Assembly: GCA_913050245.1 (NCBI GenBank)
Contig: CAJWZJ010000004.1
Coordinates: 1-64,000, forward strand
Direction: 5' to 3'
Length of the DNA stretch: 64,000 bases
Source: an uncultured bacterium
Lineage (GTDB): Bacteria; Desulfobacterota_D; UBA1144
This document shows, one piece after another, positions 1 to 64,000 of this stretch. Made by a program: the position numbers and the translations under genes. The stretch's first letter is position 1. Each line of letters starts with the position of its first letter. Under the pieces are notes generated by a model. The model was not told where the DNA came from and made no database searches. It saw only the letters and a list, made by a program, of their open reading frames with translations.

Positions 1-433
1 TCTTATCATTTTCAGCAGGTGCAGCTTCTTCAGCAGGAGCAGCCTCTTCAGCAGGTGCAGCCTCTTCAGCAGGTGCAGCTTCTTCAGCGGGTGCAGCTTC
101 TTCAGCGGGTGCAGGAGCAGCTTCATTAGCAGGTGCAGGAGCAGCTTCTTCAACTTGCTTCTTGGGCTTTCTTTTAGGTTTGGTACTGACTAATTCGCCA
201 TACTTTTCAGGGTCATATAACTTTAAAACTCTGTTACTTAATTGAGCACCTTTATCAATCCATTCCTTAATTTTTTCATTATCTAACTTGATAACACTTG
301 GCTCTTGAAGAGGATCATATGTTCCAAGAATATCTAAGAATTTTCCATCTCTTGCAGAACGAGAATTGATTGCAACAACTCTATAAAATGGTCTCTTCTT
401 TCTACCCAATCTAGCTAATCTAATCTTTACCAT
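1..433 (-). CDS. rpsP: 30S ribosomal protein S16, C terminus cut by window edge
   Basis: Small-subunit ribosomal protein that binds 16S rRNA during 30S assembly. The ATG is the complement of 431-433, and the protein begins MVKIRLARLGRKKRPFY, the classic S16 N terminus, followed by the family region ending near ILGTYDP and KWIDKGAQLS-type residues. After about 90 residues of normal S16 comes a long low-complexity tail with several EEAAPA hexapeptides that runs towards the window edge without a stop. Bacterial S16 is usually about 80-90 residues, so the tail is an addition. It lies directly downstream of ffh on the same strand, a common arrangement. The ORF track omits it because it is open-ended. 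Identification is secure; the true C terminus is not visible. Confidence 0.95.
   Translation of the reverse strand, partial: MVKIRLARLGRKKRPFYRVVAINSRSARDGKFLDILGTYDPLQEPSVIKLDNEKIKEWIDKGAQLSNRVLKLYDPEKYGELVSTKPKRKPKKQVEEAAPAPANEAAPAPAEEAAPAEEAAPAEEAAPAEEAAPAEEAAPAENDK
14..113 (-). repeat. 18-bp tandem repeat coding EEAAPA in the S16 tail
   Basis: Five near-identical 18-bp units (pattern agcaggtgcagcttcttc on the plus strand) start at 14, 32, 50, 68 and 86, and a partial sixth unit starts at 104. Units differ by silent-looking changes such as ggt/gga and gct/gcc. On the minus strand each unit encodes the hexapeptide E-E-A-A-P-A. The repeat is in frame, so copy-number change would lengthen or shorten the ribosomal protein tail without breaking it. 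Confidence 0.9.
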
Positions 434-463
434 AAATCCCCCGTCACTTAATAATGATTAAAA

Positions 464-1798
464 TTAAGAAAAATTCAACATATTTTTAGATTTTTTTTTA
501 AACTTGTCCATATTTTTACTCATTTTCTTCATTTGTAAAAATTTCTTTATTAATATATTTATATCTTGAACTGCTGTTCCACTACCAGATGCTATTCTTC
601 TTCTTCTGCTACCATCTAATATTGTATGGTCTTCTCTCTCATTTGGCGTCATTGAATTTATAATTGCTACAGTTTTTTTAAGTTCATCATTAGCTTTTTG
701 CATGGCGCCCTCATCTTGTGAAAGCTTCCCCATTCCTGGTATCATTGAAATCGTACTTTTTAAAGATCCAATTTTATTCATTGAACTTATTGCAGTTTTA
801 AAATCATTTAAAGTAAAATCATTATTTTTTAATTTTTTTGTTAATTTTTTGGCATCATCTTCTGATACTGACTCAGATGCTTTTTCAACTAAACTTACAA
901 CATCACCCATACCTAAAATTCTTGATGCCATTCTTTCTGGATGAAAAACCTCAATCATATCAAGACCTTCACCAGATCCATAAAATTTTATTGACTTATT
1001 TGTTATATACTTTGCTGATAAGGCAGCTCCGCCTCTAGCATCACCATCTAGCTTAGTCATTATTAGTCCATCAATTCCAATTTCTTTATTAAAAGTATCA
1101 GCAACATTCAATGCCTCTTGACCTATCATCGAATCTACTACTAAAAGTGTTTCATTGACCTCAATTGACTTTTTTATATCCTTTAGCTCTACTAGCATAT
1201 CATCATCAATTTGTAATCTTCCGGCTGTATCAATTATTAGCGTGTCTGATCCTGAATTATATGCGAGCTCTTTTGCATTTTTACAAATAGAAGTAACTTC
1301 TTGATTATCTTCATGAGGTATAAAATTTATTTTTCCCTGATTTGATAAAACTTCTAATTGTTTAATAGCCGCAGGCCTATAGATATCTACTGACACAAGA
1401 GTAGGATTTCTTTTCATCTTATCCTTTAAGTATTTTGCTAGTTTGGCTGAGGTTGTTGTTTTACCTGATCCTTGAAGTCCAATAATTAAAATAACAGCCG
1501 GAGGTTTGACCTTAATGTTTAAATCATTTGCTTCATTACCTAAAAGTTGTGTTAATTCATCATTAAATATTTTTATAAATTGTTCAGCTGGAGATATACT
1601 ATTTAAAACTTCCGCGCCAATAGACTTTTCTTTAATATTATCAATTAGCTCTTTAACAACTTTATAATTAACATCAGCCTCTAATAAGCTTAGTCTAATT
1701 TCTTTTAATGAATCCTCTATATTTGATTCACTAATAACAGAATTTCCCCTTAATTTTTTAAATGAGGAACTGATTTTTTCAGTTATTTTTTCAAACAT
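464..1798 (-). CDS. ffh: signal recognition particle protein Ffh (SRP54 GTPase)
   Basis: GTPase subunit of the signal recognition particle. It binds the 4.5S RNA and hydrophobic signal sequences on nascent chains and docks with FtsY for membrane delivery. The 444 residues fit the family. An N-terminal four-helix domain is followed by the NG GTPase with P-loop GLQGSGKTT (about 107-115), DTAGR (about 190-194) and TKLDGDARGG (about 248-257). The C-terminal methionine-rich M domain contains the GSGT region and QMKKMSKNMDKF-type helices that bind SRP RNA. The gene lies 30 bp upstream of rpsP on the same strand. Its RNA partner (ffs) is encoded about 22 kb away in this window. Confidence 0.97.
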   Translation of the reverse strand: MFEKITEKISSSFKKLRGNSVISESNIEDSLKEIRLSLLEADVNYKVVKELIDNIKEKSIGAEVLNSISPAEQFIKIFNDELTQLLGNEANDLNIKVKPPAVILIIGLQGSGKTTTSAKLAKYLKDKMKRNPTLVSVDIYRPAAIKQLEVLSNQGKINFIPHEDNQEVTSICKNAKELAYNSGSDTLIIDTAGRLQIDDDMLVELKDIKKSIEVNETLLVVDSMIGQEALNVADTFNKEIGIDGLIMTKLDGDARGGAALSAKYITNKSIKFYGSGEGLDMIEVFHPERMASRILGMGDVVSLVEKASESVSEDDAKKLTKKLKNNDFTLNDFKTAISSMNKIGSLKSTISMIPGMGKLSQDEGAMQKANDELKKTVAIINSMTPNEREDHTILDGSRRRRIASGSGTAVQDINILIKKFLQMKKMSKNMDKFKKKSKNMLNFS

Positions 1799-1814
1799 AT
1801 TAAATTATAGCATT

Positions 1815-4373
1815 TTATTCAGTTTGGTCCGAAGATGTTTCTTTGCCTTTAGCTTTTAAACCAATCTTTTCAATCTCAAATTTAGGCCTAAATTTTGAAT
1901 CTATGTAAACATGGGCTTTAAAATATGGGCGCCTTGCATTTTTCTTTTTTGATTTAAATTGAAGTAATGAAGTTTTTTCTCCATTAAATAATTTTATGGC
2001 TTCATCGACAGGCAAAGACTCTTTTTTTTGTTCATTTTCATCTTCTGAATTCAAATAAGGAGAGAGTATAAATTTTGATATTCTATTTTCACCCTTTTTG
2101 CCAAAATAGTAAAATTTATCATCATGATATACATCAGAATTTACAAATTCAAAAAAACCAAGGCTATCTAAACTTTTAAGATCAAAATCTTTTTTATCAT
2201 TTTGTCCCCAATCAAGCTCGCATTTTCCAGTATTAGTGAAAACTAAATCTGCATCATAAAAAGATCCAAATCTTCTATTCACAAAACCGGTTAGTTTTTT
2301 AATTCTTCCTTCAGAGCCATTATATGATTTAACTAAATTAATAACTTCATTGCTTGATATAGGTCTTCCAGAAATTACTTTACTTATATTGAATGACTCA
2401 TCAGGCTTATCTGTTGTATACCTATTAAATGTTTCCATTATAGGAAGACCAGTTATTGGACAATCTATTCCAAGAGGTTTGATAAATTCATCAGTATCAA
2501 CCTGAGTATTTCTTGCTCTATTTATAATTTCATCTCTAAACTTTTCAATCTCATCTATAAATGTCTCATAAGAATAATCATTTTTTTCCATTTCTCTAAG
2601 TTTAAGCTCCCATTCACCTGTTAGGTCAGGTGAGGTTAGTTTGTCTATTTCAAGAACACTCAAGTCTTCAATCAACTTTTTACCTCGGATTGTTGAAATA
2701 AGACACTTTCTGTTATTATCATCTTCAGTTCTCATTATATAGTTTTCTCTGATTAAATCTTCAATGGTTTGTGCTCGTGTTGCAGGAGTTCCAAGTCCTT
2801 TATTTTTCATAAGAAGAACCAACTCCTCATCTTCAATATCACTACCTGCTGTTTCCATAGCTCTAAGTAATGTCGAGTCTGTATATTTAGATTTAGCTGA
2901 TGTTTCTAGGCTACTTATATTTATATTGTCACACATGGCATTCTCGCCATCTTTAACTTCTTCTAATATTGTTTCCTTGGTTGAGCTGTCTAATACCTCT
3001 TTCCATCCTTTATCAACAAGGATTTTTCCCTTAGTTCTAAAAATATAATTATCAATTATAGAATCTCGAGTAGTTTCATTTGTTATAGTAGGTGGATAAA
3101 AAATTGCTAAAAATCTTTTTGTTATTAAATCATAAATTTTTTGCTGCTGTTCGTTTAATTTTCCAGGCGCAGGAAAATTATTTGTAGGAATAATTGCAAA
3201 ATGATCACTAACTTTAGTAGAATCAAAAACTTTTTTATCATTCTTATTAACTAGTTTTTTCTCTAATATATTTTCTGCAAATTTTGAATACCTCATATCA
3301 TTAATTGAATTGAGAAGTTTATTTACTTCAACATCATAATTATCAGGAAGCCTCCTAGAGTCAGTCCTAGGATATGTTATGAATCCTTCTCCAGAAATGG
3401 GTTGATATAATGACTGCGCAATTTTTAGAGTTGTACTGGCGGTGAAACCAAATCTACTATTAGATTCTCTTTGCAAAGTTGTCAGGTCGAATAGGGGATC
3501 TGAATATTCTTTTCTTACCTTACTAGAATCCTTGACGATAGCATTCTTTCCTTGGCAATGATTTAATATTACATCTGCTTCATTTTTATTAAATATTCGG
3601 TCCTGTTTTCTAGTCCTCTTTTCTTCATTGCTTAATTTAGAATTATCAAATTTGCTATCAACATACGTACCTTCGTATTCGCCAGATTGAATCTTAAATT
3701 TTGCTTTAATTTGATAAAAAGGCTCAGGATTAAATTTTTCAATCTCGTAATCTCTTGAAACTATTATAGCCAAAGTAGGAGTTTTAACTCTTCCAATGAC
3801 CTGTTTATTAAATGGCAGGTTGTATGTTTTTGTTGACCATGCTGTAACCGCTCTTGTACCATTCATGCCTATTTTCCAATCGGCTATTGAACGAGCTAGT
3901 GCTGCATTGGCTAGACCGCTGTAGTTATCTGAGCTTTTAAGATTATCAAATTCTTTTTGAATTTCTTCCTTCGTCATAGATTGTAACCACGCTCTATAAA
4001 AAGGTTTATTTATTTTAAGAAATTTCATAATTTGGTAAAAAATTAGTTCACCTTCTCTGGCAGCATCACATGCATTAACAATTGATATTACATCCTCTCT
4101 CTTAGCTAATTTTTTAATTAAATCGAGTCTTTGTTTGGTTCTAGATATTGGCAATAAATCTCCAGGACCATTTAAAGGTAGAGAGTCCAGATTCCATTTC
4201 TTCTTAGGTTTTTCATATTCTATTAAATGACCTTGGGCAGAAGTTACAAGATATTTTCCATTTTCAAAATAATCAATATTTTTTGATTTTACTTTTTTCA
4301 CCGATAATGCCGATGCAATTAGATTTGCGACACTTGGTTTCTCGGCAACTATTAAAAATTTTTCATTTTCCAT
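1815..4373 (-). CDS. topB: type IA DNA topoisomerase, TopB (topoisomerase III)-like
   Basis: Relaxes or decatenates DNA by cutting one strand through a 5'-phosphotyrosine. The N-terminal Toprim domain starts IVAEKPSVA, the TopB form (TopA usually has IVESPAKA), and carries the acidic motif DAAREGE at about 103-109. The active-site motif FITYPRTDSR places the catalytic Tyr at about residue 334. A long C-terminal extension (about 600-852) includes a TopoC-like repeat (around TGFVNRRFGSFYDADLVF) but no cysteine zinc fingers. At 852 residues it is longer than E. coli TopB. It is separated from ffh by 16 bp and is probably co-transcribed. The TopB assignment is firm at family level; whether it is the cell's only type IA enzyme cannot be told from this window. 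Confidence 0.9.
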   Translation of the reverse strand: MENEKFLIVAEKPSVANLIASALSVKKVKSKNIDYFENGKYLVTSAQGHLIEYEKPKKKWNLDSLPLNGPGDLLPISRTKQRLDLIKKLAKREDVISIVNACDAAREGELIFYQIMKFLKINKPFYRAWLQSMTKEEIQKEFDNLKSSDNYSGLANAALARSIADWKIGMNGTRAVTAWSTKTYNLPFNKQVIGRVKTPTLAIIVSRDYEIEKFNPEPFYQIKAKFKIQSGEYEGTYVDSKFDNSKLSNEEKRTRKQDRIFNKNEADVILNHCQGKNAIVKDSSKVRKEYSDPLFDLTTLQRESNSRFGFTASTTLKIAQSLYQPISGEGFITYPRTDSRRLPDNYDVEVNKLLNSINDMRYSKFAENILEKKLVNKNDKKVFDSTKVSDHFAIIPTNNFPAPGKLNEQQQKIYDLITKRFLAIFYPPTITNETTRDSIIDNYIFRTKGKILVDKGWKEVLDSSTKETILEEVKDGENAMCDNINISSLETSAKSKYTDSTLLRAMETAGSDIEDEELVLLMKNKGLGTPATRAQTIEDLIRENYIMRTEDDNNRKCLISTIRGKKLIEDLSVLEIDKLTSPDLTGEWELKLREMEKNDYSYETFIDEIEKFRDEIINRARNTQVDTDEFIKPLGIDCPITGLPIMETFNRYTTDKPDESFNISKVISGRPISSNEVINLVKSYNGSEGRIKKLTGFVNRRFGSFYDADLVFTNTGKCELDWGQNDKKDFDLKSLDSLGFFEFVNSDVYHDDKFYYFGKKGENRISKFILSPYLNSEDENEQKKESLPVDEAIKLFNGEKTSLLQFKSKKKNARRPYFKAHVYIDSKFRPKFEIEKIGLKAKGKETSSDQTE

Positions 4374-4444
4374 AGAAACGCAAATTTAAATAAATATGAT
4401 TATTATGTCAAATATATAATTATCAAAAATATGGCTAAGTATCA

Positions 4445-5422
4445 TTAATCATTGATATAATTATTTTTTGAATACCAGTTAATACACTTTTGTAAAATTT
4501 CTCTTGCTTTGATATATTCGAAATTAAAATCATCACAGGATTTCTTTGAATCTGCTTTAGCTCCAAGCATTATTGCTTTTAATCCTTCTATTGGAAGTTT
4601 AGGTCTCGAGCCTGTAAAGAAAGAAATTAAATGTGATAGAAATGAAATTAAGTAAAGATTCCAGATTGGAGTAATTTTATTAATTTTAGGAAGACCTTTT
4701 ATATCACATACTAAATCAAAAACATCTTTTATCTTTATATTTTCACCGACAATTACGTATTTACTACCAGCTGGTTTATCTATAGCTTTAATAGTCAAAT
4801 CTATAACATCATCTACATGAACTAGTGGTATATAGGATTCAGGACAAAATTTGGATTTAATCTTTTTATTCGCAATACCAATTACAGTTTTCCCAAATGT
4901 TTTTAAATCCTTTGGGCCTGTTATTACCCCAGGATTTAAAACTACAATTGGTAGTCCTTTTTTTGTAAATTTGTTTACTTCTAATTCAGTTAAATATTTT
5001 GATTTACTATATTTGCTTTCAAAGCTACCACAATGATTAGTGGTTTCATCAGCAGTTTTTCCAGGAGACTGTCTTATTGCAGCAACACTACTAATATGAA
5101 TAATTTTCTTTACTTTAGTATTTTCAAGTTCTTTTAATAAATTATAAGTGCCAGTTACATTAACATCAAAATAATCTCGATCTCTTTTTAACCACCAAGA
5201 TGCAATATTTCCTAAATGAAAAACATAATCAATACCATCAAAAGCACCTTTAATTGTTTCTGGATTTCTTAAATCGGCAAGAATACATTTATATCCTCGA
5301 TTTTGGTAAGTCTCGTAATCTTTTTGGTTTCTAACAAGGATGGTTACGTCATAGCTTTGTTTAAGTTTTTCAATTAAAAAATTACCAACGTAACCTGTTG
5401 CCCCAGTTACAAAACACTTCAA
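4445..5422 (-). CDS. NAD(P)-dependent epimerase/dehydratase, extended SDR family
   Basis: Extended short-chain dehydrogenase of 325 residues. The N-terminal Rossmann signature is TGATGYVG (about 6-13), an acidic turn follows the LADLR strand, the catalytic serine lies in HISSVAA (about 109-115) and the YxxxK pair is Tyr138/Lys142 in KYSKSK. The C-terminal substrate domain carries the usual NPGVITGP and PLVHVDDV motifs. It resembles dihydroflavonol-reductase and hopanoid-associated-epimerase type proteins, but the substrate cannot be read from sequence. The gene ends 71 bp from topB and follows the unknown gene at 5432-5851 on the same strand. Family certain, function open. Confidence 0.85.
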   Translation of the reverse strand: MKCFVTGATGYVGNFLIEKLKQSYDVTILVRNQKDYETYQNRGYKCILADLRNPETIKGAFDGIDYVFHLGNIASWWLKRDRDYFDVNVTGTYNLLKELENTKVKKIIHISSVAAIRQSPGKTADETTNHCGSFESKYSKSKYLTELEVNKFTKKGLPIVVLNPGVITGPKDLKTFGKTVIGIANKKIKSKFCPESYIPLVHVDDVIDLTIKAIDKPAGSKYVIVGENIKIKDVFDLVCDIKGLPKINKITPIWNLYLISFLSHLISFFTGSRPKLPIEGLKAIMLGAKADSKKSCDDFNFEYIKAREILQKCINWYSKNNYIND

Positions 5423-5431
5423 GTTGAACTC

Positions 5432-5851
5432 CTAAGGCACTATTATTTTCTTCTCTTCGTGAATAATTTTACCTTGTTCTTGAGACTGTTGCTGAGAAGC
5501 TTTTATTAATGACATAGCTCTTTCCTCTATTAATTTAAACAAGTTAACTTGAAAATCTTTATCTGGCTGACAGACTCTAGGAAGAATATGACCTAGTGTT
5601 GCAAGTTGAACTAAGAATAAAACATTAGCTTTTACCGCTTCATCAGGAACACTTTCACCAGCATTCTTTTTAAATTCCTCAGTGAAGAATGATTCAAGCT
5701 CTTGAACAACCTCAGACAAATGATAAACAGGTGTCTTTGGTTGAGATTGCAATCCAGTATTAAAAGCTTGTGCAATCTGCATTCTGATAGTATTAGCCAA
5801 TTGTTCCTCAGGACTAGGCTGTTGTTGATTTGTATCTTTTTCTTCAGACAT
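5432..5851 (-). CDS. hypothetical protein, 139 aa
   Basis: I do not recognise this protein. The first 20 residues are Gln/Glu/Pro-rich and probably disordered (DTNQQQPSPEEQ). A mostly helical middle follows, with a hydrophobic stretch around VLFLVQLATLGHILPRV, and the C terminus is charged and Gln-rich. There is no signal peptide or clear membrane segment. It lies 9 bp upstream of the SDR gene on the same strand, which suggests co-transcription, and it is divergent from the TPP enzyme with 57 bp between starts. An overlapping reverse ORF (5632-6051) lacks any family features, so this frame is preferred. Confidence 0.7.
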   Translation of the reverse strand: MSEEKDTNQQQPSPEEQLANTIRMQIAQAFNTGLQSQPKTPVYHLSEVVQELESFFTEEFKKNAGESVPDEAVKANVLFLVQLATLGHILPRVCQPDKDFQVNLFKLIEERAMSLIKASQQQSQEQGKIIHEEKKIIVP

Positions 5852-5908
5852 TTTAAACCCCTTATTTTTTTATAACAATATATTATACTGTTATTTGAGA
5901 TAAAGGAT

Positions 5909-7588
5909 ATGAGTAATAAGGTTGAAGGTGGTTTTGCACTTGTCAAAACTCTTAAAGATTTAGAAGTTACAGACATTTTCACTCTTGCAGGCGGACACAT
6001 AAATCCTATATATAATGCATGCAGAGAGATGGGTATAAGGTTAATTGACACTCACCATGAGCAAGGAGCTTCTATGGCGGCTGACGCATATGGAAGGGTA
6101 ACTAAAAAACCAGGAGTTTGTCTTATTACTGCTGGCCCAGGACTAACCAATGTCATTACAGGTATGTCCGGCGCTTTCTTGTCTAATTCTCCATGTATCT
6201 TTTTATCAGGAAAATCAGGCGTAGAGGAAAATGATAGGCTCCCTCTTCAAGAAGTTGATCAAGAATCAATGGTTAAGCCTGTTACAAAATGGGCAAAGAC
6301 AATTTATGACACAAAAAGAATCCCGGAGTATACAGCTAATGCATATAAGATGGCAGTTTCAGGTAGACCAGGGCCTGTATATCTAGGATTACCTCATGAG
6401 GTTCTTTATGAAAAATCAGATTTTGATGATTTTGATATTCCTCAATTAACGTTCCCAAAAAACCCTGAAGCAACAAATGATGATATAAGCCTTGTATTAG
6501 AACTATTATCTTCGGCCTCGCGACCTCTTATCATTGCTGGAAGTGGTTCATGGTACTCAGGCGCAACCACAGAACTAGAAAACTTAGTTGAAAGTTTAGA
6601 CATACCTATTTATACATTAAATTTTGGAAGAGGAATTATTTCTGATTCTCACAATAACTGCCTTGGCCAGGCAAGCCCATCCGCGATGAATGCTTTTAAA
6701 AAAGTATCTTCTGAGTCTGATTTAATAATCTTATTAGGAGTAAGACTAAGTTTGTATATAGGCTGGGGCAGAACCTTTAATCCAGATTCAAAAGTTGTAC
6801 AAGTTGATATTGAGCCTGAGGAGATTGGTAGGAACAGAATCGTAAATGTACCTATAATTTCAGATATAAGTAAATTTTTAAATAAATTAAATGCGGGAAA
6901 ATCTATTGATAAAAAATATACTAATTGGATGGATACAGCTAGAAAATGGAAAGATTCAGAATGGGAGGAAATAGACAGGCTTAAGAATGATGATTCGAAG
7001 CCAATGCATGTATTAAGAGTAGTAAAAGCAGTTGAAGATGTTTTAGGAAGCAATTGTATGCTATGTATCGATGGTGGTGATACTCAAGCATGGACTGATT
7101 CATCTTATATAGTTAAAAATGCAGGTAATTATGTAAAAGGTGGCCCACTTGGTTGTATGGGAGTTGGTGTTCCTTTTGCAATTGGATCGAAAGTAGCTTT
7201 TCCTGAAAGGCAAGTTGTCCTTATAAGTGGCGACGGTGCAGTTGGAATGAACTTGATGGAGTTTGAATCTGCAGTTAGACATAACATTCCATTCTTATGT
7301 ATTGTTTGTAACGATAAATCATGGGGGATGACCAAACACCAACACTGGTTAAATTATGGAAAAGAAAATACACCAGCGGGGCATGAGATGCCTTTTATAA
7401 ATTTTCACGAAATAGTAAAGTCAATGGGTGGGTATGGTGAACTCGTCGAGAATCCTGAAGATTTAATTCCTGCAATTGAAAGATCAATTAAATCTGGCCT
7501 ACCGTCCTTAATTAATGTTATTACTAATCCTGACGCAACTAGTGCCGCAACACATGCTATCACTGCAATGATGACACCAAAGGACTAA
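5909..7588 (+). CDS. thiamine-diphosphate-dependent enzyme, acetolactate synthase/2-hydroxyacyl-CoA lyase-like
   Basis: Member of the pyruvate-oxidase/acetolactate-synthase family (559 residues, the normal length). The catalytic Glu51 sits in THHEQGASMAADAYGR. The central cofactor-type domain covers about 190-330. The C-terminal ThDP domain has an intact Mg/ThDP motif, Gly441-Asp442-Gly443 with Asn468 27 residues later (CNDKSWGM). The sequence is compatible with 2-hydroxyacyl-CoA lyase or oxalyl-CoA decarboxylase-like enzymes as well as carboligases, so the substrate is unassigned. No IlvN-type subunit adjoins it. It is transcribed alone, divergently from the 139-residue unknown protein. Notable because the window's true IlvB homologue has lost the GDG motif that this protein retains. 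Confidence 0.85.
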   Translation: MSNKVEGGFALVKTLKDLEVTDIFTLAGGHINPIYNACREMGIRLIDTHHEQGASMAADAYGRVTKKPGVCLITAGPGLTNVITGMSGAFLSNSPCIFLSGKSGVEENDRLPLQEVDQESMVKPVTKWAKTIYDTKRIPEYTANAYKMAVSGRPGPVYLGLPHEVLYEKSDFDDFDIPQLTFPKNPEATNDDISLVLELLSSASRPLIIAGSGSWYSGATTELENLVESLDIPIYTLNFGRGIISDSHNNCLGQASPSAMNAFKKVSSESDLIILLGVRLSLYIGWGRTFNPDSKVVQVDIEPEEIGRNRIVNVPIISDISKFLNKLNAGKSIDKKYTNWMDTARKWKDSEWEEIDRLKNDDSKPMHVLRVVKAVEDVLGSNCMLCIDGGDTQAWTDSSYIVKNAGNYVKGGPLGCMGVGVPFAIGSKVAFPERQVVLISGDGAVGMNLMEFESAVRHNIPFLCIVCNDKSWGMTKHQHWLNYGKENTPAGHEMPFINFHEIVKSMGGYGELVENPEDLIPAIERSIKSGLPSLINVITNPDATSAATHAITAMMTPKD

Positions 7589-7597
7589 ATTCTAAAA

Positions 7598-7897
7598 TTA
7601 GGTATCTCCTAGTTTTTTATTTTTCTCTAATCCTTCGATTGTAATGAATGGTTCAAAAGGAATATGTGAATCTCTAAGATTATTTAAATTTTTACTTGGA
7701 TCTAGTTCTTCAAAGTAAACTGTTTTTAACAGACCAAGTTCCCCTTCAACTATTTTAACTATTCTATCAACATCATCTTGATTAAAAATATAATTACTTT
7801 TATTAGCAAGTCTTCTGACACTTCTGAATGAAGATTGTAATTTAAGGAGCCTTTTATTTAGGATTCTGTAGAATGATTCTTTTCTATTTCTTGGCAT
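7598..7897 (-). CDS. hypothetical protein, 99 aa
   Basis: Unrecognised small basic protein. The N-terminal half is Arg/Lys-rich (MPRNRKESFYRILNKRLLKL), followed by a helical stretch (DDVDRIVKIVEGELGLLK) and a tail with no cysteines or membrane segment. It sits convergent to the TPP enzyme (9 bp apart) and is separated from lepA by a 97-bp gap with no recognisable element. The frame is supported by lack of a competing ORF and by residue composition typical of real proteins in this window. Confidence 0.6.
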   Translation of the reverse strand: MPRNRKESFYRILNKRLLKLQSSFRSVRRLANKSNYIFNQDDVDRIVKIVEGELGLLKTVYFEELDPSKNLNNLRDSHIPFEPFITIEGLEKNKKLGDT

Positions 7898-7994
7898 TAT
7901 ATGATGATAGCATCAGAATTAATATATTCAATAAATAATCTTAAAATTCGTATATTTACTAAATATAACCGTATATCTATAAAATGTACGAATA

Positions 7995-9794
7995 CTACTC
8001 TTTTCCAGACAAGACTGCCATAAATGCTTCTTGAGGAATTTCCACATTACCTACATTTTTCATTCGCTTCTTTCCTTTCTTTTGCTTATCAAGAAGCTTG
8101 TTTTTTCTAGTTACATCTCCACCATAAAGTTTTGCTGTAACATCCTTTCTAAATGCTTTAACAGTCTCTCTTGAAATTATCTTGGCTCCTATTGCAGCTT
8201 GAATAGCAATTTCAAATTGTTGTCTGGGAATAAGCTCTTTTAGTTTCTCAACAAGTTCTTTACCTCTGTAATAAGAATTATCTTTATGAGTTATTAAAGA
8301 TAATGCATCAACTATTTCACCATTGATTAATATATCAAGTTTAACAAGATTGCTTACTTTTAATTCACTCTGCTCGTAATCCATTGAACAATAACCTTTA
8401 GTTATTGACTTAACTTTATTATAAAAATCATAGATCATTTCTGACATTGGAAGCTCATATTCTAAGACAGCCCTGTCTTCAGATATGAAATTTATATTTT
8501 TTTGAATACCTCTTCTTTTTTCGCAAATATCTAAAAGCCCTCCTAAATATTTCTTTGGAGTATAAAGGCTTATATTTACAAATGGCTCACTGATGGAATC
8601 AATTTGACTTCTATCAGGCAATAATTTTGGGTTATCAACTCTAACTATTTCAGAATTTGTTTTTTTTACTTCATAAACAACTGTCGGAGAGGTTATTATG
8701 AGAGATAAATTAAACTCTCTTTCAAGCCTCTCTTTTACTATTTCCATATGAAGCAAACCTAAAAATCCGCATCTAAAGCCAAAACCTAGAGCTGCAGAAT
8801 TTTCTGGTTCGTAATCAATAGAAGAATCATTTAGACTTATTTTTTCAAGTGATTCTTTTAAATTTTCGTAAAAATTAGAATCAACAGGATATAAACCACA
8901 AAATACCATTGGCTTAATATCTTTAAAACCTTTTAAAGGTTTTTTTGCAGCAGCACTGGAGATTGTTACCGTGTCTCCAACTTTGGCATCACTAATTTTT
9001 TTTATAGACGCTGTTAAGAAACCCACTTCTCCAGATGATAATGTAGTGACATTCTTTGCTTCTGGGCTAAAAACCCCTAAATTTCTTATCTCATAAGTTT
9101 TATCTGAAGACATCAATTTGATTGTATCGTTATCAACTATTTTGCCATCAAAGACTCTGAGAAGAAGTACGACACCTAGAAAAGAATCAAACCAACTATC
9201 AATTATTAGCGCTCTAGCTTCATTAATTTCTGGTTTTTGGGGTGAAGGAATTTTTTCTATAATTTGATCAAATATATCTTCAATTCCTTGGCCGGTTTTA
9301 GCACTAACATGTAATGCCTCGCTACAATCAATTCCAACCGCATTTTCAATTTCTTCACAAACTCTATCTGGATCAGCAGAAGGCAAATCTATTTTATTTA
9401 TTATGGGCAATATTTCTAATCCCATATCTGCTGCAAGAAAAGCATGCGCTAAAGTTTGTGCTTCTACTCCTTGGGCGGCATCAACTACTAATAACACTCC
9501 TTCACAAGCCATTAAACTTCTAGATACTTCGTATGAAAAATCTACATGTCCCGGAGTATCAATAAGATTAAATACATATTCTTCACCGGATTTTGAAGTG
9601 TAATTTATTCTCACAGATTGTGCTTTGATTGTAATTCCTCTTTCTCTTTCAATATCTAGATTATCAAGGAACTGATTTTGCATTTGTCTTTTCGATACTG
9701 TTTGAGTTATCTCAAGTATTCTATCTGCTAAAGTTGATTTTCCATGATCAATATGTGCAATAATGCAAAAGTTTCTAATATTATTTTGATTCAT
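7995..9794 (-). CDS. lepA: elongation factor 4 (LepA)
   Basis: Ribosome-associated translational GTPase (EF4) that acts on stalled or mis-translocated ribosomes and in 30S biogenesis. The 599 residues match the family. The P-loop is AHIDHGKST (about 13-21), switch II is DTPGHVDF, the base-recognition motif is NKIDLP, and the LepA-specific C-terminal domain ends MKNVGNVEIPQEAFMAVL. It heads a minus-strand run in which lepA is followed at 19 bp spacing by the DUF1015 gene (which lies upstream in transcription). The fit is full-length with no anomalies. Confidence 0.97.
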   Translation of the reverse strand: MNQNNIRNFCIIAHIDHGKSTLADRILEITQTVSKRQMQNQFLDNLDIERERGITIKAQSVRINYTSKSGEEYVFNLIDTPGHVDFSYEVSRSLMACEGVLLVVDAAQGVEAQTLAHAFLAADMGLEILPIINKIDLPSADPDRVCEEIENAVGIDCSEALHVSAKTGQGIEDIFDQIIEKIPSPQKPEINEARALIIDSWFDSFLGVVLLLRVFDGKIVDNDTIKLMSSDKTYEIRNLGVFSPEAKNVTTLSSGEVGFLTASIKKISDAKVGDTVTISSAAAKKPLKGFKDIKPMVFCGLYPVDSNFYENLKESLEKISLNDSSIDYEPENSAALGFGFRCGFLGLLHMEIVKERLEREFNLSLIITSPTVVYEVKKTNSEIVRVDNPKLLPDRSQIDSISEPFVNISLYTPKKYLGGLLDICEKRRGIQKNINFISEDRAVLEYELPMSEMIYDFYNKVKSITKGYCSMDYEQSELKVSNLVKLDILINGEIVDALSLITHKDNSYYRGKELVEKLKELIPRQQFEIAIQAAIGAKIISRETVKAFRKDVTAKLYGGDVTRKNKLLDKQKKGKKRMKNVGNVEIPQEAFMAVLSGKE

Positions 9795-9813
9795 AATTAT
9801 ATTAAATTATAAA

Positions 9814-11004
9814 TTAATATAATCTATTAAACAGAACTCCTGTAGCTACTTTTGGATAAAAGTATGTTGATTTTTGAGGCATTTTATCGTCATTTAATAC
9901 AACCTTCATTATATCGTTGGGAATAAACTTGGGCAATATGATTCCCAATGAATAATCATTTATAGATGATTTTGCATCCTCTAGGCTTTTAAAAAAATCC
10001 AATTTATCATAATTATTTTTAAATTTATCAATTATTAGATCTTGAACAGCATAAACACTCATTGAATAAAATCTCTTCTCATCATTATCTTTTATTTGGC
10101 AATGTAATTTAACTTTTTCAGATTCTGATATTATAAAGAATTCATTTGGCTTCAACTGATCTTCTATAATATCACCATTATATTCATTAACTATAAAGCT
10201 ACTTCTTATACTTTTAGTTATTTCTTCAACTCTACTAACATTTTGTAAAATCCTATGGGTAGGATTAATTAAAAGACCATCCTGGTTTGTTCCTGAAAGA
10301 TAGAACATTGCATACTCTGATTCTTTTGTCCTAACCTCATTCATATAATTTAAAGAAGTTTCATATCTATGATGTCCATCAGCAATTAGAATTTCTTTAT
10401 CTTTGAAATTTAATTCTATTAGATCAATAATTTCAGTATCTGAAATTTGCCATATTTTGTTCAATATTCCATCAGATGATTTTGCCTCAATTATAGGTTG
10501 GTTATTTTGTATAAAATCATTAATTATATTATCAATCTTTTTATCATTATTATCATATACGCCAAATATAGGACTTAAATTTGTTTTACACGCTCTCAAT
10601 AATTTTAGTCGATCTTCCTTAGGACCACTAAAGGTCTCTTCATGTGGCAAAATTATTTTTTCTTTGAATTCATGAAGCTTTACCAGCCCAATTAAACCTA
10701 GTCTATTATATTTCTTTCCTTTATATGTAAATTCTTGCAGATAAGGGTAAAGAGATTTTTTTTCATCTTGAGCTAAAATATTATTTTCTATCCAATTATT
10801 TAATGTATTCATTGATATATTATATTTTTCGTCACCTTTACCATCATTAAAATCAATATGTACAACATTATATTGACTTGAATTCATCAAATCTTTTTGT
10901 TGCTTAGAATTTATTACATCATATGGTGGCGCTATAACATTAGAAATTTTTTTAATTTCTTTTTGATTATATCTTAGACCCCTGAATGCCTTAATTATTG
11001 CCAT
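9814..11004 (-). CDS. DUF1015 family protein
   Basis: Conserved protein of unknown biochemical role, 396 residues as usual for DUF1015. The N terminus IIKAFRGLRYNQ and the following NVIAPPYDVI match the family opening. The internal IADGHHRYETSL and ATGVLFNRLY at the C terminus are further hallmarks. No transmembrane or signal sequence is present. Its start overlaps the TsaC-like gene by 14 bp, so the two are translationally coupled. The family is often found in anaerobe and deltaproteobacterial genomes; I cannot assign a reaction. Confidence 0.88.
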   Translation of the reverse strand: MAIIKAFRGLRYNQKEIKKISNVIAPPYDVINSKQQKDLMNSSQYNVVHIDFNDGKGDEKYNISMNTLNNWIENNILAQDEKKSLYPYLQEFTYKGKKYNRLGLIGLVKLHEFKEKIILPHEETFSGPKEDRLKLLRACKTNLSPIFGVYDNNDKKIDNIINDFIQNNQPIIEAKSSDGILNKIWQISDTEIIDLIELNFKDKEILIADGHHRYETSLNYMNEVRTKESEYAMFYLSGTNQDGLLINPTHRILQNVSRVEEITKSIRSSFIVNEYNGDIIEDQLKPNEFFIISESEKVKLHCQIKDNDEKRFYSMSVYAVQDLIIDKFKNNYDKLDFFKSLEDAKSSINDYSLGIILPKFIPNDIMKVVLNDDKMPQKSTYFYPKVATGVLFNRLY

Positions 11005-11617
11005 AATCTAGCTCCTTTGTAATTGTTTCAAATTGAATATCCCCATCTCTAATTAAATTCAGGCTATCTTTATTAACGTTTAGAATAGTTGAACCCCGAG
11101 AATATCCTATATCTCCATAATCTACTATAAAATCCAAAGATTTTTCAAACGTATTAATAATATCTGAAATATTGAACAAATTTTCATTTCCTGAAATATT
11201 TGCACTTGTTGAAACTATTGGAAAATCAATTTTATTATAAATTTCTTTTGTAAAGCTATCTGATGATATTCTACAACTAACTTTATCATCCAAACCAATA
11301 AAATTATTATAAAACATATTTTTATCCTTAGGGGTAAGTAAGATTGATAGTTTTCCAGGAAGAAATTTATTGATAATATTTTTTTCTAGTTCAGATATTG
11401 AAAAAAAATTATTTAACATTTTGCTATCTTTAAATAGGAGGGTGAAAAAATGATTTTTCTCCCTACCTTTTAATGAAATTATTTTTTCTATAGAAGTTTT
11501 ATTGTCATACCTACATCCAAGCCCATATAATGTATCAGTGGGGTAACAAAAAATTGATCCTTCTTTTATCAAGTCAGATATTTTATCAAAATCTATAGCA
11601 TTTTTTTTTATTATCAA
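10991..11617 (-). CDS. Sua5/YciO/YrdC/TsaC family, probable threonylcarbamoyl-AMP synthase
   Basis: Makes threonylcarbamoyl-AMP from threonine, bicarbonate and ATP, the first step of t6A37 tRNA modification, if it is a true TsaC. The 208 residues contain the YrdC fold signatures: YPTDTLYGLGC (about 26-36), KGREKNHFF (nucleotide-binding basic patch) and STSANISG. It is close to the single-domain TsaC/YwlC length without the Sua5 C-terminal domain. TsaE and TsaB of the same pathway are elsewhere in the window, which supports the role. It overlaps DUF1015 by 14 bp and lies 3 bp from purE. YciO paralogues share the fold, so the assignment is not absolute. Confidence 0.82.
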   Translation of the reverse strand: MIIKKNAIDFDKISDLIKEGSIFCYPTDTLYGLGCRYDNKTSIEKIISLKGREKNHFFTLLFKDSKMLNNFFSISELEKNIINKFLPGKLSILLTPKDKNMFYNNFIGLDDKVSCRISSDSFTKEIYNKIDFPIVSTSANISGNENLFNISDIINTFEKSLDFIVDYGDIGYSRGSTILNVNKDSLNLIRDGDIQFETITKELDYGNN

Positions 11618-11620
11618 AAC

Positions 11621-12109
11621 TTATTTGTTATGTTTTTCTGCTGCTTTCATAACTTTTTTCTTTAAGTTCTGTCTGAAGGTATTGAGGGATTCTCTGACTT
11701 CAGGATATTTTATTGATAGAATTGAAGCAGCATATATACCTGCATTTCTAGCACCACCTTTACCAATTGACATTGTTGCCACTGGAATACCAGGAGGCAT
11801 TTGAACAATTGATAATAATGAGTCTAGGCCGTTTAGACAAGATGAATCAATTGGAATTCCAACTACAGGAAGGGTTGTATATGATGCTACAACGCCAGGC
11901 AAATGTGCAGCCCAACCTGCTGCAGCAATAATAACTTCAACACCTCTTTCTTCAATTTGTCCCATATATTCAGCAAGCAACTCAGGAGTCCTGTGAGCAG
12001 ATGCTACTCTGAGGTCATATTCAACACCTAGCTCTTCTAGAACAGTACAGGCATCTGATGCTTTTTCTAAATCTGAATCGCTTCCGACAATAATTGCTAC
12101 TTTAGCCAC
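11621..12109 (-). CDS. purE: N5-carboxyaminoimidazole ribonucleotide mutase
   Basis: Converts N5-CAIR to CAIR in de novo purine synthesis. The 162 residues carry the PurE landmarks: GSDSD (9-13), catalytic His39 in SAHRTP and the phosphate/base loop AAGWAAHLPG (63-72). Class I PurE normally has AGGAAHLPG, so the second glycine is tryptophan here; likewise QMPPGIPV replaces the usual QMPRGIPV. Both are unusual but otherwise the sequence is clearly class I (mutase) rather than class II (carboxylase). The gene is first in the minus-strand purE-tsaC-DUF1015-lepA run and divergent from DUF3891 by 51 bp. No purK is in the window. Confidence 0.92.
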   Translation of the reverse strand: MAKVAIIVGSDSDLEKASDACTVLEELGVEYDLRVASAHRTPELLAEYMGQIEERGVEVIIAAAGWAAHLPGVVASYTTLPVVGIPIDSSCLNGLDSLLSIVQMPPGIPVATMSIGKGGARNAGIYAASILSIKYPEVRESLNTFRQNLKKKVMKAAEKHNK

Positions 12110-12160
12110 AGATTTAAGGTATCTTGTTTAGAGGTATTTTTCAATAGATTTTTTTAAATT

Positions 12161-12901
12161 ATGATTACGCGAGAATATGATGAATTTATTTGTTTAGTGA
12201 GCCAGCATGATCATGCAAAAATTTCACTCGACATATTTAATTTTTTTCGAGAAGAAATAAAGAAAAATACTAAAAATTTAGAGGCTTTACAGTACTCAAT
12301 CAGGAATCATGATTCAGGGTGGATTGAGTTTGATCTTCATCCAAAAATCTCAAATGATAACAAAGTTTTTACTTTTCAAGATATTGATGTTCAATTGCAA
12401 GATGATTTATGGTTAAAAAGTATCTCATCATCGATAAACCCTTATTCATCTTTTTTAATTTATAAGCATTTTAGATATCTGTGTGAAAATTCATCACGTG
12501 ATAAAAATGATAAAGAGAATTTTATTAAAAGCTGCGAAAGATTAATAGATGAACGAATAATAGATGATAAAAAAAATATAATTGATAGTGAGGAGTTTAA
12601 ATTTGAATTAAGTTCATTGCAGATTTGTGATTTAATATCTTTAATTATTTGTAGAGAGAAAGTTATGGGGGGGAATAGTCCATTCCTACATATCAACTCT
12701 GTGAATAGTTTAGATTGTAGTATTAAGAAAGTTGATAAATCAGTGTATAAATTGAATTCAAAAATTTTTGCAAAAAAAGAAAATTTTGTTGAAATTCCTT
12801 ATAAGCAAATTGAATCAGAGTTGATCATGACACCAAAGAAGTTCAAAAGAGCATTTATTGAATATCCAATGAAATATAGAAAATTATATTTAATTACTTA
12901 A
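12161..12901 (+). CDS. DUF3891 family protein
   Basis: Protein of 246 residues resembling DUF3891. The N terminus reads REYDEFICLVSQHDHAKIS (family pattern of a Q-x-D-H-A segment), and RNHDSGWIEFD carries the conserved His-Asp pair. The helical arrangement of conserved His and Asp residues resembles HD-domain proteins, so a metal-dependent hydrolase is conceivable but unproven. It is a single gene whose 3' end overlaps that of the convergent acyl-CoA synthetase by 8 bp. Confidence 0.72.
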   Translation: MITREYDEFICLVSQHDHAKISLDIFNFFREEIKKNTKNLEALQYSIRNHDSGWIEFDLHPKISNDNKVFTFQDIDVQLQDDLWLKSISSSINPYSSFLIYKHFRYLCENSSRDKNDKENFIKSCERLIDERIIDDKKNIIDSEEFKFELSSLQICDLISLIICREKVMGGNSPFLHINSVNSLDCSIKKVDKSVYKLNSKIFAKKENFVEIPYKQIESELIMTPKKFKRAFIEYPMKYRKLYLIT

Positions 12902-14429
12902 TTTTTTCATATTTATCTAAATTAATATTATTTAAAAACCCCCTTTTTATTTTTTGAGTTGATGTTTTTTCAAAACTAATATCTGTAAGATAAATTCCTG
13001 ATATCCTTTTAAATTTTTCAGTTCTATTATTAATTCCATCAACTATTTCAATTATTCGTTTATGAGATATTTTATTAAATTCATCACTAAGTTTAATTAA
13101 AGTTAATATTTTCTTTTGATCTACACTAAAAACAATTGATTCTTCAATTTCAACTTCAATATTTATCATCTCTTCAATTTCTTCTGGATAAATATTCTCT
13201 CCACTAGAGCTAATAATTACAAATTTTTCTCTTCCTGTTATATATAAATATCCTTCACTATCAAACCTGCCAATGTCACCAGTATTTAGATATTCATCTT
13301 GAAGCGTTTCAGATGTTGCATCCTCATTTTTATAATATCCTTCAAATATATTTGGACCTTTAACTTTTATTGTGCCATTTCCATATTGATCACTATCATC
13401 AATTTTTACATTACATCCATCAATAACTTTTCCAACTGAGCCCACTTTTTTCCTCTCCAGGGGATTTACTGAAACTAGGGGTGAGGCCTCTGAGAGCCCA
13501 TACCCTTGAATTATTTTCAATCCAATATTATCAAAAAAATTCTCAATTTCTGGACTTAATGCAGCACCCCCGCAAAAGAAAAATCTTAGTCTTTTAAGGC
13601 CCAGCTTCTTCTTAAATATAAAACCAAAAAGTTTTGGCAATTTTCTATGTAGAAGACTTAAAATACTGGAACTATTCAACTTTTTATTGATTCCTTGATA
13701 TATTTTTTCCAGCAACAGAGGTACAACAGGAAAAATATTTGGTTCAATTAAATTAAGTTCTTTGCTTATAGTCCTCAAATCTAAGCCTGAGCAAAAATGT
13801 ATTGAATTACCAAGATTAATATTAACCAAAACATTACAAGTAAGTTCATAAACATGGCTTAAGGGTAAGACTGAAAAACTTTTCAATTTTCCTTCTTTTT
13901 TTAGTAAGTTAGAAATTTGAGTTAAATTTGAGATCAGATTATTGTGTGAGAGCATAACTCCTTTTGGACTTCCTGTTGTCCCAGATGTATAAAGTATAAC
14001 TGCGATTTCTTCTTTTATTTTAGGAATAACAAATTCTTTTGAAGGCTGCTTGCAAATTTCAATAATATTCTCAAATGATAAAGTGTTATGTTTATTTCTT
14101 AAATCATCATTACTTATTAGTAATGATGATTCTGATAAATTTATAATATCCAATGTTGTTTTTTCATTTGCCCTATAATCAATTGGAACACAAATATGTC
14201 CGGATTTTAAAATACCAAAAAAAGCTATTATCCACCCAACGGAATTCTCGCCTTTAATTGCTATTTTAGATCCAATCTTTATATTCATAGATTTTAATTT
14301 TTGTGCAAAATTATCAGAATATTTATTTATTTGAGAATAGGTAAGCTCAACCAATTTACCTTTCCTAACTTCAGAGAATGCAATTCTTGAATCTTCAGGA
14401 TTTTTCAATATTTCCTGTAAGCGATACAT
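12894..14429 (-). CDS. AMP-dependent acyl-CoA synthetase/ligase
   Basis: ANL-family adenylating enzyme that activates a carboxylic acid as acyl-AMP and transfers it to CoA. Motifs in order: A3 P-loop LYTSGTTGSPKGVMLSH, A5 QGYGLSEASP, A7 LNTGDIGRFDSEGYLYITGR and a C-terminal lid with the catalytic-lysine region around TSTQKIKRG. About 511 residues from the chosen start. The ORF track begins 22 codons further upstream, but the normal N terminus starts at MYRLQEIL, and the extra leader (ATIVPNFKFF) is translated from the intergenic region holding the amt promoter. The motif set resembles fatty-acyl-CoA ligases; the substrate is unknown. Confidence 0.85.
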   Translation of the reverse strand: MYRLQEILKNPEDSRIAFSEVRKGKLVELTYSQINKYSDNFAQKLKSMNIKIGSKIAIKGENSVGWIIAFFGILKSGHICVPIDYRANEKTTLDIINLSESSLLISNDDLRNKHNTLSFENIIEICKQPSKEFVIPKIKEEIAVILYTSGTTGSPKGVMLSHNNLISNLTQISNLLKKEGKLKSFSVLPLSHVYELTCNVLVNINLGNSIHFCSGLDLRTISKELNLIEPNIFPVVPLLLEKIYQGINKKLNSSSILSLLHRKLPKLFGFIFKKKLGLKRLRFFFCGGAALSPEIENFFDNIGLKIIQGYGLSEASPLVSVNPLERKKVGSVGKVIDGCNVKIDDSDQYGNGTIKVKGPNIFEGYYKNEDATSETLQDEYLNTGDIGRFDSEGYLYITGREKFVIISSSGENIYPEEIEEMINIEVEIEESIVFSVDQKKILTLIKLSDEFNKISHKRIIEIVDGINNRTEKFKRISGIYLTDISFEKTSTQKIKRGFLNNINLDKYEKIK

Positions 14430-14477
14430 AGTGATATTTTGACATAAGAAATAAGAAAAAATAAAAAATTTAAAATT

Positions 14478-14493
14478 TGGCACGATGGTTGCC
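14478..14493 (+). promoter_or_regulatory. sigma-54-type -24/-12 promoter for the first amt gene
   Basis: The sequence TGGCACGATGGTTGCC matches the RpoN consensus TGGCAC-N5-TTGC with correct spacing. The TTGC (14489-14492) lies exactly 40 nt upstream of the ATG at 14529, placing the expected transcription start near 14503. A strong ribosome-binding site (aaaggaggg) follows. Nitrogen control through NtrC acting on RpoN is the known pattern for amt genes; no NtrC site was identified nearby. Confidence 0.8.
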
Positions 14494-14528
14494 ACAGTAA
14501 AGTAAAAAAAGAGTTAAAGGAGGGAAAT

Positions 14529-15818
14529 ATGGGTAAATTTAAATTTAAGAATTTTTTCGTATTTCTATCATTAGGTTTTCTAACGTTGTTCTTAACAGGC
14601 TCAGCGTCAGCTTCAAACAGTCCTGATGAAACAGCATTTATTTTTAATACTTTGTTATTTTTAATTTGTGGTTTCTTAGTAATGTGGATGGCTGCGGGCT
14701 TTGCTATGTTAGAGGCCGGAATGGTAAGATCAAAAAACGTATCAACAATATGCCTTAAAAACGTAGGTTTATATGCAATTTCTGGCATAATGTTTTATTT
14801 AGTTGGCTACAATCTAGCTTATGGAATTGCTGAAGGTGGTTACATGGGTTCGTTTACTATGTTTGCACCAGGTGAAGACATATCCACTGGTTATGCATCA
14901 CATTCAGACTGGTTCTTCCAAATGGTTTTCTGTGCAACAACAGTATCAATCGTTTCTGGAACTATTGCAGAAAGAATTAAAGTTTGGTCTTTTTTCGTTT
15001 TTGCAGCAATTTTAGCTGGAATTATTTATCCAATCGAAATGGGTTGGCAATGGGGTGGAGGCTGGTTATCAGCAATGGGATTTTCTGACTTTGCTGGATC
15101 AACTCTTGTTCATGCCGCAGGTGGAGCTGCCGCTCTTGCTGGAGCAATTATAATCGGTCCAAGACTTGGCCGCTTTAAAGATGGCAAAGCTATTCCAATA
15201 CCTGCATCTAGCATACCTCTTGCAACTTTAGGAACTTTTATTCTATGGCTTGGATGGTTTGGTTTTAATGGAGGATCTCAGCTCGCAATTGGTACTCTTG
15301 ATGATGCCGCCGCAGTCTCAGATATATTCGTTAATACGAATTTAGCAGCCTGTGCAGGATTAATTGTAGCAATGATAATTTCTCAAGTGATGTTTGGAAA
15401 AGTTGATGTGACTTTTGCACTCAATGGAGCTTTAGCAGGATTAGTTTCTATTACAGCAGAGCCTTTGGCGCCAACTGCAACTACGTCAATGATGATTGGT
15501 GGAATTGGTGGAATCATAGCCGTTTTTGGAACTAAATTTTTTGAAAGTATTCAAGTTGATGATGTCGTTGGAGCGTTACCGGTTCATTTACTAGCTGGTA
15601 TTTGGGGCACGGTAGCAGTTGCAATTTCTAATGATGCAACATCTTTCACAACTCAGTTGATTGGTTCTTTATCAGTTATCGGATTTGTGTTCGCACTATC
15701 GGCGATAGTCTTTGGTTTACTTAAAGCAACAATAGGTTTAAGACCATCAGCTGAAGAAGAAGAATTAGGATCAGACGCTGTAGAGGTTGGAATAGAGTCT
15801 TATCCATATTTTAAATAA
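14529..15818 (+). CDS. amt: ammonium transporter, Amt family (EAGMVRSKN type)
   Basis: Inner-membrane ammonium channel, 429 residues. An N-terminal signal peptide (about 1-28, ending TGSASA) precedes roughly eleven transmembrane helices. The pore twin-histidines are seen in STLVHAAGG and GALPVHLLAG, and the binding-site Asp precedes the first in SDFAGS. The first helix carries AMLEAGMVRSKNV rather than the FYGGLVR form, so this is a different Amt subfamily from the gene that follows. Its C-terminal tail is EEEELGSDAVEVGIESYPYF. Preceded by a sigma-54 promoter and a near-perfect Shine-Dalgarno, it is very probably induced under nitrogen limitation. No glnK/glnB accompanies it. Confidence 0.95.
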   Translation: MGKFKFKNFFVFLSLGFLTLFLTGSASASNSPDETAFIFNTLLFLICGFLVMWMAAGFAMLEAGMVRSKNVSTICLKNVGLYAISGIMFYLVGYNLAYGIAEGGYMGSFTMFAPGEDISTGYASHSDWFFQMVFCATTVSIVSGTIAERIKVWSFFVFAAILAGIIYPIEMGWQWGGGWLSAMGFSDFAGSTLVHAAGGAAALAGAIIIGPRLGRFKDGKAIPIPASSIPLATLGTFILWLGWFGFNGGSQLAIGTLDDAAAVSDIFVNTNLAACAGLIVAMIISQVMFGKVDVTFALNGALAGLVSITAEPLAPTATTSMMIGGIGGIIAVFGTKFFESIQVDDVVGALPVHLLAGIWGTVAVAISNDATSFTTQLIGSLSVIGFVFALSAIVFGLLKATIGLRPSAEEEELGSDAVEVGIESYPYFK

Positions 15819-15861
15819 ATTGATACCTCTCTAATAAATACCTAGCCTATATCTCCTTGGT

Positions 15862-15900
15862 AGGCAAATAAGCATGCCCCTTGTGGCATGCTTATTGCCT
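15862..15900 (+). terminator. hairpin between the two amt genes, likely terminator of the first
   Basis: Perfect 12-bp stem aataagcatgcc (15867-15878) and ggcatgcttatt (15885-15896) around a 6-nt loop. It is extended by aggc/gcct past a single bulged A (15866) to 16 bp, then a short T run (tttt at 15900-15903). This fits an intrinsic terminator with a weak U-tract. The right arm overlaps the -24/-12 element of the next gene, so the same DNA serves both purposes. Confidence 0.65.
15884..15899 (+). promoter_or_regulatory. sigma-54-type -24/-12 promoter for the second amt gene
   Basis: TGGCATGCTTATTGCC keeps the RpoN pattern TGGCAY-N5-TTGC with correct spacing. TTGC (15895-15898) is exactly 40 nt upstream of the ATG at 15935, the same offset as in the first amt gene. 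The expected start site is near 15909. It coincides with the right arm of the intergenic hairpin, so its resemblance to a promoter could in principle be partly fortuitous, but the identical offset argues against that. Confidence 0.65.
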
Positions 15901-15934
15901 TTTAAATAATTAGGCTATATCAAGGAGAAAATAT

Positions 15935-17188
15935 ATGCTTAAATTTAGTTTGAGGAACTTGGTCCTGTTCCTTTTTTTCGGCGTTTTAACGCTGTTAGGA
16001 CAAAATTCGATCGCTTCTAGCGGTCTTGATTCGGGAGATAGCTCCTGGATTTTAACTTCAACAGCTCTAGTGCTTTTTATGACATTACCAGGTCTTGCTC
16101 TTTTTTATGGAGGTTTAGTTAGATCTAGAAATGTTTTATCCGTTTTTATGCATTGTATTGCTGTTGCATGTTTAATGTCAATTTTATGGGTTTTATTGGG
16201 CTATTCTATAGCATTCGGTGAAAATACAAGCCCATATTTTGGTGGTTTTTCTAAAGTATTTCTAAATGGGATTACTTCTGATAGTTTAATTGGAACAATT
16301 CCAGAATATGTTTTTGCAGGATTTCAGATGGTTTTTGCCGTTATTACTCCAGCATTGATAATAGGAGCATATGTCGAAAGAGTTAAGTTCTCATTTGTTC
16401 TTTTATTCTCTGCTTTATGGATGATTTTGTGTTACTCGCCTGTTACTTATTGGGTTTGGGGAGGAGGATTCCTTTTTGAACTTGGTACTGTTGATTTAGC
16501 CGGTGGGCTTGTAGTACATGAAACAGCAGGGCTTGCTGCTTTAGTTGTTGCAGTTTTTCTTGGGTCAAGGAATGACAAAACAAAGCCTCCTCATAATCCT
16601 GGATATGTGATGTTAGGTGCATCAATGTTATGGGTTGGGTGGTTTGGTTTTAATGCTGGCTCGCAACTTGCAGCTAATGGTAGTGCTGGACTAACATTAC
16701 TTGTTACTCATTTATCTGCGGCGTCGGCGTCGCTATCTTGGGCTGCTTATGAATATATTAAATATGGACGCTCATCATTAGTAGGCTTAGTGACAGGAAC
16801 TATTGCTGGCCTTGCCACTATAACTCCAGCTTCTGGTTCAGTATCCCCAATAGAAGCTATTATAATCGGCTCATTTGCTGGAATAGTATGTCAGGAAATG
16901 TGTTCTATCATTAAGAATAAGTTTAATACAGACGACTCTCTTGATGTATTTGCTGTTCATGGTTTTGGGGGAATATTGGGAACATTATCAATCGCAGTAT
17001 TTGGCCATGCTGGATGGTATGAGCAATTATTTGGAGTAATATCTGTAGGCATATTTACAGTAATAGTAACGGTATTAATAGTTATTGTATGTATTCAATT
17101 TGTAGGTATAAGGGTCACGTCAGATGAAGAAAATAGCGGACTTGATCTCTCAGAACATGGAGAAAAGGCTTACGATATGAATAGTTAA
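15935..17188 (+). CDS. amt: ammonium transporter, Amt family (FYGGLVRSRN type)
   Basis: Second ammonium channel, 417 residues, with an N-terminal signal-like segment (about 1-28) and about eleven membrane helices. Canonical AmtB features are LALFYGGLVRSRNVL in the first helix, pore histidines in GLVVHETAG and VFAVHGFGG, and the C-terminal GlnK-contact motif SEHGEKAY. The start has Shine-Dalgarno aaggag (15922-15927) with 7-nt spacing. The gene follows the first amt by 116 bp and has its own sigma-54-like promoter. The two paralogues belong to different branches and are unlikely to be a recent duplication. No PII gene is adjacent. Confidence 0.95.
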   Translation: MLKFSLRNLVLFLFFGVLTLLGQNSIASSGLDSGDSSWILTSTALVLFMTLPGLALFYGGLVRSRNVLSVFMHCIAVACLMSILWVLLGYSIAFGENTSPYFGGFSKVFLNGITSDSLIGTIPEYVFAGFQMVFAVITPALIIGAYVERVKFSFVLLFSALWMILCYSPVTYWVWGGGFLFELGTVDLAGGLVVHETAGLAALVVAVFLGSRNDKTKPPHNPGYVMLGASMLWVGWFGFNAGSQLAANGSAGLTLLVTHLSAASASLSWAAYEYIKYGRSSLVGLVTGTIAGLATITPASGSVSPIEAIIIGSFAGIVCQEMCSIIKNKFNTDDSLDVFAVHGFGGILGTLSIAVFGHAGWYEQLFGVISVGIFTVIVTVLIVIVCIQFVGIRVTSDEENSGLDLSEHGEKAYDMNS

Positions 17189-17374
17189 TTATTTTTCAGA
17201 TAGCAGCTTACCACCAACAGCCCACTGATTTCGTGGTATCTCATCAATTTGAACGTAAGTTGATGAAGGTGGTTTGCCTGCTACTGTTTCCATGGTTTTA
17301 GTTATTTCTTCAGAAATTTTTTTCCTTTGTTCATCAGTTAAATTTCCTGCTACTTTAACGTTTATGTATGGCAT
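17189..17374 (-). CDS. 4-oxalocrotonate tautomerase family protein
   Basis: Small tautomerase-superfamily protein of 61 residues, the standard 4-OT length. The start was moved from the track's 17422 to the ATG at 17374 because the mature protein must begin Pro-Tyr-Ile (MPYINVKVAG), Pro1 being the catalytic base. Conserved EQRKKISEEITKTM and YVQIDEIPRNQWAVGG follow the family. Substrate unknown; such proteins often act on enol/keto intermediates of ring cleavage, but none of that pathway is visible here. The start codon is 2 bp downstream of the zinc-ribbon gene, so the two form a small operon, convergent with amt. Confidence 0.88.
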   Translation of the reverse strand: MPYINVKVAGNLTDEQRKKISEEITKTMETVAGKPPSSTYVQIDEIPRNQWAVGGKLLSEK

Positions 17375-17376
17375 AT

Positions 17377-17574
17377 TTAGCACCCGAAAAGCACAATAAA
17401 TTTCTTGCCACAGCAATGACATATCTTATCTGGCTTTTCATCCTTATCGTCATAATTACTTTCACTTTGTGAAAAAGGGAATAACGCAGCTCCACAATGA
17501 GGACATTCTTTGTGATATGCAGAAATTGGCTCAAGAGGCTGTCTTCCTGGTTCTATGTTTTGAAAATCACTCAT
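17377..17574 (-). CDS. small zinc-ribbon protein, 65 aa
   Basis: Unrecognised protein with two CxxC-type knuckles, ECPHCGAALFPF and KICHCCGKKF, separated by an acidic linker (SNYDDKDEKPDK). This is a typical four-cysteine zinc ribbon. It is followed at 2 bp by the 4-OT gene. A hairpin with a T6 run on the same strand sits just upstream of its start. Function unknown; frame supported by the cysteine pattern. Confidence 0.7.
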   Translation of the reverse strand: MSDFQNIEPGRQPLEPISAYHKECPHCGAALFPFSQSESNYDDKDEKPDKICHCCGKKFIVLFGC

Positions 17575-17590
17575 AGGCTAAGTTTACAAG

Positions 17591-17649
17591 AAAAAAGCTC
17601 CTTTACCAAGATGTCGTCACCCCGTAAATAAAACGACCTTGAAGGAGCT
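17591..17649 (-). terminator. long hairpin followed by T6, terminator, attenuator or end of a small RNA
   Basis: On the minus strand agctcctt pairs with aaggagct, then caag with cttg and gtcgt with acgac (bulges gta and at), giving about 17 bp around a 15-nt loop. The stem is followed at once by TTTTTT, the layout of an intrinsic terminator. It reads towards the zinc-ribbon gene, whose start is only about 17 nt downstream, and no minus-strand gene lies upstream. It could attenuate that gene or end a short RNA that starts in the 17650-17731 gap. Confidence 0.55.
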
Positions 17650-17731
17650 CTACTTTATATTAACTAAATCTTTTTTTTTGTCATATAAATTTAAAAATAA
17701 AGAACTTAGGTTTTTCAATTATAATAATATA

Positions 17732-19078
17732 ATGATTTATGAGTGCATTAAGTGTGGCCTAACATCGCCTGTTAAAATGGGTAAATGTCATAAATGTAAC
17801 GAATGGAACTGCTTTGAAGAAAAAATAAGTAATAAAAAAAATAATCTTAAATTATTAGTATCTAATAAATTATCTGATATAGGCTCAGTCCAGAACAATC
17901 AAATATCCTGCTCAATAATTGAAATGGATCGTGTTCTGGGTGGTGGATTTATGACTGGCTCTTCAGTATTATTAGGTGGTGAGCCAGGAATTGGTAAATC
18001 AACTTTAGCTTTACAATTAGCTGCAAATCTATCTCACTTAAATTCAGTTTTATATGTATCCGCAGAGGAATCAATATCTCAAATTAATTCCAGGGCAAAA
18101 AGATTAAATATTAAATATAACGACTTATTTTTTTTAAATGATACAAGCATCGATCAGATTTTCCTTCAAATTGAAGATTTAAAACCAAGTATTATGATTA
18201 TAGATTCGATTCATGCACTAACCTCAAATGATTCCGATTCGTCATTAGGATCAATTTCACAATTGAAAACGTCATCTCAAAAATTATCTGAATATTGTAA
18301 AAAAAATTCAATTATATTAATGCTCATATGTCATATTACAAAAGATGGATCTATTGCGGGCCCTAAAACCCTAGAACACTTAGTCGATACAGTTTTATAT
18401 TTCGATCAAATTGAATCTGATGAGCTGAGAATTCTGAGAACTACAAAGAATAGGTTTGGTGCAACAAATGAAATTGGAGTTTTTAAAATGACTGAAACTG
18501 GATTGGTCGAAGTAAATGAATCATCAAATATATTTATTTCAAGTAACTCTGAATCCTATCCAGGAACTGCTATTTCCTCAACATTTGAAGGAACTAGGTC
18601 CATATTGATTGAAATTCAATCTTTGGTCTCAGCTCCAAGTCAATCTTACGGAAGGCGCTATTCAAATGGATTAGAAATAAATAGGGTGAATATGCTAATA
18701 GCAATCCTAGAGAAGTTTTCAAAAATTATGTTTAACGATAAAGATATTTTTGTTAATGTTTCAAAAGGAGTCAAAGTTAAAGATCCATCTGTAGACTTAG
18801 CTATTATTGCGTCACTTTTATCTAGTTTCCAAGACATAACAATTCCGACCGATCATGTTTTTGTTGGAGAAGTTGGTTTGGGTGGTGAAGTTAAAACTAT
18901 AGCAAAAATTGAAAAAAGAATTAAAGAGTTTGAAAGAATGGGCTTTAAAAAATGTTTTTTACCATATATTTCTCTAAATCAATCTGGGGATTTAGAAAAA
19001 AAATTTTCAGATAAAATTAAATTAATCGCAATTAAAAATATTAAAGAACTTGATAAATTCATCGGTGAAATGAAGTGA
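17732..19078 (+). CDS. radA: DNA repair protein RadA
   Basis: Recombination helper that promotes branch migration with RecA. The start was moved from the track's 17639 to ATG 17732 so that the protein begins MIYECIKCG; the four-cysteine zinc finger is C5/C8/C19/C22. Then come Walker A GGEPGIGKST, the RadA-specific KNRFGATNEIG motif and a Lon-like C-terminal domain (around DPSVDLAIIASLLSSF and FVGEVGLGGEVK). About 448 residues, normal for the family. The 31 upstream codons in the track fall in a Phe/Lys-rich, non-conserved stretch after the hairpin. It overlaps murI by 4 bp (GTGA). Confidence 0.95.
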   Translation: MIYECIKCGLTSPVKMGKCHKCNEWNCFEEKISNKKNNLKLLVSNKLSDIGSVQNNQISCSIIEMDRVLGGGFMTGSSVLLGGEPGIGKSTLALQLAANLSHLNSVLYVSAEESISQINSRAKRLNIKYNDLFFLNDTSIDQIFLQIEDLKPSIMIIDSIHALTSNDSDSSLGSISQLKTSSQKLSEYCKKNSIILMLICHITKDGSIAGPKTLEHLVDTVLYFDQIESDELRILRTTKNRFGATNEIGVFKMTETGLVEVNESSNIFISSNSESYPGTAISSTFEGTRSILIEIQSLVSAPSQSYGRRYSNGLEINRVNMLIAILEKFSKIMFNDKDIFVNVSKGVKVKDPSVDLAIIASLLSSFQDITIPTDHVFVGEVGLGGEVKTIAKIEKRIKEFERMGFKKCFLPYISLNQSGDLEKKFSDKIKLIAIKNIKELDKFIGEMK

Positions 19079-19851
19079 AAATTGGTATTTTTGATTCAGG
19101 AATAGGTGGTCTAACAGTATTTAAACAACTTATAAAAAGATTACCAAATAACGATTATGTTTATCTTGGAGATACAGCAAGGCTTCCATACGGTATAAAA
19201 TCAAAAAAGACAGTTATTGAATATTCACTAAAAAATACAAAGTTTTTAATTGATAAAGGTTGTAAAATAATTGTTGTTGCTTGTAATACAGCCTCAGCAT
19301 ATGCAGAAAGTACTTTGAGTAAAAAATTTAATGTACCAATTTTCAATGTCATAGACTCAGGAGTTTTAGCAGTAAAAGATTCTGCCATTCATAATGTCGG
19401 AATTATTGCAACGCCCTCAACCATTGAAAGTAAATCTTATAGTAACAGATTGAAGAAGATAAAAAATATAAAAAAAATTATAAGTAAAGAATGTCCAATA
19501 TTTGTTCCTATAGTTGAAGAGGGCATTAAATCTAAAGGATATATTGACCAAATTATCGAGGAAAATCTTAATATCTTTAAAAAAAATAAAATTGATGGCT
19601 TGATACTTGGTTGTACGCATTATCCAATCTTAAAAGTAAAAATCAAAAAATTTTTAGGCCCAAACGTAACTTTGTTTGATTCTTCAATTGAATTAGCAAA
19701 ATCTATAGATACCTATTTAGCTAAGACCAAAAAAGTCAAAAGCGGTAAAAAAGAAATTTATCTTACCGATGGTTCTAAATATTTTAAAACAGCTTTAAAA
19801 AACATGTTTAATGATATGAATTTTAATTTGAAAATAATTGATATCAGGTGA
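19075..19851 (+). CDS. murI: glutamate racemase
   Basis: Supplies D-glutamate for peptidoglycan by two-base cysteine racemisation. N terminus MKIGIFDSGIGGLTV, substrate loop GDTARLPYG, and the two catalytic cysteines Cys70 (VACNTASA) and Cys180 (LGCTHYPIL). 258 residues, near family length. It starts with GTG overlapping the radA stop (GTGA), so the two are translationally coupled. The stop codon lies within the stem of a terminator shared with the convergent etf operon. Confidence 0.96.
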   Translation: MKIGIFDSGIGGLTVFKQLIKRLPNNDYVYLGDTARLPYGIKSKKTVIEYSLKNTKFLIDKGCKIIVVACNTASAYAESTLSKKFNVPIFNVIDSGVLAVKDSAIHNVGIIATPSTIESKSYSNRLKKIKNIKKIISKECPIFVPIVEEGIKSKGYIDQIIEENLNIFKKNKIDGLILGCTHYPILKVKIKKFLGPNVTLFDSSIELAKSIDTYLAKTKKVKSGKKEIYLTDGSKYFKTALKNMFNDMNFNLKIIDIR

Positions 19852-19872
19852 GCAAATCTCACCTGATATCAA
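19838..19872. terminator. bidirectional terminator between murI and etfA
   Basis: Perfect 15-bp inverted repeat ttgatatcaggtgag / ctcacctgatatcaa with a 5-nt loop (caaat). It includes the murI stop codon and lies 12 bp before the end of the convergent etfA. The minus-strand side is followed by a T-rich stretch; the plus side has little U-tract. It most likely serves both convergent transcripts. Confidence 0.75.
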
Positions 19873-19883
19873 AAGTCAAAAGT

Positions 19884-20858
19884 CTATCCTAGTTTTTTAA
19901 TTTCATCAGTTAAAGCAGGTAATACGTCGAATAGATCACCGCAAATTCCATAATCACATTTTTGGAATATTGGTGCGTCAGGGTCTTTGTTTATTGCAAC
20001 TATTACCTTTGACGACCCCATTCCTGCATAATGTTGAACTGACCCAGATATTCCGACAGCAACATAAAGATTTGGTGAAACAACTTTACCAGTCTGACCA
20101 ACTTGCATCTCATAAGGTACCCAACCTGAATCAACCGCAGCTCTTGAAGCTCCTGCTCCGGCACCAAGTGAATCGGCCAAATCATAAACAACTTTGAAAT
20201 TTTCACCGTTTGCCATTCCTCTACCACCAGAAACAATTTTATCAGCTTCTGTTAGCTCTGGTCTTTCTTTTGGAATAATTTTTGTCTCAATTACTTTATA
20301 ATTTTCATCTGAAGGTAAATCAACACTTTCAGACACAACTTCAGCGCTCGCAGAACCTTCAGTAGGTTTAAATGCATTTAATCTTACAGTAGCAATCATA
20401 GGTTTTACATCATGAAAACTAATAGTAGCTATAGATTTTCCAGAATATTTATATCTTTTTACTTGTAATGTTGATGATGAACTCATATCAACATCTATTG
20501 CATCCAAGCATAAACCAGCAGCTGTTCTAGATGCAACCCTAGGTAAAAAATCTTGATTTTGCAATGTATTTCCGCCCAATACAATATCAGGATTATGTTT
20601 TTTTATTACCTCGGATAAAGCAGCTGCATAAAGACTTGGATTAAAATCTTTTAAAGCTGGATTTTCTATTTTATAAAATTTTTCTGCTCCGTATTTTCCC
20701 AAATCTGCTTCAATAGCTCCGGAGTTATCGCCTACATAAACGGCGCAAACTGTTGCACCATTTTTTTCTTTCAATTTTGATGCCGCACTAAGAACTTCAT
20801 AAGTTACATTTCTTACTGTATCTTGTGCTTTATCTACTAATACCCAAATTTCACTCAT
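19884..20858 (-). CDS. etfA: electron transfer flavoprotein alpha subunit
   Basis: FAD-binding subunit of ETF, which passes electrons from acyl-CoA and other dehydrogenases to the quinone pool. The N-terminal half is the ETF fold (MSEIWVLVDKAQD). The C-terminal FAD domain has VSPNLYVAVGISGSVQHYAGM and VAINKDPDAPIFQKCDYGI, the classic EtfA signatures. 324 residues, full length. It follows etfB by 9 bp. In the neighbourhood no acyl-CoA dehydrogenase or ETF-QO is seen, so its partners lie elsewhere. Confidence 0.96.
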   Translation of the reverse strand: MSEIWVLVDKAQDTVRNVTYEVLSAASKLKEKNGATVCAVYVGDNSGAIEADLGKYGAEKFYKIENPALKDFNPSLYAAALSEVIKKHNPDIVLGGNTLQNQDFLPRVASRTAAGLCLDAIDVDMSSSSTLQVKRYKYSGKSIATISFHDVKPMIATVRLNAFKPTEGSASAEVVSESVDLPSDENYKVIETKIIPKERPELTEADKIVSGGRGMANGENFKVVYDLADSLGAGAGASRAAVDSGWVPYEMQVGQTGKVVSPNLYVAVGISGSVQHYAGMGSSKVIVAINKDPDAPIFQKCDYGICGDLFDVLPALTDEIKKLG

Positions 20859-20867
20859 AATTTTCTC

Positions 20868-21680
20868 CTAAATAATTTTTGCCTCTTCTCTTAAAAGCTT
20901 AGCAAGTTCGGCAGATGCTTGTTGTACATCATTACCTTCGAGAACTTTAAGGCTTCTAGATATAGTTGGTATTTCAATATTATCAGTTTTAACTCTTGAT
21001 CCAGCAGAGCCCAAAGCATCTGCAGCTATACCAATTTCATCAGAATTAATTCCATCAACACCAACTTCTTCACATGGTTTCTTTTTTGCCTTCATAATTC
21101 CAGGCAATGATGCATATCTTGGCTCGTTAATACCTTGCTCAACAGTAACAACAGCAGGTAGTTTTAGTTCTCTTATTTCTTCACCGCCTTCAATTACTGA
21201 TGTTACCTTTACAGTCTTACTTCCTTCATCTACTTCAACTTTAGTAGCTAAGGTTGCCTGAGGTATATCAAGTTCTTCAGCAACTTGTATTGGGACCTGG
21301 CTTGATTCTTCATCTATCCATTTTTTACCAGCTAAAATTAAATCGATATCTCCTAATGATTTTATCTTAGAGCCTATAACTTTCCCAAGTGCAAAAGAAT
21401 CCATATCAGCAAAAGAGTCATCTTTGATATGAACTCCAGAATCGCCTCCCATAGCTAAAGATGTTCTAATTGCATCAACTGATCTTTCTGCGCCAACCGT
21501 TAGCACTACAACTTCAGCCCCAGTTTTTTCTTTAATTTGGACAGCTTCTTCTACAGCAAATTCATCAAATGGATTAAGAATCCATTTTATGTCATCAGTT
21601 TGTATTCCATTTCCTGAAGAATTAGCTTGAATTTTTGCTTCTGTGTCAGGTGTTTGCCTAACAATAACTAAAATTTTCAA
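20868..21680 (-). CDS. etfB: electron transfer flavoprotein beta subunit
   Basis: AMP-binding subunit of ETF. 270 residues: N terminus MKILVIVRQTPDTEAKI, then NPFDEFAVEEAVQIKE and the EtfB core (AGKKWIDEESSQVP, VPI-QVAEELDIPQ region), and a C-terminal tail that wraps on EtfA. It is first in a two-gene operon with etfA. A short imperfect palindrome (ggttactt aaa aagtacc, about 21693-21710) lies just upstream of the start and could be an operator, though nothing identifies a regulator. Confidence 0.96.
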   Translation of the reverse strand: MKILVIVRQTPDTEAKIQANSSGNGIQTDDIKWILNPFDEFAVEEAVQIKEKTGAEVVVLTVGAERSVDAIRTSLAMGGDSGVHIKDDSFADMDSFALGKVIGSKIKSLGDIDLILAGKKWIDEESSQVPIQVAEELDIPQATLATKVEVDEGSKTVKVTSVIEGGEEIRELKLPAVVTVEQGINEPRYASLPGIMKAKKKPCEEVGVDGINSDEIGIAADALGSAGSRVKTDNIEIPTISRSLKVLEGNDVQQASAELAKLLREEAKII

Positions 21681-21760
21681 TTTTTCCCCCTTGGTTACTT
21701 AAAAAGTACCTAGAAAATATTAAGTAATAGAGCATTAAAGTCAAGATTTAAAGGAATAAC

Positions 21761-22363
21761 TTACAATTTTCTTCTATCTATAAGTGATTTAGCTAATGTG
21801 TTCTTGTCTATATAGTCAACTTCGGACCCTAAGGGCATTCCGATAGCAATTCTTGAAGTTTTATTACAATATTTCTGTACTCGCTCATTTAAAAATCTAG
21901 CCGTGAACTCGCCATCATTTGTTGGATCTGTTGCAAATATTATTTCATTAAATTTTACTTTTTTTACTCTTTTTAAGAGCCTGTCAATTTTTAGATCCTC
22001 TGGTTTAATTCCTTTTGATACAGACAAAAGACCTTGTAATACATAATATTGTCCTTTGTATTCGCCACTTTCTTCAATGGAAATCATATCAAAAATATTT
22101 TCAACTACACATAATATTTTTGAATCCCTGACTGGGTCATTGCAAAAACATTTCTTTTCAAATACAAAGCTATTACAATTATTGCATATTTTCACTTTTT
22201 TCCTTGCCTCAACCATAGATTTTGCAATTTCTAAAGTTAAATTTGGTGGATTTTTCATTAGAAAAAGTGCTAATCTTGAAGCAGTCTTTTCGCCAATACT
22301 AGGAAATTTAGATAAGGATTCAATTAATTTATCAAATTCTTTACCCAAAATTTTTTCTTTCAT
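21761..22363 (-). CDS. recR: recombination mediator RecR
   Basis: Loads RecA at ssDNA gaps with RecF/RecO. 200 residues. The N-terminal helix-hairpin-helix (FPSIGEKTASRLALFL) is followed by a zinc knuckle and a Toprim domain (VVENIFDMISIEESGEY, ATDPTNDGEFTARFL). The zinc knuckle reads C-x2-C-x8-C-x-C (CNNC...CFC), one residue shorter in the second pair than the usual C-x2-C. The gene closes the dnaX-ybaB-recR operon, 6 bp after ybaB. Confidence 0.95.
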   Translation of the reverse strand: MKEKILGKEFDKLIESLSKFPSIGEKTASRLALFLMKNPPNLTLEIAKSMVEARKKVKICNNCNSFVFEKKCFCNDPVRDSKILCVVENIFDMISIEESGEYKGQYYVLQGLLSVSKGIKPEDLKIDRLLKRVKKVKFNEIIFATDPTNDGEFTARFLNERVQKYCNKTSRIAIGMPLGSEVDYIDKNTLAKSLIDRRKL

Positions 22364-22369
22364 AAACTT

Positions 22370-22699
22370 TTATAACAAACCTGGAGGAATCCCCATCGAA
22401 GATGCAACCTCACCCATTTTTTCTTTAATTTTATCTCTACCTTTATCTAATACCTCATTAGTAGCAGCTTGTATTAAATCTTGAATCATATCCTTATCAC
22501 CAGAATTTAAAATTTCATCCTCAATATGAATTGATAGTATTTCTCCCTTTGCTTTTGCTTGAACCTTAACCATTCCACCTCCTGATGAAGATTCTACAAT
22601 TTCATTACCTGCATCATCTTGAATTTGCTCCATTTGTTTTTTCATTTTTTCTGCTTGCTTCATCATTGTTTTCATATTCATGTTTCCTGGTAATTTCAT
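22370..22699 (-). CDS. ybaB: YbaB/EbfC family nucleoid-associated protein
   Basis: Small DNA-binding protein encoded between dnaX and recR in most bacteria. The start was placed at ATG 22699 (MKLPGNMNMKTMMKQAEKMKKQMEQIQ), 8 nt after the Shine-Dalgarno aaggag. The track's upstream start (MRRRIR) would put the start inside the end of dnaX. Met/Lys-rich N-terminal helix, central VEASSGGGMVKV-type strand (here VESSSGGGMVKVQAKAKG) and C-terminal helices. About 109 residues, normal length. Confidence 0.93.
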   Translation of the reverse strand: MKLPGNMNMKTMMKQAEKMKKQMEQIQDDAGNEIVESSSGGGMVKVQAKAKGEILSIHIEDEILNSGDKDMIQDLIQAATNEVLDKGRDKIKEKMGEVASSMGIPPGLL

Positions 22700-22700
22700 C

Positions 22701-24059
22701 CTAATTCTCCTTCTCAATCTCTAGAATCCTACAATCAAAAGTTTCAAATAAGCTCTTCATAGATTGAGATTCAAATAGTCTATCTTTATTTTCTTTTAAA
22801 TTGAAGGTTGTTTCTTTATCGCTAAGTAATTCCGAAGGCTTCTCAGAAATTAATTTGGTATCTTGATCTATATCATTCTTAATATGTATTTCACCATTTA
22901 CTGAATTTTTTATATCTTTCTTGAAATTAATATCAGAATTTTTTACTTTTTTTTTTGATTCTTCAGGTAGTTTGGTATCGAAATTAACAAAGTCTCCAAT
23001 TAAACATAACTTTATAATTGCTGTTTCTGCTGAAATTCTTAAATTAGTACTTTTAGATATATCCTGATATGAATTTATTAAATTATCAAAAATATTTTCA
23101 ACTTCATGAATAGAAATAGTTTCAAATTTTGAATTAAGCTCATTATCAATTAACTCAATGGTTGAGTCGTTGCTATTAATTTCAAGTTTAGAATAAATAA
23201 GACTTCGATAGAAGAACAATATAGACAAAATAAATTTTTTGATGTCATATCCTTTTTCGCAGATTTGTGCAAGTATTTCAAGACTTTCTTTAATATTTCC
23301 TGATAATATTTCAACCGAAATAGATTGAACTACCTCCTTAGGTGCGATCCCTAACTTTAGAATTGATTTATCGTATGATATTTTTTTATTTAAAGAATTT
23401 GATAGAAGTTCAAGTAAGCTAAGTGAATCACGAGCAGAACCATTTGCTTCATTAGCCAGCAATCTCACAGACTCATCGTCGATAATAATTTTTTCTAATT
23501 CGCAAACTTTATTTATCAAATCTTCTATTTTATTTCCATTTAAATTTGAAAAATTAATCATCTGACACCTAGATGATATCGTTATCGGTATTTTTTCCAC
23601 TTCTGTAGTTGCCAAGATAAATATTGTATTTTCATTAGGTTCTTCAAGTGTTTTTAATAATGCATTGAAGGCTGCTTTTGATAACATATGAACTTCATCA
23701 ATTATGAATACCTTATATTTACAAGTTAAAGATGAATATTGTGATATATCTATAACCTCTCTAATTTGATCAACACCATTATTTGATGCCGCATCAATTT
23801 CAATTACATCTAAAGACTTACCATCATCTATATCACTTCCTATCTGTGGATTATTAGAAATTTCTTCATAATTAATTGCTTTTGCAAAAATTCTTGCCAT
23901 TGAGGTTTTTCCAATTCCACGACCTCCGCAGAAAATTAAAGCATGAGGAATAGACTTGTTTTTAATAAAACTCTCTAGTATGGATATTGGCACTTCTTGT
24001 CCAACAACCTCATCAAAACTTTTGGGTCTATACTTTCTTGCTAAAACAATATACGACAT
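22701..24059 (-). CDS. dnaX: DNA polymerase III subunit gamma/tau
   Basis: Clamp-loader ATPase. The start was placed at ATG 24059 (MSYIVLARKYRPKSFDEVVGQ), since the track's extra 33 codons are translated SRP RNA. Walker A GGRGIGKTS, Walker B region FIIDEVHMLSKAAFNALLKTLEEP and sensor 1 (FILATTEVEKIP) are intact. The cysteine module usually found between Walker A and DVIEIDAASN is gone: the stretch AINYEEISNNPQIGSDIDDG has no cysteine. About 452 residues with a lysine-rich, poorly conserved C terminus. The A AAA AAG-type slippery site was not sought exhaustively. Confidence 0.93.
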   Translation of the reverse strand: MSYIVLARKYRPKSFDEVVGQEVPISILESFIKNKSIPHALIFCGGRGIGKTSMARIFAKAINYEEISNNPQIGSDIDDGKSLDVIEIDAASNNGVDQIREVIDISQYSSLTCKYKVFIIDEVHMLSKAAFNALLKTLEEPNENTIFILATTEVEKIPITISSRCQMINFSNLNGNKIEDLINKVCELEKIIIDDESVRLLANEANGSARDSLSLLELLSNSLNKKISYDKSILKLGIAPKEVVQSISVEILSGNIKESLEILAQICEKGYDIKKFILSILFFYRSLIYSKLEINSNDSTIELIDNELNSKFETISIHEVENIFDNLINSYQDISKSTNLRISAETAIIKLCLIGDFVNFDTKLPEESKKKVKNSDINFKKDIKNSVNGEIHIKNDIDQDTKLISEKPSELLSDKETTFNLKENKDRLFESQSMKSLFETFDCRILEIEKEN

Positions 24060-24063
24060 AAGT

Positions 24064-24132
24064 TTTCCAGGCCGGCTTGTTACCGTTGCTACATTTCTGT
24101 CCTGGCGGAGTTCACAAGCCGACGAAATATTT
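24064..24132 (-). ncRNA. ffs: signal recognition particle 4.5S RNA
   Basis: Between tRNA-Ser and dnaX, minus strand. The stem cggcttgt/acaagccg (24114-24121 with 24073-24080) encloses gaactccgCCAGGacaGAAAtgtAGCAacgg. This is the domain IV pattern CCAGG-(3 bp)-tetraloop-(3 bp)-AGCA with flanking ccg/cgg pairs. The tip is aca-GAAA-tgu instead of the usual ucc-GGAA-gga, with pairing preserved. The ends are approximate, set from pairing and from neighbouring genes. The location, directly before dnaX and after tRNA-Ser, is a familiar one for ffs. Confidence 0.85.
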
Positions 24133-24133
24133 C

Positions 24134-24220
24134 CGGAGAGTGTGGGATTCGAACCCACGAGAGGGTTGAACCTCTACACGCTTTCCAAGCGTGCGCCTTC
24201 GGCCACTCGGCCAACTCTCC
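24134..24220 (-). tRNA. tRNA-Ser(GGA)
   Basis: Class II tRNA. The acceptor GGAGAGT pairs with ACTCTCC, D arm GGCCGAGTGGCC, anticodon stem-loop CACGC-TTGGAAA-GCGTG giving anticodon GGA, a long variable arm (tagaggttcaaccctct), T arm with GTTCGAATC and discriminator G73. CCA is not encoded. It reads towards ffs and dnaX on the same strand. Confidence 0.97.
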
Positions 24221-24296
24221 AATATGTTTATATTAACATTTTTGTTAAACTAAGGTTAAAAATATTATTTATGTTTAATTCAGGTAAATTCATTTA

Positions 24297-24839
24297 ATGA
24301 AAAAATGGATTATTAAAGAAAAAAAATTATTAGAAAATCTTAAAATTTTTGATTTGTTTCGATACAAGATTAGGTCTCCTTACAAAAGTAGCAAAAAATT
24401 ATTTAACTTTTATGTTTTTAATTCTCCAGATTGGATAAATATCTTACCCATAACTAGAAATAATGAAGTTATATTCGTTAAACAATACAGAGCAGGAACT
24501 GAATCTATTACCTTGGAATTGCCTGGAGGTATGATTGATCCTGGTGAAAGTGTTTTATCATCTGCAAAAAGAGAACTTTATGAAGAAACTGGTTATAAAT
24601 CAAAAAAATGGAAGAAATTAGGGTATGTTCATCCTAATCCTGCAATTATGAATAATTCTTGTCATACATATCTGGCTCAGGATGTTGAACTTTTCTCTGA
24701 ACCGCAAAACTCAGGTAGCGAATATACAAAAGTTGAAATTATACCTTTGGATGAACTTGAAGACTTAATTCTGAAAAAAAAGATATCTCATTCATTGGTA
24801 ATTAATGCTATATATTGGTATAAACTTAATATTAAATAA
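24297..24839 (+). CDS. Nudix hydrolase, ADP-ribose pyrophosphatase-like
   Basis: Hydrolyses nucleoside diphosphates linked to a moiety X; the N-terminal layout suggests ADP-ribose or a nucleotide sugar. 180 residues with a complete Nudix box, GGMIDPGESVLSSAKRELYEET (G-x5-E-x7-R-E-x2-E-E pattern), preceded by the strand IFVKQYRAGTESITLELP typical of ADP-ribose pyrophosphatases (NudF/NudE group). Single gene 77 bp from tRNA-Ser; tRNA-Leu follows within 6 bp, so the two may share a transcript. Confidence 0.86.
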   Translation: MKKWIIKEKKLLENLKIFDLFRYKIRSPYKSSKKLFNFYVFNSPDWINILPITRNNEVIFVKQYRAGTESITLELPGGMIDPGESVLSSAKRELYEETGYKSKKWKKLGYVHPNPAIMNNSCHTYLAQDVELFSEPQNSGSEYTKVEIIPLDELEDLILKKKISHSLVINAIYWYKLNIK

Positions 24840-24844
24840 TAAAG

Positions 24845-24928
24845 GGGCGAATGGCGGAACTGGTAGACGCGATGGCCTCAAAAGCCATTGAATTTCGATT
24901 CGTAAGGGTTCAAGTCCCTTTTCGCCCA
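24845..24928 (+). tRNA. tRNA-Leu(CAA)
   Basis: Class II tRNA. Acceptor GGGCGAA pairs with TTCGCCC; D arm GGCGGAACTGGTAGACGC; anticodon stem-loop ATGGC-CTCAAAA-GCCAT gives CAA; a variable arm and T arm GGGTTCAAGTCCC follow, with discriminator A. CCA is not encoded. It decodes UUG. Confidence 0.97.
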
Positions 24929-24953
24929 ATTTTATTAATGTATTATATAAATT

Positions 24954-25403
24954 ATGGATATTAAAAGGTTTTTAGATTTAAGATTTTTAGGTTTTTTATT
25001 TCTTACTTTAGATGGAAGAATCAAGAGGAAAACTTGGTGGTTTTCGCAAATTTTTTTAGTTGTTGTGGGAATTTTGATCTTAATTCCTATAGGAAGTGTT
25101 TTAGAGGCCTTAGATTGGGGAGATCCAGAGATTGAAAGATTTGTTCAATTCTTTGTTCTTATAATTTCTTTTCTTGGTGTTTTTTTAGATTCTAAAAGAT
25201 TACAGGATAGGTCTATAAATGGACTTGTTGCAATAATTCCATATGTACTTTCTGTTCCATATCAATTTGGTTTAATACCAGAAAATATTTTAAAAGGATA
25301 TGTTTTAGTAGTTTTAGTTGCAAGGGTATATATATTTATAAATGCAGGATTTATGAAAGGAGATGAAGGTGAAAACAAATTTGGACCTGAGCCAAATCAC
25401 TAA
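24954..25403 (+). CDS. DUF805 family membrane protein
   Basis: 149-residue inner-membrane protein with about four transmembrane segments. DUF805 hallmarks: the N-terminal DGRIKRKTWWFSQIFL, the central DSKRLQDRSINGLVAIIPY (family LH-D-x-x-x-SGWW-like region) and the C-terminal GDEGENKFGPEPN (family G-x-x-G-x-N-x-F-G-x-D-P). Role unknown. The 3' end overlaps that of the convergent MoeB/rhodanese gene by 4 bp. Confidence 0.85.
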   Translation: MDIKRFLDLRFLGFLFLTLDGRIKRKTWWFSQIFLVVVGILILIPIGSVLEALDWGDPEIERFVQFFVLIISFLGVFLDSKRLQDRSINGLVAIIPYVLSVPYQFGLIPENILKGYVLVVLVARVYIFINAGFMKGDEGENKFGPEPNH

Positions 25404-26518
25404 TATCTAGGCATTTTTTCATCGAACTTTACTGCCCATGCATCAATACCACCCGCTAAGTTCCTAACTTTTTTATAACCCATTCCTTTAAGAATCCTTG
25501 CTGCTTGGAGACTTCTCATTCCATGATGACAGTAGACAATTATATCATCAGCAGTATCTAACTCGTGAACTCTGGATGTTAAATCACCTAGGGGAATCAG
25601 TTTTGAGTTTTTTAGACTACAAATTTCATATTCTCCTGGCTCCCTTACATCCAAAAGTTTTATATTATTATTTGATTCTTGAATATTCTTTAAATCATCA
25701 ACTGAAATTTCTAATTCGTTTTCAGTCTCATCAGTATTATTGATGCCACAAAATTCTTCATAATTTATTAGCTTTTCTACCTTGGGGGTATCAGGATTTT
25801 TTCTTAACTTAATTTCTCTAAATGACATTTTTAAAGAGTCATATATTAATAATCTGCCGCTTAAAGTTTGGCCAACATCTAATAAAATTTTTACAGTTTC
25901 AGTTGCCTGAATAACACCAATAATTCCAGGTAAAATTCCTAAAACACCACCCTCTGCGCATGAAGGAACCATTCCAGGTGGAGGTGGTTCAGGGTATAAG
26001 TCACGATAATGAGGACCATCTTTGTAATTAAACACTGTCGCCTGTCCTTCGAAACGAAAAATACTTCCATAAACATTTGGTTTACCCAAAATAACACATG
26101 CATCATTTACTAAATATCTTGTAGCGAAATTGTCAGTTCCATCGACTATTACATCGTAATCTTTAAATAAATCTAGAGCATTCTCAGCAGTTAATCTCAA
26201 ATTATAGGTATTAACATTTATATCAGAATTTAACTCTAGTAGCCTCTTTTTAGCGGATTCTACTTTTAACTCCCCAACTCGATCCTCAGCATGCAATATT
26301 TGTCTTTGCAAGTTGCTTAAATCAACAACATCAAAATCAACTATACCTAGAGTCCCTATACCAGCCGATGCAAGATATAATGCAAGTGGGGAACCAAGTC
26401 CGCCTGCACCAATACACAATACTTTAGATGCGGCAAGTTTTTCTTGACCTTTAACCCCAACTTCAGGCATGATGAGATGCCTACTATATCTACCAATTTG
26501 ATTTTTAGTTAATCCCAT
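25400..26518 (-). CDS. ThiF/MoeB-type E1 adenylyltransferase with C-terminal rhodanese domain
   Basis: Adenylates the C-terminal glycine of a small sulfur-carrier protein (MoaD, ThiS or CysO class) and can hand over sulfur through its rhodanese domain. Residues 1-245 are the E1-like fold: IGAGGLGSPLALYLASAG nucleotide loop, DFDVVDLSNLQRQ and DGTDNFATRYLVNDAC. Residues about 265-372 are rhodanese with active-site Cys in VYCHHGMRSLQAA. 372 residues, the MoeZ/Uba4-like architecture. No sulfur-carrier gene is adjacent, so the pathway (molybdopterin, thiamine, cysteine or tRNA thiolation) is undetermined. Confidence 0.9.
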   Translation of the reverse strand: MGLTKNQIGRYSRHLIMPEVGVKGQEKLAASKVLCIGAGGLGSPLALYLASAGIGTLGIVDFDVVDLSNLQRQILHAEDRVGELKVESAKKRLLELNSDINVNTYNLRLTAENALDLFKDYDVIVDGTDNFATRYLVNDACVILGKPNVYGSIFRFEGQATVFNYKDGPHYRDLYPEPPPPGMVPSCAEGGVLGILPGIIGVIQATETVKILLDVGQTLSGRLLIYDSLKMSFREIKLRKNPDTPKVEKLINYEEFCGINNTDETENELEISVDDLKNIQESNNNIKLLDVREPGEYEICSLKNSKLIPLGDLTSRVHELDTADDIIVYCHHGMRSLQAARILKGMGYKKVRNLAGGIDAWAVKFDEKMPRY

Positions 26519-26668
26519 TTAAACCTCACAGAAAGGAAAAATATAGCACAAAAATAAATTTTTGGAATTAAAACTTAATAATTTCTATTAAATTTGTGTT
26601 TTTATCTCTTATTAAGTAGAATCAAGTAAATTTATTTATATATTTTAATGATTAGGTTAGTATAAAGA

Positions 26669-28671
<2,003 letters not shown>

Positions 28672-28675
28672 TAAA

Positions 28676-30208
28676 ATGGAATTTAGTAAAGTTCTCATAT
28701 TAGATTTTGGATCTCAAGTTACAAAATTAATTGCACGAAATGTTAGAGAGCTTAATGTATATTGTGAAATAGTTCGCTTTGATATTTCTATTAATGAAAT
28801 TATAGAACAAAATCCAAAATGTATAATATTATCCGGTAGCCCAGCCAGTATATATGATAAAAAAAACCCAGAATTTGATAAAGAAATATTAAGTTTAAAT
28901 ATTCCTATTCTTGGGATTTGCTACGGAGCTCAACTTTTATCAAAAATCTTTAAATCTCAGGTTAAGAAATCTAAAATTAGAGAATTTGGACCTGTAAAGT
29001 TAATAAAGATTAAACAGGATAAAATATTAGATAAAATTCCAAATAACAGCATTTCTTGGATGTCTCATGGAGATACAATTTATAAACCAGGAAAAGTTAT
29101 TGATGTCCTAGCAAGGTCAGAATTTGGTTCAGTAGCAATCTTTAAACATAAAGCTAAAAAAATATATGGTACTCAGTTTCATCCTGAGGTTGTCCACACA
29201 TCTTTCGGTAAAAAATTTATTTCAAATTTTATCTTTTCTATTTCTAATTGTAAAAATAATTGGAAACCTAGTCGTTTGATAAAATCTAAAACAAAAGAGA
29301 TTCAGGATTTAGTCAAAGGTGGTAGGGCAATTTCAGCAATATCAGGAGGAGTTGATTCAAGCGTATCATCAGTTTTAGTTGCAAATGCAATAGGTACTAA
29401 ACTAAATTCATTTATCGTAGATACAGGATTGATGAGAAAAGATGAAATCAAACTTATTCTTCCAAATTTAAAGAAGCTAGGCGTGAATCCTAAGGTAATA
29501 AATGCTTCAAAAATTTTTCTTTCGAGATTAAAAGGCGTTACAAACCCCGAGAAAAAAAGAAAAATAATAGGAAAGACATTCATAGAGCTTTTTGAAAAAG
29601 AAGCTAAAAGAACCAAGGCAGAATTTTTAGTTCAAGGAACTTTATATCCTGATGTAATAGAGAGTGTAAGTATAAGTGGCCCATCTGCGGTCATAAAGTC
29701 TCATCATAATGTAGGTGGTCTGCCAAAAAGAATGAAATTAAAATTGGTTGAACCCTTAAGGGATTTATTTAAGGATGAAGTTAGAGTGCTTGGTAAAAGT
29801 CTCGGAATAGAAAAAGATTTAATCTCCAGACACCCTTTTCCCGGACCTGGTCTGGCTATAAGAATTTTGGGTGAAATCAATCAAGAAAGGGTAAAAATAC
29901 TTCAAGAAGCAGACAGCATTTATATAAATATTTTAAAAGAAAAGAAGTTGTATGATTTAATTTGGCAAGCATTTTGTGTTCTCATTCCGATTAAAACTGT
30001 AGGCGTTATGGGAGATGAAAGAACCTATGAAAACACTATTGCTATTAGAGCTGTTAACAGCACCGATGGAATGACGGCAAGTTGGTCTAGAATTCCATAT
30101 GATGTCTTAGATTTGATCTCCTCTGAAATTATTAATTCAGTTAAAGGTATAAATAAAGTTGTTTTTGATATCTCCAATAAGCCTCCAAGTACAATAGAGT
30201 GGGAATAA
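28676..30208 (+). CDS. guaA: GMP synthase (glutamine-hydrolysing)
   Basis: Aminates XMP to GMP. The N-terminal class I glutamine amidotransferase domain has Cys82 in LGICYGAQLL and the His/Glu of GTQFHPEVVH. The ATP-pyrophosphatase domain follows with P-loop SGGVDSSVSS, and the C-terminal dimerisation domain ends NKPPSTIEWE. 510 residues. It forms the classic guaBA operon. In the second half the conserved HPFPGPGLAIRILGE is present. No anomaly. Confidence 0.97.
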   Translation: MEFSKVLILDFGSQVTKLIARNVRELNVYCEIVRFDISINEIIEQNPKCIILSGSPASIYDKKNPEFDKEILSLNIPILGICYGAQLLSKIFKSQVKKSKIREFGPVKLIKIKQDKILDKIPNNSISWMSHGDTIYKPGKVIDVLARSEFGSVAIFKHKAKKIYGTQFHPEVVHTSFGKKFISNFIFSISNCKNNWKPSRLIKSKTKEIQDLVKGGRAISAISGGVDSSVSSVLVANAIGTKLNSFIVDTGLMRKDEIKLILPNLKKLGVNPKVINASKIFLSRLKGVTNPEKKRKIIGKTFIELFEKEAKRTKAEFLVQGTLYPDVIESVSISGPSAVIKSHHNVGGLPKRMKLKLVEPLRDLFKDEVRVLGKSLGIEKDLISRHPFPGPGLAIRILGEINQERVKILQEADSIYINILKEKKLYDLIWQAFCVLIPIKTVGVMGDERTYENTIAIRAVNSTDGMTASWSRIPYDVLDLISSEIINSVKGINKVVFDISNKPPSTIEWE

Positions 30209-30249
30209 TACTTTTTCCTAATTAGTTATAATAACCTTAGGAGAGAGTA

Positions 30250-30426
30250 ATGGCCGAAATAAAAAATGAAGAAGCAAAAGATAAAGCTTTTGTTGAAATA
30301 ACCATACAACCAGGTGAAAAAATTGCATTATGTAGATGTTTTAAATCAGCAAATATGCCTTATTGTGATGGCGCACATAAAGAAGTTCCAGGAACTGGAC
30401 CTGCTATAGTAGACGCGAAATTATAA
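30250..30426 (+). CDS. CDGSH-type iron-sulfur protein, 58 aa
   Basis: Missed by the ORF track because it is under 60 residues. ATG 30250 follows a Shine-Dalgarno aggagag and the ORF ends at 30426. It contains CRCFKSANMPYCDGAH, a full C-x-C-x2-S-x3-P-x-C-D-G-x-H motif that binds a [2Fe-2S] cluster through three Cys and one His. A single such motif on a 58-residue chain is the usual bacterial form. Function is redox or cluster-transfer in general; partner unknown. Confidence 0.9.
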   Translation: MAEIKNEEAKDKAFVEITIQPGEKIALCRCFKSANMPYCDGAHKEVPGTGPAIVDAKL

Positions 30427-30486
30427 TAAATTTATAAAATAATTTATTATTCTTTTAATTTCTCTACTGATAGTTATATTCAAACT

Positions 30487-30777
30487 ATGAAGGGATGGTT
30501 TGATCTAAATCACTTAAGAGTTGCAGATTCCTTGAATAATAGACCAAAAAGAAATATTTTTATTCTTTATTTTACTCATATGTTCATAGGTTTTCGTGAA
30601 GCTTCTAATCAATTTTTAATGGGACTCGCAAGTATTATTCATGCAATCTTCCCTCCAGTTTTTAATTTTAAACTTTTAGAAAAAGTTATTAATCAAGCAA
30701 TCTCCTTACATAAGTATTTGCCGCAACATCCAGACTGGGAAAAATTAAAAGATGAACTTAACAAAGATATTAAATGA
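30487..30777 (+). CDS. DUF6356-like protein, 96 aa
   Basis: Small protein with one hydrophobic, probably membrane-embedded segment. The pattern FILYFTHMFIGFREASNQFLMGLASIIHAIFPPVF resembles the DUF6356 core (conserved His/Phe-rich helix with an H-A-x-x-P turn). Assignment is by resemblance only. It shares 26 bp with the next gene, so the two are co-translated or coupled. Confidence 0.65.
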   Translation: MKGWFDLNHLRVADSLNNRPKRNIFILYFTHMFIGFREASNQFLMGLASIIHAIFPPVFNFKLLEKVINQAISLHKYLPQHPDWEKLKDELNKDIK

Positions 30778-31435
30778 GGGTACGACAATATATACTAGCG
30801 GATCAACTGGTCCTTGCAAGGCAATCAATCAACCTGTTGAAAAAATTAAAGCTGCTAATAATATAGCCAGAGATGTTCAAAGCATATCTAAAAGAAGTAA
30901 AATATACACTGTTTGTAAGTTAAATCATGCAGGAGGATTATTTGCTCAAACTCTTCCGGCATATGAAATTAATGCGGAAATACTTATTGAAGATTTTAAT
31001 GCCTTTCGTTGGGTAAAAATTATTGAAAAATTTTCTCACTCACATCTTACCCCTGGTATGGCTAATGCGGTAACAATGACAAAATCATGGAAAAATTTGG
31101 ATCTAAAAGGAAAAACCATTACCTGTGGTAGCGATAGAGTTGATAATATATTCATAAATAAATTCTTAGAAAAAGATTGTATTTTTATAGTTAACTGGGG
31201 GATGAGCGAAGTTGGTCCAATTGCAATAAATCAAATATTCACCAAATCTGATTACCCAATCGAGGATTTTGGTGAATATAGTCTGATGGGCAACAAGTCT
31301 TATGTAGATACCAAAATTATTAATGATGAGTTATATGTAAAAGGTGATATATGTGTATATGATGATTGGTTTCCAACAGGTGATATTGTTAAAAAAGTTA
31401 ACAAAACTTTTTGGTATGTAGGAAGAAAAAAATAA
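30752..31435 (+). CDS. miniature AMP-binding (ANL-like) protein, 227 aa
   Basis: Carries the core motifs of acyl-CoA-synthetase-like enzymes but in less than half the usual length. The A3 P-loop TIYTSGSTGPCKAI is at residues about 12-25, A5 is NWGMSEVGP, A7 is WFPTGDIV and A8-like YVGRKK ends the protein. The N-terminal subdomain (about 150 residues) and the C-terminal lid with the catalytic lysine are both missing. It may form acyl-adenylate only, bind a nucleotide without catalysis, or rely on a partner. It overlaps the DUF6356 gene by 26 bp. No sign of frameshift or stop within it, so it is not an obvious pseudogene. Confidence 0.72.
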   Translation: MNLTKILNEGTTIYTSGSTGPCKAINQPVEKIKAANNIARDVQSISKRSKIYTVCKLNHAGGLFAQTLPAYEINAEILIEDFNAFRWVKIIEKFSHSHLTPGMANAVTMTKSWKNLDLKGKTITCGSDRVDNIFINKFLEKDCIFIVNWGMSEVGPIAINQIFTKSDYPIEDFGEYSLMGNKSYVDTKIINDELYVKGDICVYDDWFPTGDIVKKVNKTFWYVGRKK

Positions 31436-31466
31436 AGATTTACTACTTCTTAGTTAATATATATTA

Positions 31467-31538
31467 ATGTGTAAAACTTCAATAATTATTCTTATAGGAA
31501 TATTTTTATTTGAAATTTATATGTTTCTGCAAATGTAA
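31467..31538 (+). CDS. possible 23-aa hydrophobic peptide
   Basis: Short ORF MCKTSIIILIGIFLFEIYMFLQM in the gap after the miniature AMP-binding gene, a single-span membrane peptide in composition. There is no clear Shine-Dalgarno and such ORFs arise easily in AT-rich DNA. Reported only because it fills the gap. Confidence 0.2.
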   Translation: MCKTSIIILIGIFLFEIYMFLQM

Positions 31539-31539
31539 T

Positions 31540-31929
31540 TTAATTACAGTCATTAATATTTGCTTCAAATGAAGTAAGATATTTGCCAGTAGAATTATTA
31601 TAATATTGATACTGAACATCTTTTAGTCCACTAAGTAATTGAACAAATTGGCTATTGGCGCATAAGTTGCTTCTAACATTATTTGCATATTGAGGACCAA
31701 TTTGGTTTTTGCTTATTGAGTTGCCCACCCTATATAAGTAAATCAATCTAGGACCATCTGGAAAATCCATACATGTAGAATAATCAAGTATAAAACCATT
31801 GTTAAGATCCAAAGGTGTATCTGCATTAACTCCATTGCTTAGCTCAACACACTCGTCAAAAGTATATTTTGCTGCATGCGAGCTAACTGAAAATAACAAT
31901 GCTATTAAAAAAATATATTTCATAAACAT
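31540..31929 (-). CDS. small secreted protein, 129 aa
   Basis: Not recognised. An N-terminal signal peptide (about 1-20, KYIFLIALLFSVSSHAA) is followed by a mature part with about five cysteines (CVELS, CMDFP, LCANS, DCN), suggesting a disulfide-bonded periplasmic protein. The first ATG (31929) is preceded by ggag at 7-nt spacing, which fixes the start. It is downstream of the AlkA-like gene on the same strand by 15 bp. Confidence 0.68.
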   Translation of the reverse strand: MFMKYIFLIALLFSVSSHAAKYTFDECVELSNGVNADTPLDLNNGFILDYSTCMDFPDGPRLIYLYRVGNSISKNQIGPQYANNVRSNLCANSQFVQLLSGLKDVQYQYYNNSTGKYLTSFEANINDCN

Positions 31930-31944
31930 AATTTTACTCCAAAA

Positions 31945-32550
31945 TTAATATTGTACAATATCCGGATCAACTGTTCTCCACATATACCAAGTAGCTACGC
32001 TGCAATAAGGGTGCCAAATTTTTTTAAGATAAATAAGATATTTATCACTAGGTGGATATTGTATTTTATAATTTTTTGAAATTGCTTTTAGGAATCCTAT
32101 GTCCTGAAGTGGAAATATATTTGCTCTATTCTGATTAAATAGTAAAAACATTTCAGCTGACCATCTACCAATTCCTTTATTTTCTGATAAATAGCCAATT
32201 GCTTCTTCATCGCTCATTCTTCTCAACTTATTTAAATCAAATTTTTTATTTATAAAATTATTTGCAAGTTCAGTAATATAAGTTTTCTTTTGCCTTGAGA
32301 AACCGCAATATTTAAAATCATCATCATTCAATTCTAGAATTTTTTTTGGAGTCACACTAATACAAATACCTTCTAATTTTGTCCAAACTGCATCTGCTGA
32401 TGCCACAGATACCTGTTGTCCAACAATTGATTTGCATAATGAATAAAAAGGATCTTTTCTAGATGTTAACTTGCCATCATATTTTTTTATTATTTTAGAA
32501 ATTACTTTATCTTTTCTTGAAAGATAAACCCTTGCACGATTCCAATCCAT
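31945..32550 (-). CDS. DNA-3-methyladenine glycosylase, AlkA-like HhH-GPD family
   Basis: Base-excision enzyme that removes alkylated bases. 201 residues: N-terminal lead-in, KSIVGQQVSVASADAVW (conserved QQ-S helix), the helix-hairpin-helix SENKGIGRWSAEMFLLF and the catalytic Asp in FPLQDIGFLKAI. It lacks the extra N-terminal domain of E. coli AlkA, matching the short bacterial type. It starts 22 bp from the divergent methyltransferase gene, so promoters must overlap. Confidence 0.86.
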   Translation of the reverse strand: MDWNRARVYLSRKDKVISKIIKKYDGKLTSRKDPFYSLCKSIVGQQVSVASADAVWTKLEGICISVTPKKILELNDDDFKYCGFSRQKKTYITELANNFINKKFDLNKLRRMSDEEAIGYLSENKGIGRWSAEMFLLFNQNRANIFPLQDIGFLKAISKNYKIQYPPSDKYLIYLKKIWHPYCSVATWYMWRTVDPDIVQY

Positions 32551-32572
32551 AAAGTAATTTTACCAACATTAT

Positions 32573-33199
32573 ATGTTATTTAATAAATTTAAATCATTTT
32601 TAAAAAGCAGAAGGTCTGTTGAAGAAAATATTCCTAAATTTAAGCTCAAAGAAAAGCATATTAAAAATTGTAAGCTAATTTTAAATAGAGAAAATTTACT
32701 CAATAAGCTACCAAAAAAATCAATAGTTGCAGAACTTGGTGTTGATAGAGGTGATTTTAGTAAAGATATATTAAGTAAAACCAATGCAAAACTACTTTGT
32801 TTAATAGACCTATGGAGCTCAAATAGATATGGTGAAAAAAAAGCTAAAGAAATTAATAAAAAATTTAAAAAGGAAATAGATTCAGGCCAGGTAAAAATTT
32901 ATAGAACTGATTCTATATCCGCCGCAGACTCCTTTGATGATAATTTTTTTGATTGGATTTATATTGATACAGATCATTCATATCAAACAACATATGCTGA
33001 GCTAATTACATGGTCTAAAAAAATTAAAATTGATGGAATAATTGCAGGCCATGATTATATGATGGGAAATTGGCTAAAATCTTATAGATATGGTGTTATT
33101 GAAGCAGTTCATCAGTTTTGCGTAGAACATAATTGGCAAATTATTTTACTAACTGCAGATCAAACCGAAAATCTTAGTTTTGCAATTAAAAGAATTTAA
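32573..33199 (+). CDS. SAM-dependent methyltransferase, family 24-like
   Basis: 208 residues. Motif I AELGVDRGDFSKDIL, acidic loop IDLWSS after the second strand, and WIYIDTDHSYQTTYAELITW match the Methyltransf_24 group, which acts on small molecules or glycan residues. Positions 1-45 are Lys-rich and variable. No neighbour explains the substrate. Its end overlaps the convergent gene by 4 bp. Confidence 0.75.
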   Translation: MLFNKFKSFLKSRRSVEENIPKFKLKEKHIKNCKLILNRENLLNKLPKKSIVAELGVDRGDFSKDILSKTNAKLLCLIDLWSSNRYGEKKAKEINKKFKKEIDSGQVKIYRTDSISAADSFDDNFFDWIYIDTDHSYQTTYAELITWSKKIKIDGIIAGHDYMMGNWLKSYRYGVIEAVHQFCVEHNWQIILLTADQTENLSFAIKRI

Positions 33200-33522
33200 A
33201 TTCTTTCTAAAATCCATTTAATTCTTTTATTTATAATTTCCTCTACATTTGATAAAGCGGGATATAAATTTTCATAACTTTTATTACTATCAACAATAGA
33301 TATTTTTTCATATAAGGTTTTATTTTCATCGAGCTCTTTATTTTTATTTATGTTTTTATAGCTATATTCGAATGTGAACTTATCGTAATTAAAATTTATC
33401 AACTTCTTACCTTGATTTACATTCCAATCTAATTTATTTAAATTTTTACTAAAAAGTATATATAGTTCTTCCTGAAGATATCTTGACTTGATTTCATTAA
33501 GCTCATTTTTACTCATGCCCAT
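33196..33522 (-). CDS. hypothetical protein, 108 aa
   Basis: Not recognised. Lys/Asn/Glu-rich, mostly helical (ELNEIKSRYLQEELYILFSKNLNKL), with no cysteine, signal or membrane segment. An alternative start at MSKNELNE, two codons in, is equally plausible. It is convergent with the methyltransferase (4-bp overlap). Composition fits a real, soluble protein in this AT-rich genome. Confidence 0.55.
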   Translation of the reverse strand: MGMSKNELNEIKSRYLQEELYILFSKNLNKLDWNVNQGKKLINFNYDKFTFEYSYKNINKNKELDENKTLYEKISIVDSNKSYENLYPALSNVEEIINKRIKWILERI

Positions 33523-33616
33523 TATAATATTTTATTTTATTTAATTGGATAGGACAAATAAGATAATAATTATTATATTGAGGAGACAGCCTAAAGGCGT
33601 ACTTGGAGGAAGCAAG

Positions 33617-33796
33617 TTATTTTTTTCCTTTATTATAATGAATAATTAAAGCTAATATTATTATCAATAATCCTATAAATGCAGGAACTCTGAAAATTGA
33701 AATAATAAATCCAAATACTGCTCCAAGAATACCACCTTGACCTAGTATTAGAATTAAAATCCCAAAAATTATTAAATATTTAGTAAGATTATTCAT
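33617..33796 (-). CDS. small membrane protein, 59 aa
   Basis: Missed by the ORF track, being 59 residues. ATG is the complement of 33794-33796. Two hydrophobic spans flank a glycine-rich turn: YLIIFGILILILG and FIGLLIIILALII, with QGGILGAVFGF between them and a lysine-rich C-terminal end (HYNKGKK). This resembles short, two-span bacterial membrane proteins. No family match can be named. Confidence 0.55.
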   Translation of the reverse strand: MNNLTKYLIIFGILILILGQGGILGAVFGFIISIFRVPAFIGLLIIILALIIHYNKGKK

Positions 33797-33825
33797 TATC
33801 TTATTTTTAGAATATTATATATCAA

Positions 33826-33915
33826 ATGAGGCAATTAATTGAACTAATTAAAGCTAAGCCAATTTCTTTTATAGTAATCTTAATAGGTTTAATTTTAGCT
33901 TATTTAGGAATATGA
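33826..33915 (+). CDS. possible 29-aa single-span peptide
   Basis: ORF MRQLIELIKAKPISFIVILIGLILAYLGI has an amphipathic start and one hydrophobic span. It lies in the opposite orientation to both flanking genes and ends 3 bp before the next ORF (33919). No Shine-Dalgarno was seen. Tentative. Confidence 0.28.
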   Translation: MRQLIELIKAKPISFIVILIGLILAYLGI

Positions 33916-33918
33916 TTT

Positions 33919-34194
33919 TTAATCTTCCAAGAATTCTTCTAATTCGCTAGCAAGCTCAGAATCTATTCTTTCCACATCTTCTAAAGAATAAAAATTATTT
34001 TTAATATTTGTTGCTATGTTTTGCAAATGTGCATTGTAGATATTTTTTGAACCTTCATATTCTTCTCTGACATCTTCACTATTATCATCTGAAGGTTTTA
34101 TATTTTCGTATTTAACCCTAAGCGATTCTTTTGAATCTTTAAGCTTGATCCATCCATCTCTTAGACTTTTAATAATTGCATCAGCCTGACTCAT
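33919..34194 (-). CDS. hypothetical acidic coiled-coil protein, 91 aa
   Basis: Not recognised. Highly charged helical sequence (LRDGWIKLKDSKESLRVKYENIK, then SEDVREEYEGSKNIYNAHLQ) ending in a run of Glu/Asp (SELASELEEFLED). It is last in a four-gene minus-strand set (34803 to 33919) with 4-bp overlap to 26-bp gaps, suggesting one operon. Confidence 0.6.
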   Translation of the reverse strand: MSQADAIIKSLRDGWIKLKDSKESLRVKYENIKPSDDNSEDVREEYEGSKNIYNAHLQNIATNIKNNFYSLEDVERIDSELASELEEFLED

Positions 34195-34199
34195 TTTAA

Positions 34200-34394
34200 T
34201 TAAATATTTTTCTTGAGAAAGAATCTGTCATTCATAACAAAAACTAATTCCCATCCATCTTTTCCTAATTTATTTAATCTATCAGTTAGCTCTGAATCCA
34301 TATCTTTTTTGTCAGTAACTTCATAAATATCTAAATCATGCGATTGAACGGGTTTTAAATCATCAAATTTAACAATCTTATATTCAAAACTCAC
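34200..34394 (-). CDS. DUF4177-like small protein, 64 aa
   Basis: Matches the DUF4177 pattern: FEYKIVKF at the N terminus, then LNKLGKDGWELVFVM (family L-x-x-x-G-x-x-G-W-E-L) and a beta-hairpin-like tail. The role of the family is unknown. Its first codons overlap the end of the 34391 gene by 4 bp. Confidence 0.65.
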   Translation of the reverse strand: MSFEYKIVKFDDLKPVQSHDLDIYEVTDKKDMDSELTDRLNKLGKDGWELVFVMNDRFFLKKNI

Positions 34395-34573
34395 TCTTCA
34401 ACCTCATTTTCATTTTTATTTTCATCCATTTCAACATCTACAGTTTCAATGTTATCTGATAAATCTTCTAAAGAATTTACAAATGAATCATATTCTTCTT
34501 TAGTAATTTTATTATCTTTCAAATAAGAATTAAGCATCCTAATATCAAAAGGATTTATTGATCTGTTATCCAT
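34391..34573 (-). CDS. hypothetical acidic protein, 60 aa
   Basis: Short acidic chain. A helical N-terminal half (NPFDIRMLNSYLKDNKITKEEYDSFVNSLED) is followed by an Asp/Glu/Asn-rich tail (VEMDENKNENEVEE). The ITKEEYDSF segment resembles short SHOCT-like helices but is too short to name. It overlaps the DUF4177-like gene by 4 bp. Confidence 0.55.
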   Translation of the reverse strand: MDNRSINPFDIRMLNSYLKDNKITKEEYDSFVNSLEDLSDNIETVDVEMDENKNENEVEE

Positions 34574-34599
34574 TTTTTCCTCTAAATTTTATTTATAGT

Positions 34600-34803
34600 T
34601 TATTTTGCTGCGCCAACTGATTGATTCTTGCATGTTTGGCAATCACAACCAATCATCCATCCAAAGACTTGCGACTCTTTATTACACTTAGTACAAGCTA
34701 TTGTAAAAAGACAACCTTCTCTTCTATTTTGATTTTTTTTAATTTCCCAAGTTTCAACTGGTTCACCAGGACAATCCCAGCAAATTCTTTTAAGCTCGTT
34801 CAT
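34600..34803 (-). CDS. small cysteine-rich zinc-binding protein, 67 aa
   Basis: Not recognised. Three cysteine pairs (ICWDCPGE, ACTKCNKE, CDCQTCK) and one lone Cys suggest one or two zinc sites. First gene of the four-gene minus-strand set; it diverges from coaX with a 70-bp gap. Function unknown. Confidence 0.62.
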   Translation of the reverse strand: MNELKRICWDCPGEPVETWEIKKNQNRREGCLFTIACTKCNKESQVFGWMIGCDCQTCKNQSVGAAK

Positions 34804-34873
34804 AACTGAACCTCCAAAACTATATAATTTTCACAAAATATAAGCTTTTGTCAATAATGATATAATATTTAAT

Positions 34874-35632
34874 ATGAATCTTATAATAGAAATTGGTAAT
34901 TCATCAACAAAACTGGCACTTTATAATAATTCAAAGATTTCTAAAATCAATTCCATTGAGAATTATATAGATAAGAAATTTATTTATGAATTTGAAAAAA
35001 TTTTAAAAGAATATTTAAAATTGAAGCAAGAATTTAAAAATATATATATTTCTTATGTTAACAAAGAGGTAATGAATACTATAAAGTTTTTTTTTGAAAA
35101 AAAGTTCAAAAACATAAAAATAAAAGTTATAAAGAATAAAAAATTTAAAGACTTTAATATTAATTACAAAAATATTAGTAGATTCGGCTCTGATCGTTTC
35201 TTTAATTGTTTAGGAGCATGGTCTGTTGCCAAAGCACAAAGCTCAATAGTTATTGATATTGGTACGGCAACAACTTTTGATGTCTTGAATTCAAAATTTG
35301 AATATCTTGGTGGAATTATTCTTCCAGGACCTTTAACATCTTACTCATCCCTTATTTCAAAGACTTCAATGATTGGAAATCATAAATTTTTACTTAGTAA
35401 TAAATTATTAGGAAAGTCTACCCAGGACTGTTTATCGGTTGGGTTTACGAAAGGTAATTCGTTAATGATCGAGTCATTAGTTGATAATATTGAAAAAAAA
35501 TACAACCAAAATTTTAATGTATTTCTTACGGGCGGACTATCCTCGATTTTCAGTAAATATTTACCAAAAAAGTTTATAGTTGATAAGTCACTGACTCTCA
35601 AAGGAATCGCATTGTATATAGATAATAAATAA
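34874..35632 (+). CDS. coaX: type III pantothenate kinase
   Basis: Phosphorylates pantothenate in CoA synthesis; the type III enzyme is not feedback-inhibited by CoA. 252 residues: N-terminal IIEIGNSSTKLAL (family D-x-G-N-T/S), GSDRFFNCLGAW substrate motif and VIDIGTATTFDVLN with GGIILPGP. The first acidic residue is Glu (EIGNSST) rather than the usual Asp. A 116-residue unknown ORF follows with 1-bp spacing. Confidence 0.9.
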   Translation: MNLIIEIGNSSTKLALYNNSKISKINSIENYIDKKFIYEFEKILKEYLKLKQEFKNIYISYVNKEVMNTIKFFFEKKFKNIKIKVIKNKKFKDFNINYKNISRFGSDRFFNCLGAWSVAKAQSSIVIDIGTATTFDVLNSKFEYLGGIILPGPLTSYSSLISKTSMIGNHKFLLSNKLLGKSTQDCLSVGFTKGNSLMIESLVDNIEKKYNQNFNVFLTGGLSSIFSKYLPKKFIVDKSLTLKGIALYIDNK

Positions 35633-35633
35633 A

Positions 35634-35984
35634 ATGCATTTATTTTTTTATACTTATAAAAATCTTATTATTACAAATTTTTGTTTAGAGGATAAAAATA
35701 ATAGAGAATTCATTTTTTATAAACTTTTTTCCCCTAAAGAGCTATATCAAACTCTATCAATAGAAATTAAATTAGAAAAATTGGAATTCTTTAATCATTT
35801 AAAAAAACATTATCAAAGATCCATATATATCAATGATTTCAAAATCATTACAAATACTAAAGAAAGGTTAAATATCCAATATATTTATCAGGGTAATTCT
35901 TACAAATTAAATTCTTATGTTCCTTTTTATGGTAAGACAACCGAAAATAAAATTTTTGTAAATAATATTTCTGCAAAATTATAG
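35634..35984 (+). CDS. hypothetical protein, 116 aa
   Basis: Not recognised. Very Ile/Lys/Asn/Tyr/Phe-rich beta-type sequence (YTYKNLIITNFCLED, NTKERLNIQYIYQGNSYK). It starts 1 bp after the coaX stop codon, so is expected on the same transcript. No signal or membrane segment. Small proteins of unknown function next to coaX occur elsewhere, but I cannot name a family. Confidence 0.55.
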   Translation: MHLFFYTYKNLIITNFCLEDKNNREFIFYKLFSPKELYQTLSIEIKLEKLEFFNHLKKHYQRSIYINDFKIITNTKERLNIQYIYQGNSYKLNSYVPFYGKTTENKIFVNNISAKL

Positions 35985-36023
35985 TTTTTGAAAAATAATT
36001 TTGAAAAGGTAATAATATTAGTG

Positions 36024-36740
36024 ATGAAGACAATATCATTACATGATTTGATAGTGAGATTACAACAAAAAAAAATACCATTAGGTTCTGATCCAAAAGC
36101 TACCGTAAGTATGTATTCAGAATTAGGTTTAATACCACCTCCAAGAATTAAAGCACCCGAGTCTTCAAAGCTACCACCAGAAATTTCATATCCATTAGAG
36201 ACAATAAAAAAAATTATTGAGATTAAAGATCTTAAGAAAAAAGGTTTAGCTTTGGAGGAAATAAGAGACTCCTATGCATTAGATTATGTTAAAGATGCAA
36301 TTCAAGACATTATGACTAGTGATGATGCTAGCAAAATAAAAGAGATGGCAGAATTATTATTTGAGAAAGATGATAAACTATCTGGCGTTCTTGAAGCACC
36401 AATTCTAAAAGTTATAGAGACAAAAAATACAAAGGAACTAAATAAGCTTTTGTCTTTATTTGCAACTCAAAGTTTATTTGCAATGAATGATGCAAATGCA
36501 TTATTAGAAAAATATAATGTTAATGAAGCTAAAAAATCTTTATTTAAGTCAATTTTCTATTTATCAGTTATTTGTCTAAGATTAGCAAGAAATAATAAAG
36601 ATAAAGCCCTAGAAGATTTATCATTTGAGATTTACAATAAGATGGTTCTTATGCCTATAGAAAGAGCTAGTAAAAAAGTTCAAGAGGAATTTAAGAATTC
36701 ATTTGATAAACATATAAGATCTAAGAAGGTAAATTCATGA
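36024..36740 (+). CDS. MerR-like helix-turn-helix protein
   Basis: 238 residues from ATG 36024 (the track's start, 12 codons earlier, is TTG in a non-conserved leader). The N terminus MKTISLHDLIVRLQ and ATVSMYSELGLIPPPRIKAP resemble the winged HTH of MerR regulators (Y-x-E-x-G-L-I-x-P-x-R). The remaining 170 residues are helical (KKIIEIKDLKKKGLALEEIRDSY) without a known ligand motif or cysteines. It ends 20 bp into the convergent cimA. Whether it regulates the nearby cimA-lysC set is not shown. Confidence 0.68.
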   Translation: MKTISLHDLIVRLQQKKIPLGSDPKATVSMYSELGLIPPPRIKAPESSKLPPEISYPLETIKKIIEIKDLKKKGLALEEIRDSYALDYVKDAIQDIMTSDDASKIKEMAELLFEKDDKLSGVLEAPILKVIETKNTKELNKLLSLFATQSLFAMNDANALLEKYNVNEAKKSLFKSIFYLSVICLRLARNNKDKALEDLSFEIYNKMVLMPIERASKKVQEEFKNSFDKHIRSKKVNS

Positions 36741-38283
36741 GTTTGTATTCGAAACTATCTATTAGAGCCTTCCAGCTTGCCTCAACAATATCTCTTGATA
36801 CACCAATAGTAGACCAAGATGTTTTCTTATCTGTTGATTCAATTATTACTCTTACTAAAGATTCAGTGCCTTTGCTTCCAGAAACAACTCTTACTCTATA
36901 ATCTTTTAATTCAACCTCTTTTAGAGATGGATATTCTTTAACTAAGGTTTCTCTTAGAGCATTATCCAATGCATTAACTGGCCCTGAACCAGATGACTCA
37001 TTTTCAAAAATTTTATTGTTGATTTCAACTTTTATTCTGGCCAAAGAATCTTTTGATGGAACTATTTGCCTTGAGTTTATCTCAGTTTCAATCAACTTAA
37101 TTTTGGGATTATAATTACCAACAATTTTTCTTGCAAGCAACTCAAATGAAGCGTCGACGTTTTCAAATTCATATCCATTATTTTCCAATGTTTTAAGTTC
37201 ATTAAGAATTAAAGACAAAGATTCATTTTCTATATTCTCTATTCCTAATTCTTCTAATTTATAGGATATATTACTTCTCCCAGATAAATCAGAAACTAGC
37301 ACCCTTCTTTTATTTCCAACTTTGTTTGGCTCTACATGCTCATAAGTTGAAGAATCCCTCATCACAGCACTTACATGAATTCCTCCTTTATGAGCAAAAG
37401 CACTTTTTCCAACAAAAGGCAGCTTGTTATTACTCGGTAGATTCGCTAACTCATTTATGAAAGTTGATACATCTGAAAGTTTCTCCAAATTTGAATCATC
37501 TATGCACTTTATATTCATTTTTAAATTTAGATTAGCAATAATTGAACATAGATTCGCATTTCCACATCGTTCTCCATAACCATTTATAGTTCCTTGAATT
37601 TGAGTTGCTCCGGCTAAAACAGCTTGTAGCGCGTTAGCTACACCTAAATCAGAATCATTATGAGTATGAATTCCTATTGTAGTTTCTGAAAACATATTAT
37701 TTATTTCTTTAACCGCAGATTCTATCTCCCATGGAGTTGATCCACCATTGGTATCACAAAGAATAACTCCGTTTACTCCTGCTTTAATAGCAGATTCTAT
37801 ACAAGATATTGAATATTCTTTGTTAGATTTATATCCATCAAAAAAATGTTCGGCATCAAAAAAAACTTCTTCGGTTCTTTCTTTTAGATAACTTATTGAA
37901 TCATTAATTAGCTCGAGATTTTCCTCATTATTTATTTTTAAAGCTTTAGCAACATGAAAGTCCCAAGTCTTTCCAACTAAAGTTATTACTTTTGTTTCAG
38001 CTTTTAGAAGTGATTGTATATTTGAATCATCATCGCATTTGATATTTGCTCTTCTAGTGCTACCAAAAGCTGCTATCTTTGAATTTACCATCTTTTCTTT
38101 TTTTATTTTTTTAAAAAACTGTTCATCTCTATCATTTGATCCAGGCCATCCACCCTCAATATATTTAACTCCAAGCTCATCAATCTTGTGAGCCACTCTA
38201 ATTTTGTCCTCTACGGAGAATGAAACACCTTCACCTTGTGTACCATCTCTTAGGGTTACATCATATACATCAACGTTTTTCAT
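36721..38283 (-). CDS. cimA: (R)-citramalate synthase
   Basis: Condenses pyruvate with acetyl-CoA to citramalate, giving 2-oxobutyrate for isoleucine without threonine. 520 residues: DRE-TIM N terminus VYDVTLRDGTQGEGVSFS (metal-binding Asp), GIHTHNDSDLGVANAL metal-binding His-x-His, then HKGGIHVSA and a C-terminal regulatory LeuA-like allosteric domain (after about 400). The layout and DGTQGEGV match the 2-isopropylmalate/citramalate family, CimA branch. It is downstream of lysC (2 bp) on the same strand. Confidence 0.92.
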   Translation of the reverse strand: MKNVDVYDVTLRDGTQGEGVSFSVEDKIRVAHKIDELGVKYIEGGWPGSNDRDEQFFKKIKKEKMVNSKIAAFGSTRRANIKCDDDSNIQSLLKAETKVITLVGKTWDFHVAKALKINNEENLELINDSISYLKERTEEVFFDAEHFFDGYKSNKEYSISCIESAIKAGVNGVILCDTNGGSTPWEIESAVKEINNMFSETTIGIHTHNDSDLGVANALQAVLAGATQIQGTINGYGERCGNANLCSIIANLNLKMNIKCIDDSNLEKLSDVSTFINELANLPSNNKLPFVGKSAFAHKGGIHVSAVMRDSSTYEHVEPNKVGNKRRVLVSDLSGRSNISYKLEELGIENIENESLSLILNELKTLENNGYEFENVDASFELLARKIVGNYNPKIKLIETEINSRQIVPSKDSLARIKVEINNKIFENESSGSGPVNALDNALRETLVKEYPSLKEVELKDYRVRVVSGSKGTESLVRVIIESTDKKTSWSTIGVSRDIVEASWKALIDSFEYKLMNLPS

Positions 38284-38285
38284 AA

Positions 38286-39509
38286 TTAATCCAAACCAAA
38301 TTCCTTATGTAATGATGACACTGCCTTCTTACAGGATGTTTGATTTATTACACAAGAGATTTTAATTTCCGATGTACTTATCATGCTGATATTTATTTTA
38401 GATTTTGCTAATGAGGTAAACATTCTGGTTGCAATACCTGTATGGATTTTCATCCCGGCACCTACAATTGATATTAAAGCAATTTTTTCATCTTTTATTA
38501 ATTTCTTGTAAGAAAGTTTTGATTTATTTTCCCTTAATATTTTAAAAGTTTTATTTAAATCTTCCTTGGGAACAGTGAATGTTAAATCTGTTTCTCCTTC
38601 GGTGCTTATGTTTTGAACTATCATGTCTACGATAATACCTGACTGACTAATAGGTTTAAAAATTTTGCTAGCTATACCAGGAGTATCCTTTATTCCAATT
38701 ATAGAAATTTTAGCCTGCTTCAAATCATGAGTAATGCCAGATACTACTTTTTTATCTTTTATTGGAATTTTATCTTCTTTCATTACTAGTGTCCCCTTTC
38801 TACTGTTATTAAATGTAGATTTAACATATATTTTTATGTTTAACTGATTTGCCATTTCAACAGCTTTAGACTGAAGAACTTTTGAGCCTAAGCTGGACAT
38901 TTCAAGCATTTCTTGATATGAAATATGATTAATTTTTTTTGCTTTATTATAAAGTCGCGGATCCGCCGAGTATATTCCATCTACGTCATCTTTTAGTAGT
39001 TCACATCTATCTGCTTTTAAAATACCGGCAATAGCCACAGCTGATAAATCAGAACCACCTCGCCCAAGGGTTGTTATATCATTATTAGAATTAATACCTT
39101 GAAATCCTGGAACAACCACAACAAATTTCTTTTTCAAATATTTTTTTATTTCTTTTGTTCCAATAGAAACTATTGAGGCTTTGCTATGTATATTGTTTGT
39201 CATTAGATTAATTTTTGATGCATCTAATGAAATCGCATTAACATTTATTTCATTAAGGGCCATAACTAACAAGCTGGATGAAATTTTTTCCCCTGTAGAT
39301 ATTATCTGATCATATTCTCTCTCATTAGGCACATCAGAGACAGAGTTGATTAATTTAATCAACCTATCAGTTTCTCCAGCCATTGCAGATACAACTAAAA
39401 CAATGCTAACTCCTGTTTTTTTTAATTTTTTTATATTTAGCGCAATTTTTTTTATTTTTTTTATATCGGAAACACTAGTTCCACCATATTTTTGAACAAC
39501 AATTTTCAT
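38286..39509 (-). CDS. lysC: aspartate kinase
   Basis: Phosphorylates L-aspartate at the head of lysine, threonine and methionine synthesis. 407 residues, single-domain class: KYGGTSVSDIKKI at the N terminus, VVPGFQGINSNNDITTLGRGGSDLSA and two ACT domains (from about 260) for feedback by lysine and/or threonine. It overlaps neither neighbour, 4 bp from tsaE and 2 bp from cimA, in one operon. No fused homoserine dehydrogenase. Confidence 0.95.
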   Translation of the reverse strand: MKIVVQKYGGTSVSDIKKIKKIALNIKKLKKTGVSIVLVVSAMAGETDRLIKLINSVSDVPNEREYDQIISTGEKISSSLLVMALNEINVNAISLDASKINLMTNNIHSKASIVSIGTKEIKKYLKKKFVVVVPGFQGINSNNDITTLGRGGSDLSAVAIAGILKADRCELLKDDVDGIYSADPRLYNKAKKINHISYQEMLEMSSLGSKVLQSKAVEMANQLNIKIYVKSTFNNSRKGTLVMKEDKIPIKDKKVVSGITHDLKQAKISIIGIKDTPGIASKIFKPISQSGIIVDMIVQNISTEGETDLTFTVPKEDLNKTFKILRENKSKLSYKKLIKDEKIALISIVGAGMKIHTGIATRMFTSLAKSKINISMISTSEIKISCVINQTSCKKAVSSLHKEFGLD

Positions 39510-39513
39510 AATC

Positions 39514-39948
39514 TTAAACTTCTAATTTTATCTCTCTTTGATTAATATTATCCTCTATAAATTTAAAATAAATACTTAAAGTCCTGTCTTCAAATTTATT
39601 TAGCTCGCTAATAAATTTTTCAGGCCATTCTATAAAATTAATTGAATTGCTTTGATTTAAACATTCATAGAAACCTATAGTCTCAAGTTCAAATATATCT
39701 TTAACTCTATATAAATCAAAATGATTTACTTGAAAATTATTTTTTGAATAATATGTATTGAGTATTAGAAAGCTAGGGCTTGAAACTTGATTGACTATAT
39801 TAATACTTTGGCAATATTCTCTGACAAAAGTTGTTTTACCAGCACCTAAATCACCGAAGAGAAGAATTATATTTTTCTTCTTAGATATTTTTTTAACTTC
39901 TTCAGCAAGTTCTTTTAATTCTATTAAATCGAATATTTTATTCATCAA
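39514..39948 (-). CDS. tsaE: tRNA threonylcarbamoyladenosine synthesis ATPase TsaE
   Basis: ATPase that energises t6A synthesis with TsaB and TsaD. 144 residues: Walker A LLFGDLGAGKTTFVREYC, SSPSFLILNTYYS (SPTF-like motif), HFDLYRVKD and INFIEWPEKF, all TsaE signatures. Overlaps the end of the NnrE-NnrD gene by 11 bp. TsaB and the TsaC-like protein are elsewhere in this window. Confidence 0.92.
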   Translation of the reverse strand: MMNKIFDLIELKELAEEVKKISKKKNIILLFGDLGAGKTTFVREYCQSINIVNQVSSPSFLILNTYYSKNNFQVNHFDLYRVKDIFELETIGFYECLNQSNSINFIEWPEKFISELNKFEDRTLSIYFKFIEDNINQREIKLEV

Positions 39949-41506
39949 TAGTTATTCTTAACCTTTCATCAAAATGGTTTTTATTAGAAATTTCAAAGCT
40001 TTTTGGAATATTTTTTATTATATCTGTAGCAAGAATCCCTCTGCTATGACTTTTATTGAATATTATATCTCCAGCCTTACCATGAATATAAACACCAATT
40101 ATTGCAGAGTTTAATTCTGAATATCCTTGAGCTGCCAAGCTCCCAATAATACCTGAAAGTGAATCACCCATTCCTCCTGTTGCCATTCCCTCGTTCCCTG
40201 AGCTATTAATATAAACATTATCATTAATGTCTGACACAACAGTTCTAAAACCTTTTAGTACCGTAATTAGTTTTGATTTCTTTGAAAAAGATCTTGCACA
40301 ATTATTTCTATCAATTTGAATGTCTTTTGTTTTTAGGCCTAATATTCTTGCCATTTCTCCGGGATGAGGAGTGATAATTATCTTACGCTTATATTTTTTT
40401 AACTTAAAGATATCATCTCCCAGGCTATTTAATGCATCAGCATCAAGAATAAATTTACAATCAAAATTTTTAATTAAATCAAATATTAGTTTTCTAAATT
40501 TTACATAATTACCCATTCCTGGTCCTATTACAATTGAACTAGGATTCTTTGTAAGCTTTGATTCTAAGTTTTTTATAAAATTTCTTTGATCAAATGTTTT
40601 TTTATCTTCAGAGTTAGGCATCTCAATTATTATTGCCTCTGGTACGCTTTTACTTATAGTATGTCCAATACATTTAGGTACACAAATACTAACTAATCCA
40701 CATCCTGCCCTGTAAGCTGACAAACCAGAAATTGTAATTGCTCCTGGCATATTTTTAGAACCACCGATTATTAAAGTATGACCATGACTACCCTTATTTG
40801 ATGACTTATCTCTGGGTAATAGTTGATTTATAAAAAATTTTTCATTTACAAAATAATTCTTTGTTATTGTCAAATCTTTATTTGGAGTACCTAAATTTAC
40901 TAAGTGGATTTTTTTTGATTTCTTGTAACCAGGATCATTAATCAGACCCACCTTCAAAATATCAAAAGTAATTGTTAAATCAGATTTTATGGATATTCCA
41001 AAATCGGTTCCTGTATCTGCAGATAGACCTGACGGAATATCTAGTGCACAAACTTTATTTTTAGATTTATTAATCATATTTATAACTTTATATATATGAG
41101 AATCTTTTCTTATATCTCTATTTAAACCAATCCCAAATATACCATCTAAGATTAAGTCATACCCCTGAATTGATTTGGTCGATATCTTTTCTATAAAAGT
41201 AGATTTTAGTTTTTTTAATATATTTATGTTCTCATTTAATTCTTTAGACCTTTTTCTTTTTGATTTTATTAGATAAATATTTACTTCAATGTTACTTACT
41301 TTAAGGTATCGAGCAACTACAGCTGCATCGCCACCATTATTTCCAAGACCAATAACTACTAGTACTTTTTTTAAATTAAAATTTTTTTTAATTATTTCTG
41401 AGGATTTGTAACCAGCAATCTCCATTCTTAATAGTGGGCTAATATTATATTTTCTACTTATTCTAGAGTCTATATATTTAGCCTCAACAGAATTTGCAAT
41501 ATTCAT
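39938..41506 (-). CDS. nnr: bifunctional NAD(P)HX epimerase / ADP- or ATP-dependent dehydratase
   Basis: Repairs hydrated NAD(P)H. The N-terminal half (NnrE, YjeF_N) has VVIGLGNNGGDAAVVARYL and LDIPSGLSADTG. The C-terminal half (NnrD, carbohydrate-kinase fold) has HTLIIGGSKNMPGAITISG, GPGMG and a catalytic ITPHPGEMARIL region, then GNEGMATGGMGDSLSG. The track begins at 41536; I set the start at ATG 41506 (MNIANSVEAKYIDSRI) because it aligns best with the family start, while 41524 and 41536 remain possible. About 522 residues. It overlaps tsaE by 11 bp. Confidence 0.9.
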   Translation of the reverse strand: MNIANSVEAKYIDSRISRKYNISPLLRMEIAGYKSSEIIKKNFNLKKVLVVIGLGNNGGDAAVVARYLKVSNIEVNIYLIKSKRKRSKELNENINILKKLKSTFIEKISTKSIQGYDLILDGIFGIGLNRDIRKDSHIYKVINMINKSKNKVCALDIPSGLSADTGTDFGISIKSDLTITFDILKVGLINDPGYKKSKKIHLVNLGTPNKDLTITKNYFVNEKFFINQLLPRDKSSNKGSHGHTLIIGGSKNMPGAITISGLSAYRAGCGLVSICVPKCIGHTISKSVPEAIIIEMPNSEDKKTFDQRNFIKNLESKLTKNPSSIVIGPGMGNYVKFRKLIFDLIKNFDCKFILDADALNSLGDDIFKLKKYKRKIIITPHPGEMARILGLKTKDIQIDRNNCARSFSKKSKLITVLKGFRTVVSDINDNVYINSSGNEGMATGGMGDSLSGIIGSLAAQGYSELNSAIIGVYIHGKAGDIIFNKSHSRGILATDIIKNIPKSFEISNKNHFDERLRITIDE

Positions 41507-41646
41507 AATCAAATCATAAACCATCAAAAAATGCATTCCAATAGAAAACTTAAATATTTAACTTAAAATTGCATTAAAATTTAATAATTATAGTTATTAG
41601 CAAATTTTTTTTAATATAGTAATATTCAATATATTAGAAGATTGAT

Positions 41647-42624
41647 ATGTTAGATAGAAATAAAAATTTCATTGAATCGTTGAGCTTTTCAGCATTAGGT
41701 CTTTCTAAATTTTTGAAAACTAAAATATCTAATGCTCCTAAGCTTATTAATTTGGAAGTTACAAAATTGTGTAATGCTAGGTGTGATTTTTGTGATTATT
41801 GGCAAACTAGAAGTGAGGAAAGATTAGATGACTATACAGATTTGATTAAGAAAATCGATCCACTTGTTGTAATGGTAACCGGTGGTGAACCAATGTTGCG
41901 AAAAGATATAGTTGAGATAATAAGACAAATAAAATCTGCTTCTTTTTTTACCTATACAGGGATAATAACAAAAGGTGATCTGCTCAATATTGATAAAGCC
42001 AATAAAATGTATGAAGCAGGAATTGATCAGATTGCAATTTCTCTCGATTTTCTTGGAGATAGACATTCCGAAAATAGAGGAGTTAAGGGGTTATGGGATC
42101 ATATATCAAAATTGATTCCTGAAATTTCATCAAAATTACACAAAACAATATCCATAAATACCATCATAATGGATGATAATTTAGATCAAATAGTAAATAT
42201 GGCTAAGCAAGCTAGAGAGTGGAATGCCAATATATCATTTAGTTCTTACTCTGTTATGAAATCAAATAATGATAGTCACTTTGTTAAGGATGAAATATTA
42301 AGAGTCAAAGAAGTAATTAATGAACTACTTTCTCTCAAAAAGCAATGGAAAGATACTATTGTATCAAGCGATTATTATTTAAAGCAGATTCCAATTTTCT
42401 TTGAAAATGGACATGGCCCTGAATGTAATGCTGGGCATTCTTTTGTTACAGTAACACCTGATGGATTTATAAAAAGATGTTCTGAAATGCCTGCTGTTTG
42501 TCATTATACCGATTTTAAACCAGGATTTTTTAATAAAACAGAATGCACCACTTGCTGGTTTGGATGTAGAGGAGAAACTCAAGCTCCAGTGATGGAGAAG
42601 GCCAAAGAAATTATTGGTCTATAG
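41647..42624 (+). CDS. radical SAM protein with C-terminal SPASM-like cysteine cluster
   Basis: 325 residues. The [4Fe-4S] motif CNARCDFCDYW (C-x3-C-x2-C) lies about residue 37-44. The radical SAM barrel carries VMVTGGEPML and IDQIAISLDFLGD. A second cysteine group near the C terminus (CNAGHSFVTVTPDGFIKRCSE, TECTTCWFGCRGE) resembles a SPASM/twitch auxiliary cluster site. No peptide substrate or partner gene adjoins it, so no reaction is named. Its 3' end overlaps convergent cysS by 14 bp. Confidence 0.82.
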   Translation: MLDRNKNFIESLSFSALGLSKFLKTKISNAPKLINLEVTKLCNARCDFCDYWQTRSEERLDDYTDLIKKIDPLVVMVTGGEPMLRKDIVEIIRQIKSASFFTYTGIITKGDLLNIDKANKMYEAGIDQIAISLDFLGDRHSENRGVKGLWDHISKLIPEISSKLHKTISINTIIMDDNLDQIVNMAKQAREWNANISFSSYSVMKSNNDSHFVKDEILRVKEVINELLSLKKQWKDTIVSSDYYLKQIPIFFENGHGPECNAGHSFVTVTPDGFIKRCSEMPAVCHYTDFKPGFFNKTECTTCWFGCRGETQAPVMEKAKEIIGL

Positions 42625-43963
42625 GTTCCCAAGTAGTTGAATCTTTATTATCAATTAGTATGAATCCAAGACTTTCAGCCTGGCTCCTTAATTCGTCAGC
42701 CAATTTCCAGTTTTTATCCTTCCTAGCATTATTTCTTTTTATAACTATTTCAGAAATCATTTCTTCGTTTATATTTTCTTTTTGATTTATAAAAATTTCG
42801 CGCCATCCTTTAATACCCATAACAAATTCAAATTCTTCAATCTCTTTTATATTTGATTGGTTAATTAAACCCTCATTGATATATTTAAAAAATATTCCAA
42901 AAGCTTTAGCAGTATTAAAGTCATCTAGCATGGCTTCTTTCCATAAATCTCTAAATCCCTTATCTCCAGAATTATTACCCTGGGTATTTATTTTTTTTAC
43001 TATTTTCCTAACACTTTTCTCTACCTCTAACAATTTTTCTTCTGATAAATCTACTGGAGTTCTATAATGATGAGAAAGAAAAAAAATTCTTATTAAATTA
43101 AAATTCCATTTATCTAATGCATCTCTAATGTTAATGATATTACCTATAGACTTAGACATTTTCTCTTGATTAATATTTATTAGGCCGTTGTGCAGCCAAT
43201 AATTTGCAAAGCAACCATCATTAATACTTTCTGATTGAGCTATTTCATTTTCATGATGAGGAAATATTAAGTCTCTTCCACCGCCATGAATATCGAAATT
43301 TTTTCCTAAGTGATTACAGCTCATAACCGAGCATTCTATATGCCACCCAGGCCTACCTTTTCCCCAAGGACTTTCCCACCCAGGTTCATCATCTTTTGCT
43401 TTTTTCCATAGAGCAAAATCTAAATCATTATTCTTATTAGGATTAAATTCAATTCTATGATTAGTTAGCATGGAATCAGTACTTTGATTTGATAATTTTC
43501 CGTAATCTTTAAATTTATCAATTTGAAAATATACATCTCCGTTAGATTCATAGGCAAACCCATTACTAATAATTCTGGATATTAAATCTATTATTCCATC
43601 TATATTGTCAGATACACAAGGTTGGAAATCAGGATCTATACATCCTAGATTTCTCATATCTTCAATATATTCTTGCTTAAATTTTTCAGAAATATCCTTT
43701 GAATCAACTCCAAGTTCACTGGCTTTATTTATGATTTTGTCATCTATATCAGTGAAATTTTTTACATAAGTAACCTCATATCCAACAATTCTTAAAAACC
43801 TGACAATGACATCAAATACGATTGCAGAACGAGCATGACCCATATGACTACTTGAATAAACTGTTGGTCCACATACGTAGATTCCGACCTTACCATCTTT
43901 TATTGGTTTAAATTCTTCTTTTTTATTAGACAAGGAATTGTATAGAATGAGATTTTTTTGCAT
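42611..43963 (-). CDS. cysS: cysteinyl-tRNA synthetase
   Basis: Charges tRNA-Cys. 450 residues, class Ia. The zinc-binding VCGPTVY and HIGH-like HMGHARSAIVFDV precede the KMSKSIGNI loop. The C-terminal DALR-like anticodon domain includes ARKDKNWKLADELR. Full length. One bp separates it from the upstream ENR-like gene. Confidence 0.97.
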   Translation of the reverse strand: MQKNLILYNSLSNKKEEFKPIKDGKVGIYVCGPTVYSSSHMGHARSAIVFDVIVRFLRIVGYEVTYVKNFTDIDDKIINKASELGVDSKDISEKFKQEYIEDMRNLGCIDPDFQPCVSDNIDGIIDLISRIISNGFAYESNGDVYFQIDKFKDYGKLSNQSTDSMLTNHRIEFNPNKNNDLDFALWKKAKDDEPGWESPWGKGRPGWHIECSVMSCNHLGKNFDIHGGGRDLIFPHHENEIAQSESINDGCFANYWLHNGLININQEKMSKSIGNIINIRDALDKWNFNLIRIFFLSHHYRTPVDLSEEKLLEVEKSVRKIVKKINTQGNNSGDKGFRDLWKEAMLDDFNTAKAFGIFFKYINEGLINQSNIKEIEEFEFVMGIKGWREIFINQKENINEEMISEIVIKRNNARKDKNWKLADELRSQAESLGFILIDNKDSTTWEPIDQ

Positions 43964-44767
43964 TTAAGAGAGCTCTTCTCCACCATCTATTCTTATTATA
44001 TTTCCAGTTATCCAATCAGCTCCGGGATGAGACAAGGCTATAATACTTCCAGAAACATCCTCAGGTAAAGTTAACCTATTACTTGGATTAGCTTTTAATG
44101 CACCATCAACAATTTCTTTATTCCCAGGAATTTTTTCTAGCGCAGGAGTTAAAGTCACACCAGCACATAATGAATTTGCGGTAATTCCATGTGGTGCCAG
44201 TTCAACAGCTAATTGTCTAATATGTGATTCGAGTGCTGATTTTGCAGCAGAAACTGGACCATAAGTAGGCCAAATTTTTCTACTTCCCGCACTAGACATT
44301 GCATATATTCTTGCATTTTTACTAAAAAGTTTTCTCGAACATACATCTTGGGTCCAATACACTAGTGAATTGGCCATTACATCTAATGTCATTTCCATAT
44401 TTTTTTGAGTAACATTTGCAGAATTATCCTCTGATACATAAGGTTTTAGTGATCCAAAAGCTAATGAATGTAAAAGTATTTTAATTTTCTTCTCATTATT
44501 TTTTAAAAATTCACTTACTTCATCAAGACATTCTCTTCTTTTTGTTTCATCAGCTGCATTTATATTATAAAATTTTGCTTTTGAACCATTTTTTTCAATT
44601 GTATTAATTATTTCCTCAACATTTTGCATAGTCCCCTTTCTGTCTAAATGAATTCCAATTATGTTAACACCATATTGAGATAATTTTTTTGAAACCTCAG
44701 CTCCAAATCCACTAGACGAACCCAAAATTAAAGCCCATTCATCTTTAAGCCAGTTTTTAATTTCCAT
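43964..44767 (-). CDS. SDR protein with Y-X6-K signature, probable enoyl-ACP reductase
   Basis: 267 residues, SDR fold with LILGSSSGFG glycine motif at about 13-22 and a HSLAFG strand-end. The catalytic Tyr169 and Lys176 are seven apart in TYGPVSAAK, the Y-X6-K pattern characteristic of FabI/FabL enoyl-ACP reductases rather than the Y-X3-K of ordinary SDRs. The C-terminal GADWITGNIIRIDGGEEL is common to both. This suggests the NAD(P)H-dependent last step of fatty-acid elongation. Alternatively it may be an unrelated SDR with convergent spacing. No fab genes are nearby. Start as in the track. Confidence 0.72.
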   Translation of the reverse strand: MEIKNWLKDEWALILGSSSGFGAEVSKKLSQYGVNIIGIHLDRKGTMQNVEEIINTIEKNGSKAKFYNINAADETKRRECLDEVSEFLKNNEKKIKILLHSLAFGSLKPYVSEDNSANVTQKNMEMTLDVMANSLVYWTQDVCSRKLFSKNARIYAMSSAGSRKIWPTYGPVSAAKSALESHIRQLAVELAPHGITANSLCAGVTLTPALEKIPGNKEIVDGALKANPSNRLTLPEDVSGSIIALSHPGADWITGNIIRIDGGEELS

Positions 44768-44843
44768 ATTTACATCCTTTAGAAGTTTTTATAGACAGTT
44801 TACGCATTAAGGACTCATATTCAAGGTATTATAAGTAGTGTCT

Positions 44844-46082
44844 ATGAAAAAAATTATAGAAATTATAACCACAGGTGATGAGATTTTATCTGGTATTACT
44901 CAAGATAGTAATTTTTATTGGTTGTGCGAGAATATTTTTGCAAGGGGCCTCAAAATTGACTTTCACCAATGTATTGGTGATGATTTGGACAATCTTGTTA
45001 ATTCGCTTGATCTCGCATTATCAAGATCAAATATCATTATATTTACCGGTGGCTTGGGCCCAACTTCAGATGATTTAACTCGTGAAGCAGCCTCAAAATT
45101 TTTTGGAATGAGTCTGAAATACAATAAAAAAATAGAAAACAAGATTAAAGAAATTTTTAAAAGAAGAAAAAGAAAATATTCAAATACTAATAAAAAACAA
45201 TCTTATTTCCCTGAGGGATCAAAAATTATTTCAAACCCATTTGGAACAGCAGATGGTTTTTTAATAAAGAAAAATAAGGCAGCATTTTATTTCTATCCAG
45301 GCGTTCCGAAAGAATTAAAAGCAATGGTTGAAATTTCTCTATTTAAAGATATTGAAAAAATCATTCAATCCTCCAAGAACTTTATGAACTCTGAGATGCT
45401 AAAGATTTATGGATTACCAGAATCAGAAGTAGCTGATAAGATAAAAACAATTAAATCAAATAAAACTCAAATTGGATATAGACCTAATAATTTTGAAATT
45501 CACTTAAGATTAAATTCTTTTGGAAAAACAAAAAAAGATGCCACTCTTGAGTCAACAAGGATTAAAAAAAAGATTTATAAAAAATTAAATCAATATATTT
45601 TTTCAGATGATGATACAAATCTTCCTGAAGCTGTATTCCAAATTTTACTAAAAAAAAGAAAAAAAATATCATTTGCCGAATCATGTACTGGAGGAATGAT
45701 TTCTAATTCATTTACTGACATACCTGGCTCATCGAGGGTTTATGGAACTGGTGTTAATACCTATAGTAATGAATCTAAATCAAAAATTTTAAATGTTCCA
45801 AAAAACTTATTGTCTAAGTATGGTGCAGTTAGTCGTCAAGTCGTAAGATCAATGGTAATAAATTTAGTTAAAACATCTGGAAGTGACATTGGTGTTGCAA
45901 TTTCTGGGATAGCAGGACCTGGTGGAGGTTCTAAAGAAAAGCCAGTTGGTACAGTCTTTGCTGCATATTATATAGATGGATTAATTAAATCCAAGAAATA
46001 TTTTTTCACTGGAACAAGAAAAACTGTGAAGCTTAGGACAACTCTTGAGGTATTCGATTATCTAAGAAGAAACATCAAATAA
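44844..46082 (+). CDS. cinA: CinA family protein (nicotinamide-nucleotide amidohydrolase)
   Basis: Two-domain protein: the N-terminal molybdopterin-binding-like (MoCF/COG1058) domain has TTGDEILSG and FTGGLGPTSDDLTREA, and the C-terminal CinA amidohydrolase has SFAESCTGGMISNSFTDIPGSSRVY and AISGIAGPGGGS with catalytic Ser. It deamidates NMN and hydrolyses ADP-ribose in known homologues. About 412 residues. The ATG at 44844 was preferred over GTG 44838. It precedes recA by 55 bp, a frequent pairing. Confidence 0.93.
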   Translation: MKKIIEIITTGDEILSGITQDSNFYWLCENIFARGLKIDFHQCIGDDLDNLVNSLDLALSRSNIIIFTGGLGPTSDDLTREAASKFFGMSLKYNKKIENKIKEIFKRRKRKYSNTNKKQSYFPEGSKIISNPFGTADGFLIKKNKAAFYFYPGVPKELKAMVEISLFKDIEKIIQSSKNFMNSEMLKIYGLPESEVADKIKTIKSNKTQIGYRPNNFEIHLRLNSFGKTKKDATLESTRIKKKIYKKLNQYIFSDDDTNLPEAVFQILLKKRKKISFAESCTGGMISNSFTDIPGSSRVYGTGVNTYSNESKSKILNVPKNLLSKYGAVSRQVVRSMVINLVKTSGSDIGVAISGIAGPGGGSKEKPVGTVFAAYYIDGLIKSKKYFFTGTRKTVKLRTTLEVFDYLRRNIK

Positions 46083-46137
46083 ATTATATGGAAACAATGT
46101 CTTAAATCCTGTATATTAGAAAAATAGGAGTAATAAG

Positions 46138-47160
46138 TTGCCAGATACCAAGAAAAATTCAGATAACGATGATTCTAAAGATAAGCTGAAAGCAATTGAA
46201 TCAACAATATCATCAATAGAAAAACAATTTGGTAAAGGCTCAATAATGAGACTTGATGGTGATAGTGTAAAAGATGTTGTATCTATTTCATCCGGATCAA
46301 TATGCATTGATAGTGCACTTGGTGTTGGTGGATTCCCTAGAGGAAGAATTATTGAAATCTATGGCCCTGAAGCTTCTGGCAAGACAACACTGGCTCTACA
46401 TGCAATAGCAGAAACCCAATCTAATGGTGGCGTCACAGCTTTTGTTGATGCTGAACATGCATTTGATCCTTCTTATGCGAAAGGTATCGGGATTAAAAAT
46501 GAAGAATTATTAATTTCTCAGCCAGATTATGGAGAACAAGCGCTAGAAATAGTTGATCAGCTTGTGAGAAGTTCGGCAGTTGACATGGTTGTTGTTGATT
46601 CAGTAGCAGCCTTAACTCCAAAGTCAGAACTTGATGGAGAGATGGGAGACACTCATGTAGGGCTTCAAGCTAGGCTCATGTCACAAGCATTAAGAAAAAT
46701 TACAGCTACTGTATCTAGGTCAAAGTGCACAGTAATTTTTATAAATCAATTAAGAATGAAAATCGGTGTTCCTTCATATATGAGTCCTGAAACAACAACT
46801 GGTGGAAATGCATTAAAATTTTATTCATCTGTAAGGTTGGATGTTAGAAGAATAGCGTCGATTAAAACTCCAGATAGTGTTGTTGGTAATAGAGTTAGAG
46901 TAAAAGTGGTTAAGAATAAAGTAGCTCCTCCTTTTAAAGAGGCTGAAGTTGATATTATTTTTGGAAAAGGGATATCTAAGCTTGGAGAATTAATTGATTT
47001 AGGTGTTGAATTTGGTTTTGTCGAAAAAGCCGGTGCATGGTTTTCTTACTCTGGAGAAAGAATAGGGCAAGGTCGAGATAACGCTCAAAAATTTTTAAAC
47101 GAAAATTCAGATATGAAAAAGAAACTAGAGAAAGAGATAAAATCCAAAATTCAACTATAA
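46138..47160 (+). CDS. recA: recombinase RecA
   Basis: Strand-exchange ATPase and LexA co-protease. 340 residues: Walker [10 protein letters not shown] (76-84), Walker [13 protein letters not shown], and loop L2/[11 protein letters not shown] regions are all present. The start is TTG at 46138, preceded by taggag at 7-nt spacing. C terminus ends in a basic tail. No LexA-box palindrome was found in the 55-bp upstream gap. Confidence 0.97.
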
Positions 47161-47164
47161 CTAT

Positions 47165-47797
47165 ATGAACTCACTGTCCGTAAATACTTCTGCAAGATCA
47201 ACCAGTATATGTATAAATAGCAATAATAACTTACATAGTAAATTTTTAGATTCAAACAAACCTAATCATTGTGAGGTTTTAATACCAATGGTTAACGAAG
47301 CTTTATCCGAAACAGGTATAAGTTTAAAAAATTTAGATGAAATTAGAGTAAATACAGGGCCAGGAAATTTAGTTTCATTGAGGATTGGAATAACTTTTGT
47401 AAATGTTTTATCAAGAAATCTAAATATTCCTGTTTATGGAATACCTTCCTTTTATGCTCATATAAATAGAAAAAAAATTCAAAAATCTGCATATCTGATT
47501 GCAATAAATATTAGGAATGGCTTTTATTCTTATGCAAAAATTGATTCTTGTTCAATGCAAATTATTGATTTTAATTTAAGGGCAAGTAAGAACATATTGC
47601 ATTCCATATCCCTTAATGATTGTGTTTTATTGTCTGATTCACTTATTGATGATGTTTTAATAGATATGGGATTTAAAGAAAATATCATTTCTGCTGATGA
47701 TTTAGCAAGGGTAGATGTATATAATTTAACCAGTCTAGTTCAACAAGATTCCCCAATTAAACCAATTAACGAATATTCTTTTATAGTTAATAACTAA
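47165..47797 (+). CDS. tsaB: tRNA threonylcarbamoyladenosine synthesis protein TsaB (divergent)
   Basis: ASKHA-fold partner of TsaD. The conserved NTGPGNLVSLRIGIT (usual GPGSFTGLRIG) and GIPSFYAHI after it identify it. The N terminus SVNTSARSTSICINS replaces the usual D-T-S start. 210 residues. It starts 4 bp after recA. Assignment at 0.8 because the sequence is divergent. Confidence 0.8.
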   Translation: MNSLSVNTSARSTSICINSNNNLHSKFLDSNKPNHCEVLIPMVNEALSETGISLKNLDEIRVNTGPGNLVSLRIGITFVNVLSRNLNIPVYGIPSFYAHINRKKIQKSAYLIAINIRNGFYSYAKIDSCSMQIIDFNLRASKNILHSISLNDCVLLSDSLIDDVLIDMGFKENIISADDLARVDVYNLTSLVQQDSPIKPINEYSFIVNN

Positions 47798-47818
47798 ATT
47801 TGATATATAATAAATCGA

Positions 47819-49351
47819 ATGAAAAAATTTCTTGGTGCAGAGCTTTTTTTTGAAAGTTTGTATAAACTTGGTATCAAAACAATCTTTGGACTCCCTGGGG
47901 GTTATGTTCTTAAAATATATGATGTGATGCCATCTTATGCAAAAAAAATTAAGCATATTCTGACAAGACATGAGCAAGCGGCTACACATATGGCTGATGG
48001 TTTTTCAAGAGCAAGTGGATTACCAGGAATCATCCTTTGTACTTCTGGCCCTGCTGCTACAAACACAATAACTGGAATTTCTACTGCATATATGGATTCC
48101 ATACCTGTTCTGGTCTTTACGGGCCAGGTGCCTACACCCTTTTTAGGTAGTGATGCTTTCCAGGAAGCTGATCACATTGGTATTACAAGGACATGTACAA
48201 AGCACAATACTTTAGTCAGAAAAACTATTGATCTTCCAAAGGCAATTGCAGAAGCTCTTTATATTTCTAATACTGGCAGGAAAGGGCCAGTCTTAGTTGA
48301 TATGCCAAAAGATGTTCTTATAGGTGAAAGTAGCTTTAAGATGCCAAAAAGTATTAAGATTAAAAGTTATGAAGATAGTGTGAACTTACAAAAAAAAGAA
48401 TATGATAATTTTTTAGCTGCCTTTAAAAAATCTAACAGACCACTTTTTATTTTTGGAAGAGGAGCATGTTCAGAAAAATCACAGAAGCAAATTACAAAAA
48501 TTTTGAATAAGTATAAAGTTCCAGGCCTCACTTCAATAATGGCTTTGGGGCTTCTTCATGATTCAAAATATAATTTTGGTTTAATTGATGAAAATTGTTC
48601 AAAAATATCCAAAGACATATTAAAAAAGTCTGATTTGGTTATTTCTGTAGGATGTGACTTGCCAAAAATTGTTAATTTGAAGAATAAGAAAATCATAAAT
48701 GTTAATATTGATAAAGTAGATCTTGATTCTACTAAAGAAGGAAATATTAATGTCCATACTGACTCTTGTGAATTTATTAACAAGTTAGATGATGAACAAA
48801 AATTAAGTTTTTTATGGAAAGAAGATGAATTTAAAAAATTTCATGATAATCATATAAGTGAATTAAATAAAGAGATAAAATTAAATATAAAAGCAAAAAT
48901 ATTCTCTGAAATCTCTAATTTATTTCCTAAAGATACTGTTTTCTGTTCAGATTTTAGTTATGAAGAGGTTAATCTGCAAAGATTTCTTAATATTTCTGAT
49001 TATAGAAATAACTTAATTTCTGGTGGTAATGGAACACCTGGATACGGTTTTCCTGCTGCTATAGGTGCTACCTTTTCCAGACCTAAGTCTAAAGTAGTTT
49101 CAATTTCATCGGGTAAAAATTTTCAATTTAACATGCAAGAAATGATTGTTGCTGTTGAGCAAAAAATTAATTTAACAATTATTGTTTTGAATGATTCTAT
49201 TAACAATAAATATCCTGGCCCAAACTATAAAACCCTAGCAGAATCCTTCAATGTAAGGTCTACAAGAGTAAAAGCTTCTGTATCAATGGGAAATACTATT
49301 AAAAAGTTTATGGGATACAAAGGAGTCACATTAATCGAAATTCTCATTTGA
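47819..49351 (+). CDS. ilvB: acetolactate synthase large subunit-like, ThDP motif degenerate
   Basis: Aligns with IlvB through the N-terminal half: catalytic Glu52 in TRHEQAATHMADGFSR, GPAATNTITGISTAYMDSIPVLV, DAFQEADHIGITRTCTKHN. In the C-terminal half the metal/ThDP motif GDGSFQMN is SGKNFQFN (431-438), so the Mg-binding Asp is lost, while Asn458 at the right distance is kept. The usual RQWQ region after it is missing, and the chain is 510 instead of about 560 residues. It precedes ilvN and ilvC as in a canonical operon. It has no frameshift or stop. It could be catalytically dead, or act differently. Confidence 0.85.
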   Translation: MKKFLGAELFFESLYKLGIKTIFGLPGGYVLKIYDVMPSYAKKIKHILTRHEQAATHMADGFSRASGLPGIILCTSGPAATNTITGISTAYMDSIPVLVFTGQVPTPFLGSDAFQEADHIGITRTCTKHNTLVRKTIDLPKAIAEALYISNTGRKGPVLVDMPKDVLIGESSFKMPKSIKIKSYEDSVNLQKKEYDNFLAAFKKSNRPLFIFGRGACSEKSQKQITKILNKYKVPGLTSIMALGLLHDSKYNFGLIDENCSKISKDILKKSDLVISVGCDLPKIVNLKNKKIINVNIDKVDLDSTKEGNINVHTDSCEFINKLDDEQKLSFLWKEDEFKKFHDNHISELNKEIKLNIKAKIFSEISNLFPKDTVFCSDFSYEEVNLQRFLNISDYRNNLISGGNGTPGYGFPAAIGATFSRPKSKVVSISSGKNFQFNMQEMIVAVEQKINLTIIVLNDSINNKYPGPNYKTLAESFNVRSTRVKASVSMGNTIKKFMGYKGVTLIEILI

Positions 49352-49401
49352 TTCATATATAATGATTGAATTAGATAAGTTTAAATACAGGGAGTTTAAT
49401 A

Positions 49402-49881
49402 GTGAGACATGTAATATCCATTCTTGTTGATAATGAACCAGGTGTTCTTGCAAGAATTGCAGGTTTATTTACAGCCAGAGGATTTAATATAGAAAGTCTA
49501 TGTGTAGCAGAGACTGAAAAGCAATCGTTATCAAGATTAACGTTGGTTACTTCAGGTGACGATTGGATAATAGAACAAATAATCAAAAGATTCGAAAACA
49601 TGATTAATGTTATTAAAGTGGATGATTTCAAAGAATCCCAAAGTTTACAACGTGAATTATTGATAGCACGAGTTAACCCTACTTCTAAAACAAGGTCAGA
49701 GGTATTAAGAGTTGCGGATATCTTTAGGGCTAACGTTGTTGACGTAGGTTCAAAATCATATGCTCTTGAAATAACTGGTAGCAAAGATAAGCTTGAAGCT
49801 TTTGTCGAAATACTCAGACCTTTAGGTTTGAAAGAAATTAATAGGACTGGACTTATATCTTTAAAAAGAGAGAAAAATTAA
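49402..49881 (+). CDS. ilvN: acetolactate synthase small (regulatory) subunit
   Basis: Binds and activates the large subunit and confers valine feedback. 159 residues: N-terminal ACT domain ([32 protein letters not shown]) and C-terminal domain ([26 protein letters not shown]). Start is GTG 49402, following ggag by 8 nt. Full length for the two-domain form. Located between ilvB and ilvC. Confidence 0.95.
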
Positions 49882-49897
49882 TATATGGAGTTATTTT

Positions 49898-50914
49898 ATG
49901 AAAGTATTTTATGAAAAAGATTGTGATATAGATTTAATAAAAAATCTTAATATTGGAATTATTGGTTTTGGTAGTCAGGGTCATGCCCATGCGCTAAATT
50001 TAAAAGATTCAGGCATGAACGTCTCGGTTGGGCTCAGAAAAGATGGTGAAAGTTGGAAAAAGGCCGAACTATCTGGATTAGAGGTATTAGAAGTTGCTGA
50101 TCTGGTTAAAAAATCTGATATTATAATGATCCTTGCTCCTGATACCAGTCAAAAAGAGATTTATGATAATCATATCAAGGACAATCTCACCACCGGAAAA
50201 TATCTAGCTTTTGGCCATGGTTTTAATATTCATTATGATCAAATTGTGCCAAATGATGATATAAATGTTTTTATGGTCGCTCCAAAAGCACCAGGACATA
50301 CTGTACGTGGAACATATGAAGAAGGAGCTGGGGTTCCTGGACTAATTGCGGTAAACCAAGATCCAACAGGAAATACTAAGGATATAGCCTTGGCTTATGC
50401 TGCTGGAATTGGCTCATCTAGAGTTGGAATTATTGAGACTACTTTTAAAGATGAAACAGAGACTGATCTCTTTGGTGAACAGTCAGTACTATGTGGTGGT
50501 TTGTCAAGCCTGATATTGGCGGGTTTCGAGACTCTAACAGAAGCTGGGTATCCACCTGAGATGGCCTACTTTGAGTGTTTACATGAAGTAAAATTAATTG
50601 TCGATTTAGTTTATCAAGGTGGCATTTCAAACATGAGATATTCCATCAGCGATACAGCTAAATATGGAGATATTACAAGAGGTCCTAGACTAATAGATGA
50701 GTCAGTAAAGAATAGGATGAAAGAAATTTTACAAGAAATACAGAGTGGTAAGTTTGCTAATGAATGGATTGAAGAAAATAAATCTGGTAGGAAAAACTAT
50801 ACAAAGCTGCTTAAAGATGGTGAAACGCACCCTATTGAAGATATAGGTGAAACATTAAGGTCAATGATGACTCCATTATTCAAAAAGAAGCTCGTAGATA
50901 AAGAAAAAAATTAA
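49898..50914 (+). CDS. ilvC: ketol-acid reductoisomerase (class I)
   Basis: Converts acetolactate or acetohydroxybutyrate to the dihydroxy acid with NADPH. 338 residues, class [18 protein letters not shown] Rossmann motif, and the metal-binding [17 protein letters not shown] and [16 protein letters not shown] are all intact. Two bp from psd downstream. It shows that the pathway continues past acetolactate. Confidence 0.97.
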
Positions 50915-50916
50915 TA

Positions 50917-51567
50917 ATGAAAATTGATTATGAATGGACTATTGCAAAAGAAGGATATATTCCAATCCTTCTTTCACTTTTAGTAACTTGGATTCTCACA
51001 GCATTTTTTGGTGTATCAATATTTTCACTTTTATTTTTTATATTACTTCTATTGATAATATATTTTTTTCGTGACCCTGATCGAATATTATTATCAGAAG
51101 ACGGTTTAATATCTCCCGCCGACGGCAAAATTATTACAATAGATACATGTAAGGAGACAGAATTTTTAAATAGAGAAATGAACAGAGCTTGTATTTTTCT
51201 ATCCGTTTTTGATTGTCATATTAATAGAGCGCCTTCAAATGTTAGAGTTGTGGAGACTAGATATTATCCTGGAGCATTTTTCTTTGCAAATTCATCTAGG
51301 TCAATAGAAAATGAAAGACTTTATATACATTTAAAAGATGAAAATGATGAAGATATAGTTTTAATACTTTATGCCGGCTTTATCGCAAGAAGAATTGTTC
51401 CTTACATAAAATCAGGTGATAATCTTAATAAGGCTGATAGGCTTGGGATAATTAAGTTTGGCTCACGTGTTGATATATTTGTTGAAAAAAAATATTCAAG
51501 TGATTTTAAATCGGGAGATAGCGTTGTTGCCGTAGAATCAATTTTATTTAAAAAAAATGAAAAATAA
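50917..51567 (+). CDS. psd: phosphatidylserine decarboxylase proenzyme
   Basis: Makes phosphatidylethanolamine. 216 residues, short type. N-terminal membrane segments (about 15-55), then SPADGKIITI, SVFDCHINRAPSN and YAGFIARRIVPYIKSGD. The autocleavage site is the Gly-Ser in IIKFGSRVDIFV, where the serine becomes the pyruvoyl group. It is 2 bp from ilvC and overlaps pssA by 11 bp. Confidence 0.95.
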   Translation: MKIDYEWTIAKEGYIPILLSLLVTWILTAFFGVSIFSLLFFILLLLIIYFFRDPDRILLSEDGLISPADGKIITIDTCKETEFLNREMNRACIFLSVFDCHINRAPSNVRVVETRYYPGAFFFANSSRSIENERLYIHLKDENDEDIVLILYAGFIARRIVPYIKSGDNLNKADRLGIIKFGSRVDIFVEKKYSSDFKSGDSVVAVESILFKKNEK

Positions 51568-52321
51568 AAAAATTATTTCGTTAATTCCAAATTTACTAAC
51601 ATCATTAGCTTTATTGATGGGACTTTTAGCAATATTTAATCTAATAAATTTGAGTTTAAATTTATCGTCCAAATCAGAGTTTCTTAAATCTTTATGGTGG
51701 ACATGCATATTTATTTATACTGCCGCTTTCTTAGATTTTATTGATGGCAAGATTGCAAGATTACTTAACAAAGATTCAATGTTTGGAATGCATTATGATT
51801 CACTTTGTGACTTAATTTCTTTTGGTGTAGCCCCATCTATATTAGGATATGTCACATATTTATATCAATTTGAAAAATTTGGTTTGGTATGTTCAATTTT
51901 CTATGTTTTATGTGTTGCGCTTAGACTGGCAAGATTTAATACTCTTTCTCATGATGAAAAAGATAATTTTTTTATTGGTCTGCCAAGCCCAATGGCTGCT
52001 GGATTAATTGTTTCAATTGTTTTACTAAATCTTAAATTTAATGTAATAGCCCCATCTTACTTGGGTTACTTGTTTTTATTTCTAGTACCTGTTGTTGGAC
52101 TTTTGATGGTAAGTAATACGATTTTCATTAAGAGGCTAGCTTTTAAAGGAATCAATAGGTTTAATTTTTTAATTATTATTTCGATTGTATCACTTGCTTT
52201 AATAACTAATATTGAATTAGGATCTTTTATTTTCTTTTATTTTTATTTATTTTTTTCACTTTTTAAGTATTTTCTATTTAAGTTAAAGAAAAAGTCTGGC
52301 GAAACAAGCCAAAGTTTTTGA
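51557..52321 (+). CDS. pssA: CDP-diacylglycerol-serine O-phosphatidyltransferase
   Basis: Makes phosphatidylserine, the substrate of Psd next to it. 254 residues with about seven membrane spans. The CDP-alcohol phosphotransferase motif DGKIARLLNKDSMFGMHYDSLCD (D-G-x2-A-R-x8-G-x3-D-x3-D) is complete, and SFGVAPS follows. It overlaps psd by 11 bp and touches the next ORF (4-bp overlap with a possible TTG). Confidence 0.95.
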   Translation: MKNKKIISLIPNLLTSLALLMGLLAIFNLINLSLNLSSKSEFLKSLWWTCIFIYTAAFLDFIDGKIARLLNKDSMFGMHYDSLCDLISFGVAPSILGYVTYLYQFEKFGLVCSIFYVLCVALRLARFNTLSHDEKDNFFIGLPSPMAAGLIVSIVLLNLKFNVIAPSYLGYLFLFLVPVVGLLMVSNTIFIKRLAFKGINRFNFLIIISIVSLALITNIELGSFIFFYFYLFFSLFKYFLFKLKKKSGETSQSF

Positions 52322-52332
52322 AAAATTTAATT

Positions 52333-54927
52333 ATGGAAAACGTTAGAGAATTTTATTTAAAGAATGGCCTAAAAGTCTTGATAAAGGATGTACCTTCATC
52401 TACTGTATCATCAGTTTTTGTATGGATTAAAACCGGGAGTGCATATGAATCGGACTCAGAGCGAGGACTTGCACACGTTCATGAACACATGATTTTTAAA
52501 GGAACTACGAACCTTGGTGTTGGTGAAATTTCAAAGAAAATTGAATTTTACGGTGGTGATGTAAATGCTTTCACATCTTTTGATGAAACAGCTTACTATG
52601 CAACAGTTTCTAATAAATTTGTTCCAGAGATATTAGATATATTTTCTCAATGTATGTATGATGCAACTTTTGACAGTAATGAATTATCAAAAGAACTTGA
52701 AGTCATTCTTGAAGAAATTAAACGTGGAAATGATTCTCCATCCAATAGACTATGGGACATGGTTTTTGAATCAGTTTTTAAAGGTAATGATTATAGCTTG
52801 CCAATTATTGGCACTCCCGGGTCTGTTTCAAGTTTTAAACAAGAAAATGTAAAAGATTTTTACAATAAATGGTATGTAGCAAAAAATATGTCTCTTATAG
52901 TAGTGGGATCCATTAGCGATATTGATATTGATAGAAATATTGAGAAATATTTTTCTAAATTGAAAGAAGGTAACACACCAAAATTAAACAAAAATTTTGA
53001 AATAAATGAAGATATTAATCCTTCAATTAATTTTGCGGAAATGGATGTTAATGAAACCTATTTTAATATATCTTTTAAATCACCTGATGCCTCAGATATA
53101 AATTATGCATCATACGATCTCTTTTCGGGAATACTTGGTTCCGGTGAAAGCTCTATTTTACACAGAAATATAAAAGAGGATTTAGGTCTTGTTACATCTA
53201 TAAGTGCAGGAAATTATACATTAAGACATGGTGGACTTTTTTATATCCAAGGAACCTCTACTCATTCTGATATATACGAGGTTATATATAAAATAATTGA
53301 TTTATTAGTTGATTCCTTAAATGGTAATTTTGATAACAATCAATTACAAAGAATAAAAACTGATATTTTAGTTAACGATATTTATAGCCAAGAAACTGTT
53401 CAAAGTCAGGCAAGAACTCTCGGTTCGTTATATTCAAATAATCAGAATATTGATTTTCTTGAAAAATATAAAGAACAAATAAAGATTTTAAGCAAGACAC
53501 AAATATTATCAAAAATTAGAGAAAACTTAAAAGCCCGAAATATAAAAATAAACATATTGTCTCCTGTTTCAACTGATTTAAAGAAAAAAAACGATTTTGA
53601 GTCTATTTTGAATGATAAAATAAATTTTGCCGCACTTAAAGATTCACCTCAAGAAAAATTTAAAACAGTAAATTATGCAATAAATAAAATCGATAATCAT
53701 CAAATCCAGGAAATAAATCTTGGCCAAAATCTAAGGTTATTGGCTATGCAAAACAATAAGACACCGTTGATTTCCCTCCGCTCACTATCACTTGGAGGGT
53801 CAAGTTTTGAGAATATTGAAACAAATGGTGCCTTTGGCTTACTAAGTGAGATGCTTCTTAGAGGATCGAACAAATTTTCAAAGGATGAGATTTCTATGAA
53901 GACGGAAATATTAGGCGCTGAACTCTCTGGATTTTCAGGTAGAAATTCGTTTGGTTTAAAGATGATTTGCCCTTCGGATCATTTGGATAGCTTGATACCT
54001 ATATTTAGTGATGTTTTGTTGAATCCGTCCTACATCAATGATGAATTTAAAATAGCTAGATTAGATACAATTTCTTATTTAAACAAACTTTCTAAAAATT
54101 CTGCTTCAGTAGCTAGTGATAAATTTCATGAATTATTATTTAAAAATCATCCTTATGCTCTTAATCAATTTGGGAATCTTGAATCTATTAATAGTATTAA
54201 TATTGATCATCTAAAAGATATACATAAGAGATTCATAACTAAAAATAATTTAATTTTATGTGCTGTAGGGAATTTCTCTATGTCAAAACTTATCGATAAT
54301 ATTGATAAGTCGTTTTATATTCAAAATGAAGATTTTGTAGTTGATCCACTAAAAAGTTTAGATAAGATTGGAAGTGATATTTCTGAGAATATAAAATTAG
54401 GTGATAAAGAGCAAACTCACATTATGGTTGGTACATATGCTCCAGATTTAAAATCTGTGGATAGGTTTGCATTTAATATAATTAATTCTGTTTTGTCTGG
54501 TATGGGCGGTCGCTTATTTGTTGATTTGAGAGACAAAAAAAGCTTAGCTTACACTGTTACATCATTCTTTACACCAGCTGTTCATTATGGATATTTTGGA
54601 GTCTACATAGGATGTTCGCCATCGAAAAAAAATGAAAGCTTAGAAGCGATTAATGACCAAATCTCAAGTTTAATAAAATATGGTGTTACGGATGAAGAAC
54701 TTGAAAGAGCAAAAAATTCCTTAATTGGAAAGAATGATATTTCTCTTCAAAGAAATGCCTCGATTAACTCTAGAATATCTTTACCATATTTGTATGGATT
54801 AGATCCTCATGAGCCTTTTTCATTTGCTAATAATATTATGAACATCAAAAAAGATGATGTTCATTCAGTAATTGATAAATATTTGAAAGATGCAAATTTT
54901 GTGTCGGTTTCAGTTGACCCAAATTGA
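52333..54927 (+). CDS. M16 family zinc metallopeptidase (two-domain)
   Basis: Processing-peptidase-type protein of about 864 residues, two M16 units in one chain. The first has the inverted zinc motif HVHEH (His48, Glu51, His52) in GLAHVHEHMIFKGT plus the downstream acidic helix ELEVILEEIKRGN. The second unit lacks HxxEH but has GGRLFVDLRDKKSLAYTV typical of the partner domain. The track's TTG start at 52318 overlaps the pssA stop; the ATG at 52333 was chosen. No signal peptide is apparent, so a periplasmic or cytosolic location is unclear. Confidence 0.88.
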   Translation: MENVREFYLKNGLKVLIKDVPSSTVSSVFVWIKTGSAYESDSERGLAHVHEHMIFKGTTNLGVGEISKKIEFYGGDVNAFTSFDETAYYATVSNKFVPEILDIFSQCMYDATFDSNELSKELEVILEEIKRGNDSPSNRLWDMVFESVFKGNDYSLPIIGTPGSVSSFKQENVKDFYNKWYVAKNMSLIVVGSISDIDIDRNIEKYFSKLKEGNTPKLNKNFEINEDINPSINFAEMDVNETYFNISFKSPDASDINYASYDLFSGILGSGESSILHRNIKEDLGLVTSISAGNYTLRHGGLFYIQGTSTHSDIYEVIYKIIDLLVDSLNGNFDNNQLQRIKTDILVNDIYSQETVQSQARTLGSLYSNNQNIDFLEKYKEQIKILSKTQILSKIRENLKARNIKINILSPVSTDLKKKNDFESILNDKINFAALKDSPQEKFKTVNYAINKIDNHQIQEINLGQNLRLLAMQNNKTPLISLRSLSLGGSSFENIETNGAFGLLSEMLLRGSNKFSKDEISMKTEILGAELSGFSGRNSFGLKMICPSDHLDSLIPIFSDVLLNPSYINDEFKIARLDTISYLNKLSKNSASVASDKFHELLFKNHPYALNQFGNLESINSINIDHLKDIHKRFITKNNLILCAVGNFSMSKLIDNIDKSFYIQNEDFVVDPLKSLDKIGSDISENIKLGDKEQTHIMVGTYAPDLKSVDRFAFNIINSVLSGMGGRLFVDLRDKKSLAYTVTSFFTPAVHYGYFGVYIGCSPSKKNESLEAINDQISSLIKYGVTDEELERAKNSLIGKNDISLQRNASINSRISLPYLYGLDPHEPFSFANNIMNIKKDDVHSVIDKYLKDANFVSVSVDPN

Positions 54928-54978
54928 TTTTAATTTCTATAATCAGTATATTAATACATTCATTTTTATTAATGATAA

Positions 54979-55060
54979 GGGAGCGTGGCGGAATTGGTAG
55001 ACGCACTAGATTTAGGATCTAGCGCCTTCGGGTGTGGGGGTTCGAGTCCCCCCGCTCCCA
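54979..55060 (+). tRNA. tRNA-Leu(UAG)
   Basis: Class II tRNA. Acceptor GGGAGCG pairs with CGCTCCC, D arm GGCGGAATTGGTAGACGC, anticodon stem-loop CTAGA-TTTAGGA-TCTAG giving UAG, variable arm and GGGGGTTCGAGTCCCCC T arm, discriminator A. No CCA encoded. Located 16 bp upstream of tig; the ORF-track start for tig falls within it. Confidence 0.97.
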
Positions 55061-55075
55061 TTTTGGAGATTTTTT

Positions 55076-56389
55076 ATGAGTTTTGAAATTATTGAAATTA
55101 GTAGTACAGAAAAACAGGCAAAATTTAGCGTTTCTAAAGACGAGGTATCCGAAGGTTATATGTCTGTAGCCAAACTATTCCAAAAAGATGCTGATGAAAA
55201 AGGTTTTAGAAAAGGTAAGGTTCCTTTAAATATTATTGAATCTAAATATTCTAAAGAAATTCTTGAGGAATTAAAAAGTAGACTTATCAATTTATATGTA
55301 AGAAAATTATCTGCTGAAGAAAAGCTTAATATTGTAAGAACTTCTAACCTTAAAGAAGATGAAATTAAAAGAGACTCAAATTTTAATTTTGAAATCAACT
55401 TTGAAATTATCCCAGAGTTTAAATTAAAAGAATATAAAAATATTAAGATTAATAAAGAAGTTTATAGTTTAAAAAATAAAGATATTGATGAAGCTAAATC
55501 TAATGTTTTAAACAATTTTGCATCAACCGAAGAGGTTGCGAGAAGGAAAAAACCTAAAAAAGGTGATTTTGTAGATATTAATTTCTCCGGATACATTGAC
55601 GATAAAGAGATTGATAAATTGAAAAGACAGAATGCTGTAGTTGAAATTGGAAATGGATCACTTATTCCAGATATCGAAAAAGAAATTATAGGAACTGAAA
55701 AAAATTCAGAGGTTCAATTCGATGTAACTTATCCGAAAGATTTCCCAATTGAAGAGGCAGCATCAAAAAAAGTAAGATGCTTATTAAAAGTAAATAAAAT
55801 ATTAAAAAAAGTAATTCCAGAAGTTAATGAAGAATTCTTAGAAAAGATTGGGTTTAAAACTGAGGATGATTTTAATAAACGTATATCTGATGACCTTACT
55901 GCATCATTAGAACAAAAATCTCAGTCTACTTTAAGGAAAAATCTTTTTGATAAACTTATAGATGATAATGAATTTGATTTTCCTCAATCTTTTGTCATCG
56001 ATGAAAAATCTAGGTTAGAACAAGATTATAAAAATAAGATGATGCAGCAAGGCGTAAAGGTCGATAATCTGGATGAAAAGTCAATTAAGGTTATTGATGA
56101 TTCTGCTTTTAGGAATGTAAAAATTGCTCTAATTTTCGCAGAAATATCTAAATTGGAGAATATTAAAGTCGAGGACAAAGAAGTTGGTGATTATTTAGCA
56201 GCATTTGCCGCCTCACAAAATGCTCCAATAGATAAAGTTCTTAAATATTATAAAGATAATAATTTGATGGATGATGTAAGAGTTAAATTGACCGATGAAA
56301 AGGTTATACAATTTCTTATTTCTAATGCTCAAGTTAAAGAAATAAAAGCAAAAAATGATAATAAAGAAGGCAAGAAAAAGAAAAGTTAA
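55076..56389 (+). CDS. tig: trigger factor
   Basis: Ribosome-bound chaperone with peptidyl-prolyl isomerase domain. The start was moved to ATG 55076 (MSFEIIEISSTEKQ), after ggag at 7 nt; the track's upstream start lies in tRNA-Leu. The N-terminal ribosome-binding region has GFRKGKVPLNIIE (the family GFR-x-GK-x-P). The PPIase insert is KKGDFVDINFSGYIDD to about 250, followed by the C-terminal helical arms. 437 residues. It heads tig-clpP-clpX-lon. Confidence 0.95.
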   Translation: MSFEIIEISSTEKQAKFSVSKDEVSEGYMSVAKLFQKDADEKGFRKGKVPLNIIESKYSKEILEELKSRLINLYVRKLSAEEKLNIVRTSNLKEDEIKRDSNFNFEINFEIIPEFKLKEYKNIKINKEVYSLKNKDIDEAKSNVLNNFASTEEVARRKKPKKGDFVDINFSGYIDDKEIDKLKRQNAVVEIGNGSLIPDIEKEIIGTEKNSEVQFDVTYPKDFPIEEAASKKVRCLLKVNKILKKVIPEVNEEFLEKIGFKTEDDFNKRISDDLTASLEQKSQSTLRKNLFDKLIDDNEFDFPQSFVIDEKSRLEQDYKNKMMQQGVKVDNLDEKSIKVIDDSAFRNVKIALIFAEISKLENIKVEDKEVGDYLAAFAASQNAPIDKVLKYYKDNNLMDDVRVKLTDEKVIQFLISNAQVKEIKAKNDNKEGKKKKS

Positions 56390-56437
56390 TAAAATCACTT
56401 AATTGACTATAGTTTTTACTTAATTAAAATCAACTTT

Positions 56438-57046
56438 ATGACAGATTCTTATTTTGTACCCATGGTAGTTGAGCAAAGCTCTCGAGGTGAAAGGGCTTTT
56501 GATATATATTCAAGACTTTTAAATGAGAGAATAATCTTTATTGGTGGCCCCATTGACGATAACCTAGCAAATATTGTTGTAGCACAAATACTATTTCTAG
56601 AGTCCGTAGACAGAGATAAAGATATCAGTATTTACATAAATTCTCCTGGTGGAAGTGTCACAGCGGGACTTGCTATTTATGATGCTATGCAGTATGTATC
56701 AAGTAATGTTTCGACTATGTGTTTTGGATTAGCAGCCAGCATGGCTGCTGTCATTCTTGCTAGTGGATATGAGGGTAAGAGATACTCATTGCCCAACTCG
56801 ACAATCATGCTTCATTCAGTTGGCACACAATTAGGCGGCCAATTTCATGATTTAGAAAAAGAAATGGAAGAAACTAAAAGAAAGCAGTTAATTATATCTC
56901 AGATTTTATCAAAACATCTCAAGAAAGACATAGATGCAATAAGTGCGGATATACAAAGAAACTTTTATCAAACTGCTAAAGAGGCTCTAGACTATGGCTT
57001 AATTGATTCTATAATTAGCAAAAAGGAGGATAGAAATGGCAAATGA
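56438..57046 (+). CDS. clpP: ATP-dependent Clp protease proteolytic subunit
   Basis: Forms the barrel-shaped peptidase with ClpX. 202 residues with Ser101 (GLAASMAAV) and His126 (TIMLHSVG), Asp of the triad in the ALDYGLID region. N-terminal [22 protein letters not shown] is the usual form. It overlaps clpX by 11 bp. Confidence 0.97.
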
Positions 57047-58304
57047 TTCAAAAGATAATTTGCATTGTTCGTTTTGCGGTAAAAGTCAAAAAGAGGTAAA
57101 AAAACTCATTGCAGGACCTACAGTATATATATGTAATGAATGCGTAGATCTATGTAATGAAATAATTGATGACGAAGATGTTAAAGAAATCGAATCCGAG
57201 CTACAAGATGAGATTCCTAAGCCTCATGAAATTCAAAGTCACTTAAACTCTTATGTTATTGGTCAAAATGATGCAAAAAAATATTTATCTGTAGCTGTTT
57301 ATAATCATTACAAAAGAATTGCTTTTAATTCTATTCCAAAAAAGAAAAATGATCCGCACTCGGAAATTGAGATTCAAAAAAGTAATATCATGATGATTGG
57401 CCCTACAGGCTCAGGAAAAACACTTTTAGCGCAAAGTTTAGCAAAGTTTCTAAATGTTCCTTTTACAATTGTTGATGCTACTTGTTATACTGAGGCAGGA
57501 TACGTTGGTGAAGATGTCGAAAATATGTTAGTTAGCCTACTGCAAGCTTCAGATTTTGATGTACAACAAGCAGAAAAAGGCATAATTTATTTAGATGAGG
57601 TTGACAAGTTAGCACGTAAGAGTGGTGATAGTCCATCAATTACAAGAGATGTCTCTGGCGAAGGGGTTCAGCAGGCTCTTCTAAAAATTATTGAAGGCTC
57701 AATAGTTAACGTTCCTCCGAAAGGTGGAAGAAAACATCCTCAGCAAGATTTTATTCCAATTGATACAACAAACATATTATTTATTTTAGGTGGTTCTTTT
57801 AGTGGGCTCGATAAGATAATAGGAGAGAGGATAGGAAAAAATTCTATCGGATTTTCTAATCTTAATGAGACTAAAGACATGGATAGTGCTTCAGACCTTG
57901 TTCGTTCAGAAGACTTAGTTAACTTTGGTTTTATTCCTGAATTCATTGGTAGAATTCCTGTCGTAACCTCATTAAATGAATTAGACCATGATTCATTGAT
58001 AAAAATTCTTACTGAGCCAAAAAATGCTTTAGTTAAGCAATATCAAAAATTAGTAAATTTAAATGATAATGTTCAGCTTGAATTTACAGATGATGCATTA
58101 AAAGCAGTTGCCACTGAAGCTCTCAAAAGAGGGACTGGGGCGAGGGGCTTAAGATCTATTATTGAAAATTCTATCTTAGATATCATATATGATATTCCTT
58201 CTCAGCCAGGTTTAAGTAAGTGTATAGTGACTGATGAGGTAATTACCTCTAAAAAGAAACCCATATTATCATTTGAAAATAGCAAAAAAACTGGCAGTAA
58301 CTAG
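57036..58304 (+). CDS. clpX: ATP-dependent Clp protease ATP-binding subunit ClpX
   Basis: AAA+ unfoldase for ClpP. 422 residues. N-terminal four-cysteine zinc domain ([25 protein letters not shown]), Walker [13 protein letters not shown], Walker [12 protein letters not shown], the [24 protein letters not shown] region, and IGF loop-like IGFSNL (ClpP contact). It overlaps clpP by 11 bp. Confidence 0.97.
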
Positions 58305-58420
58305 TAAAAAAAGCACTTTTTGAACATTTTTCGACTAATTTTATCAATATTTCTTGCATAAACCTAATAAATGGTTACCTTCAATATATAGAGTAATTTT
58401 TAACACTCTGGAGGTATTTT

Positions 58421-60820
58421 ATGAGTAACCCTGTCTATACTATCCCTTTATTACCACTTAGAGACGTAGTAATTTTTCCCCATATGGTCGCACCATTATT
58501 TGTTGGAAGAGAAAAATCTATAAGAGCCCTTGAAGAGGCAATGAAAAATGATAAAAAAATTCTTCTATCGGCACAAAAAGATGCAAAAACTAATGATCCA
58601 GGCCCTGAGGACATTTATTCAATAGGAACAATAGGCACTATAGTCCAAATGCTCAGGCTACCAGATGGCACTGTAAAAGTTTTAGTGGAAGGTAAGAATA
58701 GAGCTACTTTGAAAAGTTTTAATGACGAAAATAAATTTTTCTCTGTTGAAGTTGAAGATCTCGAAGAGAAAGTTGAATCTGATTCCGAAACTAATGCAAT
58801 AATGAGAACATTAATAGAAGCTTTTGAGGACTACATAAAATTAAATAAAAGAGTACCAAGTGAAACTCTTGCAACAATTTCTGCAATTGATGATCCAAGT
58901 AAATTATCAGATACAATTGCTTCTCATTTAACTTTTAAATTATCAGATAAGCAAGAAATATTAGAGAATCTTAATTCCTCAAATAGACTAGAGGCCATAT
59001 ATGAGAAAATTCAATCTGAATTAGAGATTCTTCAAGTAGAGAAGAAAATTAGGAACAGAGTAAAAAAACAGATGGAAAAAGCTCAAAAAGAGTATTATTT
59101 AACAGAGCAAATGAAAGCTATTCAAAAAGAGTTGGGAGATAAAGATGATTTCAAAAGCGAAATTTTGGAATTTGAAGATCAACTAAAGAAAAAAGATATA
59201 CCTGAAGATATCAAGACCAGAATTGAAAAAGAAATCAAGAAACTCAAAGGAATGTCTTCAATGTCTGCTGAGGCAACTGTAGTCAGAAATTATATTGATT
59301 GGTTAGTTAACTTACCATGGAATTCTGATTTAACAGAAGACGAAATATCAATTGATAATGCGCAAAAGGTCTTAGATAACGATCATTTTGGACTAGAAAA
59401 ACCCAAAGAAAGGATTACAGAGTATCTTGCTGTCAGGGCTTTAACTACAAAGCAGAGAGGACCTATATTGTGTTTGGTTGGCCCTCCAGGAGTAGGAAAA
59501 ACTTCTTTAGCTAAATCTGTTGCTAATGCTATGGGAAGGAAATTTGTTAGAATTTCATTAGGTGGTGTAAGAGATGAAGCTGAAATTAGAGGTCATAGGA
59601 GAACATATATCGGTGCATTACCTGGCAAAATAATACAAGGAATGAAGAAAGCAGGAACTAAAAATCCAGTTTTTCTTCTTGATGAGATAGATAAGATTGG
59701 AGCTGATTTTAGAGGAGATCCTGCATCTGCATTATTAGAAGCTCTCGACCCTGAACAGAATTCAACTTTCAATGATCATTACTTAGAAGTTGATTATGAC
59801 TTATCTCAAGTGCTATTTATAACTACAGCAAACGTTCTTCATACTATTCCTTGGGCACTTCAAGATAGAATGGAAATAATTAAGTTATCAGGTTATACAG
59901 AGCTTGAAAAAAAGAAAATTGCAGAAAAGTATTTAATTCCTAAACAATTAGAAAATAACGGACTTTCAGAGAATAATGCACCCATAACTGAAAAGGCTTT
60001 GGACTTTCTAATCCAAAGATATACAAGGGAAGCTGGAGTAAGAACTTTAGAAAGAGAAATCGGTAGTGTTTGCAGGAAAACTGCAAAGGAAGTTGTTAAG
60101 AATGGGAAAGACTTCTCTCTTAAAATAACTCCTAAAGTTGTTCAAAAGTATCTTGGAATTCCGAAATTCAAACATGGAGAGATTGAAGATAAAAATCAAA
60201 TTGGTATGTCTACTGGTTTAGCATGGACTGAAGTCGGGGGCGAACTACTAAACGTTGAAGTTTCTGTTGTTCCTGGAAAAGGTGCTTTTACTGTTACTGG
60301 TAAGCTCGGTGAGGTAATGCAAGAATCAACAAAAGCCGCTATGAGCTACGTTAGGTCTAGAGCAAAAAGGCTTGGGCTTGATAGAAACTTTTACCAAAAA
60401 ATTGATATTCATGTCCATGTCCCTGAAGGTGCACAGCCAAAAGATGGACCTTCTGCTGGAATAGCTATTTCCACTGCTATAATTTCAGCTTTAGTCCAAA
60501 AAGAAGTTAAAAAAGATGTTGCAATGACTGGTGAGATCACTCTTAGAGGACGAGTTTTACCAATCGGCGGTCTAAAAGAGAAAATTCTCGCTGCACATAG
60601 AGGTGGTGTCAAACTGGTTTTAATACCTGACGAAAATGAAAAAGATCTTGTTGATATTCCTAAAGAGGTAAAAAAAGATTTATCTATCATCAGTGTTAAG
60701 CACATGGATGAAGTTATTTCTCATGCTATGTTATCTAAAGAGCCAATATTGAAAGATCTTGTAGTCCCTGATATGCCAGTGGAGATGGATTCCAATGAAA
60801 AACCACTAAACTTATCTTGA
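58421..60820 (+). CDS. lon: ATP-dependent protease Lon
   Basis: Degrades misfolded and regulatory proteins. 799 residues: N-terminal LON substrate domain ([22 protein letters not shown]), AAA+ domain with Walker [13 protein letters not shown] and a C-terminal peptidase with the catalytic Ser in [12 protein letters not shown] and Lys in the [13 protein letters not shown] stretch. A 116-bp gap separates it from clpX with no gene in it; a Shine-Dalgarno (tggaggt) precedes the ATG. Confidence 0.97.
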
Positions 60821-60847
60821 CTTTTAACTCTCCCGATATAGTATAGA
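60817..60847 (+). promoter_or_regulatory. possible sigma-70 promoter for the tRNA-Val/tRNA-Asp unit
   Basis: TTGACT (60817-60822, containing the lon stop) is followed by TATAGA (60842-60847) at 19-bp spacing; TAGTAT (60839-60844) at 16 bp is an alternative -10. Start would fall a few bases before tRNA-Val at 60857. The position is apt but AT-rich DNA gives many such matches. Confidence 0.4.
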
Positions 60848-60856
60848 AATCTTATT

Positions 60857-60928
60857 GGGCGCTTAGCTCAGCGGGAGAGCGCTTCCCTTACAAGGAAGAT
60901 GTCACAGGTTCAAATCCTGTAGCGCCCA
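60857..60928 (+). tRNA. tRNA-Val(UAC)
   Basis: Acceptor GGGCGCT pairs with AGCGCCC; D arm GCTCAGCGGGAGAGC; anticodon stem-loop CTTCC-CTTACAA-GGAAG gives UAC; T arm ACAGGTTCAAATCCTGT; discriminator A. CCA not encoded. Decodes GUA/GUG. Confidence 0.97.
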
Positions 60929-60937
60929 TTTAATAAT

Positions 60938-61011
60938 GGGGTCGTAGTTCAGCTGGTTAGAATGCCGGCCTGTCACGCCGGAGGTCGCGGGTTCGAATCC
61001 CGTCGGCCCCG
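60938..61011 (+). tRNA. tRNA-Asp(GUC)
   Basis: Acceptor GGGGTCG pairs with CGGCCCC (one G-U pair); D arm GTTCAGCTGGTTAGAAT; anticodon stem-loop CCGGC-CTGTCAC-GCCGG gives GUC; T arm CGGGTTCGAATCCCG; discriminator G. CCA not encoded. 9 bp after tRNA-Val, so likely one transcript. Confidence 0.97.
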
Positions 61012-61028
61012 TTAAGGAAGTATATTAA

Positions 61029-62465
61029 TTGGAAAAATCTGACTTGAGAATTCCAGGAATAACTGAAGATTCATATAAAAAGCAAATATCAATACTAAAA
61101 AATGATAAGGTTTTGCATAAGTTATTTTTAGAAAAACCTTGTAGTCTTAATGATGGAATAATTCCTATAGACCACTTTGATGATTTTTTGACTGATTCTT
61201 CTTTTAAACTAGATGAAACATTTTGCTCTTTTATTCCTGCTTCAGGCTCAGCAACAAGAATGTTTGATATACATAGCCTTGAAAATCATTTTATTAGCAA
61301 TATAAAAAAATTACCTTTTTATAATGAAATTAAGATGGATTTTGAAGAGAAGAAAGATACTATAATTGAATTAATTAATCAAAAAGATTTTAAAAATTTT
61401 AATGAAATTTATTTATATGTTTTAAGAAAATATATAAAAAAACCTAAGGCAATTTTACCATTTCATATTATTGATAAATTTAATATTTCACCAATTGAAG
61501 AGATTATCTACCTTAATTCCACAATATCTAGAGATAGGAAGATGTATTTTACAATACAAAGTGGGCATATGGATGATATAAATAATTTTTTAGATAATTC
61601 TAAGTTCTTAGAATCAAAAAAAATTAATTTGAAAAGTAATATAGATTTTTCATTTCAAAGTTTACGAACAAATAGTATATGTCTTCTTGATAATGACGAA
61701 ATATTGAGAGATTCAAATGGAGATGTTTATTCGCATCCATCAGGACATGGAGCATTAATAGAAAATATTAATAATATAAAAGAAAAATATTTTTATATTC
61801 ATAATATTGATAATATATCTCCACATGGATTTCAGAGAAGAATTAATAATATAAAAAAAATGAGTAAAATTATTTCACTTATCAAGATAAATTTTAATAA
61901 AATTATACGTGGGTGTTTGGAGAATAATTTAATACTTATTAAATCTGATAATTTTTATAATAATTTTATCAAAGATTTTTTTCCGAATATTTACAAAGAA
62001 AAATTAACTGCTGATGATTTACAAACTCTAGCAATTACATTGAATAGGCCATTAAGAGTATGCGGATTTGTTAAAGATGAAAATTCTAAGGGAGGAAAGC
62101 CATTCTGGGTCAAAGATAAAAATAATGCTAGTTTACAAATAGTAGAAGAGTCTCAAGTTAATTTAGATGATCCTAGAGAACAAAAAATTTGGAATCAATC
62201 AGACTTTTTCAACCCTGTTGAGATGATTTGCTGTAACAGAGACTTTAATGATAAGAAATTTAATTTAATGAATTTTAGTGATGATAATTTGCAAATGATT
62301 GTAAAGAAGAAAATTTTTGGAAAAGATGTTAGATTTATTGAAAAACCTGGATTATGGAACGGATCCATGCATAACTGGAATTCTATTTTTGTAGAAATTA
62401 ATCCTGATTCATTTACTCCTGTAAAAAATATTTGTGATTTATTTTTAGATATTCATCAGCCATAA
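61029..62465 (+). CDS. DUF4301 family protein
   Basis: 478-residue conserved protein. The family core FIPASGSATRMF (phosphate-loop-like, nucleotidyltransferase-style) is at about 75-86, with DKFNISPIEE, GDVYSHPSGHGALIENI, PLRVCGFVKDENSKGGKPFWV and the closing GLWNGSMHNWNSIFVEI all in order. The reaction is unknown; similarity of the S-G-x-A-T-R-M loop to nucleotidyltransferases is suggestive. Start is TTG 61029 after aaggaag. It lies between tRNA genes and may be co-transcribed with tRNA-Asp. Confidence 0.85.
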   Translation: MEKSDLRIPGITEDSYKKQISILKNDKVLHKLFLEKPCSLNDGIIPIDHFDDFLTDSSFKLDETFCSFIPASGSATRMFDIHSLENHFISNIKKLPFYNEIKMDFEEKKDTIIELINQKDFKNFNEIYLYVLRKYIKKPKAILPFHIIDKFNISPIEEIIYLNSTISRDRKMYFTIQSGHMDDINNFLDNSKFLESKKINLKSNIDFSFQSLRTNSICLLDNDEILRDSNGDVYSHPSGHGALIENINNIKEKYFYIHNIDNISPHGFQRRINNIKKMSKIISLIKINFNKIIRGCLENNLILIKSDNFYNNFIKDFFPNIYKEKLTADDLQTLAITLNRPLRVCGFVKDENSKGGKPFWVKDKNNASLQIVEESQVNLDDPREQKIWNQSDFFNPVEMICCNRDFNDKKFNLMNFSDDNLQMIVKKKIFGKDVRFIEKPGLWNGSMHNWNSIFVEINPDSFTPVKNICDLFLDIHQP

Positions 62466-62485
62466 TTTATAATTATTTTTTAATA

Positions 62486-62575
<90 letters not shown>

Positions 62576-62652
62576 AAATAATTGTTTTTAATATCATAAG
62601 TGTCAAAATATCTATATGATATAAATTCAATTATTAATTCTATGTTTTAGAT

Positions 62653-62727
62653 GCGCCTGTAGCTCAGTTGGATTAGAGTGCCAGATTACGGCTCTGGAGG
62701 TCGAGGGTTCGAGTCCTTCCGGGCGCG
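62653..62727 (+). tRNA. tRNA-Arg(ACG)
   Basis: Acceptor GCGCCTG pairs with CGGGCGC (one U-G); D arm GCTCAGTTGGATTAGAGT; anticodon stem-loop CCAGA-TTACGGC-TCTGG gives ACG (first base expected to be edited to inosine by TadA); T arm GAGGGTTCGAGTCCTTC; discriminator G. CCA not encoded. It abuts the 3' end of convergent trmH. Confidence 0.97.
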
Positions 62728-62728
62728 T

Positions 62729-63391
62729 TCATTTGTTAATATTTTTTAAAATTAAATTTACATTTTTTATTGATTTTTTAATCCACTCTAATCTCAGTAA
62801 TTCTTTTTCGGTACTATTTAATGCGATCTTCTTTTTTGTTTCTCTAAGTCTAAACATCATATTGCTTAATATGATTGCACATGATACTGATATATTATAG
62901 CTTTCGGTAAAACCATACATTGGAATTGATATTATCTCATCGCAATTTTTTAATAATTCGTTGCTTAATCCTTTTTCTTCGTTACCAAATGCAACTATTA
63001 TTTTCTTATCAAACTTAATTTTTGATACCTCAGTTGTAGTGTTAGTGTTTTTAGGGACTGTTCCAATTACTTTGTATTCTTGTCTCTTAATATTAGATAA
63101 GTAGTCATTAACCTTTTGGTTCCTAGGCTTTGTCTTAACAGTCAACCACTTTTCGGCACCAAGTGAAACATTTTTGCCTGATTTTTTAATTTTATCTGAT
63201 TTTAAAGAATAAATATCCTGTATCCCTAAATTATCACATGTTCTCATAACAGCATTAATATTGTGAGATTGATATATATTTTCCAACATTACTGATATAA
63301 ATCTGGTTCTTTTGTTCAATACAGATTCAATAATCTTTTTCCTATTATTAGTTACTAACTCTTCTAATATATTCTCATATGATTTAGCCAT
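62729..63391 (-). CDS. trmH: tRNA (guanosine-2'-O-)-methyltransferase, TrmH type
   Basis: SPOUT RNA methyltransferase that modifies G18 of tRNA in known TrmH enzymes. 220 residues with family motifs: motif 1 (QSHNINAVMRTCDNLG, Arg important), motif 2 (AFGNEEKGLSNELL) and motif 3 (IPMYGFTESYNISVSCAI), which make the knotted SAM site. The N terminus is short and helical and the C terminus Lys-rich, both as in TrmH rather than RlmB. Minus strand, 1 bp from tRNA-Arg end and divergent from trpS by 50 bp. Confidence 0.88.
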   Translation of the reverse strand: MAKSYENILEELVTNNRKKIIESVLNKRTRFISVMLENIYQSHNINAVMRTCDNLGIQDIYSLKSDKIKKSGKNVSLGAEKWLTVKTKPRNQKVNDYLSNIKRQEYKVIGTVPKNTNTTTEVSKIKFDKKIIVAFGNEEKGLSNELLKNCDEIISIPMYGFTESYNISVSCAIILSNMMFRLRETKKKIALNSTEKELLRLEWIKKSIKNVNLILKNINK

Positions 63392-63441
63392 TTTTTATTT
63401 TCCAATTATAAATCCTAGGATATCATATTAGATAATAAATC

Positions 63442-64000
63442 ATGATAAAAAAAGATATTTTAGTAACAGGTGACAGACCGACAGGTAAGTTACACTTAGG
63501 ACATTATGTAGGTACTTTAGAAAATAGAATAAAGTTGCAAAATGATTATGATTGTTTTTTTCTTATAGCAGACTTACATATGCTTACAACTCATAATGAA
63601 AAAGTTGGTGAGTTAAGAGGAAATATTGAATCATTAGTTATTGATTGGTTATCAATAGGTCTAGATCCAAAGAAATCTTGTTTTTATCTTCAATCTCTAG
63701 TTCCTGAAATTAATGAATTAACATTATTGCTATCAATGATTTGTTCAGTTCCAAGAGTACAAAGAATACCGACTCTTAAAGAAAAATTATCCCACATGGG
63801 TGATACTGATAATTACTCTTTAGGATTATTGTCATATCCGATATTAATGTCAGCGGATATTTTGATTTTCAATGCTAATAAGGTTCCTGTTGGCGAAGAC
63901 CAGCTTAGTCATGTTGAACTTGCCAGAGAATTATCAAGAAGATTTAATTCACTTTATGGAAATACAATAGTTGAGCCTGAACCGTTGATCAGTGAGTTCT
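63442..64000 (+). CDS. trpS: tryptophanyl-tRNA synthetase, cut by window edge
   Basis: The ORF runs from ATG 63442 to the window end without a stop (186 codons visible); the track omits it because it is open-ended. N terminus VTGDRPTGKLHLGHYVGTL holds the HIGH-like HLGH. The later CSVPRVQRIPTLKEK and MSADILIFNANKVPVGEDQLSHVELAREL match TrpRS. The GDRPTGKLHLGHY start is typical of the longer (TrpRS II-like) group. The KMSKS loop lies outside the window. Confidence 0.95.
   Translation, partial: MIKKDILVTGDRPTGKLHLGHYVGTLENRIKLQNDYDCFFLIADLHMLTTHNEKVGELRGNIESLVIDWLSIGLDPKKSCFYLQSLVPEINELTLLLSMICSVPRVQRIPTLKEKLSHMGDTDNYSLGLLSYPILMSADILIFNANKVPVGEDQLSHVELARELSRRFNSLYGNTIVEPEPLISEF

Follow-up and report, generated by a model that had tools for sequence, protein, structure and literature searches.

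Predicted sigma-54 promoters at two unlike ammonium transporter genes and a degenerate NtrC serving a putative minimal nitrogen regulon in a family of small-genomed bacteria

Introduction

Among the closest known counterparts of the locus described herein is the NtrB-NtrC/sigma-54 system of enterobacteria, which acts on glnK-amtB and glnA. The present locus is similar in its -24/-12 elements, rpoN, NtrB, GAFTGA-containing NtrC, P-II protein and targets. However, it differs in having one P-II gene, placed in a glnB-glnA pair, and two unlike amt genes with one site each, in a regulon of approximately three transcription units. Moreover, no enhancer is recognisable, and the helix-turn-helix (HTH) of NtrC is degenerate.

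Sigma-54 activators that dispense with upstream DNA have been described in other bacteria. FlgR of H. pylori and CtcC of Chlamydia have no DNA-binding domain, whereas Rrp2 of Borrelia keeps this domain and does not need upstream DNA (PMC1976401, PMC3162934); Borrelia and Chlamydia each have one sigma-54 activator (PMC3162934). Like the NtrC studied here, these proteins occur in reduced genomes, and the present NtrC may resemble them in activating without an enhancer. Their roles are in flagellar, developmental or virulence functions of host-bound bacteria, whereas the present protein is a true NtrC, associated with nitrogen genes, in bacteria with no stated host. Its DNA-binding domain is decayed rather than deleted, and in that respect Rrp2 is the closest case. 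In addition, NtrC that is defective in DNA binding can activate from solution when its concentration is high (North and Kustu 1997, cited in PMC1976401 and PMC12421884). As portrayed in these citing papers, the laboratory mutants combine defective DNA binding with intact receiver and AAA+ domains, as the family NtrC appears to do, but they need raised protein levels, and the loss considered here would be natural and family-wide. SAR11 (Pelagibacter) likewise has a streamlined genome with amt under a two-component system. That system is NtrY-NtrX, and to our knowledge SAR11 lacks rpoN; sigma-54 is kept in the lineage studied here.

In the present study, two amt genes were analysed in a 64,000-nt stretch of DNA from an uncultured bacterium (the window), together with the rest of its 798-kb genome and its family, represented by 14 genomes of about 0.8-1.1 Mb each.

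Results

The features of the locus are collected in Table 1. As reported in the preliminary description, both 16-mers satisfy the pattern TGGCAY-N5-TTGC, and in both the TTGC (starting at 14489 and 15895) begins 40 nt before the ATG (14529 and 15935). In each site, GG and GC are 10 nt apart. The equal spacing had been taken as meaningful; in relatives, TTGC and ATG of amt1 are 38-44 nt apart in 12 of 13 genomes (and 36 or 21 nt apart in G008, which has two possible starts), the distance ranges over 30-119 nt for amt2-type genes and 91-101 nt for glnB, and the agreement at 40 nt is therefore a coincidence of this genome and carries no signal. The view of the two genes as an old pair from different subfamilies was borne out, since the proteins are 29% identical and fall into separate NCBIfam families (TIGR03644 and TIGR00836), which argues against a recent tandem copy. 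The nearest named relatives of amt2 are from Rhodobacterales (62-66%), a result that reflects the amt2 gene alone. The ATG (14429) of the divergent AMP-binding gene lies 49 nt from site 1; because this gene adjoins the site, any amt1 enhancer would be confined to the gene or to the 49-nt gap. No riboswitch or other known RNA was found at the amt genes in an Rfam scan of the window and 11 related loci.

Table 1. Features of the amt1-amt2 locus (positions in the window)
Feature	Position	Strand	Remarks
Divergent AMP-binding (acyl-CoA synthetase-like) gene	12894..14429	-	ORF; function predicted from sequence
Putative sigma-54 -24/-12 element of amt1 (site 1)	14478..14493	+	TGGCACGATGGTTGCC; exact consensus; predicted transcription start ~14504
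amt1 Shine-Dalgarno AGGAGGG	14518..14524	+	Read from the sequence
amt1, marine-subtype ammonium transporter	14529..15818	+	NCBIfam TIGR03644, 568 bits vs cut-off 514
Block ACCTAGCCTATATCTCCTTGGTAGGC in the amt1 3' UTR	15840..15865	+	Unchanged in four of the five species of the genus, core kept in the fifth
Terminator-like amt1 hairpin	15863..15903	+	Arms 15863-15878 and 15885-15899, then TTTT; z = -4.2 for 15800-15935; homologous hairpin in G001-G003
Putative sigma-54 -24/-12 element of amt2 (site 2)	15884..15899	+	TGGCATGCTTATTGCC; exact consensus; predicted transcription start ~15910
amt2 Shine-Dalgarno AAGGAG	15922..15927	+	Read from the sequence
amt2, canonical AmtB-type ammonium transporter	15935..17188	+	NCBIfam TIGR00836, 379 bits vs cut-off 343

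The two sites exceed the chance expectation by far. A first-order Markov model built on the window predicts 1.4 occurrences of TGGCAY-N5-TTGC and 0.17 of TGGCAYG-N4-TTGC per strand-Mb, and any given 150-nt upstream stretch would contain an exact N5 site by chance with a probability of about 2e-4. The whole 798-kb genome contains exactly two matches to the longer pattern, and these are sites 1 and 2. Allowing one mismatch gave 12 matches in this genome, and only the three known ones were exact as far as TTGCC. A third exact N5 match in the window (32002, minus strand) falls within the coding sequence of a DNA glycosylase and was rejected as background.

A further site precedes glnB-glnA, where glnB stands beside glnA. 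Across the 14 family genomes, 65 exact TGGCAY-N5-TTGC matches were placed against the ORFs; 26 lie within genes and 39 are intergenic. Among the intergenic matches, 34 stand before amt (21) or glnB (13), and the remaining five share no recurring target. The matches outside amt and glnB number 31, approximately the chance expectation of the Markov model, and amt and glnB-glnA therefore form the conserved core of the regulon. As judged from these matches, they are essentially the whole recognisable sigma-54 regulon, and weaker or diverged sites may exist elsewhere. The amt1 site is kept in all 13 family genomes that have amt1. Comparable exact sites are missing at the amt genes of families f2 and f3, which have only weak ones with two mismatches. 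Separately, two f2 genomes (G014 and G015; L185, L186) have an exact sigma-54-type site before an isocitrate/isopropylmalate dehydrogenase-like gene, and the f2 regulon seems to differ from that of the family studied here. The glnB leaders of several family members (L201 upstream of 587, L202, L209, L212, L204 and others) contain a conserved (T)ATGTCATAATATT between the sigma-54 site and glnB, which is missing in those of G001 and G002. It resembles a sigma-70 -10 region, and tandem promoters may be present at glnB-glnA.

The corresponding machinery was observed throughout the family. The rpoN gene, present in all 14 genomes, lies on the same contig approximately 4 kb beyond the window in this genome, and its product retains the three sigma-54 domains (activator-interacting, core-binding and DNA-binding) intact. 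Each of the 14 genomes has exactly one full sigma-54 activator (EBP). The activator of this genome is an NtrC, encoded directly downstream of NtrB and composed of receiver, AAA+/GAFTGA and lid domains. The P-II gene is located before glnA. GlnD was found in 11 of the 14 genomes and not in this assembly, which is 80% complete. As a side observation, rpoN is followed just beyond the window (L001 148-2814, contig C4) by ptsN, a short HprK and an EIIA-man gene; the HprK consists of the C-terminal domain only, the rpoN and ptsN ORFs overlap, and no hpf lies between them.

The activator is, by its receiver, AAA+ domain, GAFTGA motif and NtrB neighbour, clearly an NtrC by ancestry, in a variant without the Pfam HTH_8 domain. 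This domain was detected in none of the 14 family genomes, compared with 41 of 42 rpoN-bearing genomes outside the family. In the NtrC of this genome it was not found even at E 10, and the isolated C-terminal 85 residues were also negative; in several family members the C-terminal 85 residues show sub-threshold similarity to HTH_8 (E 0.004-0.15). Among solved structures, NtrC1 and NtrC4 come closest, before NtrX; in the alignment with NtrC1 (4l4u, whose construct includes the DNA-binding domain), the sequence match ends at residue 378. G000 and G004, which belong to one genus, share 80% identity in the AAA+ domain and 29% in the HTH; for the outside families f2 and f5, the corresponding values are 63% and 71%. 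Within the family, the HTH helices are no less variable than the linker: entropy is 1.86 and 1.72 in the helices, 1.75 in the linker and 0.65 in the AAA+ domain. Since the HTH diverges while the AAA+ domain stays conserved, the decay is selective. The recognition helix reads NRNTLSKK in outside NtrCs and VSDEFDVL in this genome, where its net charge is -3 over 11 residues, and it varies among the species of one genus (NNKDFDKL, VSDEFDVL, HSKEFEEK).

The DNA-binding domain is thus degenerate in sequence, and its fold is predicted to persist: the AlphaFold model retains three HTH helices (422-441, 446-453 and 457-466), with pLDDT mostly 87-90. Helix A is fairly conserved, and in genera g2 and g5 the recognition helix is still positively charged. 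With the fold, helix A and these basic helices retained, lineage-specific or weak DNA binding is possible. In family f2, genomes with a single activator keep a normal HTH, which indicates that being the lone activator permits the loss of the HTH and does not force it.

The NtrC dyad (TGCACY-N5-RGTGCA type) was sought with one consensus in 34 upstream stretches of 160 nt each, two of them cut to 84-108 nt by contig ends; matches upstream of the sites were no better than in shuffles (4.62 vs 4.77 mismatches). A de novo search of the same 34 stretches revealed no dyad common to the amt and glnB upstreams. In L047, a gammaproteobacterial control locus that has a sigma-54 site, a dyad with two mismatches was recovered and none of 60 shuffles was as good; this was the one clear case in a small positive control of six loci.

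Site 2 overlaps the terminator of amt1, and its 16-mer coincides with the 3' arm of the hairpin. The perfect 16-mer is identical before amt2 in G000 and G004, the two genus members that have amt2. In G001-G003, of the same genus and without amt2, the homologous hairpin still ends amt1; none of these three has the -24 T, and two of them have also lost the -12 TTGC. Thus, in this genus the terminator arm would double as a promoter where amt2 is present. In other genera (G005, G011, G013 and G008), the site is a separate element after the terminator and before the next amt. In G007 (L206) and G009 (L280), amt2 begins a short distance beyond the amt1 terminator; it lacks a sigma-54 site, its N-terminus is shortened, and its start looks as if the leader and promoter had been deleted.

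Two further observations concern the RNA of this gap. In the genus of G000-G004 (L214, L291, L292 and L293 for G001-G004), the non-coding ACCTAGCCTATATCTCCTTGGTAGGC block is identical in four species, and its CTCCTTGG core is kept in the fifth and in genus g4 (TACCTCCTTGG); the position is always just before the terminator. Its CTCCTT can pair with the amt2 Shine-Dalgarno over 8 nt in G000 and 10 nt in G004, and the block could hide the amt2 start in RNA that reads through the terminator, or give rise to a small RNA from the 3' UTR. In the amt1-amt2 gap of L208 (G005), L277 (G011) and L213 (G008), the terminator loop is CCTAGCTTT or CCTAGCTTTTAC, and the amt2 leader contains a conserved complement of 9-12 nt, AAAGCTAGG or GTAAAAGCTAGG; no Rfam family matches.

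Discussion

Several predictions of the preliminary description have been strengthened in the present study. Sigma-54 control of both amt genes is supported by the conserved sites, rpoN and NtrC. The -24/-12 blocks are conserved at the amt genes throughout the family; rpoN and an NtrC-like activator, predicted for a streamlined genome, are present in this genome and throughout the family; and the search it had proposed for glnK/glnB led to a glnB with its own sigma-54 site beside glnA. Concerning the activator, the forecast was right in that an NtrC exists, but the degeneracy of its DNA-binding domain had escaped notice, as had the overlap of site 2 with the amt1 terminator hairpin. The proposal that the two amt genes are separately switchable is not supported, because one full activator per genome would serve both promoters.

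Herein, we propose that the amt and glnB-glnA genes are controlled by sigma-54 promoters and a single NtrC, in a minimal regulon activated without enhancers, an explanation to which we assign, as a whole, a probability of about 0.7. Nitrogen shortage would be sensed by GlnB (with GlnD) and relayed through NtrB to NtrC. RNA polymerase-sigma-54 would hold closed complexes at the amt1, amt2 and glnB promoters, and phosphorylated NtrC would open them at all three, so that both transporters and glutamine synthetase would rise together. With a single activator and few promoters, the -24/-12 element would carry the address; NtrC would then most likely need no defined enhancer, working either in solution or by loose, non-specific contacts with DNA. 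With the address supplied by sigma-54, the enhancer step would have become dispensable. That the sites are used in the cell, that nitrogen is the signal and that activation is enhancer-independent are inferences from sequence. The parts of this proposal differ in strength. Site 1 is almost certainly a sigma-54 promoter, NtrC is very probably the activator of both sites, and site 2 is quite probably a promoter as well; that no specific enhancer is used is only somewhat favoured. The fullest form of the proposal, in which specific DNA binding by NtrC has been lost naturally throughout the family, the amt and glnB-glnA regulon is activated from solution, and the amt1 terminator of this genus is the amt2 promoter, might be judged at even odds.

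Other explanations have to be considered. Although background matches exist among the exact matches of this genome, it is hardly credible that both sites arose by chance and that the amt genes run from sigma-70 promoters, given that the sites are conserved at amt and glnB over five genera and that rpoN and NtrC are present. It is also very improbable that different activators switch the two amt promoters independently, as had initially been suggested. The promoters are indeed two, with a terminator between amt1 and amt2, but each of the 14 family genomes has one full sigma-54 activator; this assembly is only 80% complete, yet relatives at 88-94% likewise show one. Since there is a single activator per genome, both promoters would answer to the same NtrB-NtrC, and amt1 and amt2 would be separate transcription units under one signal. 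A stronger doubt concerns site 2, which might be no promoter but a terminator arm that matches the consensus by chance, with amt2 expressed by read-through or from another promoter. The strength of the hairpin and its TTTT tail, its homologues after amt1 in three species that all lack amt2, and the two genomes in which amt2 follows amt1 without any site speak for this reading. We consider it improbable, however, because the perfect 16-mer tracks amt2, decaying in the species without amt2 while the hairpin is kept, and because four genomes have separate sites after the terminator and before the next amt.

The most serious alternative is that NtrC acts in the ordinary way, bound to specific upstream enhancers through a new lineage-specific preference that the consensus search missed. 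The retained HTH geometry and dimer helix, the basic recognition helix in several genera and the persistent sub-threshold HTH_8 similarity are in keeping with such binding. However, the recognition helix is not constant even within one genus and is acidic in this genome, the amt and glnB upstreams have no dyad in common, and only 49 nt separate site 1 from the divergent gene. Therefore, specific enhancer binding appears rather unlikely, and activation of the sigma-54 promoters by an enhancer-free NtrC is preferred.

The promoters themselves are ordinary, and the degenerate NtrC on a minimal regulon is the part that deserves specialist attention. Small free-living genomes shed regulators, and this lineage retains sigma-54, NtrB and NtrC for approximately three transcription units. 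Taking up ammonium when nitrogen is scarce therefore seems to merit a whole dedicated switch. The family thus offers a natural minimal system for probing the purpose of the DNA-binding domain, with a regulon small enough for complete testing in a heterologous host. If the proposal is true, an archetypal enhancer-binding protein can drop enhancer binding once it is the sole remaining activator, and the regulon would be defined by sigma-54 promoter recognition alone.
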